NCBI RefSeq assembly: GCF_004403065.1
Contig: NZ_SOHA01000036.1
Coordinates: forward strand, 1 to 64,000
Source of the DNA: Cryobacterium cryoconiti
GTDB taxonomy: Bacteria > Actinomycetota > Actinomycetes > Actinomycetales > Microbacteriaceae
DNA length: 64,000 bases
Direction: 5' to 3'
This document shows, piece by piece, positions 1 through 64,000 of this stretch. Numbering within the stretch: position 1 is the first letter of the stretch; each line of letters starts with the position of its first letter. The notes under the pieces were generated by a model that saw only the letters and a list, made by a program, of their open reading frames with translations, was not told where the DNA came from and made no database searches. The position numbers and the translations under genes were made by a program.

Positions 1-807
1 GGCCTCTTCGCTCCGGAAGACGGCGAGTTCGTGCTCTCGACTTTTGACTCCATCACCAGCCCTCGCCGCGGCGGGGTGCGGTTCGTCGACAAGGAGAAGT
101 CAGCCTGGGCCAAGCGCGTCCAGGATGACCCCCGCAGCACCGAGCAGATCGCCGCCGACGCCCTGGTGCAGTTGCTGAAGATCGCCGGTGAGGCCGACCA
201 GGGCCGGGTCTTCGGCGGCCGCCGCCCCGCGGTGCGGGTGATCGTGACCGAGAAGGCCCTGAAGTCGGGCCAGCCGGGCCAGCCGGCCGGTCAGGCCGGA
301 CAGCCGGCCCCCGGCCAGGCTGCCCAGGGCGGACCGGTTCCCGCCACAGCCGCCGAAACCCTTCACGCCACCGACGCCCATGGTCAGATCGAGGGCAACC
401 CCGTTCCCATCTCGCAGGAAACCATCGACCGGCTGCTCTGCGACACCGGCACACGAGGCATACAAGTCGACGACACCGGGCAGATCATCAACGTCGGCCG
501 TGACCAACGCCTCTTCACCGAAGCCCAGCGCGCCGCGATGGGGGTGCGGGACGGCGGCTGCCGCTGGGTCGACTGCGACCGATCACCCGCCTGGAGCGAG
601 GCGCACCACATCAACGAATGGTTGAAAGGCAACGGGTACACCGACCTTGCCGACGGAATACTCCTCTGCCATCCGCACCACCTGCTGCTGCATAACCAGC
701 ACTGGAGCATCATCCGCACCGGAACGGAGTACTGGCTTCGGCCACCCGTGGAGGTTGACCCGGAACAGAACCTGATCCCGCTGCCGAGCAAACGGGTGGG
801 GCTGTAG
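1..807 (+). CDS. HNH endonuclease, DUF222 family (5' end outside the window)
   Basis: The reading frame is open from the first base, so this is the C-terminal part of a longer gene. The last ~80 residues form an HNH nuclease module: paired cysteines (GGCRWVDCDR), the HH of EAHHINEW, a TDLADGILLC segment and a final HHLLLH, as in the many DUF222/HNH proteins of Microbacteriaceae. A low-complexity linker rich in Gly, Gln, Pro and Ala (about 90-115 codons into the visible part) separates it from the upstream domain. These proteins are predicted metal-dependent DNA nucleases, often in many copies per genome, with mostly unknown biological roles. The stop codon is followed within 20 bp by a 7-bp tandem array. 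Confidence 0.88.
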   Translation, partial: GLFAPEDGEFVLSTFDSITSPRRGGVRFVDKEKSAWAKRVQDDPRSTEQIAADALVQLLKIAGEADQGRVFGGRRPAVRVIVTEKALKSGQPGQPAGQAGQPAPGQAAQGGPVPATAAETLHATDAHGQIEGNPVPISQETIDRLLCDTGTRGIQVDDTGQIINVGRDQRLFTEAQRAAMGVRDGGCRWVDCDRSPAWSEAHHINEWLKGNGYTDLADGILLCHPHHLLLHNQHWSIIRTGTEYWLRPPVEVDPEQNLIPLPSKRVGL

Positions 808-824
808 GAGTTGGTGTTTGGTTG

Positions 825-909
825 CTGGTCTCTGGTCTCTGGTCTCTGGTCTCTGGTCTCTGGTCTCTGGTCTCTGGTCTCTGGTCTCTGGTCTCTGGTC
901 TCTGGTCTC
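825..909. repeat. 7-bp tandem repeat, unit CTGGTCT, about 12 copies
   Basis: An almost perfect head-to-tail heptamer array (CTGGTCT) of about 85 bp lies just after the HNH gene stop. It runs directly into the interspersed repeat GTCTCGACAGGCTCGACCACC, whose first bases match the heptamer phase. Because 7 is not a multiple of 3, open frames through it are repetitive artefacts. Copy number is likely to vary by slippage. Confidence 0.95.
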
Positions 910-1054
910 GACAGGCTCGACCACCGTCGCGGGCGCCTCTGGCGAGCGGGTCACCGGGTCTCGACAGGCTCGACCACCGGGGCTCGACAGGCTCGACCAC
1001 CGTCGCGGGCGCCTCGGAGGGGCGGGTCGCCGGGTCTCGACAGGCTCGACCAAC
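905..1054. repeat. Four copies of an interspersed repeat, core TCGACAGGCTCGACCA
   Basis: Copies lie at 905-925, 958-978, 982-1001 and 1034-1054. Each carries (G)TCTCGACAGGCTCGACCACC or a one-base variant. Two are followed by a related 32-bp spacer (926-957 and 1002-1033, both starting CGTCGCGGGCGCCTC), so the block looks like an imperfect local duplication. Two further copies lie near 4.8 kb. The core contains TCGA twice and partly self-pairs (TCGA...TCGA). No gene is credible here. Confidence 0.85.
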
Positions 1055-1083
1055 GGGGCTCGGGCGACGGGCAGCGGGGAGGG

Positions 1084-3978
1084 TCAGTGCGCGAAGACCA
1101 CCGCGGGAGCTGCACTCGGAGCCGGCTTGGAGAAGAGATAGCCCTGACCGTAACGGCAGCCCATCCCCTGCAGCAGATCACGCTGGGACGTTGTCTCGAT
1201 ACCCTCGGCCACGACATCCAGGTTCAGGGAATCGGCCAGACGCAGAATGCCCTCCACGATCGCGCGATCGTGGTCAGAACTCTCCACGTCGCGAATGAAC
1301 GTCAAGTCGATCTTGAGCAGGTCAACCGTGAATGCGCGCAGATGAGTGAAGGACGAATACCCTGTGCCGAAGTCGTCGATCGCCAGTTTCACGCCGAGCC
1401 CACGCAGCTCCTGGAAGGTCCTCGCCGCGGAATCGATCGCGTCGAGCACCGCGCTCTCGGTCAACTCCAGCCAGAGCTGTTCCGGGGGCAGCCCCGACTC
1501 GGCAAGGGCGCGCTTGACGACGTCACCGAAGTCATCCTGCACGAACTGGCGTGCGGAAACGTTGACGCTGACCGCCATCCCCCGGTCCAACTCGGTGGCC
1601 GCACGGCACGCCTGGCCGAGCACAGTCGATCCGATCCCCTTGATCAAACCCACCTCCTCAGCCAGAGCGATGAAATCGCCCGGCATCACGATGCCGCGGT
1701 CCGGCCGCCGCCATCGCGCCAGAGCCTCGGTGGCCACCACCGTGTGGTTCTGCAGATCCACGATCGGCTGGTACCAGGTTTCAATCTCGCCCAGTTCGAC
1801 CGCATCGCGCAGGGCCAGTTCACAGTCGAGCCGCTGGTGAATGCGGTAGCGCAGGTCGTCGTCGAAGACCTCATAGCGGGCCCGCCCGCGATCCTTCGCC
1901 TGATACATGGCCTGGTCCGCGTTGCGCAGCAGCAGCTCGGCATCGTCGTGCCCGAGGCCGAAGGCGATCCCGATGCTGGCATCGACGGATGCGATCTGGT
2001 CGCCGACCGCGATCGGCCGCGCGATGGACGCCTGGATCGTATCGGCAATCTGGCGCACGTCGGCGCTGCTGCCGACATCCGGGCAGATAACGACGAACTC
2101 GTCGCCACCGATCCGGGACACCGTGTCACCGGAGCGGATGCTCTGCCGCAAACGGATGCCCACCTCAGTCAGCACGGCGTCGCCGGCGTGGTGCCCCAAG
2201 CTGTCATTGACGAACTTGAATCGGTCGAGATCGATGAACAGGACCGCGACGCCGAGCCCCAGGCGCGACGCCTGCAGAAGCGCCTGATTCAAACGGTCAA
2301 GCAGCAAGAGACGGTTGGGAAGGTTCGTGAGCGGGTCGTGGAAGGCCAGGTGCTCCACCCGCGCTTCAGCCAGGCGTCGGGCGGTGATGTCCTCCACCTG
2401 GTACAGCAGTCCCCCGGCCTGGTCGCCCTCGAGGATCTCGGCAATGCTGACCTTGACCCAGGTTTCCTGCTCACCGCCGTGGCGCATCCGCCGGTCCATG
2501 CGCTGTCGAGTGGACGCACCATTGAGGCCCGTGCCCTCGGCCAGCCCGTCGTCACCGTGCTCAGCCGGCATGAAGATCGTCTCGATGTGCGCGTTGACCA
2601 GAGTGGCGCTCCCACCCGCCAGGCTGAGGAGCCTTCTGTTGGCGGCCACCACAAGCCCGTCCAGGGTGACGATGGCCGTGCCGAGCGGCGAGGACGCGAA
2701 GGCCGCCTCGAACCGTGCGGCAGCCTCCGCCGCCGCGTTCTCGGCCACCCGCTGCGCCGTCACATCGGTGACACTGGCCAAGTGCCCGACGATGCCCCTC
2801 TCGTCGCGCATCGGGGCGGTGTTCACCTGCACCCAATTGACCTGGCCAACAGGGGTAAGGAACCGCATCGTGGTCTCGTAAGGCTCACCGGCGGCGGCTT
2901 TCAACTCCCATTGGGCGAACACGCGCTCCGCGTCGTCCGGATGAACCGCACTCGCCCAGCCGTCACGACGCGATGCACTCTTCGTCAGCCCGCTGAGCGC
3001 ATGCCACTGGTCGTTGGCGGAAACAAGACCGCCCGCGGCATCCAGCTGCACGATCCCGACCGGCGCGATCTTGATGAGGGTGTGCAGGGTGTCCGCTGTT
3101 TCCGCGAGCTGACGGGTGCGGTTCTCGACCGTCTCCTCGAGCGTGTGGTTGGCCTCGGCGAGATCCTGCATGGCCGCCTGGCGCAGGCGATCGACGACGC
3201 GCAGTCGACGAGCCGCGACCCACGCGAGGACGCAGCCGAGAATCGTCACGCTCATGACCAGGATGGCGATGCCGAACGCTGTGTCGTACCACCCTCGGCG
3301 CTCACCCCAGAGCTCAAGCCAACCGAGCACGAACGGTCCGACAACCAGGAACGGAACCACCTGACGGAGAAGTCGCCCCGCGCTCCCATCGGTGCGGATC
3401 AGCCCGAGGAGACCGGCATCGGGACGCTGGAGCAGAACGGCCGACGCCAGGATCACGATGCCCAGGGCCGTGGGCCAGGCCATGCTCGTGTAGCCACCGA
3501 CGGAATAGAGGGACGAGACCCCGAAGGCATAGCCCATGATCGCGATCAGACTGACGCTCAGCGCCGCGAACGCGAAGCCGAGCATCGCGGCCGAGCGAGC
3601 GGTTCGGCTGGCGATGACGGATGTCCCGAGCAGGATCAACGCCACCGCGGTGGACGGCGCCATCCGCTCCGACTGGCCCTGGAAGTCGATCCCCGGCAGG
3701 AGCGCGTCGATGCCGAGCGAGTTGCCGGAGACGAACTCTGCCACGGTGAGAGCCCCGATCACGAGGGCCATCAAACCCAGTGTGAGCGAGAGCCAGCGCC
3801 GGTCGAACGAGAAAACGCCGACCGCGACCAGAACGAGCCCCAGCGCTGTCATCGGCTTCATCGCCAGCAGGAAACCCATCGACGAGGGCATGGAATCGAA
3901 GCCGATGTACCACCCGGCGAGAATGATGAGCGCCGTGGTACCGACGAATGCCGCACCGAGCCTGCCGACCGCGCGCAT
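1084..3978 (-). CDS. Membrane-bound diguanylate cyclase/phosphodiesterase (PAS-PAS-GGDEF-EAL)
   Basis: 964 residues, predicted to control cyclic di-GMP. The first ~260 residues contain about eight hydrophobic membrane segments. A coiled-coil-like stretch (LEETVENRTRQLAETADTL) follows, then two PAS-type sensor regions (~300-530). The GGDEF domain has an intact RIGGDEF motif near residue 620, preceded by RSGD, the usual inhibitory I-site (RxxD five residues before GGDEF). The EAL domain has an intact EAL near residue 750 (ATEALARW) and a conserved DDFGTGYSS segment. Both catalytic signatures are complete, so cyclase and phosphodiesterase activity are both possible; net activity cannot be told from sequence. 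The ATG start is preceded by a GGGGGAT purine stretch. The upstream gene (4057-4749) is on the same strand 78 bp away and may be co-transcribed. Confidence 0.93.
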   Translation of the reverse strand: MRAVGRLGAAFVGTTALIILAGWYIGFDSMPSSMGFLLAMKPMTALGLVLVAVGVFSFDRRWLSLTLGLMALVIGALTVAEFVSGNSLGIDALLPGIDFQGQSERMAPSTAVALILLGTSVIASRTARSAAMLGFAFAALSVSLIAIMGYAFGVSSLYSVGGYTSMAWPTALGIVILASAVLLQRPDAGLLGLIRTDGSAGRLLRQVVPFLVVGPFVLGWLELWGERRGWYDTAFGIAILVMSVTILGCVLAWVAARRLRVVDRLRQAAMQDLAEANHTLEETVENRTRQLAETADTLHTLIKIAPVGIVQLDAAGGLVSANDQWHALSGLTKSASRRDGWASAVHPDDAERVFAQWELKAAAGEPYETTMRFLTPVGQVNWVQVNTAPMRDERGIVGHLASVTDVTAQRVAENAAAEAAARFEAAFASSPLGTAIVTLDGLVVAANRRLLSLAGGSATLVNAHIETIFMPAEHGDDGLAEGTGLNGASTRQRMDRRMRHGGEQETWVKVSIAEILEGDQAGGLLYQVEDITARRLAEARVEHLAFHDPLTNLPNRLLLLDRLNQALLQASRLGLGVAVLFIDLDRFKFVNDSLGHHAGDAVLTEVGIRLRQSIRSGDTVSRIGGDEFVVICPDVGSSADVRQIADTIQASIARPIAVGDQIASVDASIGIAFGLGHDDAELLLRNADQAMYQAKDRGRARYEVFDDDLRYRIHQRLDCELALRDAVELGEIETWYQPIVDLQNHTVVATEALARWRRPDRGIVMPGDFIALAEEVGLIKGIGSTVLGQACRAATELDRGMAVSVNVSARQFVQDDFGDVVKRALAESGLPPEQLWLELTESAVLDAIDSAARTFQELRGLGVKLAIDDFGTGYSSFTHLRAFTVDLLKIDLTFIRDVESSDHDRAIVEGILRLADSLNLDVVAEGIETTSQRDLLQGMGCRYGQGYLFSKPAPSAAPAVVFAH

Positions 3979-4056
3979 GCTTATCCCCCGCTTCCGAAAA
4001 GCAGGACTGCCACTCGTTGTTCCAACACTACTTCGTTCGCGGATTGTGATCCGGCG

Positions 4057-4749
4057 CTACGCGTCGGCCCAGACATTCGCGATCATGTCGTGCGTGTAGC
4101 CATCCGGACCGGCGTTGAAGTAGTACGTGGCCAACCAGATTCCATCCCTGAGGAAATGCGACTCACCAGAGACGCCACCGTCATCAGTGCCCTCGACGAT
4201 GCACCGCATCCCCGCGAGTTCCTCGTAGCAGTTCATTCCCGCCGCCGACAGCCGGCTCTGCACCGCGGCAGACTGCTCGGGCGTCACCCAGACCAGTTCC
4301 GTGGTGAGTCCGACACCGGAGGCACCGCCCGCATTGGCCCACACGCAGGTGAGTTTCTCTTCGGCCGCGTCGATCAGGGTGACGAGTTCCGGGTCGGCAG
4401 ACCCGCGATTGGCTCCCGAGTTCTCCTCGGCGACCCAGGCGGGATTGAGCGCCAGATCGCCGAAGGCCGCCACCATCGCCGGGCTGTACAACTGCTCACA
4501 CTGTGACGGATGCGGCCCGTCCGTTACCGATTTCGACGGGGGTTGCGGCGAGGCGGTGACCGCCAGCGGGGCCGGCGTCGAGCTCGGCTGCGGGCGACTC
4601 GCCGCTTCGGTCTCAGGCACACCGGCACCCCCGCGCCACACGATGAGCAACACAACGAGGGCGATGACCAGCAGGGAGCCGACGGCACCGAGGAGCACCC
4701 ACATCCGTCGACGCGTCATTGCCGAAGCGGACACTGGACCTGCAGCCAT
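4057..4749 (-). CDS. Membrane-anchored secreted protein of unknown function
   Basis: 230 residues. A short cytoplasmic start containing MTRRR is followed by one hydrophobic segment (about 17-40), then a Pro/Ser/Thr-rich linker (about 45-80) and a globular extracellular part with four cysteines (SQCEQ, KLTCVW, GMNCYEE, GMRCIV) that could form two disulfides. There is no lipobox, so it is probably a signal-anchor protein. I do not recognise the family. It lies upstream of and on the same strand as the GGDEF-EAL gene and may share its transcript. The ATG has a GGGGGT stretch upstream as a possible ribosome site. Confidence 0.75.
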   Translation of the reverse strand: MAAGPVSASAMTRRRMWVLLGAVGSLLVIALVVLLIVWRGGAGVPETEAASRPQPSSTPAPLAVTASPQPPSKSVTDGPHPSQCEQLYSPAMVAAFGDLALNPAWVAEENSGANRGSADPELVTLIDAAEEKLTCVWANAGGASGVGLTTELVWVTPEQSAAVQSRLSAAGMNCYEELAGMRCIVEGTDDGGVSGESHFLRDGIWLATYYFNAGPDGYTHDMIANVWADA

Positions 4750-4787
4750 GCGATACCCCCAGAGAGAATTTCGGCTAGCTTATCGCG

Positions 4788-4896
4788 GGTCTCGACGCGC
4801 TCGGGTCTCGACAAGCTCGACCACCGGGTGGCTCGGGGTCTCGACGCGCTCGGGTCTCGACAAGCTCGACCACCGGCGGCTCGACCACCGGCGGGC
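4788..4896. repeat. Second cluster of the TCGACAAGCTCGACCACC repeat
   Basis: Alternating GTCTCGACGCGCTCGG and GTCTCGACAAGCTCGACCACCG units lie between the promoter side of the 4749 gene and the rpoC terminator, with a last partial unit GGCTCGACCACCGG. This is the same family as at 905-1054, with AAG in place of AGG in the core. Confidence 0.85.
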
Positions 4897-4906
4897 GGTT
4901 AACGGA

Positions 4907-4938
4907 GGATGGCCCCCTGCCGAAGCAGGGGGCCATCC
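4907..4938 (-). terminator. rpoBC transcription terminator hairpin
   Basis: A perfect 14-bp stem (GGATGGCCCCCTGC with its complement) closed by the stable tetraloop CGAA, 20 bp past the rpoC stop. It has no long T-run, as is common for high-GC actinobacterial terminators. Confidence 0.85.
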
Positions 4939-4958
4939 GTGGAACCTATCGCTAGTGA

Positions 4959-8855
<3,897 letters not shown>

Positions 8856-8900
8856 TTTCTCTCCTTGGAAAGTATTCGAAGTGTTCGTCATCGGCCGGGC

Positions 8901-11900
8901 CTAGATGTCGTCGATCGAGGACGACTCAAACCGGGTGGAAATGTTGATGCCGAGCTCTTCCGCAGCGCGGAACACCTCGTCATCCGTGTCGCGCAGGCTG
9001 ACGGCGGTACCGTCGCTCGACAGCACCTCGACGTTCAGGCACAGCGACTGCATTTCCTTGATCAGAACCTTGAAGCTCTCGGGGATACCCGGCTCCTGGA
9101 TGTTCTCACCCTTGACGATGGCCTCGTACACCTTCACGCGGCCGAGGATGTCATCCGACTTGATGGTGAGGAGTTCCTGCAGGGCGTAAGCGGCTCCATA
9201 TGCTTCGAGCGCCCACACCTCCATCTCACCGAAACGCTGTCCACCGAACTGCGCCTTACCACCCAGCGGCTGCTGCGTGATCATGGAGTAGGGGCCGGTG
9301 GAACGGGCGTGGATCTTGTCATCGACAAGGTGGTGGAGCTTCAGGATGTACATGTAGCCCACGGAGACCGGGTTCGGGAACGGCTCACCGGAGCGGCCGT
9401 CGAACAGCTGGGTCTTGCCCGAGGAACCGATCAGGCGGTCGCCGTCACGGGTCGGGGTCGTGGAGTCGAGGAGACCCTCGATCTCGACCTCGAGCGCGCC
9501 GTCGAACACCGGGGTCGCGACCTTGGTGTTCGGAGCTGCGCTGTGCGCGGCCTCGGGCAGACGGCCGGCCCACTTGGGCTTGCCTTCCACCTGCCAGCCC
9601 TGCTTGGCGATCCAGCCCAGGTGGGTTTCCAGGACCTGGCCGAAGTTCATTCGGCCCGGGATGCCCAGCGGGTTGAGGATGATGTCGACCGGGGTTCCGT
9701 CGGCGAGGAACGGCATGTCCTCGATCGGCAGGATGCGGGAAATAACACCCTTGTTGCCGTGACGGCCGGCGAGCTTGTCACCCTCGGTGATCTTGCGCTT
9801 CTGGGCGATGAAGACGGCAACGCGCTGGTTGACGCCCGAGCCGAGCTCGTCGTCGCCATCCTGCGAGTCGAAGACCTTGACACCGATGATGGTGCCGCGC
9901 TCACCGTGGGGAACCTTCAAGCTCGTGTCGCGAACTTCACGGCTCTTCTCGTTGAAGATGGCACGCAGCAGGCGCTCCTCGGCGGACAGCTCGGTCTCGC
10001 CCTTGGGCGTGACCTTGCCGACGAGGATGTCGCCGGGGCGAACCTCGGCACCGATCCGGATGATGCCGCGCTCGTCGAGGTCGGCGAGCAGGTCGGGCGA
10101 CACGTTGGGCAGGTCGCGAGTGATCTCTTCCTTGCCCAGCTTGGTGTCGCGAGCGTCAACCTCGTATTCCTCGATGTGAATCGAGGAGAGGGTGTCGTCC
10201 TTGACCAGGTTCTGGCTCAGGATGATCGCGTCCTCGAAGTTGTAGCCTTCCCACGGCATGAACGCGACGAGCAGGTTCTTGCCGAGAGCGAGCTCTCCGT
10301 TCTCGGTGGCGGGGCCGTCGGCGATGACTTCGCCGACTTCGATCCGCTCGCCGGCGGTGACGATGACGCGGTGGTTGTAGCTCGTGCCCTGGTTGGAGCG
10401 CGCGAACTTGCGCAGGTAGTACTCCTGCGTGCCGCCCTCGTCGAGCTGGATGGTGACGACGTCGGCCGAAACCTCCATCACCACACCGGCCTTGTCGGCG
10501 GTGAGCACGTCACCGGCGTCGATGGCCGCGAAGACCTCCATGCCGGTACCGACGAGCGGGCTCTCGCTCATCAGGAGCGGGACGGCCTGACGCTGCATGT
10601 TGGCACCCATGAGGGCGCGGTTCGCATCGTCGTGCTCGAGGAACGGGATGAGCGAGGTGGCGACGGACACCATCTGGCGAGGCGAGACATCCATGTAGCC
10701 GATGTCTTCCGCGGGGAAGAGGTCGACCTCTCCACCCTTCTTACGGGCGAGAACACGGGCGTCGGCGAAGTGCCAGTCCTTGGTGAGGGGGGCGTTCGCC
10801 TGGGCGACGATGAACTCGTCTTCTTCGCTGGCGGTGAGGTAGTCGATCTGGTCGTTCATGACCTTGCCATCGACGACGCGGCGGTACGGGGTCTCAATGA
10901 AACCGAAGGCGTTGATCCGCGCGAATGAGGCGAGCGAACCGATCAGGCCGATGTTCGGGCCTTCCGGGGTTTCAATGGGGCACATGCGGCCGTAGTGCGA
11001 GGGGTGAACGTCTCGCACCTCGACGCCGGCACGGTCACGGGACAGACCACCCGGGCCCAGCGCGGACAGGCGACGCTTGTGCGTCAGTCCGGCGAGCGGG
11101 TTGTTCTGGTCCATGAACTGCGACAGCTGGCTGGTTCCGAAGAATTCCTTGATCGCGGCGACGACGGGGCGCACGTTGATCAGGGTCTGCGGGGTGATCG
11201 CTTCGATGTCCTGCGTGGTCATGCGCTCGCGAACGACGCGCTCCATACGGGACAGGCCGGTGCGCACCTGGTTCTGGATGAGCTCGCCGACGGCACGGAT
11301 GCGACGGTTACCGAAGTGGTCGATGTCGTCGATGTCGATGCGGATGTCGGTCTGCTTGCCGTCGCGGACGCCGGAGATCGTGGTCTGGTTGTCGTGCAGC
11401 GCAACCAGGTACTTGATCGTGGCCAGGATGTCCTGCAGCGTCAGCACGGAGTCGCCGAGCGGCGCCTCGAGGCCGAGCTTGCGGTTGATCTTGTAACGAC
11501 CGACCTTGGCCAGGTCGTAGCGCTTGGAGTTGAAGAAGAAGTTGTCGAGGAGCGCACGCGCGGCCTCGGCGGCGACCTGCTCGCCCGGACGCAGCTTGCG
11601 GTAGATGTCCTTGAGGGCTTCTTCCTTGGTCAGGATGTTGTCCTTCTCAAGGGTGAGCTCGATGGACGCGAAGCCCTTGAACTCTTCGAGGATCTCTTCG
11701 CTCGTCAGGCCGAGGGCCTTGAGGAAGACCGTGACGGACTGCTTGCGCTTGCGGTCGATGCGAACGCCGACCTGGTCGCGCTTGTCGATCTCGAATTCGA
11801 GCCAGGCACCGCGGCTCGGGATGACGCGAGCGGAGTAGATGTCCTTGTCGGACGTCTTCTCCTGCTGGCGGTCGAAGTAGACGCCCGGGGAGCGGACCAG

Positions 11901-12395
11901 CTGCGACACGACGACACGCTCGGTGCCGTTGATCACGAAGGTGCCCTTGGGGGTCATCAGCGGGAAGTCACCCATGAACACGGTCTGGGTCTTGATCTCA
12001 CCGGTGAGGTGGTTCATGAACTCAGCGTTCACATAGAGGGGTGCGGAGTAGGTCTTACCCTTTTCCTTGCACTCGTCAATGGTGTACTTCTCCGGCTCGA
12101 GCTCCGGGTTGGTGAACGACAGTTGCATCGTTTCGCCGAGGTCCTCGATGGGTGAGATCTCTTCGAAGATCTCGTCGAGTCCGGTGCGAGTCGGCAGGTC
12201 CTGACGACCGGCCGCCTGGCCTTCTGCGACACGCTGTTTCCAGTTGTCGTTACCGACGAGCCAATCGAAGCTCTCGGTCTGCAAGGCAAGCAGATCCGGA
12301 ACAGTCAGATTGTCGGTGATCTTCGCGAACGAAAGACGGCCAGCGGCACGTCCGTTCTTGGGTGAGTTGGTGGTTGCGTTGCGCGCAGCAGCCAA
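8901..12395 (-). CDS. rpoB: DNA-directed RNA polymerase subunit beta
   Basis: 1164 residues. The rifampicin-binding cluster is present ([18 protein letters not shown] then [13 protein letters not shown], about residues 419-448) with the wild-type Asp, His and Ser at the positions usually mutated in resistant strains, so rifampicin sensitivity is expected at this locus. C-terminal landmarks such as [21 protein letters not shown] are intact. The start is TTG ([13 protein letters not shown]), supported by GGAGG 8 bp upstream and by the lack of a better start. rplL, which precedes rpoB in many bacteria, does not adjoin it here; the upstream neighbour is a divergent gene. Confidence 0.98.
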
Positions 12396-12572
12396 GGAAA
12401 TAACCTCCGTGGACCCCGTCAGGTCTAGTCACTGTTAGTAAGGAATACCGAGTACGAACTCCTCAGACCCTCGAGTTCTGAACTACTGAACGAGGTATGC
12501 GTCAAGGTGGCTTGAGCACGCAAAGCCGACCGCAATATGAAGGCAGAGTTTAGTCTGGGAGCGCAAAGAACA

Positions 12573-12601
12573 ACTATATGCTGATTGACCCGCTCTGTCC
12601 A
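12573..12601 (-). promoter_or_regulatory. Predicted housekeeping promoter of rpoBC
   Basis: On the minus strand TGGACA (12601-12596) and TATAGT (12578-12573) are separated by exactly 17 bp, a near-consensus sigma-70 promoter. It implies an untranslated leader of about 170 nt before the rpoB start. Confidence 0.7.
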
Positions 12602-12609
12602 CTAAATTC

Positions 12610-12638
12610 TTGACCTCTTGCATATTCTCAGGTATAAC
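12610..12638 (+). promoter_or_regulatory. Predicted housekeeping promoter, divergent from rpoB
   Basis: TTGACC (12610-12615), a 17-bp spacer and TATAAC (12633-12638) face the spermidine-synthase-like gene. The -35 element sits 8 bp from the -35 of the predicted rpoB promoter, so the two polymerase sites would be back to back. The rest of the 12396-12698 gap shows no coding sequence. Confidence 0.65.
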
Positions 12639-12698
12639 CCGGTTTTGGGTGTCTTCCGTCGGCGTTGTCGCCTGGGATGGAGGGCGCACACTTGAGGA

Positions 12699-13568
12699 AT
12701 GAGTAGGCCTGTCGCGCAGCATCCGTCGATCACCCTGAAACTGAGCGGCCACCACGCCGTCATCGAGCCCGACCGGTTCACCCCGGGCAGCTTCAACCTG
12801 ATCGTGGACGGCACGCCGCAGTCGAACGTGAACATGGACGACCCCGGTGAGCTGTTCTTCGAGTACGTGCAGCGGATCGGGCACGTGATCGACCTGATCG
12901 GCGACGTGGGCGAGCCGATCACCGCCGTGCACCTGGGCGCCGGGGCGCTGACCCTCCCCCGCTATGTGGAGGCCACCCGGCCCGGCTCCCGCCAGCAGGT
13001 CGTCGAGCTGGAGAGCGACCTGATCGACTTCGTGCGCGGCGAGCTGCCCTGGGACAAGCGCGCGCAGCTGCGCGTGCGGCACGGGGACGCCCGCGAGGTG
13101 CTCGCGAAGCTGCCGGCCGGACTGCACGGCGCCGTCGACCTCGTCGTCGTCGACATCTTCTCCGGAGCGCGCACCCCCGCCCATGTGACCAGCCGTGAGT
13201 TCTACGAACTGGCCGCTCCTCTGCTTTCGCCGCGCGGGGTACTCGTGGTGAACGTCGCCGACGGGCCCGGGCTGCCGTTCGCCCGCTCGCAGGCCGCGAC
13301 GCTGTCCGCCGTGTTCGGGCATGTGCTCGCCCTCGCCGAGACCCAGGTGCTCAAGGGGCGCCGGTTCGGCAACATCGTCTTCGTCGCCGCGCACACCCCC
13401 ATCGACACGAGTTGGGTGTCGCGGTTGCTGGCGGGCGGGCCGCATCCGTCGAAGGTGGTCGAGGGCGCCGAGCTCACCCAGTTCATGGCGACCGCCCTGG
13501 TCACGACGGATGCGACGGCCACGCCGTCGCCGCTCCCCGGCCGCACGGTGTTCCAGCTCGGAAGCTGA
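12699..13568 (+). CDS. Spermidine synthase-like methyltransferase-fold protein
   Basis: 289 residues with the Rossmann methyltransferase fold of spermidine synthases: AVHLGAGALTLPRYV (nucleotide-binding loop), QQVVELESDLIDFV (acidic ribose-binding strand end), HGDAREVL and VVVDIFSGARTP. In true spermidine synthases an Asp in the D-x-x-x-D region deprotonates putrescine; here the corresponding region reads DIFSGA, typical of the broad actinobacterial 'fused MFS/spermidine synthase' relatives whose substrate is unknown. There are no membrane segments and no polyamine genes nearby, so a polyamine role is not established. Its own promoter is predicted at 12610-12638. Confidence 0.85.
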   Translation: MSRPVAQHPSITLKLSGHHAVIEPDRFTPGSFNLIVDGTPQSNVNMDDPGELFFEYVQRIGHVIDLIGDVGEPITAVHLGAGALTLPRYVEATRPGSRQQVVELESDLIDFVRGELPWDKRAQLRVRHGDAREVLAKLPAGLHGAVDLVVVDIFSGARTPAHVTSREFYELAAPLLSPRGVLVVNVADGPGLPFARSQAATLSAVFGHVLALAETQVLKGRRFGNIVFVAAHTPIDTSWVSRLLAGGPHPSKVVEGAELTQFMATALVTTDATATPSPLPGRTVFQLGS

Positions 13569-13723
13569 ACGGGGTTGGGCTCGCCAGGTCGGGCCCGCTC
13601 ACACGTCCAAGTCGCCTGAGTCAGCCACAGACTCAGCGACGGATGTGACGGATCGCCCCCGATCGGGGACCGTCCCACCCGGCCGGGGCTACGCTGGATG
13701 GGACCACGTTTCGCCCGCGGCAT

Positions 13724-14287
13724 GTGCCGCCTTCGCCTCAGGACCACACCCTGCCCATCATCACTGGCTACGATGCCGTCACCCTGCGTGAGAAAGTCGA
13801 CCTCCAAGCTGCGCAGCTGCGCCTCGAAGAACTCGGCGAGCTGCGCAGCCTCTCCGCTCTCAACGAGAAGGTCGTGCTGCTGCGACTGACCGGCCGGCTC
13901 GACGAGGCCTGGGACATGGCCAACACGGCACTGCGCCAGTCCCGATTCACCGGGTCGCGGGAGGAGCTGGCGTTCAGCCGCATCCGTCGCGCCCAGGTGC
14001 AGCAGTACCGGGGCAAGCTCGACGAAGCGGTGACCGAACTGACCCACTGCGTGCTCGAATCCGAGACGCACGAATGGGCCAGCGTGGCATCGTTCGCCCG
14101 GGAGAGCCGCGGCAAGGTGTACTTCGAACAGGGCGACCTCGACGCCGCCCTGGCCGACTTCCGGGCTTCCGTGACGCTGCGCGAGCAGGCCGGGGCCACG
14201 CCGGCCCTCCTCGAGAGCGCGCTCGTCGCCGTCGCGGTGGTCGAGTCCTTCATCGCTGAGCGTCGCCAGGGCCGCCCACAGCAGTAG
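13724..14287 (+). CDS. Tetratricopeptide-repeat protein
   Basis: 187 residues, mostly helical, with TPR-like repeats: LNEKVVLLRLTGRLDEAWDMANTAL, then RRAQVQQYRGKLDEAVTELTHCV, then SRGKVYFEQGDLDAALADFRASVTL. Each shows the usual small/large pattern ending in alanine-rich helices. Such proteins act as protein-binding scaffolds; the partner is unknown. A GTG start is chosen because no ATG lies in frame nearby; a -10-like TACGCT about 30 bp upstream could provide the transcript. Confidence 0.78.
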   Translation: MPPSPQDHTLPIITGYDAVTLREKVDLQAAQLRLEELGELRSLSALNEKVVLLRLTGRLDEAWDMANTALRQSRFTGSREELAFSRIRRAQVQQYRGKLDEAVTELTHCVLESETHEWASVASFARESRGKVYFEQGDLDAALADFRASVTLREQAGATPALLESALVAVAVVESFIAERRQGRPQQ

Positions 14288-14395
14288 GGCGGCGCACCGC
14301 ACACCGGGCCCCTGCGCCAGGACGAGGCAGCGAGCATCCGTGCGAATGCACAGTGCGCCCTGCGCCCTGCACCCTGCTCCCTTCGCCCTGGGCAG

Positions 14396-14494
14396 TGTGC
14401 ATAACTCCTGCAATTTGTCTCGCGGCCATCGCCGCGGGCCCGGAATTCAGGGGTTCACCCACTCCGCGGCTGCGATTTGCAGGAGTTATGCACA
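14396..14494. repeat. Palindromic intergenic element, copy 1
   Basis: A 99-bp element with inverted ends TGTGCATAACTCCTGCAA and TTGCAGGAGTTATGCACA (18 bp each, identical), additional pairing inside (CCGCGG-type arms), and a GGAATTC centre. A sister copy at 23902-24002 has the same ends and centre. It lies in the gap before the sugar dehydrogenase gene; nearby 14341-14395 holds a short degenerate 7-bp repeat (GCCCTGC). Confidence 0.9.
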
Positions 14495-14578
14495 ACAGCG
14501 GCCGCTCACCCGCGGCGGCAATCCGGGGCATGCTGGATTTATTGCCGGCGGGCATGCCGGTTCGAGACGAGGTGGAGC

Positions 14579-15760
14579 GTGAACGGCAGCATGAATCGGC
14601 GGATGCACGCACGCACCGGCGCGGCCGGGGCGCTGGCCCTGGCCGCTCTCCTGCTGCTCGGCGCGTGCGCGGCGAGCCCACCGCTCCCCTCGGCGTCTAC
14701 CTCGACCCCGGCCCAGCCATCCCCGACCGACCCCGGGGTGCCCGGATCCGCCGCACCCGGCCCCCCGGTGCGGCCCGTGGGTGACCCGGTCGTCATCGCC
14801 TCCGGCCTGAACGCGCCCTGGTCGATCCTTCGCCTGCCGAACGAGGGCACCCTGATCAGCGAACGGGACACGACGCTTGTGCGCGAGCTCCTGCCCGACG
14901 GCAGCCTGCGCGACGCCGGCCGGATCGCCGAGGCTCGCCCTGACGGAGAGGGCGGGCTGCTCGGCCTCGCCGCGCTGGCCGATCCGGCCGCACCGGGCGG
15001 CACGGGCTGGGTCTACGCCTATGTCACGGCCGTCGACGACAACCGCATCGTGCGGATGCCGCTGCTCGGCTCCGTTGGCAGCCACACCCTCGGCGACGCC
15101 GAACCGGTGCTCGACGGAATCCCGAAGGCCGGGTACCACAACGGGGGCCGGCTCGCCTTCGGCCCTGACGGCCTGCTCTACGCCACGGCCGGGGACGCCG
15201 GCAACCCCGGCAACGCCCAGGATCCGGCGTCCCTCAGCGGCAAAATCCTGCGGATGACCCCGACCGGCGCCGTCCCGGACGACAACCCGTTCGGAACCCT
15301 CGTGTACTCATTCGGGCACCGCAACCCTCAGGGCGTGGCCTGGGACTCCACCGGCCAGCTCTGGGCCAGCGAGTTCGGCCAGAACACCTGGGACGAGCTC
15401 AACCGCATCGAGGCCGGCGGGAACTACGGCTGGCCGGTCGTCGAGGGCATGCAGGGCACGGATGCCGACCCCGGCTTCATCGACCCGGTGCAGCAGTGGC
15501 CCACGAGCGAAGCCAGCCCGAGCGGACTCGCGATTGTGAACGACACGATCTTCCTGGCCGCCCTCCGCGGTGAGCGACTGTGGCGCATCGATCCCTCTAC
15601 AGGCGAGGTCGACGACTGGTTTGTGAACAGCTTCGGGCGGCTGCGGGACGTGGTGTCGGGGCCCGATGGCACACTGTGGTTCGTGAGTAACAATACCGAT
15701 GGCCGCGGCACCCCCTCCCCCGGCGACGATCGGCTCTATCAGGTGGCGGTGGCACCCTGA
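14579..15760 (+). CDS. PQQ-dependent sugar dehydrogenase-like lipoprotein (glucose/sorbosone dehydrogenase family)
   Basis: 393 residues. The N-terminus is a lipoprotein signal (hydrophobic LALAALLLLGAC, lipobox LGAC), so the protein is predicted to be anchored outside the membrane. The rest is the six-bladed propeller of soluble aldose sugar dehydrogenases: LNAPWSILRLPNEGTLISER, DGEGGLLGLA, YHNGGRLAFGPDGLLYATAGD, GHRNPQGVAWD and SEFGQNTWDELNRIEAGGNY. Known members oxidise aldoses with PQQ; the cofactor and substrate here are inferred. I choose GTG at 14579 because AGG lies about 6 bp upstream; ATG at 14591 is possible. An upstream in-frame ATG lies inside the palindromic element and is unlikely. 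The SprT-like gene follows with a 1-nt overlap. Confidence 0.88.
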   Translation: MNGSMNRRMHARTGAAGALALAALLLLGACAASPPLPSASTSTPAQPSPTDPGVPGSAAPGPPVRPVGDPVVIASGLNAPWSILRLPNEGTLISERDTTLVRELLPDGSLRDAGRIAEARPDGEGGLLGLAALADPAAPGGTGWVYAYVTAVDDNRIVRMPLLGSVGSHTLGDAEPVLDGIPKAGYHNGGRLAFGPDGLLYATAGDAGNPGNAQDPASLSGKILRMTPTGAVPDDNPFGTLVYSFGHRNPQGVAWDSTGQLWASEFGQNTWDELNRIEAGGNYGWPVVEGMQGTDADPGFIDPVQQWPTSEASPSGLAIVNDTIFLAALRGERLWRIDPSTGEVDDWFVNSFGRLRDVVSGPDGTLWFVSNNTDGRGTPSPGDDRLYQVAVAP

Positions 15761-16257
15761 TGGCCGACCTCGACCGCGTGCGCCACTGGGCGAACGCCTT
15801 GATCACCCTGCACCTCGACCCCGGCTGGACCTTCGCTTTCGACAACGCGAAGAAACGGGCGGGGCTGTGCAATTACACCGTGCAGCGGATCACCGTGTCC
15901 CGGTACCTGGCCGCGCGCTATGACGACGACGACGTTCACCAGATCCTTCTGCATGAGGTTGCGCACGCGCTGGCCGGTCCGCGCGCCGGTCACGGGCCGA
16001 AATGGAAGCTGACCGCGCAGAACCTCGGCTACGAGGGCAAGCGCACCCACGACGGGGAGATCGCGGATGAACTCGCCCCCTGGGTCGGAACCTGTCCGTT
16101 CGGGCACGTGCACTACCGGTACCGCCAACCGACCCGGGCATTCGCCTGCGGGCTGTGCGGGCGCGGATTCGACACGGCGTTCCTCATCCGGTGGACGCGG
16201 CGGGAGATCACCGCCGCGGCCCGGCGTCGGGCCGCGGCGGCGACAGGAGACAGATAG
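15760..16257 (+). CDS. SprT-like zinc metalloprotease
   Basis: 165 residues. It contains the zinc metallopeptidase signature HEVAH (65-69) with a likely third ligand His78 in GHGPKWK, followed by a C-terminal zinc-ribbon-like part with cysteines at 112, 130 and 133. This is the SprT domain layout. Eukaryotic relatives (Spartan) cleave DNA-protein crosslinks, while bacterial function is unclear. The ATG overlaps the TGA of the sugar dehydrogenase gene by one base (TGATG), indicating translational coupling. It converges with the DUF427 gene 8 bp downstream. Confidence 0.85.
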   Translation: MADLDRVRHWANALITLHLDPGWTFAFDNAKKRAGLCNYTVQRITVSRYLAARYDDDDVHQILLHEVAHALAGPRAGHGPKWKLTAQNLGYEGKRTHDGEIADELAPWVGTCPFGHVHYRYRQPTRAFACGLCGRGFDTAFLIRWTRREITAAARRRAAAATGDR

Positions 16258-16265
16258 GAGCCGGA

Positions 16266-16568
16266 CTACTCGGAGACCTGAATCTCTTTCCAGAAGGCGA
16301 CGTAGTTGCTGTAGTCCTGACCGACACGGTCGAACGAGGCCGGGGGCGGTGTCGGGTAGCTGAACGCGCGATCCTGCAGCAGGGTCTCGCCGTCCTTGAT
16401 GTTGAAGTACTGGCACTCACCCTTCCACGAGCAGGTGTACTGGGTCGGGCTCGCGACGAGCAGGTCGGCGTTGACGCTCGCCGGCGGGAAGTACCAGTTG
16501 CCCTCGATCTTGAGGAGGTCGGCCTGGGGTGCTTCGGCGATGACGACGCCGTTGAGTACTGCCTTCAT
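16266..16568 (-). CDS. DUF427 domain protein
   Basis: 100 residues, the full length of this small beta-rich family (MKAVLNGVVIAEA, then EGNWYFPPASVN, CSWKGECQYFN and a C-terminal AFWKEIQVSE). Function is unknown. The ATG start is fixed by GGAG about 9 bp upstream; in-frame codons further upstream read through non-coding sequence. Confidence 0.88.
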   Translation of the reverse strand: MKAVLNGVVIAEAPQADLLKIEGNWYFPPASVNADLLVASPTQYTCSWKGECQYFNIKDGETLLQDRAFSYPTPPPASFDRVGQDYSNYVAFWKEIQVSE

Positions 16569-16665
16569 GGGGAGGTGCTCCTTCTCGGTGGTGTGCGACG
16601 CTGCAACGCGCGCTGCGACGCGGTTCGGTGGGCACGACCAGGGATCGATCGTGCTGGATGCAACC

Positions 16666-17262
16666 TCAGGCCGGAAAGGCGAATTCCCGCAGTCGGGAGA
16701 TTCCCGGGGACGACGCGGGGACATCCGTCATCGATGCACCGGCCGGTGTCGACACCGCGGCCGGCACCGCGGCCCTCACCTCGGCCTGGCGACCGCACCG
16801 GGAGAGTTCCTGAGCAGTTTCGGACGCGGTGACCAGGTGCCGCACGGCCTGCCGGAGCCCCGCGAAGCCGGCGGCGGCCGCGGCCGCCTCCGGTGAGCAG
16901 TGGTCGATTCCGCGAACGGCGAGGGCGTCGATCACGGCGCCGGCCACGAGCAGGTCCTCCACCGCGAAGCGGCTGCTGCCGTCGGCCCGCTGCTCCCCCA
17001 CGGCGATCACGGCGACGGCGAACCGGTCGCCCTTCTCCGCCTGCCGGGCAAGCACCCATTCCGCCACGCTGGCGCTGTTGGCCAGGTTCGCGGCGATGAC
17101 CTGGTGGGCGTCCACCGACGTGGAAACCGCGGAGGCGAGGTCGGTCGCCGGCAGCCCGTCGGCCAGGACGATCACGTCAGCGGTGGCAGCCAGGGCCTGG
17201 AACCCGGCCAGACCCATGTCGAAACGAACCTGGTACTTCTGCTGGGGTGCGGCGTTGGTCAC
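16666..17262 (-). CDS. 2-phosphosulfolactate phosphatase (ComB)-like protein
   Basis: 198 residues. VIVLADGLPATDL, ANLANSASVAEWVLARQ, VAVIAVGE and RFAVEDLLVAGAVIDAL match the layout of ComB proteins (start-strand loop, Asn/Ala substrate loop, ED-xx-AGA motif). In methanogens ComB makes sulfolactate for coenzyme M; actinobacteria do not make that cofactor, so the substrate is unknown. The C-terminal ~40 residues are Ala/Pro-rich and probably disordered. It starts with GTG and has only a weak ribosome site. Confidence 0.65.
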   Translation of the reverse strand: MTNAAPQQKYQVRFDMGLAGFQALAATADVIVLADGLPATDLASAVSTSVDAHQVIAANLANSASVAEWVLARQAEKGDRFAVAVIAVGEQRADGSSRFAVEDLLVAGAVIDALAVRGIDHCSPEAAAAAAGFAGLRQAVRHLVTASETAQELSRCGRQAEVRAAVPAAVSTPAGASMTDVPASSPGISRLREFAFPA

Positions 17263-17323
17263 GGCTCAAGGGTACTGGTGCCGGCCAGGGAGCCGGAGCG
17301 CCAGGACCCGCGCCGCCGCACTC

Positions 17324-18589
17324 CTACCGGGCGTCGAAGCGGGCGAGCGCGTCGGCATCCGTGGCGTGAGTCATCGCCTTTCGCGCGGTGTCCAGGGCGG
17401 AGACCGGGTCGGCCTCCGCACTCGCCAGGCTCAGCTGACGTTCGGCCTCGGCGAGGCGGGTGCGGGCGGCAGCACCCACGCGCCCGGGGTGAGCATTGAT
17501 GAAGTCGCGGGTCACGGTGATCTGACTGCGCGCGGCCAGGAGCGCCCCGGTCAGCGCGCCGCGGGCGTTGTCGAGCCGCAACTGGCGGTTGCGGGCCTCG
17601 GAACGGATCAGGTCGAGACCGTCCATCGCGGTGCGCAGCCGGGACTGGTCCGCTGCCGGGTCGCTCAGGCGCGACGGATGCCGCAGCTCGCCCACGACGC
17701 GGTCGGCCTCCGCGATGACACCGTTGAGTTCGCCGCGCGCAGCGGTCTCCTCGTGCCCATCGCGCAGGGCGCGGACCTCCGCCAGCTCGATGTCTGCGGC
17801 GTCGAGCGCGCGCGCCAGGGAGGCGAAGCCGACGTGCAGCTGGTCCTCGCCGAGTTCGATCGCGTCGAGGAGGGTGCCGGCCTGATGCAGGGCCTGCTCC
17901 GCCGCGAGCAACTGGTCGCCCACGGGGTCGGTGGCCTCCCGGGCGAGCCGGGCGGCCGCGGTATCCGCTGCCCGGCGGGCGTCGTCGAGGGCGCTTTCGG
18001 CGCGGGCGACGTTGTTGCTGATCGGAGCGAGGGCAGGCGCAGCGTAGGTGCGGCCGAGTCGGGCGAGGCTGGCGGTGCCGGCCGCGACACGGTCGGCAAC
18101 CCGGTCGAGACGGCGGCGCAGCTTCTCCAGCAGCAGCGGGGCGTCCCGTTCGATGCCGCGCCGGGAGTCGAAGACCCGGGTCTCGGAGCCGAGGCGCTTG
18201 ACGGCCTCGTCGGCGAGCGCGATGATCTGCTCGGTCCAGCGGCGCCGCTCACCCTCGGAGTCGGGCACGCTGTCGTCGAGTCGCTGCTGCAGCAGGAAGG
18301 CGTCGCGCACCTGCCGTTTGGAGGCATCGAGCGCGGCGGCGAACTCGCCGGTCGCGTTCTCACCGAACTGGGCGAGCGCGAAACCCAGCTCGTCGGAGGC
18401 GGCTTCGATCACGTCGTCCGCGCGAACCAGTGCAATCGCGGCGGCACGCGTGCGCTCCGCGGCCAGAGCCTGGTCGACGCGGGTGCGCTCCCGGGAGCGG
18501 CGGCGCAGGAGCGCCACGATAAACGCCAACACCGCTGCCGCACCGCCGAAAACGACGACCGAGGGCACCCACCAGAACTCGCCAGTCAT
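17324..18589 (-). CDS. Membrane-anchored long coiled-coil protein (as in the C-terminal part of actinobacterial TPM-domain proteins)
   Basis: 421 residues. One membrane segment near the N-terminus (FWWVPSVVVFGGAAAVLAFIV) is followed by an RRR stop-transfer signal and nearly 400 residues of charged, Ala-rich helix with heptad character. This resembles the long helical tail that follows a TPM phosphatase-like domain in actinobacterial membrane proteins, but no TPM domain is present. Function unknown; possibly a cell-envelope scaffold. I chose ATG 18589 (MTGEFWW) rather than the longer frame because the upstream 19 codons have no start context. Confidence 0.7.
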   Translation of the reverse strand: MTGEFWWVPSVVVFGGAAAVLAFIVALLRRRSRERTRVDQALAAERTRAAAIALVRADDVIEAASDELGFALAQFGENATGEFAAALDASKRQVRDAFLLQQRLDDSVPDSEGERRRWTEQIIALADEAVKRLGSETRVFDSRRGIERDAPLLLEKLRRRLDRVADRVAAGTASLARLGRTYAAPALAPISNNVARAESALDDARRAADTAAARLAREATDPVGDQLLAAEQALHQAGTLLDAIELGEDQLHVGFASLARALDAADIELAEVRALRDGHEETAARGELNGVIAEADRVVGELRHPSRLSDPAADQSRLRTAMDGLDLIRSEARNRQLRLDNARGALTGALLAARSQITVTRDFINAHPGRVGAAARTRLAEAERQLSLASAEADPVSALDTARKAMTHATDADALARFDAR

Positions 18590-18714
18590 ACCTTGAGTGT
18601 ACCGAACGGATGCGTTCCCGCCCGGCCCCGCACTCGGCAGCGCCACCGCGAAAATCGCCGATCCCGCCCCTAATCGCGGAGCAACGGACGAGCGGGAGCG
18701 GGCTCGCTCGGGCG

Positions 18715-19143
18715 CTACACCCGGCGCATCTGGCGGCGGATCAACTCGAAGTCGTGCCGGGAGATCTCGAGCAGCCCCCGCCGCAGCTGGTACCCCCAGT
18801 TGGGGTCGCTCCGGGTGAATTCGAGCACCGACAACAGGGGTCGGATCGAGGTGGCGACGGCATCCGTCTCGTAGTCGATGTGACGACGCCAGGGGCGATA
18901 CGAACTCGGGGCGGCGGATTCCCCCTGATGCACGATTCCCGGGGCGATGCGCCCGATCGCGGTGAATTCACGCAGGCTGTCACCGTCGATGTCGGTCTTC
19001 GGGGAGTAGTAGACCACCCCGTCGGACTCGCCCATCTGCTCGAGCGCCGCCCGGGCCCCGTGGCGGGCCTGCACGAGCCCGACCGCCACGGCGCGCAACA
19101 CGTGTTCGCGGGACGCGACGCCCAGCCAGTATCGAATTGCCAC
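18715..19143 (-). CDS. EVE domain protein (UPF0310 type)
   Basis: 142 residues: RYWLGVASREHVLRAV, GDGVVYYSPKTDIDGDSLREFTAIGRI and a C-terminal DPNWGYQLRRGLLEIS, the whole length of a stand-alone EVE domain. EVE domains have a PUA-like fold related to YTH domains and are proposed to bind modified bases in nucleic acids; many occur with restriction systems, which are absent here. I place the start at GTG 19143 because the usual EVE start (xIRYWIGVAS) begins there; the open frame continues far upstream under a divergent gene and is not credible. Confidence 0.85.
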   Translation of the reverse strand: MAIRYWLGVASREHVLRAVAVGLVQARHGARAALEQMGESDGVVYYSPKTDIDGDSLREFTAIGRIAPGIVHQGESAAPSSYRPWRRHIDYETDAVATSIRPLLSVLEFTRSDPNWGYQLRRGLLEISRHDFELIRRQMRRV

Positions 19144-19186
19144 CCTCTTAGTTGTACTGCATGCCCCGGCACCACAGACTGGGGTC

Positions 19187-19789
19187 ATGCGTGTTCTTCT
19201 GAAAGAGATCCTCGACTGCTCCCCGGATGCCGCCTGGCGCGCCCTGCGGAGTCCCGCCGTGTTCCGCGAGGTGAGTTCGCCCGTGGTGAGCGTCGAATCC
19301 CTCGAGATGGATGGCTTCCCCACCATCTGGGAACCGGGTGAGCATCCGGTCAGCCTGACCGCGCTCGGCCTGGTGCCGATGGGCGAACAGGTGATCCGGC
19401 TGACCATGGCCACCACCCGCAAAGACGGGGTGCGCATTCTGCGCGACACCGGCCGCGGCGTGTCGGGGCCGCTCGCCTCGGTCACGCTCTGGGACCACCG
19501 GATGGCCGTCGCTCCCGACCCGGCCGGCACCGGCAAGACGCTCTTCCGGGACCAGCTGATCTTCCGCACCGGCGTGCTCACCCTGGCCAGCTGGCCTGTG
19601 TTCTGGACGCTCTGGCAGTGGCGGCTGCACCAGCTCAAGCGCCTGGCACCGAACTGGAGCCTCGACCTCGGCGTCGACGAGCCGGTCCAGCCGGACGCGG
19701 CCGGCACTACCGGCACCGCCGGCACCGCCGGCACCGATCCCGTTCCCGACGCCGCTCCGGAGTCCCGCGCATCCGGGGTGACCTCATGA
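19187..19789 (+). CDS. SRPBCC-like (polyketide cyclase-fold) hypothetical protein
   Basis: 200 residues. The pattern DCSPDAAWRALRSPAVFREVSSPV at the start and FRDQLIFRTGVLTLASWPVFWTLWQWR near the end fits the SRPBCC lipid-binding fold, although identity is low. The last ~35 residues are a Thr/Gly/Ala/Pro tail with a GTAGTAGT-like repeat. It may be a leaderless transcript: CAGACT sits 6 bp before the ATG. The DUF1684 gene follows with a 4-nt ATGA overlap, so the two are probably a functional pair. Confidence 0.7.
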   Translation: MRVLLKEILDCSPDAAWRALRSPAVFREVSSPVVSVESLEMDGFPTIWEPGEHPVSLTALGLVPMGEQVIRLTMATTRKDGVRILRDTGRGVSGPLASVTLWDHRMAVAPDPAGTGKTLFRDQLIFRTGVLTLASWPVFWTLWQWRLHQLKRLAPNWSLDLGVDEPVQPDAAGTTGTAGTAGTDPVPDAAPESRASGVTS

Positions 19790-20466
19790 CCACCACCCTC
19801 GGCGCGCTGCAGGTGGCCGACTGGCGCCGGCGAGTGTTCGGTCTCTACGCCGGCGTGCGGCAGCTCAGCGCGCACGACCCGGCAGCCGGCCACGAGCTGT
19901 GGCGGAGCGGCCGGGATGACCTGTTCGGCGGGCATCCGGCGTCGCCGCTGATGCCCGACGACCGGGCCGGGTTCACCGGGCTGCCGGTCGCGGCCTACGA
20001 CCCCGACTGGCGGTTCGAGGCCGAAGTGCACCGGGCGGAGCATCCGCTGCGCATCACGGTCGACACCGGAACCGACGGCCAGGTACCGTTCGACCTCGTC
20101 GGAACCGTTCGTCTGCCCTATCTGGGACCGATCGACCTGTGGCGGCTCTCCTGTTACGGCGGCGGACTGTTCCTGCCCCTGCGCGACGGCCTGGCCGGTA
20201 AACCCGGCGGCACCTACGGCGGCGGACGCTACCTGCTCGACACCGTCAAGGGCGCCGACCTGGGTGCCGGGGCCGACGACGACAGCATCATCCTCGACTT
20301 CAACTTCGCCTACAACCCGTCCTGCGCGTACGACCCGATGTGGGCCTGCCCGCTTCCTCAGGCCGGCAACACCGTGACCGCTGAAGTGCCCGTGGGCGAG
20401 CTGGCACCCGGCGAGGAGCGCCACCCCACGGCTCCCGCAGGACGCGCCCACGACCCGGAGGCTTGA
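19786..20466 (+). CDS. DUF1684 domain protein
   Basis: 226 residues. Diagnostic features of DUF1684 are WRRRVFGLYAGVRQL at the start, the SPLMPDDRAGFTGLPVAAYD segment and the C-terminal DFNFAYNPSCAYDPMWACPLPQAGN. Function is unknown. The ATG overlaps the stop of the upstream SRPBCC-like gene (ATGA), indicating translational coupling. Confidence 0.85.
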   Translation: MTTTLGALQVADWRRRVFGLYAGVRQLSAHDPAAGHELWRSGRDDLFGGHPASPLMPDDRAGFTGLPVAAYDPDWRFEAEVHRAEHPLRITVDTGTDGQVPFDLVGTVRLPYLGPIDLWRLSCYGGGLFLPLRDGLAGKPGGTYGGGRYLLDTVKGADLGAGADDDSIILDFNFAYNPSCAYDPMWACPLPQAGNTVTAEVPVGELAPGEERHPTAPAGRAHDPEA

Positions 20467-20700
20467 CAGCATCCGCTAGGATGGGAACTTGCGAGTGCGT
20501 AGATGCGCTCGCTGCGTCGTAGAACGCCCTCTTCTTATTGCGGCAGCCCCCACGGGCCGGCCGGATTTTTCGAATCAAACCTTCTTACGGCGAACGGATG
20601 TGCCCATCGGCACCTTCGCCAAGTGAGTCCTCACAGGTTCCGAGTTACCGCCCTTGCGGAACGGATGCCGTGAAGCCTCTGATGCCCGAAAGGCACCACT
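20467..20700 (+). promoter_or_regulatory. Long leader region upstream of the DEAD-box helicase
   Basis: About 235 bp without a credible gene. A -10-like TAGGAT lies at 20477-20482, and TTGACA at 20463-20468 is too close to pair with it, so the promoter call is uncertain. If transcription starts near 20490 the 5' leader would exceed 200 nt. Long structured leaders are usual for cold-regulated DEAD-box helicase genes in other bacteria; regulation here is an inference. Confidence 0.4.
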
Positions 20701-22254
20701 TTGTCTGAAACTTCCTTTAGCGCGCTCGGCGTGCCTGCCCCCCTCGTGTCCATCTTGACGCAGCAGGGCATCGACAGCCCGTTCCCCATCCAGGTGGACA
20801 CGCTGCCCGACACCCTCAACGGCCGCGACGTGCTCGGCCGAGGCAAGACCGGCTCCGGCAAGACCCTCGCGTTCGCGCTGCCCATGGTGTCGCGCCTCGG
20901 CGGCAAGCTCGCCGGCGGCAAGCGCCGCCCGGGCCGCCCGCTCGGACTGATCCTCGCCCCGACCCGCGAGCTCGCCACCCAGATCACCAACGCGCTCACG
21001 CCGCTGGCCGAGGCCTACGGCCTCAACACCACCACGATCTTCGGTGGCGTTTCACAGGGCCGTCAGGTCTCCGCACTCAAGGCCGGCGTCGACATCGTCG
21101 TGGCCTGCCCCGGCCGCCTCGAGGACCTGATGAAGCAGGGCTTCATCAGCCTCGACGCCGTCGAGATCACCGTGCTCGACGAGGCCGACCACATGGCCGA
21201 CCTGGGCTTCCTGCCCGTCGTCACCCGCATCATGGACAAGACGCCCAGCAGCGGCCAGCGCCTGCTGTTCTCGGCGACGCTCGACAACGGCGTGGACAAG
21301 ATCGTGCGCCGCTTCCTGCACAACGAGGTCATGCACTCGGTCGACGAGGCCAACAGCCACGTCTCCGCGATGACCCACCACGTGTTCGAGATCGACGGCG
21401 TCGAATCGAAGAAGGCCCTGGTCGAGAAGCTCGCGAGCGGCTCCGGCCGCCGCATCCTCTTCATGCGCACCAAGCACCAGGCCAAGAAGCTCGCCAAGTC
21501 GCTCACCGACGCCGGGATCCCCTCCGTCGACCTGCACGGCAACCTCTCGCAGGTGGCGCGTGACCGCAACCTCGCCGCGTTCAGCGCCGGCGACGTCAAG
21601 GTGCTCGTCGCCACGGATGTCGCGGCCCGCGGCGTTCACGTCGACGACATCGAACTCGTCATCCACGTCGACCCGCCGGCCGAGCACAAGGCGTACCTGC
21701 ACCGTTCGGGCCGTACCGCCCGCGCCGGCAGCGCCGGTGACGTCGTCACCCTGGTTCTCCCCGAACAGCGCCGCGACACCGACGCACTGCTGCGCAAGGC
21801 CGCCATCAAGGTGACCCCGCAGCGCGTGACCGCAGCCTCCCCCGCCGTGGACGCCCTCGTCGGCGACGTTGCCGCCTACGTCAAGCCGGTTCCCCGGGTT
21901 GAGCAGCCGAACGGCCAGTCTCAGGGCGGCCGCTCGCAGGGCGCCAACGCCCAGCGCAAGCGCGTCAACCGCGACGAGCGCGACTCCGGCGGACGCGACA
22001 CCGGCGCCCGCGCCGGTGCGACCCGCGGCAACCGCGGACACCGCGGCAGCGACGCCGTGGCACCCTCCGGTGCAGCGCGTCAGGAGCGCTCGGGCCGCCC
22101 CGCGGCATCCGGTCGCGGTCAGGGATCGGGCAACGAAAAGAGCCGTCCGGCCCAGAATGGTCGCTCCGGCGGCCTGCAGGTCGGCGGCCTCGTTCGCGGT
22201 GCCGGCGCCAACGGTGGCGCACGCCGCTCGGCCCCGCGCCGCGCGCAGGGCTAG
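20701..22254 (+). CDS. DEAD-box RNA helicase
   Basis: 517 residues. Helicase motifs appear in order: Q-motif region (FPIQVDTLP), motif I GRGKTGSGKT (46-55), Ia PTRELA, motif II DEAD (160-163), motif III as SAT, and motif VI HRSGRTARAG. After about residue 390 the protein has a long basic, Gly/Arg/Gln/Asn-rich tail typical of RNA-binding extensions in RhlE/CsdA-like helicases. It is likely to unwind RNA in ribosome assembly or mRNA decay, especially at low temperature. The start is TTG, supported by GAAAGG 8 bp upstream; no ATG or GTG fits the family start. Confidence 0.95.
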   Translation: MSETSFSALGVPAPLVSILTQQGIDSPFPIQVDTLPDTLNGRDVLGRGKTGSGKTLAFALPMVSRLGGKLAGGKRRPGRPLGLILAPTRELATQITNALTPLAEAYGLNTTTIFGGVSQGRQVSALKAGVDIVVACPGRLEDLMKQGFISLDAVEITVLDEADHMADLGFLPVVTRIMDKTPSSGQRLLFSATLDNGVDKIVRRFLHNEVMHSVDEANSHVSAMTHHVFEIDGVESKKALVEKLASGSGRRILFMRTKHQAKKLAKSLTDAGIPSVDLHGNLSQVARDRNLAAFSAGDVKVLVATDVAARGVHVDDIELVIHVDPPAEHKAYLHRSGRTARAGSAGDVVTLVLPEQRRDTDALLRKAAIKVTPQRVTAASPAVDALVGDVAAYVKPVPRVEQPNGQSQGGRSQGANAQRKRVNRDERDSGGRDTGARAGATRGNRGHRGSDAVAPSGAARQERSGRPAASGRGQGSGNEKSRPAQNGRSGGLQVGGLVRGAGANGGARRSAPRRAQG

Positions 22255-22289
22255 TCACTCGGCACGCTCTGCCAGCGCAGTGAATAGTT

Positions 22290-22323
22290 GAACGGGTCGG
22301 TCTCTCACGAGGCCGGCCCGTTC
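22290..22323 (+). terminator. Hairpin terminator after the DEAD-box gene
   Basis: A 13-bp stem including GAACGGG/CCCGTTC with two G-T pairs and an 8-nt loop, 35 bp after the stop. The T-rich tract after it is weak. Confidence 0.75.
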
Positions 22324-22401
22324 TGCGTCGGGCGGCGCGATCCTCCGTTGCCGGGCGAGGACGTGTCAGTCACACGTCTGCCGCTGAGCTAGTCTCGGGT
22401 C

Positions 22402-22935
22402 ATGATCACCACCGCAGACATCCGTCCCGTCGTAGAAACGGACGCCGAAAGCCTCGGCCGCGTGCATGCCACCTGCTGGCATGAAACCTACGACCAGCTG
22501 CTCAGCAAGGCCGCTCTTGAACAGCTGCAGCCCGCACGTCTGGCCGCGATGTGGCGGCGCTTCAGCTCCCAGGGACCGAACTACCGCCAGGTGGCAGCTC
22601 TCGTCGACGGCGAGATCGTGGGCTTCGCCGGCAGCGGGCCGTCCCGCGACGAGGACAAGCCGACGCCCCGGGAGCTCTATTTCATCTACCTGCTCGACGC
22701 CTATCACGGCACCGGAATCGGCCAGCAGCTCTTCGACGCGGTCGTCGACGACGGCCCGTCCTCGCTGTGGGTCGCCGAGGTGAACCCGCGCGCGCACTCG
22801 TTCTACAAGCGCAACGGCTACGCCCCCGACGGTCACAATCAGGACCAGGAGGTTCTCGGCGAGCAGCTCCACGAGGTGCGCCTGGTCCGCCCCCGGGCGC
22901 TGGCACGCCGGTTGTCACTGGTCACGAACGACTAG
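22402..22935 (+). CDS. GNAT-family N-acetyltransferase
   Basis: 177 residues with the GNAT layout: RPVVETDAESLGRVHATCW at the start, beta-strand GEIVGFAGSGPS, then the acetyl-CoA loop region LLDAYHGTGIGQQLFDAV (GTGIGQ corresponds to Q/R-x-x-G-x-G/A) and a C-terminal NPRAHSFYKRNGYAPDG. It transfers acetyl from acetyl-CoA to an unknown amine. The sequence TAGTCT lies 6 bp upstream of the ATG and no Shine-Dalgarno is present, so a leaderless transcript is likely. Confidence 0.9.
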   Translation: MITTADIRPVVETDAESLGRVHATCWHETYDQLLSKAALEQLQPARLAAMWRRFSSQGPNYRQVAALVDGEIVGFAGSGPSRDEDKPTPRELYFIYLLDAYHGTGIGQQLFDAVVDDGPSSLWVAEVNPRAHSFYKRNGYAPDGHNQDQEVLGEQLHEVRLVRPRALARRLSLVTND

Positions 22936-22991
22936 CCGGTAGCGGGGCTGCGCGCCCGGCAGTCCGCCGCGCCGACTGTCGCCTGTTCTGC

Positions 22992-23040
22992 CGAGAGTCG
23001 CCGTTCCGCCAGGTCAACTGGGCAGGAACGGCGACTTTCG
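22992..23040. terminator. Bidirectional hairpin (repeat-like) between convergent genes
   Basis: Inverted arms CGAGAGTCGCCGTTCC (22992-23007) and GGAACGGCGACTTTCG (23025-23040) pair over 16 bp with one G-T pair. It sits between the convergent GNAT and NUDIX-like genes and could terminate both. A 22-bp relative of the left arm occurs alone at 35365-35386, so this is probably a member of a repeat family. Confidence 0.75.
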
Positions 23041-23059
23041 GGGGCTGCGCACCTCCGTA

Positions 23060-23647
23060 TCAGCGCAGCTGGCCCACGGAGGCGAGCGCCATGCGCAGCA
23101 GCGCTCCCCGGCCGCCCTCCATCTCGGCTGCCACCGCATCGGAAGCAGCCTCCTTCGGGGTCATCCAGGTGAGTTCGAGGGCGTCCTGGCGCGGGTCGCA
23201 GGTGCCCGTGACGGGCACGACGTAGGCCATTGAGACGGCGTGCTGGCGGTCATCCGTGAATGCGGTGATACCCGGCATCGGAAAGTATTCGGCCACGGTG
23301 AAGGGCACCGGGCTCGTCGGCAGCTGCGGGAAGGCCATCGGGCCGAGGTCCTTCTCGAGGTGGCGGAAGAGCGCGTCGCGCAGGGTCTCGCCGTACAAAA
23401 CCCGGCCGGACACCAGCATCCGGGTCATCTCGCCGGTGGAGCGGGCACGCAGGAGCACGCCGACCTCGATCACCTGGCCGAGGCCGTCGACCCGCACGGG
23501 CACGGCCTCGATGTAGAGGATGGGCAGTCGGCGACGCACCTCGGCGAGCTCGACATCGCTCAGCCAGCCCGGGTTGGTATTGGGCGGCCGTGCGCCCTCG
23601 GGGCCAGGCGTCCAGTCCGGATCGGGGTCAGGGGTGCGCACGCTCAT
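23060..23647 (-). CDS. NUDIX hydrolase-family protein (DUF4916 type)
   Basis: 195 residues. The N-terminus is Pro/Asp-rich, then WLSDVELAEVRRRLPILYIEAVPVRVD starts a NUDIX-like beta-sheet; GRVLYGETLRDALFRHLEKDLGP corresponds to the NUDIX helix, but the strict GX5EX7REUXEEXGU box is degraded (only GETLRDAL and ED-like residues), so hydrolase activity is doubtful. The layout matches the actinobacterial DUF4916 family. The ATG at 23647 fits the family start; the longer frame runs into the palindromic element. Confidence 0.78.
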   Translation of the reverse strand: MSVRTPDPDPDWTPGPEGARPPNTNPGWLSDVELAEVRRRLPILYIEAVPVRVDGLGQVIEVGVLLRARSTGEMTRMLVSGRVLYGETLRDALFRHLEKDLGPMAFPQLPTSPVPFTVAEYFPMPGITAFTDDRQHAVSMAYVVPVTGTCDPRQDALELTWMTPKEAASDAVAAEMEGGRGALLRMALASVGQLR

Positions 23648-24111
23648 GAATCCATTCTGTACTACCCGTCGCGGGATCGGCCACGCCACCGGGGCGGCAC
23701 GTCCGGTGCCCGGACCGGGCCGTCGCGGACGAGCCCCTCGACTGGGACACGCGGGTGCGGGCGCGCGGCTCCGTCGACCTGCTAGGACCCTCGACGACAC
23801 CGGCGGTCGAGCGGGCGACACCGACACGATCGCCGCGATCTGCGGGGCCGAGCTCGGTTCCGTGTTCGGATGCAGCCGTCCTGGGCCGATGCACCCCGGT
23901 TGTGTGCATAACTCCTGCAAATCGGAGGAGCCGCGGCACAGTTTCCCGGAATTCCGGGTGTCGATTCGCCCGTGTGCTGCAGATTGCAGGAGTTATGCAC
24001 ACGGGGCCGCGACGAGAGGCAGCCGATCCGACGGATGCCGTCGCTACCCGGGGAGTGGAAGGATTGACCCGTCGGCGTTTCCCGGTGTCGACCTCGAACA
24101 GGAGGACCACC
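23648..24111. other. 464-bp gene-free gap
   Basis: No credible coding sequence lies here. It holds the second palindromic element (23902-24002), the promoter side of the NUDIX-like gene and, at its right end, the GGAGG ribosome site of the esterase gene. I see no other clear motif. Confidence 0.6.
23902..24002. repeat. Palindromic intergenic element, copy 2
   Basis: A 101-bp element with ends GTGTGCATAACTCCTGCAA and TTGCAGGAGTTATGCACAC (19 bp, identical inverted), an inner pair of partly complementary arms, and a palindromic centre CCGGAATTCCGG. Ends and centre match copy 1 at 14396-14494 while the arms between differ, which is what selection on a hairpin would leave. Confidence 0.9.
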
Positions 24112-24837
24112 ATGGACCAAAACGACAGCACCAACGCCGGCGACGACACCGGCGACACGACCGGCACCCCAAGCCCGCGCGCCGAGCCCATCGACCCGCA
24201 GGCCGTGCTGTGGAGCGCCTCGGCCGCCGACCGTGCCGGACGCCCGTTGCTGCTCATCCTGCACGGCTACGGATCGCATGAGGGGGACCTGTTCTCCCTG
24301 GCGCCGCACCTGCCGCTGCATCCGGTGATCGCCGCCCTGCGCGCCCCGTTGCCGGCCGGGCCCGGTTGGGCCTGGTTCCCCATCGGCGCGGCCGGCGCGA
24401 AGGTCAACCCGGGTGCGCCGAGCGCCGACGCCCTGGACGCGGCGGCCACCGGCGTGCTCGCCTGGCTCGATTCCCTGCCCGAGCAGCCGTCATCCGTGGG
24501 TCTGCTCGGCTTCTCGCAGGGCGGGGCGATGGCGCTGCAGCTACTGCGTCAGGCACCGGATCGCTTCACGTTCGCGGTGCAGCTGTCCGGGTTCGTGGGC
24601 CGCAGCGCGCATCCGGGCGACGAACGCCTGGCCGAGCGCCGCCTGCCGGTGTTCTGGGGCCGCGGCACGGCGGACCCGGTCATCCCGCAGGACGCCGTCG
24701 ACCGCACCCAGGCCTGGCTGCCGGGCCATTCCACGCTCACCGAGCGCATCTACGAGGGGATGGGTCACTCCATCTCGCAGATCGAGCTCGCCGAAATCGT
24801 CACGTTCTTGCGGGCACAGTACGACTCCCAGGAGTAG
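24112..24837 (+). CDS. Phospholipase/carboxylesterase-family alpha/beta hydrolase
   Basis: 241 residues. The catalytic triad is visible: Ser135 in GFSQGG, Asp188 in GRGTADPVIP and His219 in EGMGHSIS, with the oxyanion-side LLILHGYGSHEGD near 47-59. This is the small cytosolic carboxylesterase fold related to acyl-protein thioesterases; the substrate is unknown. About 30 N-terminal residues are Asp/Thr/Pro-rich and likely disordered. The ATG has AGGAGG about 8 bp upstream. Confidence 0.9.
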   Translation: MDQNDSTNAGDDTGDTTGTPSPRAEPIDPQAVLWSASAADRAGRPLLLILHGYGSHEGDLFSLAPHLPLHPVIAALRAPLPAGPGWAWFPIGAAGAKVNPGAPSADALDAAATGVLAWLDSLPEQPSSVGLLGFSQGGAMALQLLRQAPDRFTFAVQLSGFVGRSAHPGDERLAERRLPVFWGRGTADPVIPQDAVDRTQAWLPGHSTLTERIYEGMGHSISQIELAEIVTFLRAQYDSQE

Positions 24838-24860
24838 CGGCGCGGCGGCGGCCGCGGGGT

Positions 24861-25298
24861 CTAGCGGCCGCGGCCGGCCTTCTCGTTCTGCGCGGCCTGG
24901 CGGGCGACGTGGGCGATCTTGCGGGCACGCTCGGCGTCGCGGTCCTTGACCCGGATCTGCTCCTCGCGCACCTCGTACTGGGTGGCGCGCTCGGTGACGA
25001 GCCAGGCCGGCGGCTGCTGCAGCAGGGCCTGGATCTCGGCCGAGGTGAGCGGCTCGGTCACGGCGCCGCGCACGAGGCCGGAGATCGAGACGCCGAGCTT
25101 GGCGGCGACGACCTGCTTGGGGTGCGGTCCGTTTGCGCGCAGCTCGACCAGCCAGGCCGGCGGGTTCGCTTCGAGCGCGGCCAGCTCGGTGCGGGAGACG
25201 GGTGCCGTCTGGAATTCTTCCGGGGCTGCTTCGAGCAGAATCCCGAGCTTCTGGGCCGCCGTGGCGGGCTTCATGGTCTGGGTCTTCTTCTCGCTCAT
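24861..25298 (-). CDS. DUF5997 family protein
   Basis: 145 residues. Two similar helical units, EFQTAPVSRTELAALEANPPAWLVELRANGPHP and SAEIQALLQQPPAWLV, repeat a PPAWLV motif. The C-terminal third is strongly charged. This matches the actinobacterial DUF5997 family. It is divergent from the LysR-like gene 96 bp away, an arrangement I believe is common for this family, so the two may act together. Function unknown. Confidence 0.85.
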   Translation of the reverse strand: MSEKKTQTMKPATAAQKLGILLEAAPEEFQTAPVSRTELAALEANPPAWLVELRANGPHPKQVVAAKLGVSISGLVRGAVTEPLTSAEIQALLQQPPAWLVTERATQYEVREEQIRVKDRDAERARKIAHVARQAAQNEKAGRGR

Positions 25299-25394
25299 CA
25301 GTCAAGCGTATAGCCTGAGAGCACCCGCATCGCCGGAGAGAGCGCCGTTCCCCGCGGATCGACGTTCGAAGCGCCATCACAAGAAAGGATGCCG

Positions 25395-26189
25395 GTGACC
25401 TTTTCCATTGCCTTCGTCGCCGGTGTGACTCCCACCAAGTGGACGCGCACCTGGGCCGATCGACGCCCCGACCAGCCACTCGAGGTCTTCCGCACGGACC
25501 CGTCCGACCAGGACGCCGTTCTGCGCGACGGCCGCGCCCAGGTGAGCCTCGTTCGCTTGCCCGTGGATGAAACCGATCTCAGCCTGATCGCCCTCTACCG
25601 CGAGATTCCCGTGGTCGTCGCGGCCAAGGACCACTTCATCGCCGACGCCGACAGTGTGCTGGTGGCCGACCTCGCCGACGAACACCTTCTGCAGGACCCC
25701 GACGACGTGCCCGAGTGGCGCCTCGTGGCCACCGAGCTGAAGGACGGCACCCGCCGCCCCCTGCCGGCGATGCGCGATCTCGACGACGCGATGGCGCAGG
25801 TTGCGGCGGGGGTGGGCATCCTGATCGTCCCGCACTCGATCGCACGAATGTACAGCCGCAAGGATGTCGTGTCCCGCCCGGTCGAGGACGTCGCCGAGAG
25901 CCAGGTGTCCCTGGCCTGGCTGACGAGCGAAACGACCGAAGACGTCGAGGAGTTCATCGGCATCGTGCGCGGCCGCACCAAGGACAGCTCGCGGGTCGAC
26001 TCGGTGCCGGCCGGCACCGAGAAGGTCAAGAAGGAAAAGAAGACGGACAAGGCCAAGGCGGCGGCGAAAGCCGTGCGGGTCGCGGCGGCGAAGTCCAAGC
26101 CCGCCGTGGCGAAGAAGGCGACCAGCGCCCCCGGCCGCACCCGCAACACGCCCAGCCCGCGGGCGGGCAAGCGGCGCGGGGGCAGGTAG
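25395..26189 (+). CDS. LysR-type substrate-binding domain protein without a DNA-binding domain
   Basis: 264 residues. The core (about 1-200) looks like a periplasmic-binding-fold effector domain of LysR regulators (FSIAFVAGVTPTKWTRTW, VSLVRLPVDETDLSLIALYREIPVVVAAKDHFIADAD, VAAGVGILIVPHSIARMY), but the N-terminal winged helix is absent. Instead the last ~60 residues are a Lys/Ala/Pro tail resembling histone-like DNA-binding tails. I prefer the GTG start at 25395 because AGAAAGG lies 6 bp upstream; an ATG two codons earlier overlaps that site. It is divergent from DUF5997, and the SGNH-GAF gene follows 7 bp after its stop. Confidence 0.8.
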   Translation: MTFSIAFVAGVTPTKWTRTWADRRPDQPLEVFRTDPSDQDAVLRDGRAQVSLVRLPVDETDLSLIALYREIPVVVAAKDHFIADADSVLVADLADEHLLQDPDDVPEWRLVATELKDGTRRPLPAMRDLDDAMAQVAAGVGILIVPHSIARMYSRKDVVSRPVEDVAESQVSLAWLTSETTEDVEEFIGIVRGRTKDSSRVDSVPAGTEKVKKEKKTDKAKAAAKAVRVAAAKSKPAVAKKATSAPGRTRNTPSPRAGKRRGGR

Positions 26190-26196
26190 CCCGTCC

Positions 26197-27426
26197 GTGC
26201 CGGAATTCCTGCGGTGGGCGCTGGTGCCCCTGATGAGGGCGCTGTCCGCGGCGGTGAGCCGCGACTACGGCGACGTTCCGCGCCCCCGGGACAGCCCGCA
26301 GGCGCACTCCCCCGGAAACGACAGCGATCGCATCCTGATCTTCGGCAACGGGCCCGCCGCGGGCTGGGGCGTGCTCAGCCATGACGTGGCCCTGCCGGGA
26401 TCCCTGGCGCGGGCGCTGTCGGTGCGCACCGGGCGCGGCACGGATGTCGACGTCATTCCGAACCCGCAGGTCACCATCCGCACGGCCCAGGCTGAGCTCG
26501 ACGGGGTGGGCCTCTGGCGATATGACGCCGTCGTCGTGAGCGTCGGCACGTCGGATGCCATCACCCTGCTGTCCGCGCGGGTGTGGCGGCGCGAACTGTC
26601 GGCGCTGCTCGACCGGATCGAGCGGGAATCCTCGCTCAACACCCGGATCTTCGTGCTCGGGGTGCAGCCGATCCGCTCGATCGCGGCCTTCGACTCGGCC
26701 CTCGGAGCCGTGGCCGGGAAGCACGCCCGCCGGCTGAACGCTGCCAGCGCGGCACTCTGCGGCGAGCGGGCGCAGAGCCACTTCATTCCGATGGGGGCGA
26801 ACCTCAGCCCGACGCCGGGGCGGGTGCGCACGTCGGCGCACTACACGCGGTGGGCCGAGGCGCTGGCCGACCGGATGGCGCCCGCGCTCGATGCCGACCA
26901 CCTCGACTCCGGTCGGGCTGCGGCCGAAGTGCGCGCGGTGGAACGCGGTGCCGAGCAGCTCTCCCCCGGCCCGCGCCGTGCCGTCGACCGGCTCACGGGC
27001 ATCGGCACCGCCGCCGAGGTGGCCTGCGACCGGCTCGTCGCCCTGGCCCGGAGCACCTACGGCACCAGCTCCGCCGCTCTCACCTTCGTCGACGGCGATC
27101 GGCTCTGGGACATGGTGCACCTCGGTTTCACGCCCCGGGTCTACCCGTTGGCCGGTTCGATCACGGCCCGTGCGGTGAGCGGGGCAGGCGCGTTCGTGGT
27201 GTCCGACGCCCTGCTCGACGATCGGTTCGCAGCGCGTCCGCCCGAAGCCGGCCAGGCGGTGACCCGGTTCTACGCGGGCTTCCCGATCGAAGCCGACTCC
27301 GGCGAGCGGATCGGTGTTCTGTGCGTCTTCGACACGAAACCCCGCCGCCGGAACGAGGTCGACACCGTGCTGCTGCGGGAACTCGCCCTGTCGATCCAGG
27401 CCGAACTCAGCGAGCGTTCCGAGTAG
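26197..27426 (+). CDS. SGNH-hydrolase-like protein fused to a GAF domain
   Basis: 409 residues, two parts. Residues ~45-230 resemble the SGNH/GDSL esterase fold: ILIFGNGPAAGWGV (block I, but Gly-Asn-Gly in place of the GDS nucleophile motif), then VVVSVGTSDAITL (block III, GTSD for GxND), and a C-terminal SAHYTRWAEALADRM (block V-like with His). Residues ~260-405 form a GAF domain (LVALARSTYGTSSAALTFVDGDRLWDM, then FYAGFPIEADSGERIGVLCVFDTKPR). The missing serine in the usual place makes hydrolase activity uncertain. GTG start; likely same transcript as the gene upstream. Confidence 0.75.
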   Translation: MPEFLRWALVPLMRALSAAVSRDYGDVPRPRDSPQAHSPGNDSDRILIFGNGPAAGWGVLSHDVALPGSLARALSVRTGRGTDVDVIPNPQVTIRTAQAELDGVGLWRYDAVVVSVGTSDAITLLSARVWRRELSALLDRIERESSLNTRIFVLGVQPIRSIAAFDSALGAVAGKHARRLNAASAALCGERAQSHFIPMGANLSPTPGRVRTSAHYTRWAEALADRMAPALDADHLDSGRAAAEVRAVERGAEQLSPGPRRAVDRLTGIGTAAEVACDRLVALARSTYGTSSAALTFVDGDRLWDMVHLGFTPRVYPLAGSITARAVSGAGAFVVSDALLDDRFAARPPEAGQAVTRFYAGFPIEADSGERIGVLCVFDTKPRRRNEVDTVLLRELALSIQAELSERSE

Positions 27427-27444
27427 ACCACCGGCGTACCACGA

Positions 27445-28140
27445 TCAGGCCGGGGCGACCGGCTGTCGCAGCACGGTTTTCAGGTTGGCGGGCGCGGCAC
27501 GGCGCGGATCGCCCAGGTAGACCTCGTGGTGCAGGCCGTTCATCCGCAGTCCGTGCTCCGCCAGGTACTCGTCGTGAAGCCGGGCGAGGATCGGCGCCTC
27601 GTCGGCGTACGGTCCGAGGTGCAGCACCTGCGCGGAGAGCCCCTCGTCGAGGGTGTCCACCCGAACCCGGGCGAGCGCGGGGAGCTTCTTCTTCGCGAGC
27701 GCCCCGGCGATGGCCTCGGCGATCGCGGCATCCGTCACCCAGTCCGGCTGGCTGATCAGCAGCGTCCACTTCCATTGCGCCTTCGCGTCGGCCGTGAAAA
27801 CGGATGCGTCGTCGGCGTACCAGAGGCCCTCGAGCGGAGCCACGACCATTTCCCGGCCGAGGGCGCGCTTACCCGCGAACTTGATCGCATACGCCACCGC
27901 GTAGAGGGATTCGACGGCCTCCGTGTACGCGGGTGCCGTATTGGGGTCACCGGTCCCGTCGACGGCGATGAACCGCTGGGCGGGAACCTGGACCAGCTCC
28001 CAGTCGCGGTTTTTGGGCCCGTAGAGCGGCGGGTGCACCCGCTTCACGTCCCAGGGCCCGGCCCCGACCGGTGCGGTATTGCGGGGGGCGCGCAGCGCAC
28101 CGGTGCGCCGGTCGGTGCGAAACGGAACCGCGTCACTCAT
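27445..28140 (-). CDS. GyrI-like small-molecule-binding domain protein
   Basis: 231 residues. WELVQVPAQRFIAVDGTGDPN, VESLYAVAYAIKFAG, ALARVRVDTLDEGLSAQVLHLGPYADE and NGLHHEVYLGDPRR match the stand-alone GyrI-like (SOUL/SbmC-related) family. These fold like the effector domain of BmrR-type regulators, and some such stand-alone proteins are reported to bind or hydrolyse drug-like compounds. It lies directly downstream of the DrrAB-like exporter on the same strand (gap 49 bp), supporting a role in xenobiotic handling. Start ATG 28140 (MSDAVPF); a GTG/ATG 8 codons upstream is possible. Confidence 0.82.
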   Translation of the reverse strand: MSDAVPFRTDRRTGALRAPRNTAPVGAGPWDVKRVHPPLYGPKNRDWELVQVPAQRFIAVDGTGDPNTAPAYTEAVESLYAVAYAIKFAGKRALGREMVVAPLEGLWYADDASVFTADAKAQWKWTLLISQPDWVTDAAIAEAIAGALAKKKLPALARVRVDTLDEGLSAQVLHLGPYADEAPILARLHDEYLAEHGLRMNGLHHEVYLGDPRRAAPANLKTVLRQPVAPA

Positions 28141-28189
28141 GGCGACTCGTCGACTCTGGGGCACGGTTCATGGGGATCACTGACTCCTG

Positions 28190-29017
28190 CTAACGGGAAC
28201 TGATGGACGCGAACTTGCGGATGCACAGCGGAACGAATAGTACCAGCATCACCGTGATCCCGATCAGCACCGTGAGGATCGGGTTCTGCATGGTCCAGAT
28301 GTCGGGCACGGGCGCCGTGCCCTCGTTGCCGAACAGCTCCCGGGCCGCTTGCACCAGGGAGGAGACCGGGTTCCACTCCGCGAACACCCGCAGCGGGGTC
28401 GGCAGTGTGTCGCTGGGCACGAAGGCGTTGGAGATGAAGGTCAGCGGGAAGAGGATCAGGAACGAGGCGTTGTTGATCACCTCGGGTGTTTTCACGCTCA
28501 TGCCGAGCAGCGCCATCACCCAGCTGAAGGAGTAGCTGAACAGCAGGAGCAGACCGACACCGGCCAGGAATTCGGACACCGACGAGTTCACCCGCCAGCC
28601 CACGAGCAGCCCGGTCAGCATCATGATCACCATGGAGATCGTGTTCAGCACCAGGTCGCTGTTGGTGCGCCCGATCAGAACCGCGGAGGAGCTCATCGGC
28701 AGGCTGCGGAACCGGTCGATGATGCCTTCCTTGAGATCCTGCGCCATGGCCGAGCCGGAGAACGTCGACCCGAACACGACGGTCTGCGCGAAGATCCCGG
28801 CCATCAGGAACTGCACGTAGTCGGTGCCCTGCACGGAGATCGCGCCGGCGTAGACCTGGCTGAACAGCAGCACGAACATGATCGGCTGGACCACGGCGAA
28901 GACGAGCATGTCCGGGGATCGCTTGATCTTGATCAGGTTTCGCTTGGTGACGGTCCACCCGTCGGAGTACCAGAGCGAGAGCGGGTTCCAGGTGGGGAGG
29001 GTTGCTGCAGCGGTCAT
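28190..29017 (-). CDS. ABC-2 type transporter permease (DrrB-like)
   Basis: 275 residues with six hydrophobic segments in the ABC-2 arrangement (e.g. MLVFAVVQPIMFVLLFSQVY, FLMAGIFAQTVVFG, VLNTISMVIMMLTGLLVGW, FLILFPLTFISNAFVPS and a final VLIGITVMLVLFVPLCI). KEGIIDRFRSLPMSSSAVLIGR is the conserved cytoplasmic loop of daunorubicin-type exporters. With the adjacent ATPase it would export a lipophilic drug or lipid. Its ATG overlaps the ATPase stop by 4 nt. Confidence 0.93.
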   Translation of the reverse strand: MTAAATLPTWNPLSLWYSDGWTVTKRNLIKIKRSPDMLVFAVVQPIMFVLLFSQVYAGAISVQGTDYVQFLMAGIFAQTVVFGSTFSGSAMAQDLKEGIIDRFRSLPMSSSAVLIGRTNSDLVLNTISMVIMMLTGLLVGWRVNSSVSEFLAGVGLLLLFSYSFSWVMALLGMSVKTPEVINNASFLILFPLTFISNAFVPSDTLPTPLRVFAEWNPVSSLVQAARELFGNEGTAPVPDIWTMQNPILTVLIGITVMLVLFVPLCIRKFASISSR

Positions 29018-30009
29018 TTCGCCTTCTCCAGTTCCGCGTCGGCGGCCACGTCTGCCGTCTGGTCGGCCTTGTGGCCGGTCAGCTTGAGGAATACGTCGTC
29101 GAGGGTGGGTCGACGCATGCCGGCGTCGTGCAGACGGATGTCCGCTGCGCCCAGAGCCGCCAGCACCTGCTGCAGGGCGCGCGGACCGTCGATCACCGCG
29201 ACCTCGAGGCCACGGCCGTCGCTGGTCACCATCGGTTCCCCGGCACCGTAGCGGGCGAGGATCTCCTGGGCGGCCGGGCCGTCGCCGGACTCGACCAGGG
29301 CGACCACGAGCCGGTGGCCGCCGATCTGCGCCTTGAGCTGATCGGAGGTGCCCTCGGCGATCACCCGGCCGTCGTCGATCACGACGATGTCATCCGAGAG
29401 CTGGTCGGCTTCCTCGAGGTACTGGGTGGTGAGCAGCACGGTGGTGCCGTCGGCAACCAGACGTTTGATGACGGCCCAGAGCGCGATCCGGCTGCGGGGG
29501 TCCAGTCCCGTGGTGGGCTCGTCGAGGAACAGCACCTTCGGATTGATCACCAAAGCCCCGGCCAGGTCGATCCGGCGGCGCATCCCGCCGGAGAATCCCT
29601 TGACCGGACGGTTGCCGGCAGCGGTCAGCTCGAAGAGGTCGATCAGCTCCTGGGCCCGGCGCCGGGACTCGGCACCACCCAGATGGTAGAGCCGGCCGAC
29701 CATCTCCAGGTTCTCGAACCCGGTCAGGTTCTCGTCGACGGCCGCATACTGGCCCGAGACGCCGATGACACGCCGCACCCCCTTGGGGTCGGCGACGACG
29801 TCGATCCCGTCGACATAGGCGGTGCCGGAATCCGGCCGGATCAGTGTGGTGAGCATCTTGACGACGGTCGTCTTGCCGGCGCCGTTCGGGCCGAGCAGCG
29901 CTTTGACGGTTCCGCGCGGCACGGACAGGTCCAGCCCGGCGAGAGCGTGCACGGGGCCGGACTTGGACCGGTAGACCTTGGTCAGCCCGGAGGCTTCAAT
30001 GATATTCAT
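29014..30009 (-). CDS. ABC transporter ATP-binding protein (DrrA-like)
   Basis: 331 residues. Walker A GPNGAGKTT, the signature GFSGGMRRR, Walker B KVLFLDEPTTGLD and the switch region TVLLTTQYLEEADQLSD are all intact, as in the daunorubicin-resistance family (with its typical long C-terminal domain and PTLDDVFLKLTGH). It would power the DrrB-like permease. A promoter with an overlapping palindrome lies upstream (30131-30159). Confidence 0.95.
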   Translation of the reverse strand: MNIIEASGLTKVYRSKSGPVHALAGLDLSVPRGTVKALLGPNGAGKTTVVKMLTTLIRPDSGTAYVDGIDVVADPKGVRRVIGVSGQYAAVDENLTGFENLEMVGRLYHLGGAESRRRAQELIDLFELTAAGNRPVKGFSGGMRRRIDLAGALVINPKVLFLDEPTTGLDPRSRIALWAVIKRLVADGTTVLLTTQYLEEADQLSDDIVVIDDGRVIAEGTSDQLKAQIGGHRLVVALVESGDGPAAQEILARYGAGEPMVTSDGRGLEVAVIDGPRALQQVLAALGAADIRLHDAGMRRPTLDDVFLKLTGHKADQTADVAADAELEKAK

Positions 30010-30130
30010 CGGGGGTTCCCTGTCTGTCGGTATGCGCGGTGCGGGGCGACCCGGAGCGGTGCGGGGCGAGCCAGAGAAAGCGGCGCCTCACAGGCGGGGC
30101 GCAAGCGGATGCTGCCGACATCCGTCTCAT

Positions 30131-30159
30131 ATTTTAATGAGGCCCTGCCGTAACGGCAA
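30131..30159 (-). promoter_or_regulatory. Promoter of the DrrAB-like operon with an overlapping palindrome
   Basis: On the minus strand TTGCCG (30159-30154), a 17-bp spacer and TAAAAT (30136-30131). A 13-bp perfect palindrome TGCCGTAACGGCA (30146-30158, odd centre) overlaps the -35 and spacer, an ideal repressor position. No regulator gene adjoins it. Confidence 0.6.
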
Positions 30160-30207
30160 CCGTCGCGGGTGATCGCACTCCCGAATCCTCCTGACTATGG
30201 TGTGCTC

Positions 30208-30837
30208 ATGGATCAGGCGCGCTGGGAGAAGGTCGTGCAGTGGCCGCTGCTGTTCGCCTCGGTGCTTTTCCTGATCAGCTACACCTGGCGGGTGCTCGCC
30301 GATGTCGACGGCCCCCGCGATGCGGTGTCGGCGGTCGTGCTGCTGACAGCCTGGCTGGTGTTCGCCGTCGACTACCTGGTCAATCTCGCCCTCGCGCCCG
30401 AGCGCGGGCGGTGGTTCATCACCCACCTGTTCGATTTGGCGGTGGTGTTCCTGCCGGCGCTGCGACCGCTGCGTCTTCTCCGGCTGGTGACCTTGCTGCC
30501 GATGTTCCAGCGCACTCCCGGCCAGGCCGTGCGCTCCCGGGTCGGCCTCTACCTGGTCGGGGCGTCCAGCCTGCTGATCTGGATGGGCTCTCTGGCCGTG
30601 CTCGACGCCGAGCGGGCGGCCCCCGGCGCGAACATAATTACTCTGGGCGATTCTCTCTGGTGGGCTTTCGTGACCGTGTCGACGGTGGGCTACGGCGACT
30701 ACTTCCCGGTGACCGGCGCCGGACGGCTCGTGGCCGTCGCGCTGATGCTGGGCGGCGTCACGCTCGTCGGCGTGATCACGGCAACCCTGGCGTCGTGGAT
30801 CATCGACCGCATCGCCGCCGTCGGCCAGAACCGCTGA
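30208..30837 (+). CDS. Potassium channel protein (single pore domain with reduced voltage-sensor-like part)
   Basis: 209 residues. The selectivity filter TVGYGD (159-164) is canonical for potassium. Hydrophobic segments lie at about 11-27, 41-62, 72-84, 113-132 and 172-198, and an Arg-spaced RPLRLLRLVTLL (86-97) resembles an S4 helix, so this looks like a compact six-segment voltage-gated-type channel. There is no RCK or cyclic-nucleotide domain. The ATG is preceded at 6 bp by TATGGT (30196-30201) and no ribosome site, so leaderless expression is likely. It converges with the transglutaminase-like gene. Confidence 0.9.
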   Translation: MDQARWEKVVQWPLLFASVLFLISYTWRVLADVDGPRDAVSAVVLLTAWLVFAVDYLVNLALAPERGRWFITHLFDLAVVFLPALRPLRLLRLVTLLPMFQRTPGQAVRSRVGLYLVGASSLLIWMGSLAVLDAERAAPGANIITLGDSLWWAFVTVSTVGYGDYFPVTGAGRLVAVALMLGGVTLVGVITATLASWIIDRIAAVGQNR

Positions 30838-30863
30838 TCTGGCCCGCTATGCGGGGGCGTTCG

Positions 30864-31679
30864 TCAGGCTAAGCGCACGAGCTGCCCCAGGTCGTCGCGC
30901 GGCAGCTCGTCGACGACGGCCGCGACCGTGAGGGACTGCAGCAGCACGCCGCCGCCGATGGTCGTCAGGAACGCGGTGTCTGCCGCGTCGCGGCCCGTGG
31001 CGATGCGCACCAGCGACTGCCGGGGAGCCAGCGTGGTCGCGTCGACCACCTGCCAGGCGTCGTCGACGAAGGCCTCGGCCACGGCATGGAAGTCCATCGG
31101 CGCCAGACCCGGGGCGTAGACGGAGACCAGGCGGGCCGGCACATCGCGGGCCCGCAGCAGCGCGACGACCAGATGGGCGTAATCCCGGCAGACACCTTGG
31201 CGGGCGAGGAGGGTGCGTACCGCGCCATCGGTCGGCAGGCTCGATCCCGGCACGTAGAACAGCTTCTGCCCGACCCAGGAACTCACGCTGTTCAACAGAT
31301 CGGTGCCCTCCAGGCCGGCGAATTCTGCCTGGGCCGTGGGCCCGAGGCTGTCGGACTCGCAGTAGCGGCTGGGGCGCAGGTACCGCACCAGGTCGATGTC
31401 CCGGACCGTCGGCGGGTGCGCCCGGCCGGTCAGGTCGGCGCGGTAATCCACCTGCACCGGCCCGGCGCTGACATCGGCCAGGTGCAGGCGGGTTCCGTGT
31501 TCATCGGTGATCTCGCGCACCGCCACGACGGCGTCGTTCTGCACGACGGTGAGCAGGTCCGCGCACTCACGCCCCGGGTCGGCGGCGTCAGCGGAATCGG
31601 CGGCCACGGCAACCGACAGCACGAGACGTGCCGGAGCCAGGGCCTCGAGCGAGAGGTGAGCGGAGACGGTGCGGTTCAT
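30864..31679 (-). CDS. Transglutaminase-like cysteine protease-fold protein
   Basis: 271 residues. The catalytic triad of the transglutaminase core is visible: Cys164 (QGVCRDYAHL), His198 (DFHAVAEAF) and Asp213 (VVDAT). The N-terminal ~100 residues form a beta-rich domain usual in this subfamily. Bacterial members are thought to act as peptidases or amidases on peptides; the substrate is unknown. There is no signal peptide, so it is cytoplasmic. Confidence 0.9.
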   Translation of the reverse strand: MNRTVSAHLSLEALAPARLVLSVAVAADSADAADPGRECADLLTVVQNDAVVAVREITDEHGTRLHLADVSAGPVQVDYRADLTGRAHPPTVRDIDLVRYLRPSRYCESDSLGPTAQAEFAGLEGTDLLNSVSSWVGQKLFYVPGSSLPTDGAVRTLLARQGVCRDYAHLVVALLRARDVPARLVSVYAPGLAPMDFHAVAEAFVDDAWQVVDATTLAPRQSLVRIATGRDAADTAFLTTIGGGVLLQSLTVAAVVDELPRDDLGQLVRLA

Positions 31680-31757
31680 GCCTCGATCCTGACATGCGCA
31701 CGCCGGCGCCGGCCACAGCTACTGGCGCGGCCTCCGGCCTGGGGCCACACTGACCGC

Positions 31758-32315
31758 ATGCTCGGTGAACTGAACGACCAGGAAATTGAAGGCGTGCTGC
31801 TCGAGGCGATGATCGGCCGGATCGGCTGCCACATCGATGAGCGGACCTACATCGTGCCGGTGTCCTATGCCTACGACGGAGAAGCCGTCTACGGTCATTC
31901 AGGCGCCGGCCGCAAGGTGACGATGATGCGAGCCAACCCGTCGGTCTGCTTCGAGGTGGAGCAGGTCGACGACCTGGGCAACTGGCGCACAGTGATCGCC
32001 TGGGGTCACTACGAAGAACTGACCGGAACGGATGCCGCAGCGGGCCGGCAACTCCTGCTGGACCGATTCAAGCCGCTCCTCGGCGGCGGCGCCCCCTCCA
32101 GCGCCGCCGCCGTGCCCAGCCTCGGGCCCGACGGGACCCCGTTGCGCGCCCCGGTGCCCGGAGCCGCACCGGCACCCGTCCCGAAGCCGGGGCCGGTGCG
32201 CGCGCACGTTCCGGCTCCGCACCCTGCCGGCCGTGAGCCGAACGGGAGCGGGACGGCCGCGGTGCTCTACCGCATCCGTCTGACGGAGAAGACCGGACGC
32301 TTCGAGCGAAGCTGA
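31758..32315 (+). CDS. Pyridoxamine 5'-phosphate oxidase-family (flavin split-barrel) protein with an inserted linker
   Basis: 185 residues. IGRIGCHIDERTYIVPVSYAYDGEAVYGHSGAGRKVTMMRANPSVCFEVEQV is the split-barrel core of the short actinobacterial FMN-binding family. The usual C-terminal strand (VLYRIRLTEKTGRFE) is present but is separated from the core by about 65 residues rich in Pro, Ala and Gly (about 105-165), longer than I expect in this family. Flavin or F420-related binding is inferred. CACACT lies 6 bp upstream of the ATG, a possible leaderless promoter. Confidence 0.82.
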   Translation: MLGELNDQEIEGVLLEAMIGRIGCHIDERTYIVPVSYAYDGEAVYGHSGAGRKVTMMRANPSVCFEVEQVDDLGNWRTVIAWGHYEELTGTDAAAGRQLLLDRFKPLLGGGAPSSAAAVPSLGPDGTPLRAPVPGAAPAPVPKPGPVRAHVPAPHPAGREPNGSGTAAVLYRIRLTEKTGRFERS

Positions 32316-32316
32316 G

Positions 32317-33279
32317 CTAGCCGGCCGCGAGGATGTCGACCACGAAGACGATCGTGTCCGTGCCCTCGATGCCCGCGGCGGGCTGGCCTTCGGCACCATA
32401 ACCGAGTTCCGGCGGGATCACGATCATGACCTGGGAGCCGACGGTCTGGCCGACGAGACCCTGGGAGAAGCCCGGAACGACGGAGGCAAGGGAGATCGCG
32501 GTGGGACCGCTCTTGCCCCAGGTCTGGTCGAAGACCACGCCGGTGGACCAGACGACGCCCGAGTAGTGCATCACCACGGTGTCCCCCTCGCCGACGGTGG
32601 CGCCATCGCCCTTCTTGAGGACCGAGGTCTTCAGCTCGGTCGGAGCCTCGGCGGCCGGGATCGTCACGGTCGGGGCGCCGTCCTCGGCCAGCTCGACGGT
32701 CGGGAAACCGTCTTCCGGTGTCTGGTCGTCACCGTTCGCCGTGGCCGGGATCTTGCTCTTGACGTCGATCACGAAGACGATGTTGTCGTCGGCTGCGACC
32801 TTGAGCTCTTCGTTGCCCGCATCGCCGAACGCGTCAGCCGGGGGCGACACGACCGCGACGCGCGATCCGTAGGTCGCACAGGCGACACCCTTCATGAGGG
32901 CCGGGAAGACGGTGGATTCTTCGGCCATGGTGATCGGTGCGCCGAGGTCGTCCCCGAAGCCGCCGGCGTTCATCTTCTCGCCCGTGGTCGCGTTGTACAC
33001 CGAGAATCCCAGTTCGACGATGTCATCGGTGGCGACGGCGTCGCCCTTGCCCTCGGTGACGACGCTGACCTCGGTGGCCTCCGCCTTGAGGGGCGACTCG
33101 AACGTCACAGTGGGCTCCGCGTCGGCCTTGCCGGAGACTTTCAGGGCCTCGGAGGCCTTACCGGAGTCGACGCAGGCGATTCCCGCCGCGCCGGTTTCGT
33201 CGGAGGGAGACGTGCTGCAGCCGGTCAGGGCGAGCACGGCGACCGTGGCAATGGAAATGAAAGCAGGAAGTTTACGCAC
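32317..33279 (-). CDS. Lipoprotein with two FKBP-type peptidyl-prolyl isomerase domains
   Basis: 320 residues. The signal peptide ends in a lipobox (VAVLALTGC), so it is anchored outside the membrane. Two FKBP-like domains follow: a divergent first one (VELGFSVYNATTGEKM ... VFPALMKGVACATYGSRVAVVSPP) and a canonical C-terminal one (VMHYSGVVWSTGVVFDQTW, PGFSQGLVGQTVGSQVMIVIPPELGYG). The role would be folding of secreted proteins. The GTG start (VRKLPAF) is chosen because the signal peptide begins there and a purine stretch precedes it; the longer frame is non-coding. It converges with the split-barrel gene 1 nt away. Confidence 0.9.
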   Translation of the reverse strand: MRKLPAFISIATVAVLALTGCSTSPSDETGAAGIACVDSGKASEALKVSGKADAEPTVTFESPLKAEATEVSVVTEGKGDAVATDDIVELGFSVYNATTGEKMNAGGFGDDLGAPITMAEESTVFPALMKGVACATYGSRVAVVSPPADAFGDAGNEELKVAADDNIVFVIDVKSKIPATANGDDQTPEDGFPTVELAEDGAPTVTIPAAEAPTELKTSVLKKGDGATVGEGDTVVMHYSGVVWSTGVVFDQTWGKSGPTAISLASVVPGFSQGLVGQTVGSQVMIVIPPELGYGAEGQPAAGIEGTDTIVFVVDILAAG

Positions 33280-33466
33280 ACTGATCTTTCTGTTCGACGG
33301 TGTCTGGTACGACACGGGCAGGGGGTCGAGGACGTCTGGTTCGAGACCGGGCTCCGGCCAGTATGCCCGACCGAACGGTACGCCGCCTGTGTTCCGGCTG
33401 GCACGCACGTGCCAGCCGGTCGATCGCGAGGTCGTTCCGGGCCGGCGGGCCGCTGGGCCGATGAGC

Positions 33467-35251
33467 CTACAGTCCCTCGGCGATCGCGGCCGTGGCCAGG
33501 AGCCAGGCCTCGCGGGTGCGTGGTGCGAGGGCGTCGATGTTGAGCGAGCCGCCGGCAACCAGCGCCGCGTCGTACGGGACGTCCACGACGGTGCGGGTGA
33601 GCTGGCTGAAGTGGTCGTGCAGACGCACGGACAGCTGGCGGTCGGCCGTCTTGGCCGGGGAGGCGAGGATGGTGACCGCGTGGGCGACCTTATCGGCGTG
33701 GCCCTTCTGGCGCAGCCCGTCCAGCAGGGAAGCCGCGCCGTAGGCCGTGTCTTCCCGGATGGTGGAGACCACGACGAGCTGGTCGGCGGTCTCGACGGCT
33801 GCCTCCCAGTTGGAGGCGCGCATGTTGTTGCCGGTGTCGATGATCAGCACCCGGTAGAACCGGCTGAGGGCGGCGTGCAATTTGCGGAAGGCCACGTCGT
33901 CGATGCTGGCCGCGCCGGCCGGGTCGAGGTCGGAGGCCAGCGCGTCGAACCGGGCGTCGCCCTGATTGCGCACGTAGTTGTCGAGGTCTCCCACCCGGGC
34001 GGAGCTGGAATAGGCGAAATTGTCGAGGTCGCGGAGCAGGTCGACGGCCGTGTTGGTGTGGGCGGCAGTCTGCGCCCGTACGCCGAGGGTGCCCATGGTT
34101 TCGTTGTTGTCCCAGGCGAGCGTGTAGCCGCCGCGGTGGATGCCGAACGTCGCGGCGATGAGCAGGGTGGCCGTGGTCTTGTGCGCGCCGCCCTTCGGGT
34201 TGAGCACGACGATGGTGCGCGGGCCCACCAGACTGCGCTGAACGGAGGCGACCGCCGCGCGGTGCGCCATCTCGCCGGCACCGGGGGCAGGGGCGACCAT
34301 CCCGCCGGTGAGGCGCCGAATCGCTCCCTGCCAGCCCAGAAGGGCGGGACCGGCCACGAGGGGCGGGCGGGAGTTCATGAAGTCGGCGAGGTTGGGACCC
34401 TCCCCGCTGATCACCGCGGGGGAATCCGACCCGACCAGCACGGCCAGCGCCGCGGCGGGATCCACCAGGGGCGGGCTCGGCACCGGTGCCGGCTCGGCCG
34501 TGGCCGTGGCGGTGTCACTGTCCGAGGCTGACCGCGGTGCGAAGTAGCCTGCGGCGGCGACGTCCTGCTCGGCGCCGTCCTCGTCGTCGTCCGCGTCGGC
34601 GTCCAGGTCGAGCACCAGGTCGTCAAAGGTGGTTGCGTGCTCGGAATCACCGAGCATGCCGGCGTCGGCCACGGCATCCTCGATGTTGCCGGCGTTCACT
34701 GCGGCGGCGTCGAGCACGGCGGCGTCCAACACGGCGGCGTCGAGATCAGGCGCGTCATCCTCCGGTGCCTGATCCTCCGCCGTCTCAGGCTTCGGGGCGA
34801 CGACCAGGGCGACCAGTTCGACGACCTCGGTTTCGGTCGCGGTGGCCGACACCGGGGTGGCCCCGGGCATGGCCGAGATCCGCGCCGCCGGACGCGGTGA
34901 GTGCTGCGGGGCATTCTCGGCCTCCGCCTCGGCGTCCTCGGCGTCCCCTGCCTGCTCCACCGCGTCCTGCTGCGGTGCGACGGGAGTGGGGATGAACGCC
35001 CCGTCGTCTTCCACATCTCCGTTGGGGTGCACGATCAGCGGCGATTGCCCCTGCTCGTCTTCCGCGGTCAGGCGCACGGCACGGCGGATCGAGCGCGCGG
35101 CATCCGTGACCCGGTTGATGATCTCCTCGCGCACACCGGCTTCGTCGGCTGCGGTGATGTGCTGGCTGACACCGTCGATCAGCAGATCACCCGTACCGTC
35201 GCTTCGGATCATCGCGCGAATGCGAGGGAGTTCGGAAATGTTCTGCGTCAT
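33467..35251 (-). CDS. ParA/MinD-like ATPase with a long acidic N-terminal region
   Basis: 594 residues. Residues 1-90 form a small conserved-looking domain (LPRIRAMIRSDGTGDLLIDG). Residues ~95-300 are Ala/Glu/Asp/Pro-rich and probably disordered, with a short repeat DAAVLDAAVLDAA (171-183). GWQGAIRRLTGG (306-317) then precedes the ATPase domain: deviant Walker A NPKGGAHKTT (351-360, signature Lys at 353), switch DNNETMGTLG and Walker B-like IIDTGNN. The GW-x-x-x-x-RLTGG lead-in resembles MinD-like proteins encoded with type VII secretion, but no secretion genes adjoin it. A partitioning or localisation role is inferred. ATG start with AAAAGG 6 bp upstream. Confidence 0.85.
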   Translation of the reverse strand: MTQNISELPRIRAMIRSDGTGDLLIDGVSQHITAADEAGVREEIINRVTDAARSIRRAVRLTAEDEQGQSPLIVHPNGDVEDDGAFIPTPVAPQQDAVEQAGDAEDAEAEAENAPQHSPRPAARISAMPGATPVSATATETEVVELVALVVAPKPETAEDQAPEDDAPDLDAAVLDAAVLDAAAVNAGNIEDAVADAGMLGDSEHATTFDDLVLDLDADADDDEDGAEQDVAAAGYFAPRSASDSDTATATAEPAPVPSPPLVDPAAALAVLVGSDSPAVISGEGPNLADFMNSRPPLVAGPALLGWQGAIRRLTGGMVAPAPGAGEMAHRAAVASVQRSLVGPRTIVVLNPKGGAHKTTATLLIAATFGIHRGGYTLAWDNNETMGTLGVRAQTAAHTNTAVDLLRDLDNFAYSSSARVGDLDNYVRNQGDARFDALASDLDPAGAASIDDVAFRKLHAALSRFYRVLIIDTGNNMRASNWEAAVETADQLVVVSTIREDTAYGAASLLDGLRQKGHADKVAHAVTILASPAKTADRQLSVRLHDHFSQLTRTVVDVPYDAALVAGGSLNIDALAPRTREAWLLATAAIAEGL

Positions 35252-35405
35252 GTTCGGCCTTTTTTCGTCGAGCTCAGCTCATCAAGCGTGAACACGTCGA
35301 AAAACCCTCGGGCGTGCCCTGTTCAGCCTAACGGGGCGAACGGAGCCCACCCCTCGTTTGGGCGGGTACGGCGACTATCGGCAGAAAGCGCCTCGGCGGG
35401 CGGCG

Positions 35406-35609
35406 CTACGCCACGCGGGGGGCCTGCACCTCCCAGCGGATGGCGCACAGGCCGCCCCGGGTTGCATGCGTGTCGTCGTGCCCGGTCTGGCGGCGACACT
35501 CCACAAGGTCATTCGTCGGAGTGATGTGCGGGTCCCGGCAGGAACTGGCGTAGCTGGTGTAGTCCGTTTCGAGGAGCAGTTCGTCGTCGGTGGGGGTGCT
35601 GTGGCTCAT
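35406..35609 (-). CDS. Small Cys/His-rich protein
   Basis: 67 residues. Two cysteines and spaced histidines (SCRDPHIT ... ECRRQTGHDDTHATRGG) resemble the C-x-x-x-x-GH-x-x-x-H pattern of small metal-binding proteins frequent in actinobacterial genomes. There is no strong ribosome site, but a plausible promoter lies at 35730-35757 on the same strand. Function unknown. Confidence 0.55.
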   Translation of the reverse strand: MSHSTPTDDELLLETDYTSYASSCRDPHITPTNDLVECRRQTGHDDTHATRGGLCAIRWEVQAPRVA

Positions 35610-35729
35610 GGTTCAGGTTTCTGTTCAGGCGCTCTGTCCGCCCCCTCGGCGGCTTGCGCGGTGCTGCCTGGTCGATTCCCGGATGGGTCAGGCTGGTGAT
35701 TGCGTGCAAGCGTACGTTGACTTGGTGCC

Positions 35730-35757
35730 ATTATGCGAGTATTGGTCACTTTGTTAA
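35730..35757 (-). promoter_or_regulatory. Candidate promoter for the small Cys/His protein
   Basis: On the minus strand TTAACA (35757-35752) and CATAAT (35735-35730) are 16 bp apart. The rest of 35610-35799 shows no gene. Confidence 0.4.
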
Positions 35758-35799
35758 CACGATGGAAACCCGGCCGCACCGATCAGCTGGGGGCGGGTG

Positions 35800-37449
35800 T
35801 CAGTCCGGGGTGGCCGCGTGCAGGTCGCGGAGCATCATCTTCATGACCTTGCCTGTGGCGGTGCGGGGCAGCGTTTCGACGAAGTGCACATCATCAGGCA
35901 CCTTGAAACTCGCGATCAGGTACCGGGTGTGGGTGAGCAGGTCCACGGCCGTCACCGCGTGGTCGGGCCGCAGCACGACGTAGGCCTTGGGCCGTTCGCC
36001 CCACTTCTCGTGCGGGATGCCGACGACCGCCACGTCGAGCACGGTGGGATGGGCGAGCATCGCGTTCTCGACCTCGATCGAGGAGATGTTCTCGCCCCCG
36101 GAGATGATGATGTCCTTGACCCGGTCTTTGAGTTCGAGGTAGCCGTCCGGGTGCATGACGCCCAGGTCACCGGTGTGGAACCAGCCGCCCCGGAAGGCCT
36201 CCGCCGTCGCCTGGGGGTCCCGGTAGTAACCGAGCATGACGTTGTTGCCGCGCAGCACGATCTCGCCGACCGTGGCACCGTCCTTCGGCACGTCGACCAT
36301 ATCGGCATCGACCACCCGGGCCGATTCGGCCTGCAGCATGCCGACGCCCTGGCGGGAGATCTTGCGGGCCCGCTCCTCGCTGGGCAGGCCGTCCCACTCC
36401 GGCTGGTACTCGCAGATCGTGTACGGCCCGTAGACCTCGGTCAGGCCGTAGACGTGCACCACCGTGACGCCGAGGGTCTCCAACTGTTCGATCACGCTGG
36501 GTGCCGGCGGCGCCCCTGCCGTGGTGATGCTGAGCGGCTTGGACAACGGATGCGCCTGCTCGGCATTGGCGATCAGGCTGCACACCGTGGGCGCGCCGCA
36601 GAGATTCGTGATGCCCAGGGTGTCGATCGCCGACCAGACGGCGTCGGGCCGCACCGCGCGCAGGCACACGTGGGTGGCACCGGCCGCGGTGACCGCCCAG
36701 GGGGTGCACCAGCCGTTGCAGTGGAACATCGGCAGGGTCCACAGGTAGACGGATGAACTCGTGAACGAGTTGTGGAAGACCTCGCCGAACGAATTCAGGT
36801 AGGCACCCCGGTGGGAGTAGACGACGCCCTTCGGCTTGCCGGTCGTGCCGGAGGTGTAGTTGATCGTGAGCGGCGAACGTTCGTCGTCGATATCCCAGCG
36901 CAGCGGGCGGGCATCCGTCACTGCAGCCTCGTCGGCCTCGGCCAGGAAGGATTCCAGGGTCTGCTGGCCGAAGTCCAGGCCGCTCGCAGCCAGGCCGAAC
37001 TCGGCGTCCGGGATCTCGATCGTGCCGGTCAGGAAGGTCGAGGCGGGCCGGGAGTCCCCCACGGTGGCGACGAGTTCGGCGTCGACGAACAGGAGCGTGG
37101 CTTCGGAGTGCCTCAACACGTACTCGATCTCGGGCCGGGCCAGCCGCGAATTGAGCGCCACCAGGATGCCCCCGGCCAAGGGCACGGCGAAGTGCGCGAT
37201 CAGCATCTCCGGCACGTTCGGAGCCAGGAACACCACTCGGTCACCCGGTGTGATGCGGGCCCGGATGCCCCGGGCCATCCGTTCCGCGGCCGCCTTGAAC
37301 TCGGTGTAGCTGTAGCGGCGGCTGCCGTAGAGGATGGCGTCCTTGTTCGGGTACACCTCCGCGGACCGCTGCAGGAAGCGCAGCGGGGTGAGCGGCGAAT
37401 CGTTGGGCAGTCCGGTCAGGGGTTCGAGCGTCGTCATCTGTTCAAACAC
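35800..37449 (-). CDS. Acyl-CoA synthetase (AMP-forming, fatty-acid-CoA ligase type)
   Basis: 549 residues. The adenylation-family motifs are complete: ATP loop INYTSGTTGKPKGVVYSH, VHVYGLTEVYGPYT, GWFHTGDLGVMHPDGYLELKDRVKDIIISGGENISS, and a C-terminal catalytic lysine region (PRTATGKVMK). It activates a carboxylic acid, probably a medium or long fatty acid, to its CoA thioester. The start is GTG (MFEQMTT), supported by AAAGGAG 6 bp upstream. It is the last gene of the tetR - hydratase/dehydrogenase - acyl-CoA dehydrogenase operon, supplying the first step of the same pathway. Confidence 0.95.
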   Translation of the reverse strand: MFEQMTTLEPLTGLPNDSPLTPLRFLQRSAEVYPNKDAILYGSRRYSYTEFKAAAERMARGIRARITPGDRVVFLAPNVPEMLIAHFAVPLAGGILVALNSRLARPEIEYVLRHSEATLLFVDAELVATVGDSRPASTFLTGTIEIPDAEFGLAASGLDFGQQTLESFLAEADEAAVTDARPLRWDIDDERSPLTINYTSGTTGKPKGVVYSHRGAYLNSFGEVFHNSFTSSSVYLWTLPMFHCNGWCTPWAVTAAGATHVCLRAVRPDAVWSAIDTLGITNLCGAPTVCSLIANAEQAHPLSKPLSITTAGAPPAPSVIEQLETLGVTVVHVYGLTEVYGPYTICEYQPEWDGLPSEERARKISRQGVGMLQAESARVVDADMVDVPKDGATVGEIVLRGNNVMLGYYRDPQATAEAFRGGWFHTGDLGVMHPDGYLELKDRVKDIIISGGENISSIEVENAMLAHPTVLDVAVVGIPHEKWGERPKAYVVLRPDHAVTAVDLLTHTRYLIASFKVPDDVHFVETLPRTATGKVMKMMLRDLHAATPD

Positions 37450-37542
37450 GGTGGACTCCTTTGTCCTTCGGTTGGTGCAGCAGTGTCGTTCGGCGCCGTG
37501 GGCGCGGGGTGGCGCAGGGTCTGTCGCAGTGTCGTGCGCGGG

Positions 37543-38724
37543 TCAGCGGAAGGCGCCGACCCCGGTCAGGTCCCTCCCGATCAGGAGCGACTGCACACTC
37601 TCGGTGCCCTCGTAGGTGTGGATGGACTCGATGTCGGCGAGGTGCTGGATGACGTGGTTCTCGAGCAGGATGCCGTTACCGCCGAGCATGTCCCTGGCCA
37701 TCGACGCGATCTCCCGCGCCGCCCTGGTGTTGTGGTATTTCGCCAGCGACGCCTGGATCGGCCGCAGCGTTCCGGCGGCGTCGAGCTCGGCCAGGCGCAG
37801 GCAGTGCAGCTGCATCGACGTGAGCCGGGACAGCATCATGGTCAGGCGCTCCTGCACCAGCTGGAAACCGGCGAGCGGCTTGCCGAACTGGATGCGCTGG
37901 GTCGAGTAGTTCAGGGCCGCCTCGAACACCGCCGTGGCATGGCCGAGGGCCGACCACGCCACTCCGAGCCGGGTGGCGAAGAGCACCGCTGAGGCGTCCT
38001 TGAACGTGCGGGTGCCGGGGAGCACAGCGTCCTGCGGGATCCGCACATCCGTGAGGGTGATCCGGGCCTGGTGGACGGCGCGTAGGGAGCCTTTGCCGGT
38101 GATCGTCACGCCGAGGTAGCCGGGGGTGTCCTGTTCCACCAGGAACCCGCGCACATTGCCGTCGTCGTCGCGGGCCCAGACCACCGTGACGTCGCCGACC
38201 GAGCCGTTGCCGATCCACTTCTTCTCGCCGTTCAGCACCCACTCGTCTCCGTCGCGCTGCGCGGTGGTCTCCAGGCCCACGGAGTCGGAGCCGTGGTCGG
38301 GTTCGGTCAGGGCGAAGGCGCCGAGCTTCTCGGCGCGGGCCAGCGGCACCAGCCAGCGCTCCTTCTGTTCCGGGCTGCCGAAGAGGGCGATGCTGCGCAG
38401 GGCCAGGCCGCCCTGCACGGCGACCACGGTGCCCATCGAGCCGTCGCCGCGGGAGATCTCCATGTTCACGAGCCCGGCTGCCAGCGGCGACATGGGGCTG
38501 AGTCCGGGGCCGACGACGCCGTCGGTGAGGAGATCGAGCTCACCCATGCGCCGAACCAGGTGCAGCGGGTACTCGGCCCTGTCCCAGGCCTCGGTCAGTT
38601 CGTCCAGGGATTCCGTGGCGAAGGTGCGGGCCCGGTCCCAGAAGGCCCGGTCGGCCTCGGGGACGTCGGAGAACACACCGTAGTAGTCGGTGTCGAGGGG
38701 CATGGATACGTCGTAGTCGGGCAC
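37543..38724 (-). CDS. Acyl-CoA dehydrogenase
   Basis: 393 residues. The FAD/acyl-CoA motifs are [20 protein letters not shown] and [13 protein letters not shown]; the catalytic Glu is in [20 protein letters not shown], the position used by glutaryl-CoA/short-branched-chain-like enzymes. It carries out the first oxidation of acyl-CoA. I prefer GTG 38724 because GAAAGG lies 6 bp before it; ATG 38760 (MSFEPV), overlapping the preceding gene's TGA as ATGA, is the alternative and would imply translational coupling. As sequenced, the upstream gene's frame runs into this one without a stop because of a frameshift. Confidence 0.92.
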
Positions 38725-38756
38725 GGTTTCCCTTTCGTGGAGGACGGGTTCGAAGC

Positions 38757-40893
38757 TCATACGCCGGCCACGCCGGCCGGGTGGAACAGGGCGCCGCGGG
38801 CCGCCAGGGAGGCTCCCGAGCGGTCGAGCAGCGGGGTCAGCCCGCCGGTGTGGTGCGGGTAGTTCGCCCCGAGGATCATGCAGGCGTCGATGTCGGCGGG
38901 GCTCTGCACGGTGCCGTCGGCGAGCATCCGCCCGACTTCGTCGGCCAGACCCCGCAGTAGTCCGAGGCGCACGACGGCCGGGTCGGTGGGCACGGGCGGG
39001 CGGGCGGCGGCCGGCGGGCAGGATCTCCTCGACCGCGGCGGCGGCGGCGGCCGTGAGCCGGCCGTCAGGCCCGATATAGCCGGGCAGCGAGAGCTGCACG
39101 ATCCGCTGCAGGCTCGGGCTCACCGTGAACCGGTCGGCGAAGCCCTGGTGCAGGGTGTCGAGGATGTGCAGTTGCACGGCCGGTCCGATGTGACGGATGA
39201 GCGTGAGCGGCGTCATCGGGAACCCGTCACCGACGAGGGCCGCGTCGACGATCTCGGCGTCCGCTCCGGCGTCGATGAGGGCGAGCGTGTCGCTGAACCA
39301 GCGGGTGATCAGGCGGTTGACGACGAACCCGGACGAGTCCGCCACCAGCACCGCGGTCTTGCCGAGCCGAACGGCGAGCGCGAAGGCCGCGTCCACGGTC
39401 TCCGCGCTGGTGCGGGTTGCCCGCACGATCTCGACCAGCGGCAGCACCGCGACCGGGTTGAAGAAGTGAAAGCCGATCAACCGTTCCGGGTGGTTCAGCT
39501 GCGCACCCTGGTCTGCGATCCCGAGCGACGACGTGTTGGTGAGGAGCAGGGTGTCACTGGTGACGACCTGTTCGACCGACGCCCAGACGTCCCGTTTGAT
39601 CTCGAGGTCTTCGAAGACCGCCTCGATCACGATGTCGCAGTCGGCGAAGTCGGCGACCTGGCTGGTGCCGGACACCAGGGCGGCGATCCGGGCGCTGTCC
39701 GCGGCCGTGCGGGTTCCCCGGGTCACGGCACGCTGGAGCTGGTCGGTGATGCGGTCGATCGCCTGGCTCACCCGGTCGGGCGTGAGGTCGGTGATCCGCA
39801 CGGGAACATTCAGGCGGTCGGCGAACAGCAGTGCGAGCTGGGTGGCCATCAGCCCGCCGCCGACGACCCCCACGCGGGTCGGCTCCCGGCCGGTCCCGGC
39901 ACGGCTGCTGCGTTTCTGGGCGGATTGCAGGGCGTAGAACGCGTAGACGGCGGCGCGGCACTCGTCGCTGTGCAGCAGCGCGCCGAACGCCTCGATGGTC
40001 TCGGCCTCCACCGGGTCGGCTCCCCGGGCCCGTCGCGCGGCCGTGCGGGTCAGCCCGGGCGCGGTTTCCAGCGCTCCCGAGTCGGTCGTTGCGGATGCGC
40101 CCGCTCGGCGGGAATGCCAGATGGCCAGCAGTCCCAGTGCCGCCTCGACTGCGGGGATGGCGCCGGAGATCCGTCGGGCGACGCCGGCACGAACAGCCGC
40201 CGGATCCCAGACATCGGGCACCGCCGCGGATGTGGGGGCGAGAGTCAGCGGGTCGGCAAGGGTCCGGGCGGCCCAGTCGAGCGACGCCTCGAGGAAGCCC
40301 TCGTCAGCGACGATCACATCAGCGAGACCTCGATCGCAGGCCTCGACGGCCGTGAGGGACCGGCCGGAGAGCGAGCGGGAGATCGCGATGTCCGCGGCGT
40401 CGTCGACTCCGACGAGGTCAGCGAGGGAGGACAGGCCGCCCCAGCCCGGCACGAGACCCAATCGAACCTCGGGCAACCCGAAACTGCGGGCCGACCGGGC
40501 CACGGTGCGGTAGTCGGTGCGCAGGGCCAGTTCGAGGGCGCCGCCCAGGGCGGTCCCGTTCAGGAAGGCGAAGGTGGGCACGCCCAGACGGCTGATGTCG
40601 TCCAGGACCAGGTAGCCGGCGCGGGCGATGCGCTCACCGTCGGCCGGGGACGCGGCGAAACGGAAGGGCCCCAGATCGGCTCCCGCGCCGAACACAGCGC
40701 CCTCTCCCGTGAAAGCGACCGCATCGACCTGGCTGATGTCGATCGAGCGCACCGCTTCACCGAGGGCCTCAAGCGCCTCCCAGCCCCAGGAGAGGATCAT
40801 CCCGGGCGGAGGCGCGAAGCCCACCAGGGCGAACCGTCGGCCCCCGACCCGTCGGGTGGTGACGCCGACTCGTATGCTCAGCCCATCGTGCAC
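38757..40893 (-). CDS. Enoyl-CoA hydratase/3-hydroxyacyl-CoA dehydrogenase fusion, frameshifted near 38994-39020
   Basis: About 710 residues if corrected. The N-terminal ~220 residues are an enoyl-CoA hydratase ([36 protein letters not shown]). The 3-hydroxyacyl-CoA dehydrogenase part starts with [19 protein letters not shown], followed by [24 protein letters not shown] and GFVVNRL. The coding frame is good down to EEILPAG, then turns into an Arg-rich tail, while the expected C-terminus ([23 protein letters not shown] ... [13 protein letters not shown]) continues in the next frame and stops at 38757. The switch lies in a GC-rich CCG/CCC tract. This is either a real mutation or a one-base sequence error. 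GTG start with AAGGGGG upstream. Confidence 0.85.
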
Positions 40894-40933
40894 GGTGCCC
40901 CCTTGCGCCGGTCAGAAAAATGCCTAAGTACAA

Positions 40934-40979
40934 GTTCTAGCTGACACTCAGTCTCAGGTCAAGTGAAACTGAGTCTCAG
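40934..40979 (-). promoter_or_regulatory. Promoter and paired operator of the fatty-acid operon
   Basis: On the minus strand TTGACC (40962-40957), a 17-bp spacer and TAGAAC (40939-40934) form a promoter for the hydratase/dehydrogenase operon. Two 11-bp sites, a perfect odd-centred palindrome CTGAGTCTCAG (40969-40979) and its variant CTCAGTCTCAG (40947-40957), lie 22 bp apart (two helical turns) on either side of the -35. These are likely binding sites for the adjacent TetR regulator; the first overlaps the tetR stop codon. Confidence 0.65.
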
Positions 40980-41710
40980 AGAGAACGCGCCTGAGCGCGC
41001 AGGCGCTCCTCGATGGCGCGAGCCAGCACTCCGGGGTCCGTTGCGGCCGGGAAGACGGCGACGACCAACTCGCCGGCGGACCGCCCCTCCGGGGCCGGCG
41101 CCGCCGCATCCGGATGGAAGAGCCGTCGCACCTCGGCGAGTTCGGCGGCCAGCGAGAACCGGCCGACGTTGTCCTCGGCCCGGATCAGCCGGCGCAGGAC
41201 GAAGTTATGGGTGGCGGTCACCGCCGCTGCGAACCGGATCGCGGTCAAAGGCGGCACTCCCGGAACGGCGCTGCGCAGGTAGCTGGCGAACAGCCGTTCA
41301 TAGCGGATGGCCATGATGGCCTCCCGGTCGCGCAGGACAGGGGTGTCCCGCACGACCCGATCGCGGACTCGGGCGATCTCGAGCCGCTCGTGGAACCGGG
41401 CGAAGACCATGGTGGCGGCCTCGCAGACGGCCAGCCAGGGGTCGGCGTGCGACACCCGGAAGTACTCATCGATGCTCGCGACCAGTTCTGCGTGGTCGGC
41501 GAAGATCACATCTTCCTTGGCCCGAAACTGCCGGAAGAAGGTGCTGCGCGAGATCCCGGCCGCCTCGGCGATGTCCACCGTGCTGGTCGCGTCGTAGCCC
41601 TGCTGGTCGAACAGCCGCACTGCGATATCGGCGACCGCCACCCGCGAGAGCGCGGTCTGCGGGCGCGTTGCGTCGACGGGACGGACGGAACCACCGGGAG
41701 GGCCTGACAT
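40976..41710 (-). CDS. TetR-family transcriptional regulator (fatty-acid operon)
   Basis: 244 residues. The N-terminal helix-turn-helix is standard: VAVADIAVRLFDQQGYDATSTVDIAEAAGISRSTFFRQFRAKEDVIFADH. The C-terminal ligand part is longer than usual and ends in Ala/Arg-rich helices. It lies directly upstream of the beta-oxidation genes on the same strand, with paired palindromes between them, so it probably represses them until an acyl-CoA binds. The ATG has no strong Shine-Dalgarno site. Confidence 0.93.
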   Translation of the reverse strand: MSGPPGGSVRPVDATRPQTALSRVAVADIAVRLFDQQGYDATSTVDIAEAAGISRSTFFRQFRAKEDVIFADHAELVASIDEYFRVSHADPWLAVCEAATMVFARFHERLEIARVRDRVVRDTPVLRDREAIMAIRYERLFASYLRSAVPGVPPLTAIRFAAAVTATHNFVLRRLIRAEDNVGRFSLAAELAEVRRLFHPDAAAPAPEGRSAGELVVAVFPAATDPGVLARAIEERLRAQARSL

Positions 41711-41942
41711 GATCTGGCGAAATTATCACGGATTCCGAGGCCGGATGTCCCGGCCCGCCCTGCGCCCTTTTCGCCGGAGCGGAATCGGAGTATCGTCCAC
41801 GTCACGGTCATTTCGCAACGGGTACCCCTCGCCGCCGAGTTCCACCGCGCGTCAGCCTGCCCGAGTCTGTTCACGTTCACAGTCGGGCTTCACGTTCACC
41901 TTCACATTCACCGTCGCGCTCGGCGACCAGGGAGAAGTGGTC

Positions 41943-42107
41943 ATGGATTTTCATCCTCAATGCCAACAGCAGGCCTGCACCGGGAGGATGCGAACCCGGG
42001 CGCCGGCCGGGGAAACGCTGGTCGACGATGAAATCTGGTTCCTCTGTGAGGTGTGCGGATTGGAAATGCATTGGACCAATCTGGCCGACCAGGACGGTTC
42101 CCGGTGA
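41943..42107 (+). CDS. Small cysteine-rich protein (zinc-ribbon-like)
   Basis: 54 residues: HPQCQQQACTGRM at the start and FLCEVCGLEMHW at the end, so four cysteines in two pairs (CxxxxC and CxxC) that could bind zinc. GGAG lies 8 bp upstream of the ATG. The preceding 230 bp contain an imperfect TTCACN hexamer run (about 41873-41912) and no gene. Function unknown. Confidence 0.55.
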   Translation: MDFHPQCQQQACTGRMRTRAPAGETLVDDEIWFLCEVCGLEMHWTNLADQDGSR

Positions 42108-42224
42108 CTCCGCCCTGACCCGGCAGGTGACCAGACTCGACCCGGAATTGCACTGACCGACCCGGTGCCGTAACTTCTGAATCGGCACCTCTTCGGGTGG
42201 CGCCGAATCGAACCGGAGTTGAAC

Positions 42225-43715
42225 ATGACCGCTGTCGAACTGCTCGTCTACGCCGATCGCCTCGGCGGCACCATTCATGACCTGCAGGCAGTGCTGGATG
42301 GGCCGTTGCGCGCGTTCGGCAGCGTGCACGTGCTGCCTTTCTACGTACCCTTCGACGGCGCGGATGCCGGGTTCGACCCGATCGACCACGCGGCGGTCGA
42401 TGCCCGCCTCGGCAGCTGGGACGATATGCGCGCCCTTGCCGGATCGCGCGGGCTCACCGCTGACCTGATCGTCAACCACGTGTCCTCTTCCTCGGTGGAG
42501 TTCATCGACTGGCTGGCCAACGGCACCGCCTCCGACTACGAGGGCATGTTCCTCACCTTCGACACCGTGTTCCCGAACGGCGGAACCGAGAAGGATGTGA
42601 CGGCGTTCTACCGGCCCCGGCCCGGCCTTCCGTTCACCGCCTATCAGGGCGCCGACGGCAGCCGCCACCTGGTCTGGACGACCTTCATGCCCACCCAGGT
42701 CGACCTGGACGTCAACCACCCGGCCGCCCTCGCCTACCTGCGCCGCGTGCTGCAGACGCTGGCCGGAGGCGGGGTGTCCACGGTGCGGCTCGACGCCGTC
42801 GGTTACGCCGTGAAGACCCCCGGCACCGACAGCTTCATGACCGAGCAGACCCTCGAGTTCGCCCGCACGGTCGTCGCCCTCGCCCACGAGGAGAACCTCG
42901 AGGTGCTCGTCGAGGTTCACGCGCACTACAGCCAGCAGCTCGCGATCGCCCCGCTGGTCGACCGTGTCTACGACTTCGCGCTGGCTCCCCTGCTGCTGCA
43001 CTCGCTCGGCACCGGAACCGTCGACCGCCTCGCCGACTGGTTCCAGATCCGCCCCGAGAACGCCATCACAGTGCTCGACACCCATGACGGCATCGGCATC
43101 ATCGACGCCGGCCCGATCGGTGACAAGCCGGGCCTGCTGACCCAGGCCGAGATGGTCGACATCTTCGCCCGCGCGGAACGCGCCACGAACGGCCACTCCG
43201 CGATCGCATCCGTCATTCCGGAGTGGTTCACGCTGCCGCACCAGATCAACGCCACGTTCTTCAGCGTTCTCGGCGGCGAGGAGGTGCCGTACATCCTGGC
43301 CCGCGCCGTGCAGCACTTCCTCCCCGGCCGCCCCCAGGTGTACTACGTCGGGCTGCTCGGCGGCCTCGACGACACCGAGCTGTTCGGGCGCACCGGCAAC
43401 GGCCGCGATGTGAACCGTCATGTCTACACCGCGGAGGAGGTCGACCGAGCCCTTGCCACCGACGTGACCCGGGCCCAGCTGGGCCTGGCCCGCATCCGCA
43501 GCACGCACCCGGCATTCACGGGAGACTTCTCCTGGTCCACCGTCGGCGGCGACCGGCTCGAGCTCCTCTGGACGGCGGCCGACGCCAGCGCCCGCCTCAC
43601 GGTGGCCACGACTCTGGGCTCACCGAGCTTCCGCATCGAGCTGACGGATGCCGGGCGCACGCAGGTGCTGGACACGGTCGCATCCGTCGCCGCCTGGGTC
43701 GGCTCGAACGACTGA
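42225..43715 (+). CDS. GH13 sucrose phosphorylase-like enzyme
   Basis: 496 residues, the GH13_18 layout. Catalytic residues are in place: nucleophile Asp190 (VRLDAVGY), acid/base Glu230 (LVEVHAH) and stabiliser Asp288 (LDTHDGIG), each two residues before the numbers in the Bifidobacterium sucrose phosphorylase. The C-terminal beta domain ends in WVGSND. Family members reversibly phosphorolyse sucrose, sucrose-6-phosphate, glucosylglycerol or glucosylglycerate, giving glucose-1-phosphate; which one cannot be told from motif reading alone. ATG 42225 is chosen because GGAG lies 6 bp before it. No sugar transporter adjoins it. Confidence 0.9.
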   Translation: MTAVELLVYADRLGGTIHDLQAVLDGPLRAFGSVHVLPFYVPFDGADAGFDPIDHAAVDARLGSWDDMRALAGSRGLTADLIVNHVSSSSVEFIDWLANGTASDYEGMFLTFDTVFPNGGTEKDVTAFYRPRPGLPFTAYQGADGSRHLVWTTFMPTQVDLDVNHPAALAYLRRVLQTLAGGGVSTVRLDAVGYAVKTPGTDSFMTEQTLEFARTVVALAHEENLEVLVEVHAHYSQQLAIAPLVDRVYDFALAPLLLHSLGTGTVDRLADWFQIRPENAITVLDTHDGIGIIDAGPIGDKPGLLTQAEMVDIFARAERATNGHSAIASVIPEWFTLPHQINATFFSVLGGEEVPYILARAVQHFLPGRPQVYYVGLLGGLDDTELFGRTGNGRDVNRHVYTAEEVDRALATDVTRAQLGLARIRSTHPAFTGDFSWSTVGGDRLELLWTAADASARLTVATTLGSPSFRIELTDAGRTQVLDTVASVAAWVGSND

Positions 43716-43763
43716 TCCGGCGCGCCCCGCGGGCGCAACCCGTTCGGCGCGCTTGACTGAGGT

Positions 43764-44738
43764 GTGCGCACACGAACCCGCTGTTACCGCGACGGCACCC
43801 TCGTCGATGAGGACTTTCCCCTCGCCGAGGTGTCGGAGCATCTCGCCCTGCCCGACAGCGTCGTCTGGGTGGATCTGTCCGATCCCGGCGAGAGCGACCT
43901 GGCCCTGCTGGCCGGGGAGCTGGGGCTGCACGAGCTGGCGGTGGAAGACGCTCTCACCCTGCGTCAGCGCCCGAAGCTCGACCGGTACCCGGACCACCTG
44001 TTCCTGTCTGCGTATTCCATCGACATCGAGCCGTCCACGGCGAAGGTGACCACGAACGAAATCGCTGCGTTCATCACCGACCGGGCGCTCGTGACCGTGC
44101 ACACCAACGGACAGTTCGACCTGGCTGCGGTTGTGAACCGGTGGGATTCTTCACCCGATCTGGCTCGCAACGGAGTGTCCTACCTGCTGCACGGTCTGCT
44201 CGACTATCTCGTCGACGGCTACTTCGAGGCGGTTGAAGCCCTCGACGATGAAATCGAGGACCTCGAGGATCAGCTCTTCCTGCCTAATTCCGATCAGGAG
44301 CAGGTGCAGCGCCGCTCTTTCCAACTGCGGAAGAGCCTGGTCACGCTGCGGCGGATCATCCTTCCCATGCGCGAAGTCGTGAACACGCTGCTCCGGCGGG
44401 ACTTGCATCTGCTCCAGGACGAAATGGGACCGTATTTCCAGGACGTGTACGACCACGTGCTTCGGGCCATGGAATGGACGGAGAGCCTGCGCGATCTGGC
44501 GACCAGCATCCTCGAAGCGAATCTGGCGATTCAGGGAAACCGACTGAACGTGATCACCAAGAAGGTCACCGGCTATGCAGCCATCATCGCCGTGCCCACC
44601 GCCATCACGGGTTTCTATGGCCAGAACGTGCCGTATCCGGGCTTCGCCCAACCTCTGGGCTACTACAGTTCGGCCGCGCTGATCGTTGGCCTCTCGGCGC
44701 TGCTCTATGTGCTCTTCAAACGCAACGACTGGATCTGA
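43764..44738 (+). CDS. CorA-family magnesium/divalent cation transporter
   Basis: 324 residues. A large cytoplasmic domain (to ~265) ends in the long stalk helix, followed by two membrane segments (TGYAAIIAVPTAITGFYG and SSAALIVGLSALLYVLF) and a basic tail KRNDWI. The family signature GMN between the two segments is replaced by GQN (YGQNVPYPGF, near residue 287). Related actinobacterial proteins carry this variant, but GMN is crucial in studied CorA, so ion preference may differ. GTG start, 48 bp after the phosphorylase gene; a shared transcript is possible. Confidence 0.92.
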   Translation: MRTRTRCYRDGTLVDEDFPLAEVSEHLALPDSVVWVDLSDPGESDLALLAGELGLHELAVEDALTLRQRPKLDRYPDHLFLSAYSIDIEPSTAKVTTNEIAAFITDRALVTVHTNGQFDLAAVVNRWDSSPDLARNGVSYLLHGLLDYLVDGYFEAVEALDDEIEDLEDQLFLPNSDQEQVQRRSFQLRKSLVTLRRIILPMREVVNTLLRRDLHLLQDEMGPYFQDVYDHVLRAMEWTESLRDLATSILEANLAIQGNRLNVITKKVTGYAAIIAVPTAITGFYGQNVPYPGFAQPLGYYSSAALIVGLSALLYVLFKRNDWI

Positions 44739-44780
44739 GAGGTCGACCGGGGCGGGACGGCGCGGAGCCGGTGAGGTGGT

Positions 44781-44816
44781 GGGGGCCGCTTTTCGCCCCT
44801 GTCGATCGCGGCCCCC
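44781..44816. terminator. Bidirectional hairpin terminator
   Basis: GGGGGCCGC (44781-44789) pairs perfectly with GCGGCCCCC (44808-44816) between the convergent corA-like gene and the small minus-strand gene. The 18-nt loop includes TTTTC. Confidence 0.7.
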
Positions 44817-44864
44817 GGTCGTGCGGCGCCTCGGATGCCCGAGCGCCAGTCTTGAGGGAGGGGT

Positions 44865-45098
44865 TCAGTGCGTGACGGTGTCCTTGGCGATTGCGCCGGC
44901 CTTCGTCACGCTGATGTCGGTTTTCCGCTGGTGTTTCGTGGGGGGCAGCCAGGCTCGGGTGCGCCACACATACGGCGACGCAGCCACCGGCTCCTCGGTT
45001 TCGGCGTCATCGTCGGCCGGTCCGGCGAGCAGGGCATCGAACGTTGGCACGATCGCGATGGCGGGTCGAGTGTCATCGGCGGCGGGTAGATAGAGCAT
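44865..45098 (-). CDS. Small hypothetical protein
   Basis: 77 residues (MLYLPAADDTRPAIAIVPTF ... DDDAETEEPVAASPYVWRTRAWLPPTK). No family is recognised. It has an acidic middle and basic C-terminus, no membrane segment and no cysteine. GAAGGAC about 6 bp upstream of the ATG is a convincing ribosome site, which is why I keep it over the plus-strand frame in the same place. It is divergent from the sigma-factor operon; the gap holds TGACAgagacTGTCA (45122-45136) and two more TGTCA copies (45164-45168, 45177-45181). Confidence 0.6.
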   Translation of the reverse strand: MLYLPAADDTRPAIAIVPTFDALLAGPADDDAETEEPVAASPYVWRTRAWLPPTKHQRKTDISVTKAGAIAKDTVTH

Positions 45099-45219
45099 CG
45101 GGCGTCCTTCGGGTCTGCGGGTGACAGAGACTGTCAGTTATATGACGTTGTTTGTGGGATATTTGTCACACGGATCTGTCATGTGTTTTTCTTGCTGGTG
45201 AATGGAGGGCGAACGGACC

Positions 45220-45798
45220 ATGCCACCTACCCCGACCCGCGAACCAGTCTCGTCTCCGCTCGAGTCTTTCCCCGACCAGGTCCTCTCCGATCGCGCCGCA
45301 GACGGGGACATGCGGGCGTTCGAGGTGCTGGTTCGTCGCTACGGACCGTTGATGCGGGTCTACGCCAGCCGGGTCCTGGGATCGAACGATGAAATGGATG
45401 ACGTCGTTCAGGAGTCCTTCATCACGGCCTGGCAGCAACTGCCCACTCTCGAGAACGGCGCCGCGGTCAAGAGCTGGTTGATGCGCATCGTGAGCCGCAA
45501 GAGCGTCGACCGGGTTCGCGCCCGGCGCCAGCACGTGAACATCGACCTCACCGACGCCCCAGCCCCCGCACAGCAGTCCCCCCATAGACTGGCAGAGGCA
45601 GGGTCGCAGACCGAAGCACTGACTCGGGTCCTTGCCGAACTACCCGAAGACCAGCGCCGCTGCTGGATGCTGCGGGAACTCGCGGAATGCAGCTACGGCG
45701 AGATCGCTGCCGAACTGGAGATCCCCGTTTCGACGGTTCGCGGCTTATTGGCACGTGCACGAAAAACTCTGCTCCAAGAGATGGAGGAATGGCGATGA
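45220..45798 (+). CDS. ECF-type RNA polymerase sigma factor
   Basis: 192 residues. Region 2 is FEVLVRRYGPLMRVYASRVLGSNDEMDDVVQESFITAWQQL; region 4 is LPEDQRRCWMLRELAECSYGEIAAELEIPVSTVRGLLARARKTL, with the linker region missing as usual in ECF factors. It directs polymerase to a stress-type regulon. I prefer ATG 45220 because GGAGGG lies about 10 bp upstream; ATG 45202 is the alternative. The next two genes, both Asp23-related, overlap it in turn, so the operon probably encodes its control or its main targets. Confidence 0.93.
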   Translation: MPPTPTREPVSSPLESFPDQVLSDRAADGDMRAFEVLVRRYGPLMRVYASRVLGSNDEMDDVVQESFITAWQQLPTLENGAAVKSWLMRIVSRKSVDRVRARRQHVNIDLTDAPAPAQQSPHRLAEAGSQTEALTRVLAELPEDQRRCWMLRELAECSYGEIAAELEIPVSTVRGLLARARKTLLQEMEEWR

Positions 45799-46388
45799 CA
45801 TCCTCCGACGCGCTTGCCGGACACACCTTCGAAGAGCTGAGCGACTACCTCGATCGGGACCGCACCCCGGCCGATCCGAGCATCGAAGGCTCCCCCGAGT
45901 GCCAGACCGCGCTGAACGGGATGCAGCGACTGCGCAGCGTGCACCGCGACCTGCTCCTCAAGGACGCTCAACGTGAATCCGAGCGCGAGGACAGCTGGGT
46001 CAGCTCGATTCTGCAACACATCAGCCTCGAGGCCCGCGCAGGCCGCGATATCCCGATCAGTCACTCCTCGCCGACCGCTCGCCTGAGCGTGACCGAAGGC
46101 GCGGTGCGCGGCATCCTGCGTGCCGCCGGCGACAGCGTGCCGAACATCATCGTCGGACGGTGCCACCTCGACGGCGATGTCACCGAGCCGGGCGCACCCA
46201 TCACGGTGCGCGTGGATGCCACGGTCCTGGAGGGCGAGATCATCGCATCGCTCGCCGATCAGCTCCGGGAGGCGCTCTACGCCGCGCTGCGCCAGCACAC
46301 CGAGCTCGCGGTCGAGGCCATCGACATCACCATCCGCGATCTGTACCAACCCTTTGTCCCACCGGCGAAAGCGAGCAGTGATGAGTGA
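45795..46388 (+). CDS. Asp23/Gls24-like envelope-stress protein with an anti-sigma-like N-terminus
   Basis: 197 residues. The C-terminal part (about 95-190) has an Asp23/Gls24 fold pattern: SVTEGAVRGILRAAGDSVPNIIVGRCHLDGD, then ITVRVDATVLEGEIIASLADQLREALYAAL and EAIDITIRDLYQP. The N-terminal ~45 residues (FEELSDYLDRDRTPADPSIE, then SPECQTAL) resemble the N-terminal helix of zinc-finger anti-sigma factors, but the zinc ligands are missing. It overlaps the sigma gene by 4 nt (ATGA), and GGAGGA precedes the ATG at 7 bp. This order suggests that it controls the sigma factor; that is inferred. Confidence 0.78.
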   Translation: MTSSDALAGHTFEELSDYLDRDRTPADPSIEGSPECQTALNGMQRLRSVHRDLLLKDAQRESEREDSWVSSILQHISLEARAGRDIPISHSSPTARLSVTEGAVRGILRAAGDSVPNIIVGRCHLDGDVTEPGAPITVRVDATVLEGEIIASLADQLREALYAALRQHTELAVEAIDITIRDLYQPFVPPAKASSDE

Positions 46389-46761
46389 CGCCCCTTCGCC
46401 GGACCCGGTGTCGACCGACCCCGGAACGTCGTCCACGCTTCCCGACCGGCTCGACAAGGTGGTGCTGGCCGTCCCCGGCGTGGATGAGCTGTACTCGGCG
46501 GCGCCGCTCGTCGCGGCCGTGGTCAAAACGGTGATCGCCACCACCGTCGAAGCCGTGACCGGCGAGCAGAAATCGAACAGTTCCGTCTCGGTCGACGAGA
46601 AGAAGGCCGGCCTGGAGATCGCGGTCAAGATCGGCGTCAACGCCCCCTACACGGCGATCGATGTGAGTCGTCGCGTGCACGACGCGATCACGGATCAGCT
46701 CGAGCAGAACGGCAACCCGGACGTGGCCGAGATCGCCGTCAGCGTCGCCCGCATCGACTGA
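46381..46761 (+). CDS. Asp23/Gls24-like protein, second of the pair
   Basis: 126 residues. The N-terminus is Pro/Ser/Thr/Asp-rich, then LDKVVLAVPGVDELYSAAPLVAAVVKTV, AGLEIAVKIGVNAPYTAIDVSRRVHDAITDQLEQ and EIAVSVARID, the Asp23 pattern of a strand-helix-strand core. Asp23 proteins in Firmicutes are anchored at the membrane in complexes linked to cell-wall stress. The ATG overlaps the preceding gene by 8 nt, so the three genes form one operon. Confidence 0.85.
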   Translation: MSDAPSPDPVSTDPGTSSTLPDRLDKVVLAVPGVDELYSAAPLVAAVVKTVIATTVEAVTGEQKSNSSVSVDEKKAGLEIAVKIGVNAPYTAIDVSRRVHDAITDQLEQNGNPDVAEIAVSVARID

Positions 46762-46802
46762 CCCCGCCGCAGCACGCCGGCCCGGCCCGCTCGGCCCGAA
46801 CC

Positions 46803-46879
46803 AATTCGACGGAGATTTCGCCTTCCAGCGCCCGTTTCCACGGCTGTGAGGGTGTTTACGGCAGAATCTCCGTCGAATT
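46803..46879. repeat. Palindromic intergenic element invading the end of a gene
   Basis: Arms AATTCGACGGAGATT (46803-46817) and AATCTCCGTCGAATT (46865-46879) pair perfectly over 15 bp, with a further CGCC/GGC-like match inside. It separates the Asp23-like gene from the convergent GGDEF-EAL gene and may terminate both. The right arm encodes the last residues (NSTEI) of the latter gene, and its stop codon lies inside the element. Confidence 0.85.
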
Positions 46880-49765
46880 CGTGGGGGCTGTCCCCGCCGG
46901 GATGCGCGCCTGGCGCTGGGCAGGGCGGGCGGCCGCCACGGACCGCATACTGGCCGGGTCGAAGGTCGCGCTCGGGCGACCCAGCAGGTAGCCCTGGGCC
47001 AGCACGCATCCGCTGGCACGCAGAATTTCGAGTTGGTCGAGGGTCTCCACACCCTCGGCGACCACCTCGACGCCAAGCTTGGACGCGAGCGCCAGGATTC
47101 CCTGCACGAGCGGCACGGAGGCGGAGTCAGGCAGATTCATGATGAAGCTGCGGTCGATCTTGATCTGATCGACCGGCAGGCTGTTCAGCCAGGCGAGCGT
47201 CGAAAAACCGGTCCCGAAGTCGTCCAGTGAGATATGGATGCCCAGGCGACGCAATTCCACCAGGCGTTCGACGATGCGAGGGGTGTCGATGAGGGCACTG
47301 CTCTCCACAACCTCCAGGATGAGCCGCTCCGGCTCGAGGGAATGCCGGTTGAGGGCGGCACGAACCGTGGGAACCAGTCTTCGGTCGAGCAGCGTGGCGG
47401 CGTCGAGGTTGACCGCGACGCCGTACGGTCGCCCTGCCCGCTGCGGCCAGCCGGCCAGGGCGGCACAGGCGGCGCCGACAACCCACAGGTCCAGGTCAGT
47501 GATCAGACCCGTCTCCTGAGCCACCGGAAGGAACGCGGCCGGAGCCAGGAGACCCAGGCGAGGGTGCTCCCAGCGGATGAGAGCCTCCGCGCCGACCACG
47601 CTCTCCTCCCCCGCGCGGGAGATGTCGACCACCGGCTGGAAGTGCAGCCTCATCTGGTTCTCGTCCAGGGCGCACGCCAGTTCCAGCGGCAGGGACGTGT
47701 CGGCGACCCCCGGCTCCTGGCGTCCCGCGAGGGCGATCTGGTTGCGTCCGGTTCTCTTCGCCGTGTACATCGCGCCGTCGGCTTCGTCGAGCAGGCGCTC
47801 TCCGCGGCCTCCCTGTCCCGTGTGCACGGCCACGCCCACGCTGGCAGAGATCCGAAGATCCTGGCCGGCGAGGTGGAAGGGGAGGTTCAGGCGGTCCACC
47901 GCCCGACGGGCCAGGTCGATGGCCGCAGCCTCTCCCTCCAGGCCTGTGACCAGGACCGCGAACTCGTCACCCCCGAGCCGTCCGATCACGTCACCGCTGC
48001 GGACCTCCGCGCGCAGTCGCATCGCGACCTGCCGCAGCAGCTCGTCGCCGACCCGGTGACCCAGGCGGTCGTTCACGCGCTTGAAGTTGTCAAGGTCGCA
48101 GAACAGGACCGCCGTGGTGGTGTGGTTCTGACCCTCCGCTAGTGCGGTGTGCAGCTCTGCGGCGAAGAGGACACGATTCGGCAGGCCCGTCAGGGCGTCG
48201 TGCTGTGACTGGTGCCGAACCGTGGCGAGCAGCCGGGCCTTCTGCATGGCGGTCGCCCCCTGGTGACCGACGCCCTCGAGCAGGGCGCTGGCCTCCGCCA
48301 GGACCGAGGCTGAGACCGCTCCGGTCCAGCTGACCGTGGCCACCCCCATCAGGGTGTCGCCGGCCAGAAGCGGAACCGCCACGACGGTGTGTGCCCCGAC
48401 ATCACGCAGCAGCACAGCCAGGGCCGGGCTGGCCGTGTCCGCGGTGAAGACCACGAGTTCCTGCCGCTGGAGCACCCCGAGCAACTCCGGGGTCTGCTCC
48501 ACCGTCAGTGCGACGCTCAGAAAGTGGTCTCGAACAGCCGGCTCGAAGCCGACGACCGAGGCCGGACGAAGCACGCCGATTTCGGCGTCCCACAGCAGCA
48601 CCGAGGCCGCGTCGCATTCGACGATCGTCGGGAGGGCCGCCGTGAGCACCCCGGCGATCGCCTCGACGCCGTCGCTCGTGGCCAGTCGGTGCGCGAGGCC
48701 GAGCAGCGCGGCCGTTCGCAGCCCCTCCCGGCGTGATTCGTCGAGCGCGGTGAACAGGTCGAGGGCTGCCGCGGCGTGCCCGGCGTAGGCCTCCAGAAGA
48801 GCCCGGTCTCCGGGCATCGGGGCCTGTCCCTGCGCAAACAGTGCGGCCAGGCGGCCGTGGGTCCTGCGGTTGGAGGCGATGGCGACGACCAGCGCATGCT
48901 CGCCCAGGTACTCGCCACGCAACATCCGTGTCACGAGGCCGTCGGCAACGGTGTCACTGAGCCCGCGGTGGCGAACCAGCGGCGCACCATCACCGTCGGA
49001 TTCGATCAGAAGCAGGTACCCCGGAGCAAGCACCGCAGAGGCAGCCCGATCAACGATCCGCGCGAGCACCTCGTCGACGTCGTCACTGCTGACGAGGTCG
49101 GCGGCGGCCGACTGCACCTCACGCACCTTGTTCCGGAGAACGTCCAGGGCGGCGGCAACCAGCCGGTTCCGGGTGCGCCACGCCCGCCAGCGCACCCGCG
49201 TCGACCAGGTCAGCACATATTCGCAGGCCGGGTAGCCGTCCGACTGGCATTCCGGGTGGCTGACCTCCGCGGGCGCAAGCCCGAAGCTTGCCGTGACGGC
49301 GGAGAACAGCCCCTGGGCGTATTGGCAGTCCAGTCGGGACGGGCGATACCCGTCGTGGAGGCGGTAGCGCAGGTGGGCCGAGGTGCGTCCGACCTCGATT
49401 GCATCGATCGTGGAAGTCGTGGTGAACTTGGGCACAATCCGCGGCATCTGGCGATACACCGCACTGGGCGAGGCGAACAGGCTCAGGAGCTGCACGAGCA
49501 CGGGCGGGATGTTCTCGCTGACCGCGCTGGCGCCCACGGCGAACATGGTCGTCGCGTCGCCCAGAACCGCCGTCGCAGCCTCGAACAGCCGGATGCGTGT
49601 GTCGTACCCGACCCACATCGACGTGGCCTCCAAGGCCGAAGCATCCTGCTGCACACCAGCCCGGTCGAGCACTTCGGCCACGGCCCCGTCGCCGCCCTGC
49701 TCGCGGACGTAGCGCAGCAGCAGGCTGATCGTCGTGCTCGCTGTCTCGCGCGGCTCTGCATCCAT
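46856..49765 (-). CDS. GAF-GGDEF-EAL cyclic-di-GMP signalling protein
   Basis: 969 residues, no membrane segments. The first ~200 residues are an unrecognised sensor part ending in CQSDGYPACEYVLTW, which resembles the Cys-Gly-Cys end of V4R-like small-molecule sensors. Two GAF-like regions (~240-350 and ~370-500) follow. The GGDEF domain has RLGGDEF near residue 597 with RSGD (I-site) before it; the EAL domain has GAEALIRW near residue 725 and DDFGTGFST. All key residues are present. The last codons come from a palindromic element (46803-46879). A GGGGGT stretch precedes the ATG. Confidence 0.93.
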   Translation of the reverse strand: MDAEPRETASTTISLLLRYVREQGGDGAVAEVLDRAGVQQDASALEATSMWVGYDTRIRLFEAATAVLGDATTMFAVGASAVSENIPPVLVQLLSLFASPSAVYRQMPRIVPKFTTTSTIDAIEVGRTSAHLRYRLHDGYRPSRLDCQYAQGLFSAVTASFGLAPAEVSHPECQSDGYPACEYVLTWSTRVRWRAWRTRNRLVAAALDVLRNKVREVQSAAADLVSSDDVDEVLARIVDRAASAVLAPGYLLLIESDGDGAPLVRHRGLSDTVADGLVTRMLRGEYLGEHALVVAIASNRRTHGRLAALFAQGQAPMPGDRALLEAYAGHAAAALDLFTALDESRREGLRTAALLGLAHRLATSDGVEAIAGVLTAALPTIVECDAASVLLWDAEIGVLRPASVVGFEPAVRDHFLSVALTVEQTPELLGVLQRQELVVFTADTASPALAVLLRDVGAHTVVAVPLLAGDTLMGVATVSWTGAVSASVLAEASALLEGVGHQGATAMQKARLLATVRHQSQHDALTGLPNRVLFAAELHTALAEGQNHTTTAVLFCDLDNFKRVNDRLGHRVGDELLRQVAMRLRAEVRSGDVIGRLGGDEFAVLVTGLEGEAAAIDLARRAVDRLNLPFHLAGQDLRISASVGVAVHTGQGGRGERLLDEADGAMYTAKRTGRNQIALAGRQEPGVADTSLPLELACALDENQMRLHFQPVVDISRAGEESVVGAEALIRWEHPRLGLLAPAAFLPVAQETGLITDLDLWVVGAACAALAGWPQRAGRPYGVAVNLDAATLLDRRLVPTVRAALNRHSLEPERLILEVVESSALIDTPRIVERLVELRRLGIHISLDDFGTGFSTLAWLNSLPVDQIKIDRSFIMNLPDSASVPLVQGILALASKLGVEVVAEGVETLDQLEILRASGCVLAQGYLLGRPSATFDPASMRSVAAARPAQRQARIPAGTAPTNSTEILP

Positions 49766-49977
49766 CGTCTGACCCCCAGCCTCCTACGACAGACTCTATC
49801 GGCGGCGGACGGCAAGGGCATACTCGTGTTGCGGGACGGATGGGGCGCCCGCCCCCGGCGCCGAGATCGGCAGATCCGGTCGAGTTCGACCGGCGTACCG
49901 CCAGGGCTCGACCGCACGGGGCGACCTCGGCGCCGCACATCGCAGGATGGCAACGGTGCGCTCGTAAACTGGGACGC

Positions 49978-50811
49978 ATGACCTCGCAGCCCCTGCTCAA
50001 CAAAGACACCCGCCTCTGCATCTCGCTCGCAGCCCGGCCCAGCAACTTCGGCACCCGCTTCCACAACTACCTCTATGCCGAGCTGGGGCTCGATTTCGTC
50101 TACAAAGCGTTCACGACGGCGAATCTCGCGTCGGCGATCGGTGGGGTACGGGCGCTGGGCATCCGTGGCTGTTCGGTGTCGATGCCGTTCAAGGAAGACG
50201 TGATCGCCCTGGTCGACGAGATGGATGCCTCGGCGAGCGCGATTCAGTCGATCAACACGATCGTGAACGACGACGGCTGCCTGCGGGCGTCGAACACCGA
50301 CTACATCGCCGCGGCCGACCTGATTCACGCGCGCGGCATCGATCCGGCCACCCCGTTCCTGCTGCGCGGCAGCGGCGGCATGGCGAAGGCCGTCGCTGCC
50401 GCCTTCCGCGATTCCGGATTCGAAAACGGCACCCTGATCGCCCGGAACAAGACGCGGGGGCAGGCTCTCGCCACCGAGCTCGGCTACCGGTGGGCGGCCG
50501 AGCCGGCCGGGCTGTCCGCGCCCCTGCTGGTGAACGTCACCCCGATCGGGATGACGGGTGGGGCCGAGGCGAACGACCTGTCCTATTCTGCCGAGGCCAT
50601 CGCCGAGGCGACCACCGTTTTCGACGTGGTCGCTCTGCCCGCGGAGACTCCGCTCATTCTGGCCGCGCGGGCGGCCGGCAAAGTGGTGATCACGGGCGCC
50701 GAGGTCATCGCCCTGCAGGCGGCGGAGCAGTTCGAGCGCTACACCGGGGTGCGCCCGACTCCGGAGCAGGTCGCCGAGGCATCCGCCTTCGCCCGCACCC
50801 ATATGGCGTAG
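49978..50811 (+). CDS. Shikimate dehydrogenase-like protein
   Basis: 277 residues with the two-domain AroE layout: CSVSMPFKEDVIALVDEMD (substrate lysine in MPFKE), NTIVNDDGCLRASNTDY (substrate Asp in NTDY), and an NADP-site LLRGSGGMAKAVAAAF where the usual GAGGA is GSGGM. The N-terminal S-x-S shikimate contact is replaced (ARPSNFGTRFHN), so substrate and cofactor may differ from biosynthetic AroE. The nearby thiolase/CoA-transferase genes suggest a catabolic role, but it is convergent to them. TAAACT lies 7 bp before the ATG and there is no ribosome site, so it may be leaderless. Confidence 0.85.
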   Translation: MTSQPLLNKDTRLCISLAARPSNFGTRFHNYLYAELGLDFVYKAFTTANLASAIGGVRALGIRGCSVSMPFKEDVIALVDEMDASASAIQSINTIVNDDGCLRASNTDYIAAADLIHARGIDPATPFLLRGSGGMAKAVAAAFRDSGFENGTLIARNKTRGQALATELGYRWAAEPAGLSAPLLVNVTPIGMTGGAEANDLSYSAEAIAEATTVFDVVALPAETPLILAARAAGKVVITGAEVIALQAAEQFERYTGVRPTPEQVAEASAFARTHMA

Positions 50812-50836
50812 TGAGGGGCGGGGCTCCGCCCTTCAC
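50811..50836. terminator. Bidirectional hairpin between convergent genes
   Basis: GTGAGGGGCGG and CCGCCCTTCAC form an 11-bp stem with a GGCT loop, touching the stop of the AroE-like gene and 3 bp from the end of the thiolase gene. Confidence 0.7.
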
Positions 50837-50838
50837 CG

Positions 50839-52032
50839 CTAGACCTGCTCCAGCACGCTGACGTAGTTGGCGATCCCGACACCACCCATGTTCTGCACGA
50901 CGGCCCGGCGCGGATCCGGCAGCTGCATCTCCCCCGCCGTACCGGTCAGCTGCATGGCCGACACCACGTGCTGGGAAACCCCGGTGGCGCCGACCGGGTG
51001 CCCCTTGGCCTTGAGCCCGCCGGAGATGTTCACGGGCATCCTGCCGCCACGGAACACCCAGCCCTCCTCGACGGCCCGACGGCCCTGCCCCGGTTCGGTG
51101 AGACCCATGACCTCGTACATGATCAGTTCCGCGATGGTGAAACAGTCGTGCACCTCGGCGAAGTCGATGTCGTCCAGCCCCACGCCGGCCATCGCGAGGG
51201 CACGTTCGAAGGAGACGCGGGTGGCCGCGAATTCGGTGGGGTCGCGGCGTGCGGCCGGCAGGAAATCGTTGGCCTGGCCGAAGCCGGCCAGGCGCACGGG
51301 CACGGTTGCCGCGCTGCCCGAACGGAACCGCTCAGAGGTCAGCACCACGGCGGCAGCCCCATCGGAGACCGGGGAGCAGTCGGTGCGGCGCAACGGGCTG
51401 GCCACCATCGGGTTCCTGTCCGAGACGGTGCGGCAGAACTCTTCACCGAGGTCCTTGCGCAGCTGGGCGTAGGGATTGGCCACGCCATTGCGGTGGTTCT
51501 TGGCCGCGATGGACCCGAGCACGTCCCCGACGGCGCCGTAGCGTTCCTCGTAGGCCTGGGCGACCGTGGCGAAGAGCCCGGCGAATCCCGTCGTCGAGCG
51601 CTTGCCGGCCATGTCGTAATCGGCGCCGAGCAGTGCTGAACCGACAAGTTCGGGTGCGGCCTGGGTCATCTTCTCGGCTCCGACCACGAGCACCGTGCGG
51701 GCGGTGCCCGCCAGGATCGACTTCACGCCCTGCTGGAACGCCGCCGAGCCCGAGGCGCAGGCGTTCTCCACCCGGGTGGCCGGCACGTTCGCCAGGGCCG
51801 GGTCGGTCTGCAGCACCAGGGATGAGGGGAAGCCGAGCGGAAGCAGACCCGAGTTGAACTGGCCGAGGAAGATCTCGTCGATGTCGGCGGGTTGGACGCC
51901 GGCGTTGGCGATCGCTTCGGAGGCCACCTGCACGATCAGGGATTCCAGGGTCTCGTCCGTGAGCTTGCCGAAGCGGCTGTGGCCCCAGCCCGCCAGCAGC
52001 ACATCCGTGCCGAACTGCTCGCGCAGGCTCAT
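50839..52032 (-). CDS. Thiolase (acetyl-CoA acetyltransferase, SCP2/SCPx-like type)
   Basis: 397 residues. The acylated cysteine is Cys92 in [12 protein letters not shown]; the other catalytic elements are [10 protein letters not shown] and [14 protein letters not shown]. The N-terminal [15 protein letters not shown] is of the SCPx-like group rather than the PcaF/FadA group. It cleaves or forms 3-oxoacyl-CoA. The ATG overlaps the stop of the CoA-transferase beta gene (ATGA), and there is no competing upstream start with a ribosome site, so the longer frame is rejected. Confidence 0.92.
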
Positions 52033-52685
52033 GCGGCCACCCCGTTCAGGTCGGCGGCGACGGTGAAGTCCGGCTCTGTCGCCGCCCGAACCTCCTCGAT
52101 GCTGACGCCGGGAGCCAGACGGCGCAGGAGGAGTCCGGCATCCGTCACATCGAAGACTGCGATATCGGAGATGATGCGGTCGACAACCTTGAGGCCGGTC
52201 AGGGGGAGGCTGCACTCATTGACGATTTTGGGCGAGCCGTCCCTGGCCGTGTGCTCGGTGAGCACGACCACGCGAGGCGTTCCCGCAACGAGGTCCATCG
52301 CACCGCCCATGCCCTTGACCATCTTGCCCGGGATGGTCCAGTTGGCCAGGTCTCCCCGGCCCGACACCTGCATGGCCCCGAGAATGGCCACCTTGATATG
52401 ACCGCCACGAATCATGCCGAACGAGGCCGAGGAGTCGAAGATGGAGCCGCCGGGCTGCACCGTGACGGTCTGCTTGCCGGCGTTGATGAGGTCGGCGTCC
52501 TCCTCGCCCTCGAACGGGAACGGGCCCATGCCGAGCAGCCCGTTCTCACTCTGCAGCGTCACCTGCACCCCCTCGGGCAGGTTGTTGGCGACGAGCGTCG
52601 GGATGCCGATGCCCAGGTTCACGTAGTCGCCGTCGCTCAGTTCTTCGGCCGCGATTGCAGCCATCTCGTCGCGCGTCCATGCCAT
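52029..52685 (-). CDS. 3-oxoacid/3-oxoadipate CoA-transferase, subunit B
   Basis: 218 residues. [34 protein letters not shown] and the catalytic glutamate Glu47 in [10 protein letters not shown] are typical of the beta subunit. With subunit A it moves CoA from succinyl-CoA to a 3-oxoacid. Whether the substrate is 3-oxoadipate (aromatic breakdown) or acetoacetate-like acids is not resolved; the IclR regulator and the following thiolase fit either. It lies between subunit A (48 bp gap) and the thiolase (4-nt overlap). Confidence 0.93.
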
Positions 52686-52733
52686 GGTCTTGCTCCCTGC
52701 AGTCGGTGGGTGGTCGGTGAAGTCGGATGCGTA

Positions 52734-53450
52734 TCAGGCCGGCATTGCGGCGGGGCGGGGGCGCACCGTGCGCTGCTCGATGTCCTTGACCCGATTCGAG
52801 GCCTGCACCAGCCGCTGCACGAACACCCCCGGAGTCACGACGTCGTGCGGATCGATCTCGCCGCGTTCCACGATGACCTCGGCCTCGGCGATCGTCACGC
52901 GGCCCGCCGCGGCCACCACGGGGTTGAAGTTGCGGGCGGTATAGCGGTAAACGAGATTGCCCTCGGTGTCGGCCCGGTAGGCATGCACGAGGGAGACATC
53001 CGCGATGATCGCCCGTTCCTGCAGATAGGTCTCCCCGTCGAAGTCGGCCAGAGGCTTGCCCTCGGCGATCAGGGTACCCACGCCCGTCTTCGTGTAGAAC
53101 GCGGGGATGCCGGCCCCGCCCGCGCGGAGCCGTTCCGCCAGGGTTCCCTGCGGGCTGAACTCCACCTCGAGCCGACCGTCGAGCAGCTGCTCGGCGAAGA
53201 GCCTGTTCTCGCCCACGTAGGAGGCGATCACGCGTCGCACCTGACCGGCCTCGAGCAGCACGCCGAGGCCCTTGCCGTCGACGCCCATGTTGTTGGACAC
53301 CACGGTGAGATCCTTCACACCGGATGCCCGCACGGCGTCGATCAGGTCGGCCGGGATACCGCTGAGGCCGAAGCCCCCGACGGCGAGAGTCATGCCGTCG
53401 CGGAGCACGTCTCCGAGAGCTTCACGTGCGCTGGACCGGACCTTGGTCAT
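52734..53450 (-). CDS. 3-oxoacid/3-oxoadipate CoA-transferase, subunit A
   Basis: 238 residues. The CoA-binding GGFGLSGIPADLIDAV, VSNNMGVDGKGLGVLL and SYVGENRLFAEQLLDGRLEVEFSPQGTLAERLRAGGAGIPAFYT match the alpha subunit. ATG 53450 is fixed by GAGGAG 6 bp upstream. It is the first gene of a three-gene operon (subunit A, subunit B, thiolase) whose promoter side carries an IclR-type palindrome (53481-53497). Confidence 0.93.
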   Translation of the reverse strand: MTKVRSSAREALGDVLRDGMTLAVGGFGLSGIPADLIDAVRASGVKDLTVVSNNMGVDGKGLGVLLEAGQVRRVIASYVGENRLFAEQLLDGRLEVEFSPQGTLAERLRAGGAGIPAFYTKTGVGTLIAEGKPLADFDGETYLQERAIIADVSLVHAYRADTEGNLVYRYTARNFNPVVAAAGRVTIAEAEVIVERGEIDPHDVVTPGVFVQRLVQASNRVKDIEQRTVRPRPAAMPA

Positions 53451-53480
53451 GGAATTCTCCTCGTTGAGCATCCGTAAATG

Positions 53481-53497
53481 TATCCACCTTGTGGACA
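53481..53497. promoter_or_regulatory. IclR-type operator 1 (CoA-transferase side)
   Basis: TATCCACCTTGTGGACA, a 7-bp inverted repeat (TCCAC/GTGGA core) with a 3-bp centre, 31 bp before the CoA-transferase A start. Its relative lies at 53601-53617. Confidence 0.65.
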
Positions 53498-53600
53498 CGA
53501 CTTCCGTTGGTCATGTTAGGGGGCCGCGAAAGGGACTGTCAATCGCAACCACAAGGCGGAATTCGTTGAGCATCCACGCCATGAGCACTAGGCTCACTTG

Positions 53601-53617
53601 AATCCACATTATGGACA
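53601..53617. promoter_or_regulatory. IclR-type operator 2 (regulator side)
   Basis: AATCCACATTATGGACA aligns with operator 1 at 13 of 17 positions and ends one base before the GGAG-type ribosome site of the iclR gene, a position suited to autoregulation. Confidence 0.65.
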
Positions 53618-53627
53618 GGAGTCCACC

Positions 53628-54425
53628 GTGACCGGCATCAAATCCCCGCCGTCCGTGCCCGTGCAGGGAGCCCAGGTGGTCACCCGGATCGCCCGCATCC
53701 TGCAGCTCGTAGGGCGCAATCCCGCCGGCACACCCCTGGCCGAGATCGTGCGGGACTCCGGGCTGACCCGCCCCACCGTGCACCGGCTGCTGAGCTCCCT
53801 CGCCGCCGAGGGCCTGCTCGACCACGACCCGGTCAGGCACACCTGGCACTACGGCCCCGAGATCTTCGTGATGGGCACGGTCGCCGCCCACCGCTACCCG
53901 ATCGAGGAGCTTGCCCGACCCAGCCTGCTGCGGCTGGCCGAGGAGACCGGCGAGAGCGCATTCCTCTCCATCCGGCGCGGCGCCGAAACCGTGTGCCTGC
54001 TGCGCGAGGAAGGCAGCTTTCCGATTCGCTCCTTCGTGCTGCACGAGGGTCTACGACTGCCGCTGGGAGTCGCCTCGGCGGGGTTGGCCATCCTCGCCTA
54101 TCTGCCGGAGACAGAGATCGAGCAGTTCCTGGTGCAGGACGACGCCTTCGTCGAGCGGTGGGGTGAGAAGCACTCGCCCGCGGCCATCCGTGCCAATCTG
54201 GAACAGACCCGGATCACCGGCTATTCAGTGAACCCGGGGCTCATCCTCGAGGGCAGCTGGGGAATGGGGGCCGCGATCTTCGACCGATCCGGCCAGCCCG
54301 GCTGGGCGCTGTCACTGACCGGCATCGAGCGTCGCTTCGCGCCGGATCGACGCGTGGTGCTCGGCCAACTGCTGCTCGAGGAGGCCAGCCGCATCACCCA
54401 GTCGCTGCAGCGCGCCCGCGTGTAG
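53628..54425 (+). CDS. IclR-family transcriptional regulator
   Basis: 265 residues. The N-terminal winged helix (VVTRIARILQLVGRNPAGTPLAEIVRDSGLTRPTVHRLLSSLAAEGLL) and the C-terminal effector domain (RRGAETVCLLREEGSFPIRSFVLHEGLRLPLGVASAGLAILAYL) are typical. It is divergent from the CoA-transferase/thiolase operon and probably controls it and itself through two matched palindromes. Start GTG, with AGGAG 7 bp upstream. Confidence 0.93.
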   Translation: MTGIKSPPSVPVQGAQVVTRIARILQLVGRNPAGTPLAEIVRDSGLTRPTVHRLLSSLAAEGLLDHDPVRHTWHYGPEIFVMGTVAAHRYPIEELARPSLLRLAEETGESAFLSIRRGAETVCLLREEGSFPIRSFVLHEGLRLPLGVASAGLAILAYLPETEIEQFLVQDDAFVERWGEKHSPAAIRANLEQTRITGYSVNPGLILEGSWGMGAAIFDRSGQPGWALSLTGIERRFAPDRRVVLGQLLLEEASRITQSLQRARV

Positions 54426-54440
54426 GCGCCCGCCCGCCCG

Positions 54441-55085
54441 CTATCTCTGGGTGAGTACCCCGTACAACAGGACATCGACGTGGGAGCGCAGGGTCGCCGT
54501 CAGTGTCTGGGGATCCTCGCGCCCGATACTGACGCGGATCAGCTCCATGTGCAGCGTGGAGAAGGTTGTTCGTGCCGCGCCGTTGAGGTCGACCCCCGGC
54601 CTCACCCAGGGGGTACTGGCGAACCTCCTCAGGATGTCCCCGATCGCCTTCTCGAGCTCGGAGATCCGGGCGAGCGCCTCGGTGCGGTACGGTCCCTGCT
54701 CGGCGCCGAAGAGGATTTCCCGCTGGTAGACGGCCGTGTTCTCGGGAAAGTCCGGCAGCGGATGGATCTGGGGTGCCAGCAAAGCCATGATCGCCTCGGT
54801 CGGCGAGGTGCCGGACGCGGCGGCGGCGATACCCTCGCGGGTGTCGAGCCGCATCCTCTCGTTCATGACCATCATCAGCAGTTCCCCCTTTGAGCTGGCA
54901 TAGCGGAACAGTGTGCCCGTTCCGACATCCGCCCGATCCGCGATCATCTGCGTCGTCACGGCCGAGTAACCCAATCCGGTGAACAGCTCGGATGCCGCCT
55001 CAAAGATCCGTTGCTGCTTGTCCGCCTTGTTGCGAGCCCGGCGGCCAACCGTTGCCAGCATTGGCGGCGCCTCCGATGGTGTCAT
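54441..55085 (-). CDS. TetR-family regulator, divergent from oleate hydratase genes
   Basis: 214 residues. The DNA-binding part is KADKQQRIFEAASELFTGLGYSAVTTQMIADRADVGTGTLFRYASSKGELLMMVMNE. The ligand domain is unassigned. I prefer ATG 55085 (MTPSEAPPM) because AAGGAG lies 8 bp upstream; ATG 55121 is an alternative. It faces the oleate hydratase genes across about 140 bp and may respond to fatty acids or to their acyl-CoA. Confidence 0.92.
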   Translation of the reverse strand: MTPSEAPPMLATVGRRARNKADKQQRIFEAASELFTGLGYSAVTTQMIADRADVGTGTLFRYASSKGELLMMVMNERMRLDTREGIAAAASGTSPTEAIMALLAPQIHPLPDFPENTAVYQREILFGAEQGPYRTEALARISELEKAIGDILRRFASTPWVRPGVDLNGAARTTFSTLHMELIRVSIGREDPQTLTATLRSHVDVLLYGVLTQR

Positions 55086-55160
55086 GGTCAACGCTCCTTC
55101 CGTCTGGGTTGCCTCGCTCATGGTTCCACGTTTTCGTGACCGATTTGCTCGATTCACAAA

Positions 55161-55190
55161 TTACGGATTACGCTCCTAAATGATTATAGT
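55161..55190 (+). promoter_or_regulatory. Candidate promoter of the oleate hydratase genes
   Basis: TTACGG (55161-55166), an 18-bp spacer and TATAGT (55185-55190), 38 bp upstream of the first hydratase start. The -35 is weak. A clear TetR palindrome was not found. Confidence 0.45.
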
Positions 55191-55228
55191 CCGGTTTGTC
55201 CGGAGTCAGCCGAGCGAGAGGAACGACC

Positions 55229-56821
55229 ATGACAATCGACCCGAAAGAGGCACACCTGTGGATCGTGGGTGGAGGGATCGCCGGGATGGCGACCGCAGCC
55301 TTCGCTATCAGAGACGCCGGGGTACCCGGTGAGAACATCCACATCCTCGAGGAACTGGGGCACGTCGGCGGGGCCATGGATGCCGTGGACTCTCCGGCAA
55401 TTCGTGGGGCCATGGTGACGCGCGGGGCCCGGATGTTCTGCGAAGAGGTGTACCAGACCACCTGGGACCTCTTCTCCACGATTCCTTCCCTGGAGGACCC
55501 GGATGTCACCGTTCGGCAGGAGATGCTGGACTGGAACGACAAGCACGAGACCCACGGCAAGACCCGGCTGGCCGATGCGCGGCACCGCATCTTGGATGCC
55601 ACGGATTACGGCCTGAACACACGCGACCGGTTTGAGATTTCGCGCATGCTCGCCCTGAGCGAGAAGGCCCTCGGCGCTCGTCGCATCGAAGATCTCTTCA
55701 GTGCGCACTTCCTGCAGACCAATTTCTGGCACATGTGGCGCACCACGTTCGCTTTCCAGAAGTGGAACTCCGCCGCCGAGCTTCGCCGCTACTTCCTGCG
55801 CTTCATCCAGGAGTTCGAGAACCTCGACACGCTCTCCGGGGTACGGCGGACCAAGTACAACCAGAACGACTCGATGATCGTGCCGCTCCAGCGGTGGCTG
55901 GTCGCTCAAGGTGTCGACGTGCGCTTCGGCACGCGCGTCACGGATGTCGACTTCACCAGCTCTCCCCGGCGGCGGCGCGCAACCTGCTTGCACGTAGAGG
56001 ATTCGGCCGGCAGCAGCGCAATCGACCTCGGCCAGAACGACCTCGCCTTCATCACCATCGGATCCATCGTCGCCGACACCACCTACGGCGGGAACGACAC
56101 CGTGCCGCCGCTGGTCCGGGACCGGGTGGACGGCAGCTGGTCACTCTGGGAGGAGCTGGCCAAGAAGGCCCCCGACTTCGGGCGCCCCAACACGTTCTGC
56201 GGCAACGTCGACGAGAGCAAGTGGGAATCGTTCACCCTCACGATGCACAGCGACGCGCTCATCAAGCGATGGGTGGAATACACCGGCAACGAACTGGGCA
56301 CCGGCGCCATGACGACGCTGGTCGATTCACCCTGGTACCTGTCGGCCGTCGTGGTGGGGCAGCCGCACTTCGCCAACCAGCCCGAGGGCACCTACACGAT
56401 GTGGGGCTGGGGGCTGGAGATCGACAACGAGGGCGGCTACGTCAAGAAGCGGATGTCGCAGGCGACCGGCACGGAGATCCTCACCGAGCTCATCCACCAG
56501 TTCGGCTTCGAGGACATCCTCGAGGAGGTGCTCGCCACGACGGATGTCACGACGTCGATGATGCCGTACGCCTCCGCACTGTTCGCCCGGCGCGTTCCCG
56601 GGGACCGCCCCAAGGTCATCCCCGACGGCGCGCAGAATTTCGCGTTCCTCGGGCAGTTCACCGAGCTCCCCGGCGACGTCGTGTTCACCGTGGAGTACTC
56701 GATCCACGGTGCCATGCACGCGGTGTACGAGTTCCTCGGGGTCGACCGGGAGATCCCGCCGATCTTCAAGGGCCTGCACGACCCAAAGGTTCTGGTCAAG
56801 GCGCTCCAGGCCGCCTACTGA
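55229..56821 (+). CDS. Oleate hydratase, copy 1
   Basis: 530 residues, the short actinobacterial form. FAD-binding GGGIAGMATAAFAIRD starts at residue 14. The family converts oleic acid and related cis-unsaturated fatty acids to 10-hydroxy acids by adding water. The region that in other subfamilies carries the catalytic glutamate (EGRE/GGRE) reads TRGARMF (64-70), so Met69 replaces it, as reported for the Rhodococcus erythropolis enzyme; the second Gly of RGGR is Ala here. ATG has GAGAGGA upstream. It is followed by a close paralogue. Confidence 0.94.
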   Translation: MTIDPKEAHLWIVGGGIAGMATAAFAIRDAGVPGENIHILEELGHVGGAMDAVDSPAIRGAMVTRGARMFCEEVYQTTWDLFSTIPSLEDPDVTVRQEMLDWNDKHETHGKTRLADARHRILDATDYGLNTRDRFEISRMLALSEKALGARRIEDLFSAHFLQTNFWHMWRTTFAFQKWNSAAELRRYFLRFIQEFENLDTLSGVRRTKYNQNDSMIVPLQRWLVAQGVDVRFGTRVTDVDFTSSPRRRRATCLHVEDSAGSSAIDLGQNDLAFITIGSIVADTTYGGNDTVPPLVRDRVDGSWSLWEELAKKAPDFGRPNTFCGNVDESKWESFTLTMHSDALIKRWVEYTGNELGTGAMTTLVDSPWYLSAVVVGQPHFANQPEGTYTMWGWGLEIDNEGGYVKKRMSQATGTEILTELIHQFGFEDILEEVLATTDVTTSMMPYASALFARRVPGDRPKVIPDGAQNFAFLGQFTELPGDVVFTVEYSIHGAMHAVYEFLGVDREIPPIFKGLHDPKVLVKALQAAY

Positions 56822-56911
56822 GCAGGCCCGGCGCCACCGCAAGAGGCCGGTGGCCTGGCTACCCGACAGCACCGCAGCACCGAAGCACGCACCAATTTGA
56901 AGGGAACGAAC

Positions 56912-58507
56912 ATGACCATTGATCCGAAGCAGGCCCACCTGTGGATCGTCGGCGGGGGGATCGCCGGCATGGCGGCCGCCGCCTTCGCCATCCGCGACGC
57001 CCAGGTGCCTGGGCCGAATATTCACATCCTCGAGGAGCTCGACGTCACCGGTGGGGGCATGGACGGGGCGAACTCCCCCGTGGTCCCGGGCACCTATGTG
57101 ACACGCGGCGGCCGGATGTTCGAGGAGCAGGCCTACCAGACCACCTGGGACCTCTTCTCCACGATCCCGTCCCTCGAGAATCCGGAGGTAACCGTCCGCC
57201 AGGAAACCCTCGACTTCAACGCCACGTTCAAGACCCATGCCCGAGCGCGCCTGGTCGATGCGCAGCACCGCATCCTGGACGCCTCGAGTTACGGCCTGAG
57301 CAACGGGGACCGGCTCGAAATGACTCGCATGCTGGCGATGAACGAAAAGGCCCTCGGCGCTCGCCGCATCGACGAAATGTTCGGGAAGCACTTCTTCGAG
57401 ACCAACTTCTGGCAGATGTGGCGGACCATGTTCGCCTTTCAGAAGTGGCACTCGGTCATTGAGCTGCGCCGCTACTTCCTGCGCTTTGTCCAGGAATTCG
57501 ACCTGCTCGACACGGTCGGGGGGATCTGCCGAACCAAGTACAACCAGTACGACTCGATGATCGTTCCGCTGCAACGCTGGCTCGTGGCCCAGGGCGTCGA
57601 CGTCCGCTTCGGCACGCGCGTCACCAATGTCGACTTCGCCGGCGCAGATCAGCCCCGGCGTGCCACGCGCCTCCACATCGAAGACTCGGCTGGAACCTCG
57701 ACGATCCCGCTCGGTCAGGACGACTTCACCTTCATCACCATTGGTTCCATCACCGCCGACACCACCTACGGCGGTAATGACACGGTGCCGCCGCTGATCC
57801 GCGACCGCGTCGACGGCGCCTGGTCTCTGTGGGAGGAGATCGCCAAGCAGGCCCCCGACTTCGGACGCCCCAATACCTTCAACGGCAACATCGACGAGAA
57901 CAAGTGGGAGTCGTTCACGCTGACGATGCAGAGCGATGTGCTACTCAACAGCATCATCGACTACACGGGCAACGAACCGGGAACTGGCGCGTTGACCACA
58001 TTCATCGAGTCGGGCTGGCACCTGTCGATGGTTGTGCCGGCCCAGCCCCACTTCCCCGACATGGCAGCGAACACCTACACATTGTGGGGCTACGGCTTCG
58101 AGATCGACGACGAAGGCGACTTCGTCAAGAAGCGGATGTCGCAAGCCACGGGCAAGGAGATCCTGACCGAGCTTGTCCACCAGCTCGGCTTCGAGGACAT
58201 CCTCGAGGAAGTGCTCGCCACCACGGACGTGACCACCGTGATGATGCCGTACGCCTCGGCCCTATTCAGCCGCCGAGTCCCGGAGGACCGCCCCAAGGTC
58301 ATCCCGGACGGTTCGCAGAACTTCGCATTCCTCGGCCAGTTCACCGAGCTGCCCGGCGACGTCGTCTTCACCGTGGAGTACTCCATCCATGGGGCTATGC
58401 ACGCGGTGTACGAGTTCTTCGGCGTCCAACGGGCGATCCCGCCGATTTACCGGGGGTTGCACGACCCCAAGGTCAGCCTGAAGGCCCTCAAGTCAGCGTT
58501 CAAGTGA
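56912..58507 (+). CDS. Oleate hydratase, copy 2
   Basis: 531 residues. By eye it is very similar to copy 1 along the whole length (e.g. identical KEALGARRI-like, EILTELxHQxGFEDILEEVLATTDVT and AFLGQFTELPGDVVFTVEYSIHGAMHAVYEF), so the pair arose by tandem duplication. Its motif is TRGGRMF (64-70), one Gly more canonical than copy 1. Differences cluster at the lid side (EELDVTGGGMDGAN versus EELGHVGGAMDAVD), hinting at different chain preference. ATG has GAAGGG 7 bp upstream. It is 90 bp after copy 1 and is followed by a strong terminator. Confidence 0.94.
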   Translation: MTIDPKQAHLWIVGGGIAGMAAAAFAIRDAQVPGPNIHILEELDVTGGGMDGANSPVVPGTYVTRGGRMFEEQAYQTTWDLFSTIPSLENPEVTVRQETLDFNATFKTHARARLVDAQHRILDASSYGLSNGDRLEMTRMLAMNEKALGARRIDEMFGKHFFETNFWQMWRTMFAFQKWHSVIELRRYFLRFVQEFDLLDTVGGICRTKYNQYDSMIVPLQRWLVAQGVDVRFGTRVTNVDFAGADQPRRATRLHIEDSAGTSTIPLGQDDFTFITIGSITADTTYGGNDTVPPLIRDRVDGAWSLWEEIAKQAPDFGRPNTFNGNIDENKWESFTLTMQSDVLLNSIIDYTGNEPGTGALTTFIESGWHLSMVVPAQPHFPDMAANTYTLWGYGFEIDDEGDFVKKRMSQATGKEILTELVHQLGFEDILEEVLATTDVTTVMMPYASALFSRRVPEDRPKVIPDGSQNFAFLGQFTELPGDVVFTVEYSIHGAMHAVYEFFGVQRAIPPIYRGLHDPKVSLKALKSAFK

Positions 58508-58556
58508 GTCGACCGGGCCGGGCGCCGCAAGTTCCCGTCGCCTGCCCCTGAAACGA

Positions 58557-58588
58557 CGAATGGCCTCCGAAATCTCGGAGGCCATTCG
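58557..58588 (+). terminator. Strong hairpin terminator after the oleate hydratase pair
   Basis: A perfect 14-bp stem (CGAATGGCCTCCGA and its complement) with an AATC loop, 50 bp after the stop codon. Confidence 0.85.
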
Positions 58589-58599
58589 CTAGCAAGAAA

Positions 58600-58642
58600 G
58601 AACCCCCTGCATTCCAGCGGAACAGTGGCTGCACGGGGTTTC
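58600..58642. other. Second structured hairpin of unknown role
   Basis: GAACCCC pairs with GGGGTTTC, then TGCA with TGCA after a mismatch, and an inner TTCC-AGC-GGAA hairpin sits in the loop. A TTTTT run lies about 10 bp beyond. It may be a second terminator or a structured RNA. The rest of 58643-58791 shows no gene. Confidence 0.5.
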
Positions 58643-58791
58643 TGTGACGGGTTTTTCCACTAACTCACAGGCCGATGAGTCACCGGGTATTTTATCGGCA
58701 CGCTCGCGCACATCCACCGCGGTCTGCCAATGATCCTCTACCGGCCGAGCAACACGGCCAACTCGTCGAGCGACTCCCCCGTAATCGTGAA

Positions 58792-59253
58792 CTACGGGGT
58801 GACACCCTCGAGCAAAATCGCGAGCTCGTCGAATTCGACGTCCCAGCCCTCCCGGTTCTGCTCAAGACGTTCGCGACGGTACAGGGTGCCGCCGGGGAGT
58901 GTGTCGAAGCCCGATTCGACCACCGTGACATCCGTCCCGGTACCAGCATCGGCGATGGTGAAGCGCACGTGCGTCGCGTACTCGTCGAGCTTCTCGGCGG
59001 GGATTCCCGACCAACGGAAGCCGAACGAGCTGTCGGGCACCACCTCGGTGATTTCGATCGGGAAGCTGCCGTAGTCATCCCAGTGGATGCTGCCCGTAGC
59101 GCCGGGCTCGAGCGCGGCGAACACCACACCGTCTCCGAACCACTGGACCATCACCTCGGGGTCGGTCAGCGCCTTCCAGACGCTCGCGCGCGAGGCCTCG
59201 ATGTGCACGGTGCGGGTCACGGTGTGGCCCTTGATTCTTGCGTGATCAGACAC
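58792..59253 (-). CDS. SRPBCC (AHSA1-like) protein
   Basis: 153 residues. RTVHIEASRASVWKALTDPEVMVQWFGDGVVFA and the C-terminal GFDTLPGGTLYRRERLEQNREGWDVEFDELAILLEG are typical of activator-of-Hsp90-homologue (AHSA1/START-like) domains. These form a hydrophobic cavity; the ligand is unknown. GTG start chosen for GAAGGA 6 bp upstream. Confidence 0.88.
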   Translation of the reverse strand: MSDHARIKGHTVTRTVHIEASRASVWKALTDPEVMVQWFGDGVVFAALEPGATGSIHWDDYGSFPIEITEVVPDSSFGFRWSGIPAEKLDEYATHVRFTIADAGTGTDVTVVESGFDTLPGGTLYRRERLEQNREGWDVEFDELAILLEGVTP

Positions 59254-59442
59254 GGTGTTTCCTTCACAATCGGGCCGAGCGCGACGGGACATTGCCCGCC
59301 GAGCGGCACGTCAACTAGTTCTGCCAACGCACCTCCTCGAGCGTACTGTGGATGCGGGAAGCAGCCCAGGTTGGACGAAGGCGCCGACGGGCCGACGGGT
59401 CTCGTGCGGTTCGCCCGGTGGACGTTCCGGGTTTTCCCGCTT

Positions 59443-60186
59443 TCACCGCATTCCCACCGTGAGCGGCGCGGTCATGGCGCGGTGCTGGGCTTCGGTGTCG
59501 TGCTCGGCGAATCGACCTGAGAGTGCATATCGCATCAGGACCATGTCGCCGATCTGCCGGACCTCCGCGAGGGTCGCCCGCCGATCGCTGTTCCACGGAA
59601 ACACTCCGTCGCCGACGAATCGGGCGCCGCCGGCGTTGCCGAGGAAGAACGGTGCCATCGAAAGGTGGAGTTCGTCGACGAGATTCGCGGCCAGAAACTG
59701 GGTGTGGATCATGGCTCCTCCCTCGACCATGAGCTCGCCAATCCCGCGATCCCCCAGGTCCGCAACGAGGTCGGTCATCGTCACGTCGCCGCCCAGGCCG
59801 ACGACGACGGCGCCTCCGAGCCGTCGCCGGAGGCTTTCGGCGATCGGTGCGGGGCAGTACACCAGCCTGGTGGTGTCGCCTGCGGTGAAGAATGCGGCGT
59901 TCGGATCCAGATCGCCCGTCGCCGTCACCGTCACCTTCCACGGTGAACGGGCCAGGCCGGTGGTCTCTCGACGGCCTTGGCGGGCAACGCTGCGCACCAG
60001 CAGTCGCGGGTTGTCGCGCCGCACGGTGCGTGCCCCGATCAGAATGGCGTCGCTGCGTGCTCGCACCTCATCGACACGATCGAAGTCGTCGTCATTCGAG
60101 AGCGTGAGCCGTGGAGGACTCGCTGTGTCGAGATACCCATCGAGTGAGATGGCGCAACTCAGAGTGACGTAGGGCGTGACGCTCAT
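59443..60186 (-). CDS. RibD C-terminal/dihydrofolate-reductase-like protein (last gene of the operon)
   Basis: 247 residues. VTLSCAISLDGYLD, SDAILIGARTVRRDNPRLLVR and a GELMVEGGAMIHTQFLAANLVDEL segment match the reductase half of RibD, which reduces the ribosyl group of a pyrimidine in riboflavin synthesis. The deaminase half is absent. In this operon it would reduce a pathway intermediate. ATG has AGGAGGAG upstream and overlaps the stop of the membrane gene by 4 nt. The 59254-59442 gap after it holds no gene. Confidence 0.92.
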   Translation of the reverse strand: MSVTPYVTLSCAISLDGYLDTASPPRLTLSNDDDFDRVDEVRARSDAILIGARTVRRDNPRLLVRSVARQGRRETTGLARSPWKVTVTATGDLDPNAAFFTAGDTTRLVYCPAPIAESLRRRLGGAVVVGLGGDVTMTDLVADLGDRGIGELMVEGGAMIHTQFLAANLVDELHLSMAPFFLGNAGGARFVGDGVFPWNSDRRATLAEVRQIGDMVLMRYALSGRFAEHDTEAQHRAMTAPLTVGMR

Positions 60187-61244
60187 GATGTCTCCTCCTG
60201 GTCGAGAGCGGTCGGAATGAGGATGGATGCTGTGCGGGTCGGTGGCGTCGCCGATGACTCGCGCGGAAGCGTTCGGCGAGGCGTCCCCGGCATGGCGTGT
60301 TTCGATCCTCGCCGGCGGGCGGCGAAGACGGCGGCGACGACGGCCCCCGGCGCGATGGAGATGATGGCGAGCACGCCGAACAGGGTGGATGCTGCCACCC
60401 CCGCCGAGGCTCCGAAGCCGGTCAGTGCGAAGGCCCAACCGGCGATTCCCTCGCGCGGTCCCCAGCCGCCGATGTTCACCGGAATCGAGGCGCCGAGCAG
60501 GACGACCAGAGCGAGAGTGAGCATAGGCCCCGCCGGCACTCTCTCGCCCACCGCCGCGGTTGCGATCGTGAAGGTCGCCACATGGCAGCCGATCACGATG
60601 ACCGATGCGATCGCGACCTGCAGGGAGGTGCGAATCGACCCGAGGGCGGCGCGGAGTTCGTGCGCCTCACGCAGCAATGCCCGGCGCACGCGGGCGCTTG
60701 CCGCCGACGCCGCAGCAAGCGCTCCGATGACAACACCGAAACCGATCCCCAGCGCCGGCAGCAGGAATCCCTCGATCTCGGTGCCCAAATACGCCAGCAC
60801 CATCAGGGTCAGTGCGAGCTGAACGGCCTGCCCGGAGAAGCGTTCGATCGCGACTGCGCGTGCAGCTTGCCCGAGACGTGTTCCGCTCGGAACGCGGGTG
60901 ACGGCCCGTCGGATGTCCCCGATGATGCCGCCGGGAAGCATCATGTTCACGAACTGGGACTGATAGTACATTCCGACAGCAGTCGGCAGGCGCAGGGGGA
61001 TTCCCAGGCGCGACGCGATGAGTTGCCACCGCCACGCGGCTGCCACGGTTGCGGCCGCCGCGAAGAGGAGAGCCGCGACGATATTCGTACCGTTCAGGCT
61101 GAGGATGCCATCGATGAACGGGTCAGCGCCCACATGCGCGCCCACACCGACGAGAACGCCGCCGCCGACGATGAGACGAACGGTCCGGCGGAAGCCGGGA
61201 GAGTGAACTGCCCGGCGAAGCAGGGGTCGGATGGCGTGTGTCAT
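60183..61244 (-). CDS. Lysylphosphatidylglycerol-synthase-type transmembrane (flippase-like) protein
   Basis: 353 residues, about eight hydrophobic helices. It belongs to the UPF0104/AglD-like group, with FVNMMLPGGIIGDIRRAV, AVAIERFSGQAVQLAL and PVNIGGWGPREGIAGWAF as conserved loops. The catalytic synthase domain of MprF is absent, so it is more likely to translocate a lipid-linked product. The C-terminal tail is Arg/Pro/Thr-rich. It overlaps both neighbours by 4 nt. Confidence 0.9.
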   Translation of the reverse strand: MTHAIRPLLRRAVHSPGFRRTVRLIVGGGVLVGVGAHVGADPFIDGILSLNGTNIVAALLFAAAATVAAAWRWQLIASRLGIPLRLPTAVGMYYQSQFVNMMLPGGIIGDIRRAVTRVPSGTRLGQAARAVAIERFSGQAVQLALTLMVLAYLGTEIEGFLLPALGIGFGVVIGALAAASAASARVRRALLREAHELRAALGSIRTSLQVAIASVIVIGCHVATFTIATAAVGERVPAGPMLTLALVVLLGASIPVNIGGWGPREGIAGWAFALTGFGASAGVAASTLFGVLAIISIAPGAVVAAVFAARRRGSKHAMPGTPRRTLPRESSATPPTRTASILIPTALDQEETS

Positions 61245-62062
61245 CCGCGGGGCCAGGCCAGCAGGTCGACGTGACGGATGCGTGCGGCCAGCTCCCCGCG
61301 CGCGATCTGAGACAACCGCAGCCGGCGGTATCGGTCGACGTCGGTGCGCAGCCGGGGATCCTGTTCGATGGCGGCATCCACCCAGCCGTGAAACCACTCG
61401 ACCAGCAGGCGTTGCCGGCGGTGGTCAAGCCGCCATTCCGTCGTGCTCGGCCGCACAGTCCAACCGGCCGCCGTGAACAGTCCCCGCGCGATGGGCGCAC
61501 CATGCGGACCGAGCTGCCGGCGATCGTCGGTCAGTCGAAGTTGGTGCGCATTGAAGGCGGCCTCAAATGCTGCGTCCAGGTCGTCGCGAGGGCTGAAGCG
61601 AACCTGTCCAGTCACACTGAGCGACAGGAGAGCAGGGCACCTGGCCTCAACGCAGGCGTTCACGATCGTGTGGGTCTCGTGCGAGCTCAGCACGTCGAGC
61701 AATGCGGACGCTGTCACGAGTGACGCTCCCGCCAGATCGGACGGACGCAAGTCGGCGAGATCACCCGGCTGCGCGAGAACCGAGATCGCCACATTGTTCG
61801 CGTCCCTCGGACGCGTGCTGTCGATCGCCCGTTCGATCAGGTCCGCATTCCAGTCATGGAGAACCCACGTCTGGGGTCCGGGAAGGAGCGGAGCCAGCCA
61901 GCGCATCATCGAACCGGTCCCGCTGCCCAGATCGTGAACAATCACCGGACCCTCGGCGATCCTCGCGGCAGCTGCCAGCGCGAGGTCGTGTGATCGCGCA
62001 TCCGCGTCCTCCGGTTCCCGAAGAGCCAGCCAGTCCGCACTGACGAGAGGAATTCCGATCAT
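61241..62062 (-). CDS. SAM-dependent methyltransferase (class I)
   Basis: 273 residues. The SAM loop is VIVHDLGSGTGSMMRWLAPLLPGPQ, then WVLHDWNADLIERAI (acidic ribose contact). The C-terminal part has the AVEARCPALLSLSVTGQVRFSPRDDLD pattern found in small-molecule methyltransferases. ATG (MIGIPLV) overlaps the glycosyltransferase stop by 4 nt; the earlier frame start lacks support. Target unknown. Confidence 0.9.
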   Translation of the reverse strand: MIGIPLVSADWLALREPEDADARSHDLALAAAARIAEGPVIVHDLGSGTGSMMRWLAPLLPGPQTWVLHDWNADLIERAIDSTRPRDANNVAISVLAQPGDLADLRPSDLAGASLVTASALLDVLSSHETHTIVNACVEARCPALLSLSVTGQVRFSPRDDLDAAFEAAFNAHQLRLTDDRRQLGPHGAPIARGLFTAAGWTVRPSTTEWRLDHRRQRLLVEWFHGWVDAAIEQDPRLRTDVDRYRRLRLSQIARGELAARIRHVDLLAWPRG

Positions 62063-63138
62063 GCGGACACCGCCATTCCACTGAGTGCCATCTCGTCGAG
62101 CGTTGATGCAATGGCAGCGACTGTCGCGCTCCAGGGTCGGACCGATCCGCGAGCCTCCACCGCGGCCTCGGTGAGCCGCGACCTCTGGGCCCGACTGGCC
62201 CACCAGCGGCGCAGCACCACTGCGAGGGCCTGCGCATCGTCCGGCGGGACAAGGATTCCTGCCGTCATGCTCGATAAGGCTTCGGGTATGCCACCGACGC
62301 GGGCGGCCACGACGGGGATGCCCCGTGCCAGCGCCTCCGCGACAACCATGCCGAAGCTCTCGCTTCGGGACGGCACCACGACGAGGTCAGCTCGGGCGTA
62401 TGCCTCGTCCAGTCGTGCTCCGGCGAGAGAGCCGGTGAACGTTACCCTGTCGGTGAGGCGAGTCCGGTGGGCCATCCGCGTCAGCTCGTCGACGAAATCC
62501 GTTGCAATGTCGAGTGATCCGGCAAAGGTGCACGTCCACCCGTCGATGTCGGTGAGCTGCGCCAGGGCGCCGAGGAGAACGTCCTGACCCTTGTGCGGGG
62601 CGACCGCGCCAATACACAGCAGCCGGTTGCCAGATCGTGAAGCACTCGTCGGGGCGGCCGGATCCGTTCCGGGGTAGGCGACGATCACGTCGGGGGGCCG
62701 ACCGAGGCGGCGCGCGATGATTTCGGACCGTGTCCATCCGCTCGTTGCGATGATGCGTTTCGCCGCGCGAAATGCGTGTCGCTCACGATCGGCAGACACG
62801 GCATCGGCTTCCGCTAGTGCCGCTGAGACGACATTTCCGACCATGTGCGCCAGGATGATGAGCCGGAGCCGGGTGGAATGTGCCCTCAACGCCACCGATT
62901 CGCGCACAGCGACCAGACCATCGACGAGTGCGAGGGCGCCGTTCGGCAGCTGGGCCAGGGTCTGAGCCGTCAGCGTGTGATCATCCCGCGGAATCAGAAC
63001 CGTGTGAACCGTCCAGCCGCTGCGTCGAAGCCCCTCGCGAACGTGACGGTCGTAGACATTGCCGCCGCTGACCCTGTCCGCGTCGTCGATCGAATCAGGG
63101 ACGAAGAAGCACACCCACCGTGCCGAGGAGACGCTCAC
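62059..63138 (-). CDS. Glycosyltransferase, family 4 (GT-B fold)
   Basis: 359 residues. Donor-side motifs: [56 protein letters not shown] (EX7E in ESFGMVVAE). The N-terminal acceptor domain starts with [28 protein letters not shown] start, overlapping the upstream stop as GTGA. It would transfer a sugar to the pathway product. Confidence 0.93.
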
Positions 63139-63533
63139 GGTGCCCTCGTGTAACTTGCCCACGCAATGTGCGACTCGTGGAGCGTGACCGTGATGGACTG
63201 AAACTGCTGGCCGGGGGCGAGAGCCCCCGAGGTCACCTGTTCTGCCAGGCGATCCGCAATCACCTTGCAGAGCACTTCGGTGGTCGTGTTTCTGCCGGCG
63301 AAACGAGGATCCTCGTCGAGGTTGCGATAGGTGAGAGAACCCGTGATCTCTGCAAGCGCGGCAGTCACCCTTCCGATGTCCACCACGACGCCGTCGGCGT
63401 CCAGGTCGGTGGCCGCGAAGGAGGCGTCGACGACGAATGTGGCTCCATGGAGTTGTTGCGCGGGCCCGAACGATTCGCCGGCGAGGCTATGGGCGATCAT
63501 CATGTGGTCCCGAACCGTCACCGTGAATGTCAT
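63135..63533 (-). CDS. 6-pyruvoyltetrahydropterin synthase/QueD-like protein with altered active site
   Basis: 132 residues. The T-fold pattern is clear: MIAHSLAGE (zinc His15), QQLHGATF (His29), [35 protein letters not shown] (Glu that binds the pterin) and [13 protein letters not shown]. But the zinc motif is HGA instead of HGH (Ala31 for the third His) and the catalytic Cys before it is missing (FGPAQQ), so the usual lyase chemistry is unlikely. ATG 63533 overlaps the dehydrogenase stop by 4 nt. Confidence 0.85.
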
Positions 63534-64000
63534 TCTGGTCCTCCCCAACTGATTGTGTGACACAGGGTGTTCGGCGCTCCGTTGGCCAGACCCGTCATCA
63601 CCTCGGGGAGATCATGCCAGCAGGATTCGTCCGTCAGCAAGGCCTCGAAGGCCGGGTCTTGGAGAAGGTCCAGGGCCAGCACGAGGCGTTCCCGCGTCGT
63701 ACGGTTCCGCCGATGGCCCGCGGCTACCGCGCCGACCTGGCTCGACCGGATGGTCAGTCGCCGTGAGTGGAAGTCGGTCCCGAGCCTGAGTGTGGCCGGG
63801 CGATCTCCGTACCAGCTCGCCTCGATCACGTCACCGTCGGTGACCACGGTTTCGAGTGCGAGCTGCAAACCGGCATCCGAACCACTCGTATTGATCACGA
63901 TGTCCCGGTTGCCCGGGGGGCTGGACGCGTCGGCGAAGCCCACGCCAAGTTGGTCCGCCACCTCCTTCCGTGCCGGGTTCACGTCGATTAAAGCCACCTC
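63530..64000 (-). CDS. Zinc-type alcohol dehydrogenase-like protein (N-terminus outside the window)
   Basis: The C-terminal ~156 residues of a medium-chain dehydrogenase: [19 protein letters not shown] is the Rossmann strand and helix, then [30 protein letters not shown] and [32 protein letters not shown]. The frame is open to the window edge, so the gene starts beyond it. It is the first visible gene of the six-gene overlapping operon; more genes may lie upstream. Confidence 0.85.

Follow-up and report, generated by a model that had tools for sequence, protein, structure and literature searches.

In the phosphatidylinositol mannoside and mycothiol pathways, a GT4 glycosyltransferase takes a polyol phosphate, and the phosphatidylinositol mannoside type also employs a CDP-alcohol phosphotransferase. 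The archaeal entry into riboflavin biosynthesis proceeds through GTP cyclohydrolase III (ArfA), ArfB, and ArfC, which lead from GTP via FAPy and APy to a ribityl compound. A passage on BrbF of Sinorhizobium meliloti describes a creatininase-family formamidase that strips the formyl group from an intermediate of this kind and serves riboflavin (PMC9478397), and for canonical QueD/6-pyruvoyltetrahydropterin synthase (PTPS) proteins of COG0720, the motif CxxxHGH (or CxxxxxHGH, ExxHGH) is given in part of another source (PMC5041015). We consider here a six-gene operon of Cryobacterium cryoconiti, and place at roughly 50% the reading that it is one version of an uncharacterized pathway from ring-opened GTP to a glycosylated, possibly membrane-linked product.

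The analyzed window, a stretch of 64,000 nucleotides from contig NZ_SOHA01000036.1, cuts the first gene of this operon; extended past the window, the operon spans positions 59443-64510 of the minus strand (Table 1). The preliminary description had reported six minus-strand genes joined by 4-nt overlaps, and all five junctions (ATGA at four, GTGA at one) were reproduced after extension. Its guess that a GTP cyclohydrolase lies just past position 64000 failed: the extension instead revealed a divergent CDP-alcohol phosphotransferase gene, 51 nt from the dehydrogenase start. The sole GTP cyclohydrolase II of the genome is found on another contig, among genes that by eye resemble ribE and ribD, and no dedicated GTP cyclohydrolase for the operon could be shown in this genome. 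Promoter and terminator searches gave no excess over shuffled sequence, Rfam detected one tRNA and nothing else in the extended 19-kb locus, and a phage search returned no match. The open-licence papers of PubMed Central, a collection outside which most subscription papers fall, yielded no description of the gene set.

Table 1. Genes of the operon and its divergent neighbor, in window numbering continued past position 64000; L002 is the extended locus.
Feature	Position	Strand	Length	Pfam match	Remark
MDR-type dehydrogenase, operon gene 1	63530-64510	-	326 aa		window holds 63530-64000 only; L002 9531-10511
T-fold protein, PTPS/QueD superfamily	63135-63533	-	132 aa	PF01242 1.1e-24	
GT4 glycosyltransferase	62059-63138	-	359 aa	PF00534 Glycos_transf_1 1.4e-32	GTG start
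Class I SAM methyltransferase-like protein	61241-62062	-	273 aa	Methyltransf_25 4.8e-4	below cut-off
UPF0104 / LPG_synthase_TM flippase-like membrane protein	60183-61244	-	353 aa	PF03706 2.4e-26	
RibD C-terminal-type (ArfC-like) pyrimidine reductase	59443-60186	-	247 aa	PF01872 RibD_C 2.5e-43	
CDP-alcohol phosphotransferase	64562-65341	+		PF01066 5.6e-12	outside window; L002 10563-11342

The T-fold protein belongs to its superfamily both by Pfam match and by structure model (pLDDT 88.7), whose best fold match is PDB 3d7j (TM 0.93), followed by QueD. This structure, labeled uncharacterized, is that of SCO6650, the ortholog from Streptomyces coelicolor (E 1.2e-49 by sequence; 62% identity in the fold search). 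Structure prediction thus bears out the PTPS-like fold named in the preliminary description, but the canonical motif residues are replaced, the active site reading LHGAT in place of CxxxHGH. LHGAT is invariant in a 31-row alignment, and LHG[AV]T occurs in 111 of 125 T-fold sequences (two are odd and 12 are unmatched by the pattern); four haloarchaeal versions have HSH at the motif position. The protein also scores below the curated cut-offs for QueD (42.9 versus 89.25 bits) and 6PTHBS (33.3 versus 125.5 bits), and on motif and score we rejected a QueD/PTPS function. What it shares with these enzymes is the fold, a conserved glutamate, and the superfamily match; it differs in motif, in its equivalog scores, and in having no linked FolE, since a tblastn search with the FolE of this genome, whose positive control was found, detected FolE-type GTP cyclohydrolase I in none of 150 loci. 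With the canonical residues lost family-wide, the PTPS-type pterin step proposed earlier is not sustained.

The identities previously assigned to the operon genes hold, with Pfam scores above cut-off for the T-fold, GT4, UPF0104, and RibD-type proteins. The full-length dehydrogenase matches ADH_zinc_N below cut-off (1.7e-4). Zinc-dependent MDR alcohol dehydrogenases usually carry Cys and GHE at the catalytic zinc ligand positions; among 107 sequences of the operon-type dehydrogenase, we found SxGTE in 88 (strict pattern) and YGY in 102, and four haloarchaeal versions contain one or two Cys in total. The methyltransferase has a DLGSGTGS motif, conserved as hDLGxGtGsm in a 76-row alignment, and a Rhizobium homolog with 30% identity scores above cut-off (3.3e-10). 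The RibD-type reductase has the RibD_C domain, with 5xux and 6p8c as its closest PDB sequences, and misses the equivalog cut-off of its best NCBIfam model, the archaeal reductase TIGR01508 (118.6 versus 186.45 bits). The residue after SxDG was discarded as a diagnostic for this protein, as it varies between lineages.

The preliminary description had made its proposal depend on a gene order conserved outside close relatives. Conservation proved wider than that, the system occurring in Actinobacteria, Alpha- and Gammaproteobacteria, and haloarchaea. In every one of the 46 order-level loci, the dehydrogenase and T-fold genes are neighbors on one strand, less than 600 nt apart, which is more than chance would give. 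This order sample contains the dehydrogenase in all 46 loci, GT4 in 45, the RibD-type reductase in 32, the methyltransferase in 29, the CDP-alcohol phosphotransferase and GTP cyclohydrolase II in 26 each, and UPF0104 in 22. In the scanned set, comprising the best 80 of 331 loci, the dehydrogenase is linked in 77, GT4 in 79, and the CDP-alcohol phosphotransferase in 67. On plasmids, the dehydrogenase lies directly upstream of the T-fold gene in 19 of 19 loci fetched from 26 records with a match, and six Rhizobiaceae plasmids carry the whole gene set. A T-fold profile matched 33 of 396 genomes, which is not a clean count of systems because the profile also catches divergent T-folds such as that of locus L182; among eight places fetched from these genomes, four of family f34 (21 matches, of which these four loci were viewed) show RibD, dehydrogenase, T-fold, and GT4. 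Left out of the counts were G118 (E 4.5e-4, 32 aa) and L182, a T-fold without dehydrogenase, while L103, where the T-fold gene alone matched, was kept. An accidental grouping of unrelated genes under one promoter is favored only by the patchy occurrence within the family, but the core order is repeated in three phyla and two domains, and we give this explanation next to no weight.

In relatives, the dehydrogenase/T-fold pair, usually together with GT4, is linked to three different GTP ring-opening modules. The first is a GTP cyclohydrolase II with Tyr at the switch residue, accompanied by creatininase in none of 34 loci. The second has Met at this residue and occurs in 26 loci, every one of which also carries a creatininase-family gene; all 26 are from Streptomyces, so the association amounts to about one evolutionary event. 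The third is the archaeal GTP cyclohydrolase III, present in three of six haloarchaeal loci, these three being Haloarcula clusters, and confirmed by Pfam in one of the three (PF05165 3.4e-81). Creatininase accompanies the putatively FAPy-forming Met-type cyclohydrolase; Spoonamore reportedly found in 2006 that SCO6655 forms FAPy. SCO6655 appears as a GTP cyclohydrolase II in a list within PMC2853524, and its numbering and the layout suggest that it belongs to the SCO6650 cluster.

Since three different ring-opening enzymes are tied to one core, they point to the starting metabolite; together with the missing FolE, they make a diaminopyrimidine from ring-opened GTP, as at the branch point to riboflavin (APy/FAPy), a more likely precursor than dihydroneopterin. 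The earlier proposal of a GTP-derived substrate is thus backed by linkage in relatives, but not by way of a cyclohydrolase past position 64000 or a pterin step. The same families could also serve a specialized flavin, deazaflavin, or 7-deazapurine product of the riboflavin, F420, or queuosine branch, given that the RibD-type reductase and GTP cyclohydrolase II are riboflavin-pathway families and QueD falls within the T-fold superfamily. We judge such a product very improbable: besides the failed QueD motif and cut-off and the lack of FolE in the 150 loci, the genome carries a separate rib operon, and its riboflavin synthase matches among these loci only the excluded L182.

CDP-alcohol phosphotransferases share the consensus D-x2-D-G-x2-A-R-x8-G-x3-D-x3-D, and at least 95% of the 61 rows of an alignment retain its residues; sequences from Rhizobium and Thiodictyon and two from Haloarcula have the same motif. 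The protein gives weak, sub-cut-off scores to PssA and archaetidylinositol-phosphate synthase, and to PgsA in Rhizobium. This gene, which lay beyond the earlier view, points to a phosphodiester or lipid. Of 81 loci, 32 have an LtaS-like gene, which is also present in six Rhizobiaceae clusters, recognized there by a sulfatase annotation or a similarity match, and the best fold matches of its model are the LtaS and phosphoethanolamine-transferase (EptC) types, weak at TM about 0.3-0.4. It is fused to the CDP-alcohol phosphotransferase in four loci, with both motifs in one frame; a fusion in most Micromonospora was rejected, as overlapping ORFs had misled. That genes for the CDP-alcohol phosphotransferase, the UPF0104 flippase, and the LtaS-like protein are found in many but not all relatives hints at a glyco(phospho)lipid. 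The LtaS-like gene, its fusions, and its fold matches would also suit decoration of a cell-surface polymer, in which the LtaS-like enzyme would move a GTP-derived headgroup onto a glycan, using a phospholipid donor in the manner of teichoic acid synthesis. This is quite improbable, however, as this genome gives no match to the LtaS-like gene (an empty answer without a control), and neither do 40 of the 46 order-sample loci or 27 of the 28 Streptomyces loci.

From the gene content, linkage, conservation, and loss of canonical motif residues observed here, we infer the following chemistry, including the order of the reactions and the involvement of a lipid. Opening of GTP would give 2,5-diamino-6-ribosylamino-4(3H)-pyrimidinone 5'-phosphate (APy). 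Many relatives have a dedicated enzyme for this; in this genome the task presumably falls to the RibBA of the riboflavin operon. The RibD-type reductase would convert APy into the ribityl compound, or act on a later intermediate. The T-fold protein may hold the 2-amino-4-oxo-pyrimidine or pteridine ring via its conserved glutamate, with no PTPS/QueD chemistry, while the dehydrogenase would oxidize or reduce a side chain. GT4 would attach a sugar, the methyltransferase add a methyl group, and the CDP-alcohol phosphotransferase link the product to a lipid or polyol via a phosphodiester. The UPF0104 protein would then carry the product across the membrane, and in some relatives the LtaS-like enzyme may work on it outside the cell. 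The glycosylation, methylation, and membrane translocation envisaged in the preliminary description are in this sense a plausible theme: the gene identities are supported and the chemistry is putative.

In its most specific form, which we consider doubtful, the product would be a phospholipid derived from GTP that is glycosylated, methylated, and anchored in the membrane, flipped by UPF0104 and with a related lipid in bacteria and haloarchaea; the ribityl (alditol) phosphate would serve as acceptor for the CDP-alcohol phosphotransferase, by analogy with glycerol phosphate for PgsA. Four proteobacterial clusters (L174, L186, L188, and L189) include a cytochrome b561 gene, as would suit a redox-active headgroup carrying electrons at the membrane. 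Haloarchaea contain halopterins, a precedent for a soluble glycosylated pterin. Alternatively, the operon might make a soluble pterin or pyrimidine with a sugar attached, either secreted or cytoplasmic, and the CDP-alcohol phosphotransferase and flippase would have a side function; this is somewhat unlikely, yet several loci are in keeping with it. Eight of the order sample (L134, L138, L140-144, and L151) have only dehydrogenase, T-fold, and GT4, as does L124, which is cut by the contig end; L133 has only the first two genes, L125-128 have those three and the methyltransferase, and GT4 is adjacent in two haloarchaeal loci (L184 and L192). Pterin glycosides are also mentioned for cyanobacteria in part of PMC13259868. 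Against a soluble product stand the linkage of the CDP-alcohol phosphotransferase in the scanned set, which extends to Proteobacteria and haloarchaea, and the lack of nearby FolE, the usual need of neopterin-type pterins. The RibD-type reductase, GTP cyclohydrolase II, and CDP-alcohol phosphotransferase are all unmatched in 14 of the 46 order-sample loci, and the last in 20, some stretches stopping at a contig end; the lipid part of the proposed pathway may therefore be optional.

Being compact, ranging from actinobacteria to haloarchaea, and turning up in 26 plasmid records, the gene set probably yields a useful product. The proposed pathway gives two orphans, structure 3d7j (SCO6650) and the Met-type GTP cyclohydrolase II, a testable role, and the lipid reading, if true, would add to the membrane lipids a new class whose headgroup derives from GTP. 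Among its relatives, the operon shares its core with Streptomyces loci beyond that of S. coelicolor and differs from them in having neither the Met-type GTP cyclohydrolase II nor the creatininase. BrbF has a parallel in the creatininase-family gene that accompanies each of these 26 cyclohydrolases; one Streptomyces creatininase (locus L050) scores best to MftE (133.9 versus 172 bits) and falls well short of ArfB (29.8 versus 180 bits). The archaeal riboflavin entry is approached most closely by the three Haloarcula clusters with GTP cyclohydrolase III, but here the genes alongside encode a T-fold protein, a dehydrogenase, a methyltransferase, and a CDP-alcohol phosphotransferase in place of riboflavin synthase. 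With mycothiol biosynthesis, the operon has in common that MshA is the top NCBIfam score of its GT4, though far below cut-off (93.7 versus 462.5 bits), and it would differ from both the mycothiol and phosphatidylinositol mannoside types in a headgroup derived from GTP.

The six genes occupy the minus strand between 64510 and 59443 of contig C42, which is 83506 bases long, belongs to a 3.43 Mb genome and begins with the 64000 bases of the window; all five junctions overlap by 4 nt, in agreement with the preliminary description. The GTP cyclohydrolase (GCH) that it had thought possible just past 64000 is absent: in the extended 19-kb locus (L002) no such gene adjoins the operon, and a divergent CDP-alcohol phosphotransferase gene lies there instead. 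The genome carries single copies of GCH I and GCH II, the latter with tyrosine at the switch residue and with neighbours that, judged by eye, resemble ribE and ribD; PF01242 has one match. The AHSA1/SRPBCC-domain protein encoded directly downstream probably lies outside the operon, since none of the other 80 loci yielded a match to it. Further along, a tandem pair of oleate hydratase-like genes (MCRA family; NF010584 scores above cut-off) adjoins a divergent TetR regulator. Beyond the window's end lies a candidate anti-phage system made up of ABC-three-component type genes (CTD10 and DUF2326; PADLOC PDC-M68B, 4e-105) with a HIRAN-domain gene after them.

Features of the operon, its surroundings and related loci (window numbering, or that of the locus named)
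Feature	Position	Strand	Basis
MDR-type dehydrogenase	operon	-	family assignment
T-fold, PTPS superfamily	operon	-	family assignment
GT4	operon	-	family assignment
SAM methyltransferase	operon	-	weak family match
UPF0104/LPG_synthase_TM	operon	-	family assignment
RibD-type reductase	operon	-	family assignment
CDP-alcohol phosphotransferase	51 nt from dehydrogenase	divergent	family motif intact
AHSA1/SRPBCC-domain protein	58792-59292	-	
Oleate hydratase-like, two genes	55196-58507	+	
TetR regulator	54441-55157	divergent	
ABC-three-component/HIRAN genes	67434-71265 (L002 13435-17266)		
Cytochrome b561	L186 11023-11562		Pfam
Cytochrome b561	L174 11525-12082		Pfam
Cytochrome b561	L188 11052-11579		annotation
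Cytochrome b561	L189 11008-11541		annotation
Haloarcula oxidoreductase genes	L184 1916-3886; L191 2640-4379; L196 2640-4379; L197 3024-4373		annotation

Of the gene order proposed for checking, a core of dehydrogenase and T-fold genes, usually joined by GT4, recurs in Actinobacteria, Proteobacteria and haloarchaea. Among the 80 loci scanned in public genomes (the best 80 of 331 relatives), homologues were found of GT4 in 79, the dehydrogenase in 77, the methyltransferase and UPF0104 in 72 each, the CDP-alcohol phosphotransferase in 67 and the RibD-type reductase in 55, weak Streptomyces matches included. A less biased order-level search matched 47 of 297 genomes; after removal of one chance-like match of 32 residues, 46 loci remained, the window's own among them. 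In 46/46 the dehydrogenase and T-fold genes share a strand and are less than 600 nt apart, and matches were obtained for GT4 (45), RibD-type (32), methyltransferase (29), GCH II (26), UPF0104 (22) and LtaS-like (6) proteins. RibD-type, GCH II and CDP-alcohol phosphotransferase genes are all missing from the stretch in 14 of the 46 (L124-128, L133, L134, L138, L140-144 and L151; L124 ends at a contig end), which is evidence against a fixed gene set. The minimal versions in L133, L134 and L140 adjoin an upp-like gene, and those in L134 and L140 also a tRNA adenosine deaminase-like gene (by eye, first 40 residues). Occurrence is patchy: among the genomes listed, the system is absent from both of the same genus and most of the same family. 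Across the phylum, 33/396 genomes match the profile at ≤1e-15, some of them not this system (e.g. locus L182). In a deeper actinobacterial family (f34), the four loci inspected of 21 matches all show the order RibD, dehydrogenase, T-fold, GT4.

Plasmids yielded 26 matching records, part of them actinobacterial, and the dehydrogenase gene lies directly upstream of the T-fold gene in all 19 loci inspected. Six Rhizobiaceae plasmids combine dehydrogenase, T-fold, GT4, methyltransferase and RibD-type genes with those for a sulfatase/LtaS-like protein, flippase, CDP-alcohol phosphotransferase and GCH II. The gammaproteobacterium Thiodictyon has the core plus RibD-type, CDP-alcohol phosphotransferase and cytochrome b561 genes; in four proteobacterial clusters the b561 gene adjoins the RibD-type gene. 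Haloarchaeal T-folds, though only 27-29% identical, come after a dehydrogenase of this kind (32-35%) and precede GT4 or methyltransferase genes. Oxidoreductase genes annotated as aldo/keto reductase or Gfo/Idh/MocA lie beside or near the CDP-alcohol phosphotransferase gene in Haloarcula clusters.

Three different GTP ring-opening modules occur beside the core: GCH II with tyrosine at the switch position; in Streptomyces, GCH II with methionine there plus a creatininase-family gene; and GCH III, carried by three Haloarcula plasmids on a reading frame that overlaps the dehydrogenase gene (identified by Pfam in L191, PF05165 3.4e-81, and by annotation in the other two). GCH II is present in 61 of 81 loci. 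Creatininase accompanies none of the 34 Tyr forms and all 26 Met forms, all from Streptomyces; in L077, which has creatininase, the pattern did not read the switch residue, and L045 has creatininase without GCH II in its stretch. In the order-level sample, all 26 GCH II carry tyrosine (the pattern gave 25, inspection by eye L121), whereas creatininase occurs in 0/46 loci; tyrosine was likewise read by eye in four proteobacterial GCH II, with no creatininase annotated in their stretches. Work by Spoonamore in 2006 reportedly found that Met-form GCH II makes the formylated diaminopyrimidine FAPy; exchanging Met for Tyr reportedly brought back formation of the deformylated APy. PMC9478397 describes BrbF, a creatininase-family protein able to deformylate a FAPy-type intermediate. 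The Met/creatininase pattern, drawn from 26 Streptomyces loci, is consistent with a deformylase being supplied where GCH II stops at FAPy, with the caveat that the top score of the creatininase is to MftE. The alternative precursor, dihydroneopterin triphosphate, is the PTPS/QueD substrate; FolE (GCH I type) was found in 0/150 loci, with a working control. Together, the three modules, the Met/creatininase pattern and the missing FolE argue for APy as the common precursor and against dihydroneopterin triphosphate.

PTPS-type chemistry in the T-fold protein, which the preliminary description had implied, is not borne out; that description's theme of a GTP-derived, glycosylated, methylated and membrane-linked product remains plausible. 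LHG[AV]T replaces the canonical CxxxHGH in 111/125 sequences (2 are odd and 12 outside the pattern), and haloarchaeal members retain HxH. The Glu near the C-terminus is kept, and a Y-x-NLD motif occupies the place of the Asp-His dyad. The suggested structure prediction gave an AlphaFold model (pLDDT 88.7) that best matches 3d7j (SCO6650; TM 0.93), followed by QueD structures. The protein is a T-fold member other than QueD and probably binds a guanine-like ring. Our full-text searches among open-licence papers turned up no description of the pathway. PMC5041015 calls the function of the COG0720 subfamily PTPS-V unclear.

The CDP-alcohol phosphotransferase is linked to the core in Actinobacteria, Proteobacteria and haloarchaea, yet was matched in just 26 of the 46 order-level loci. 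Four loci encode it as a fusion with an LtaS-like membrane protein whose C-terminal part has no Pfam match. For the LtaS-like model (pLDDT 71.7), the top structural hits, of low TM, are LtaS, LtaP and phosphoethanolamine transferases, and true sulfatases follow lower in the same list; a Rhizobium homologue (34% identity) scores just below cut-off for the sulfatase family (5.4e-5). A lipid product agrees with the linkage, the fold matches and the flippase, short of proof. The Rhizobium CDP-alcohol phosphotransferase scores highest, below cut-off, against PgsA, whose acceptor is a polyol phosphate. The UPF0104 flippase-like protein would suit the transfer of a modified lipid, as in MprF.
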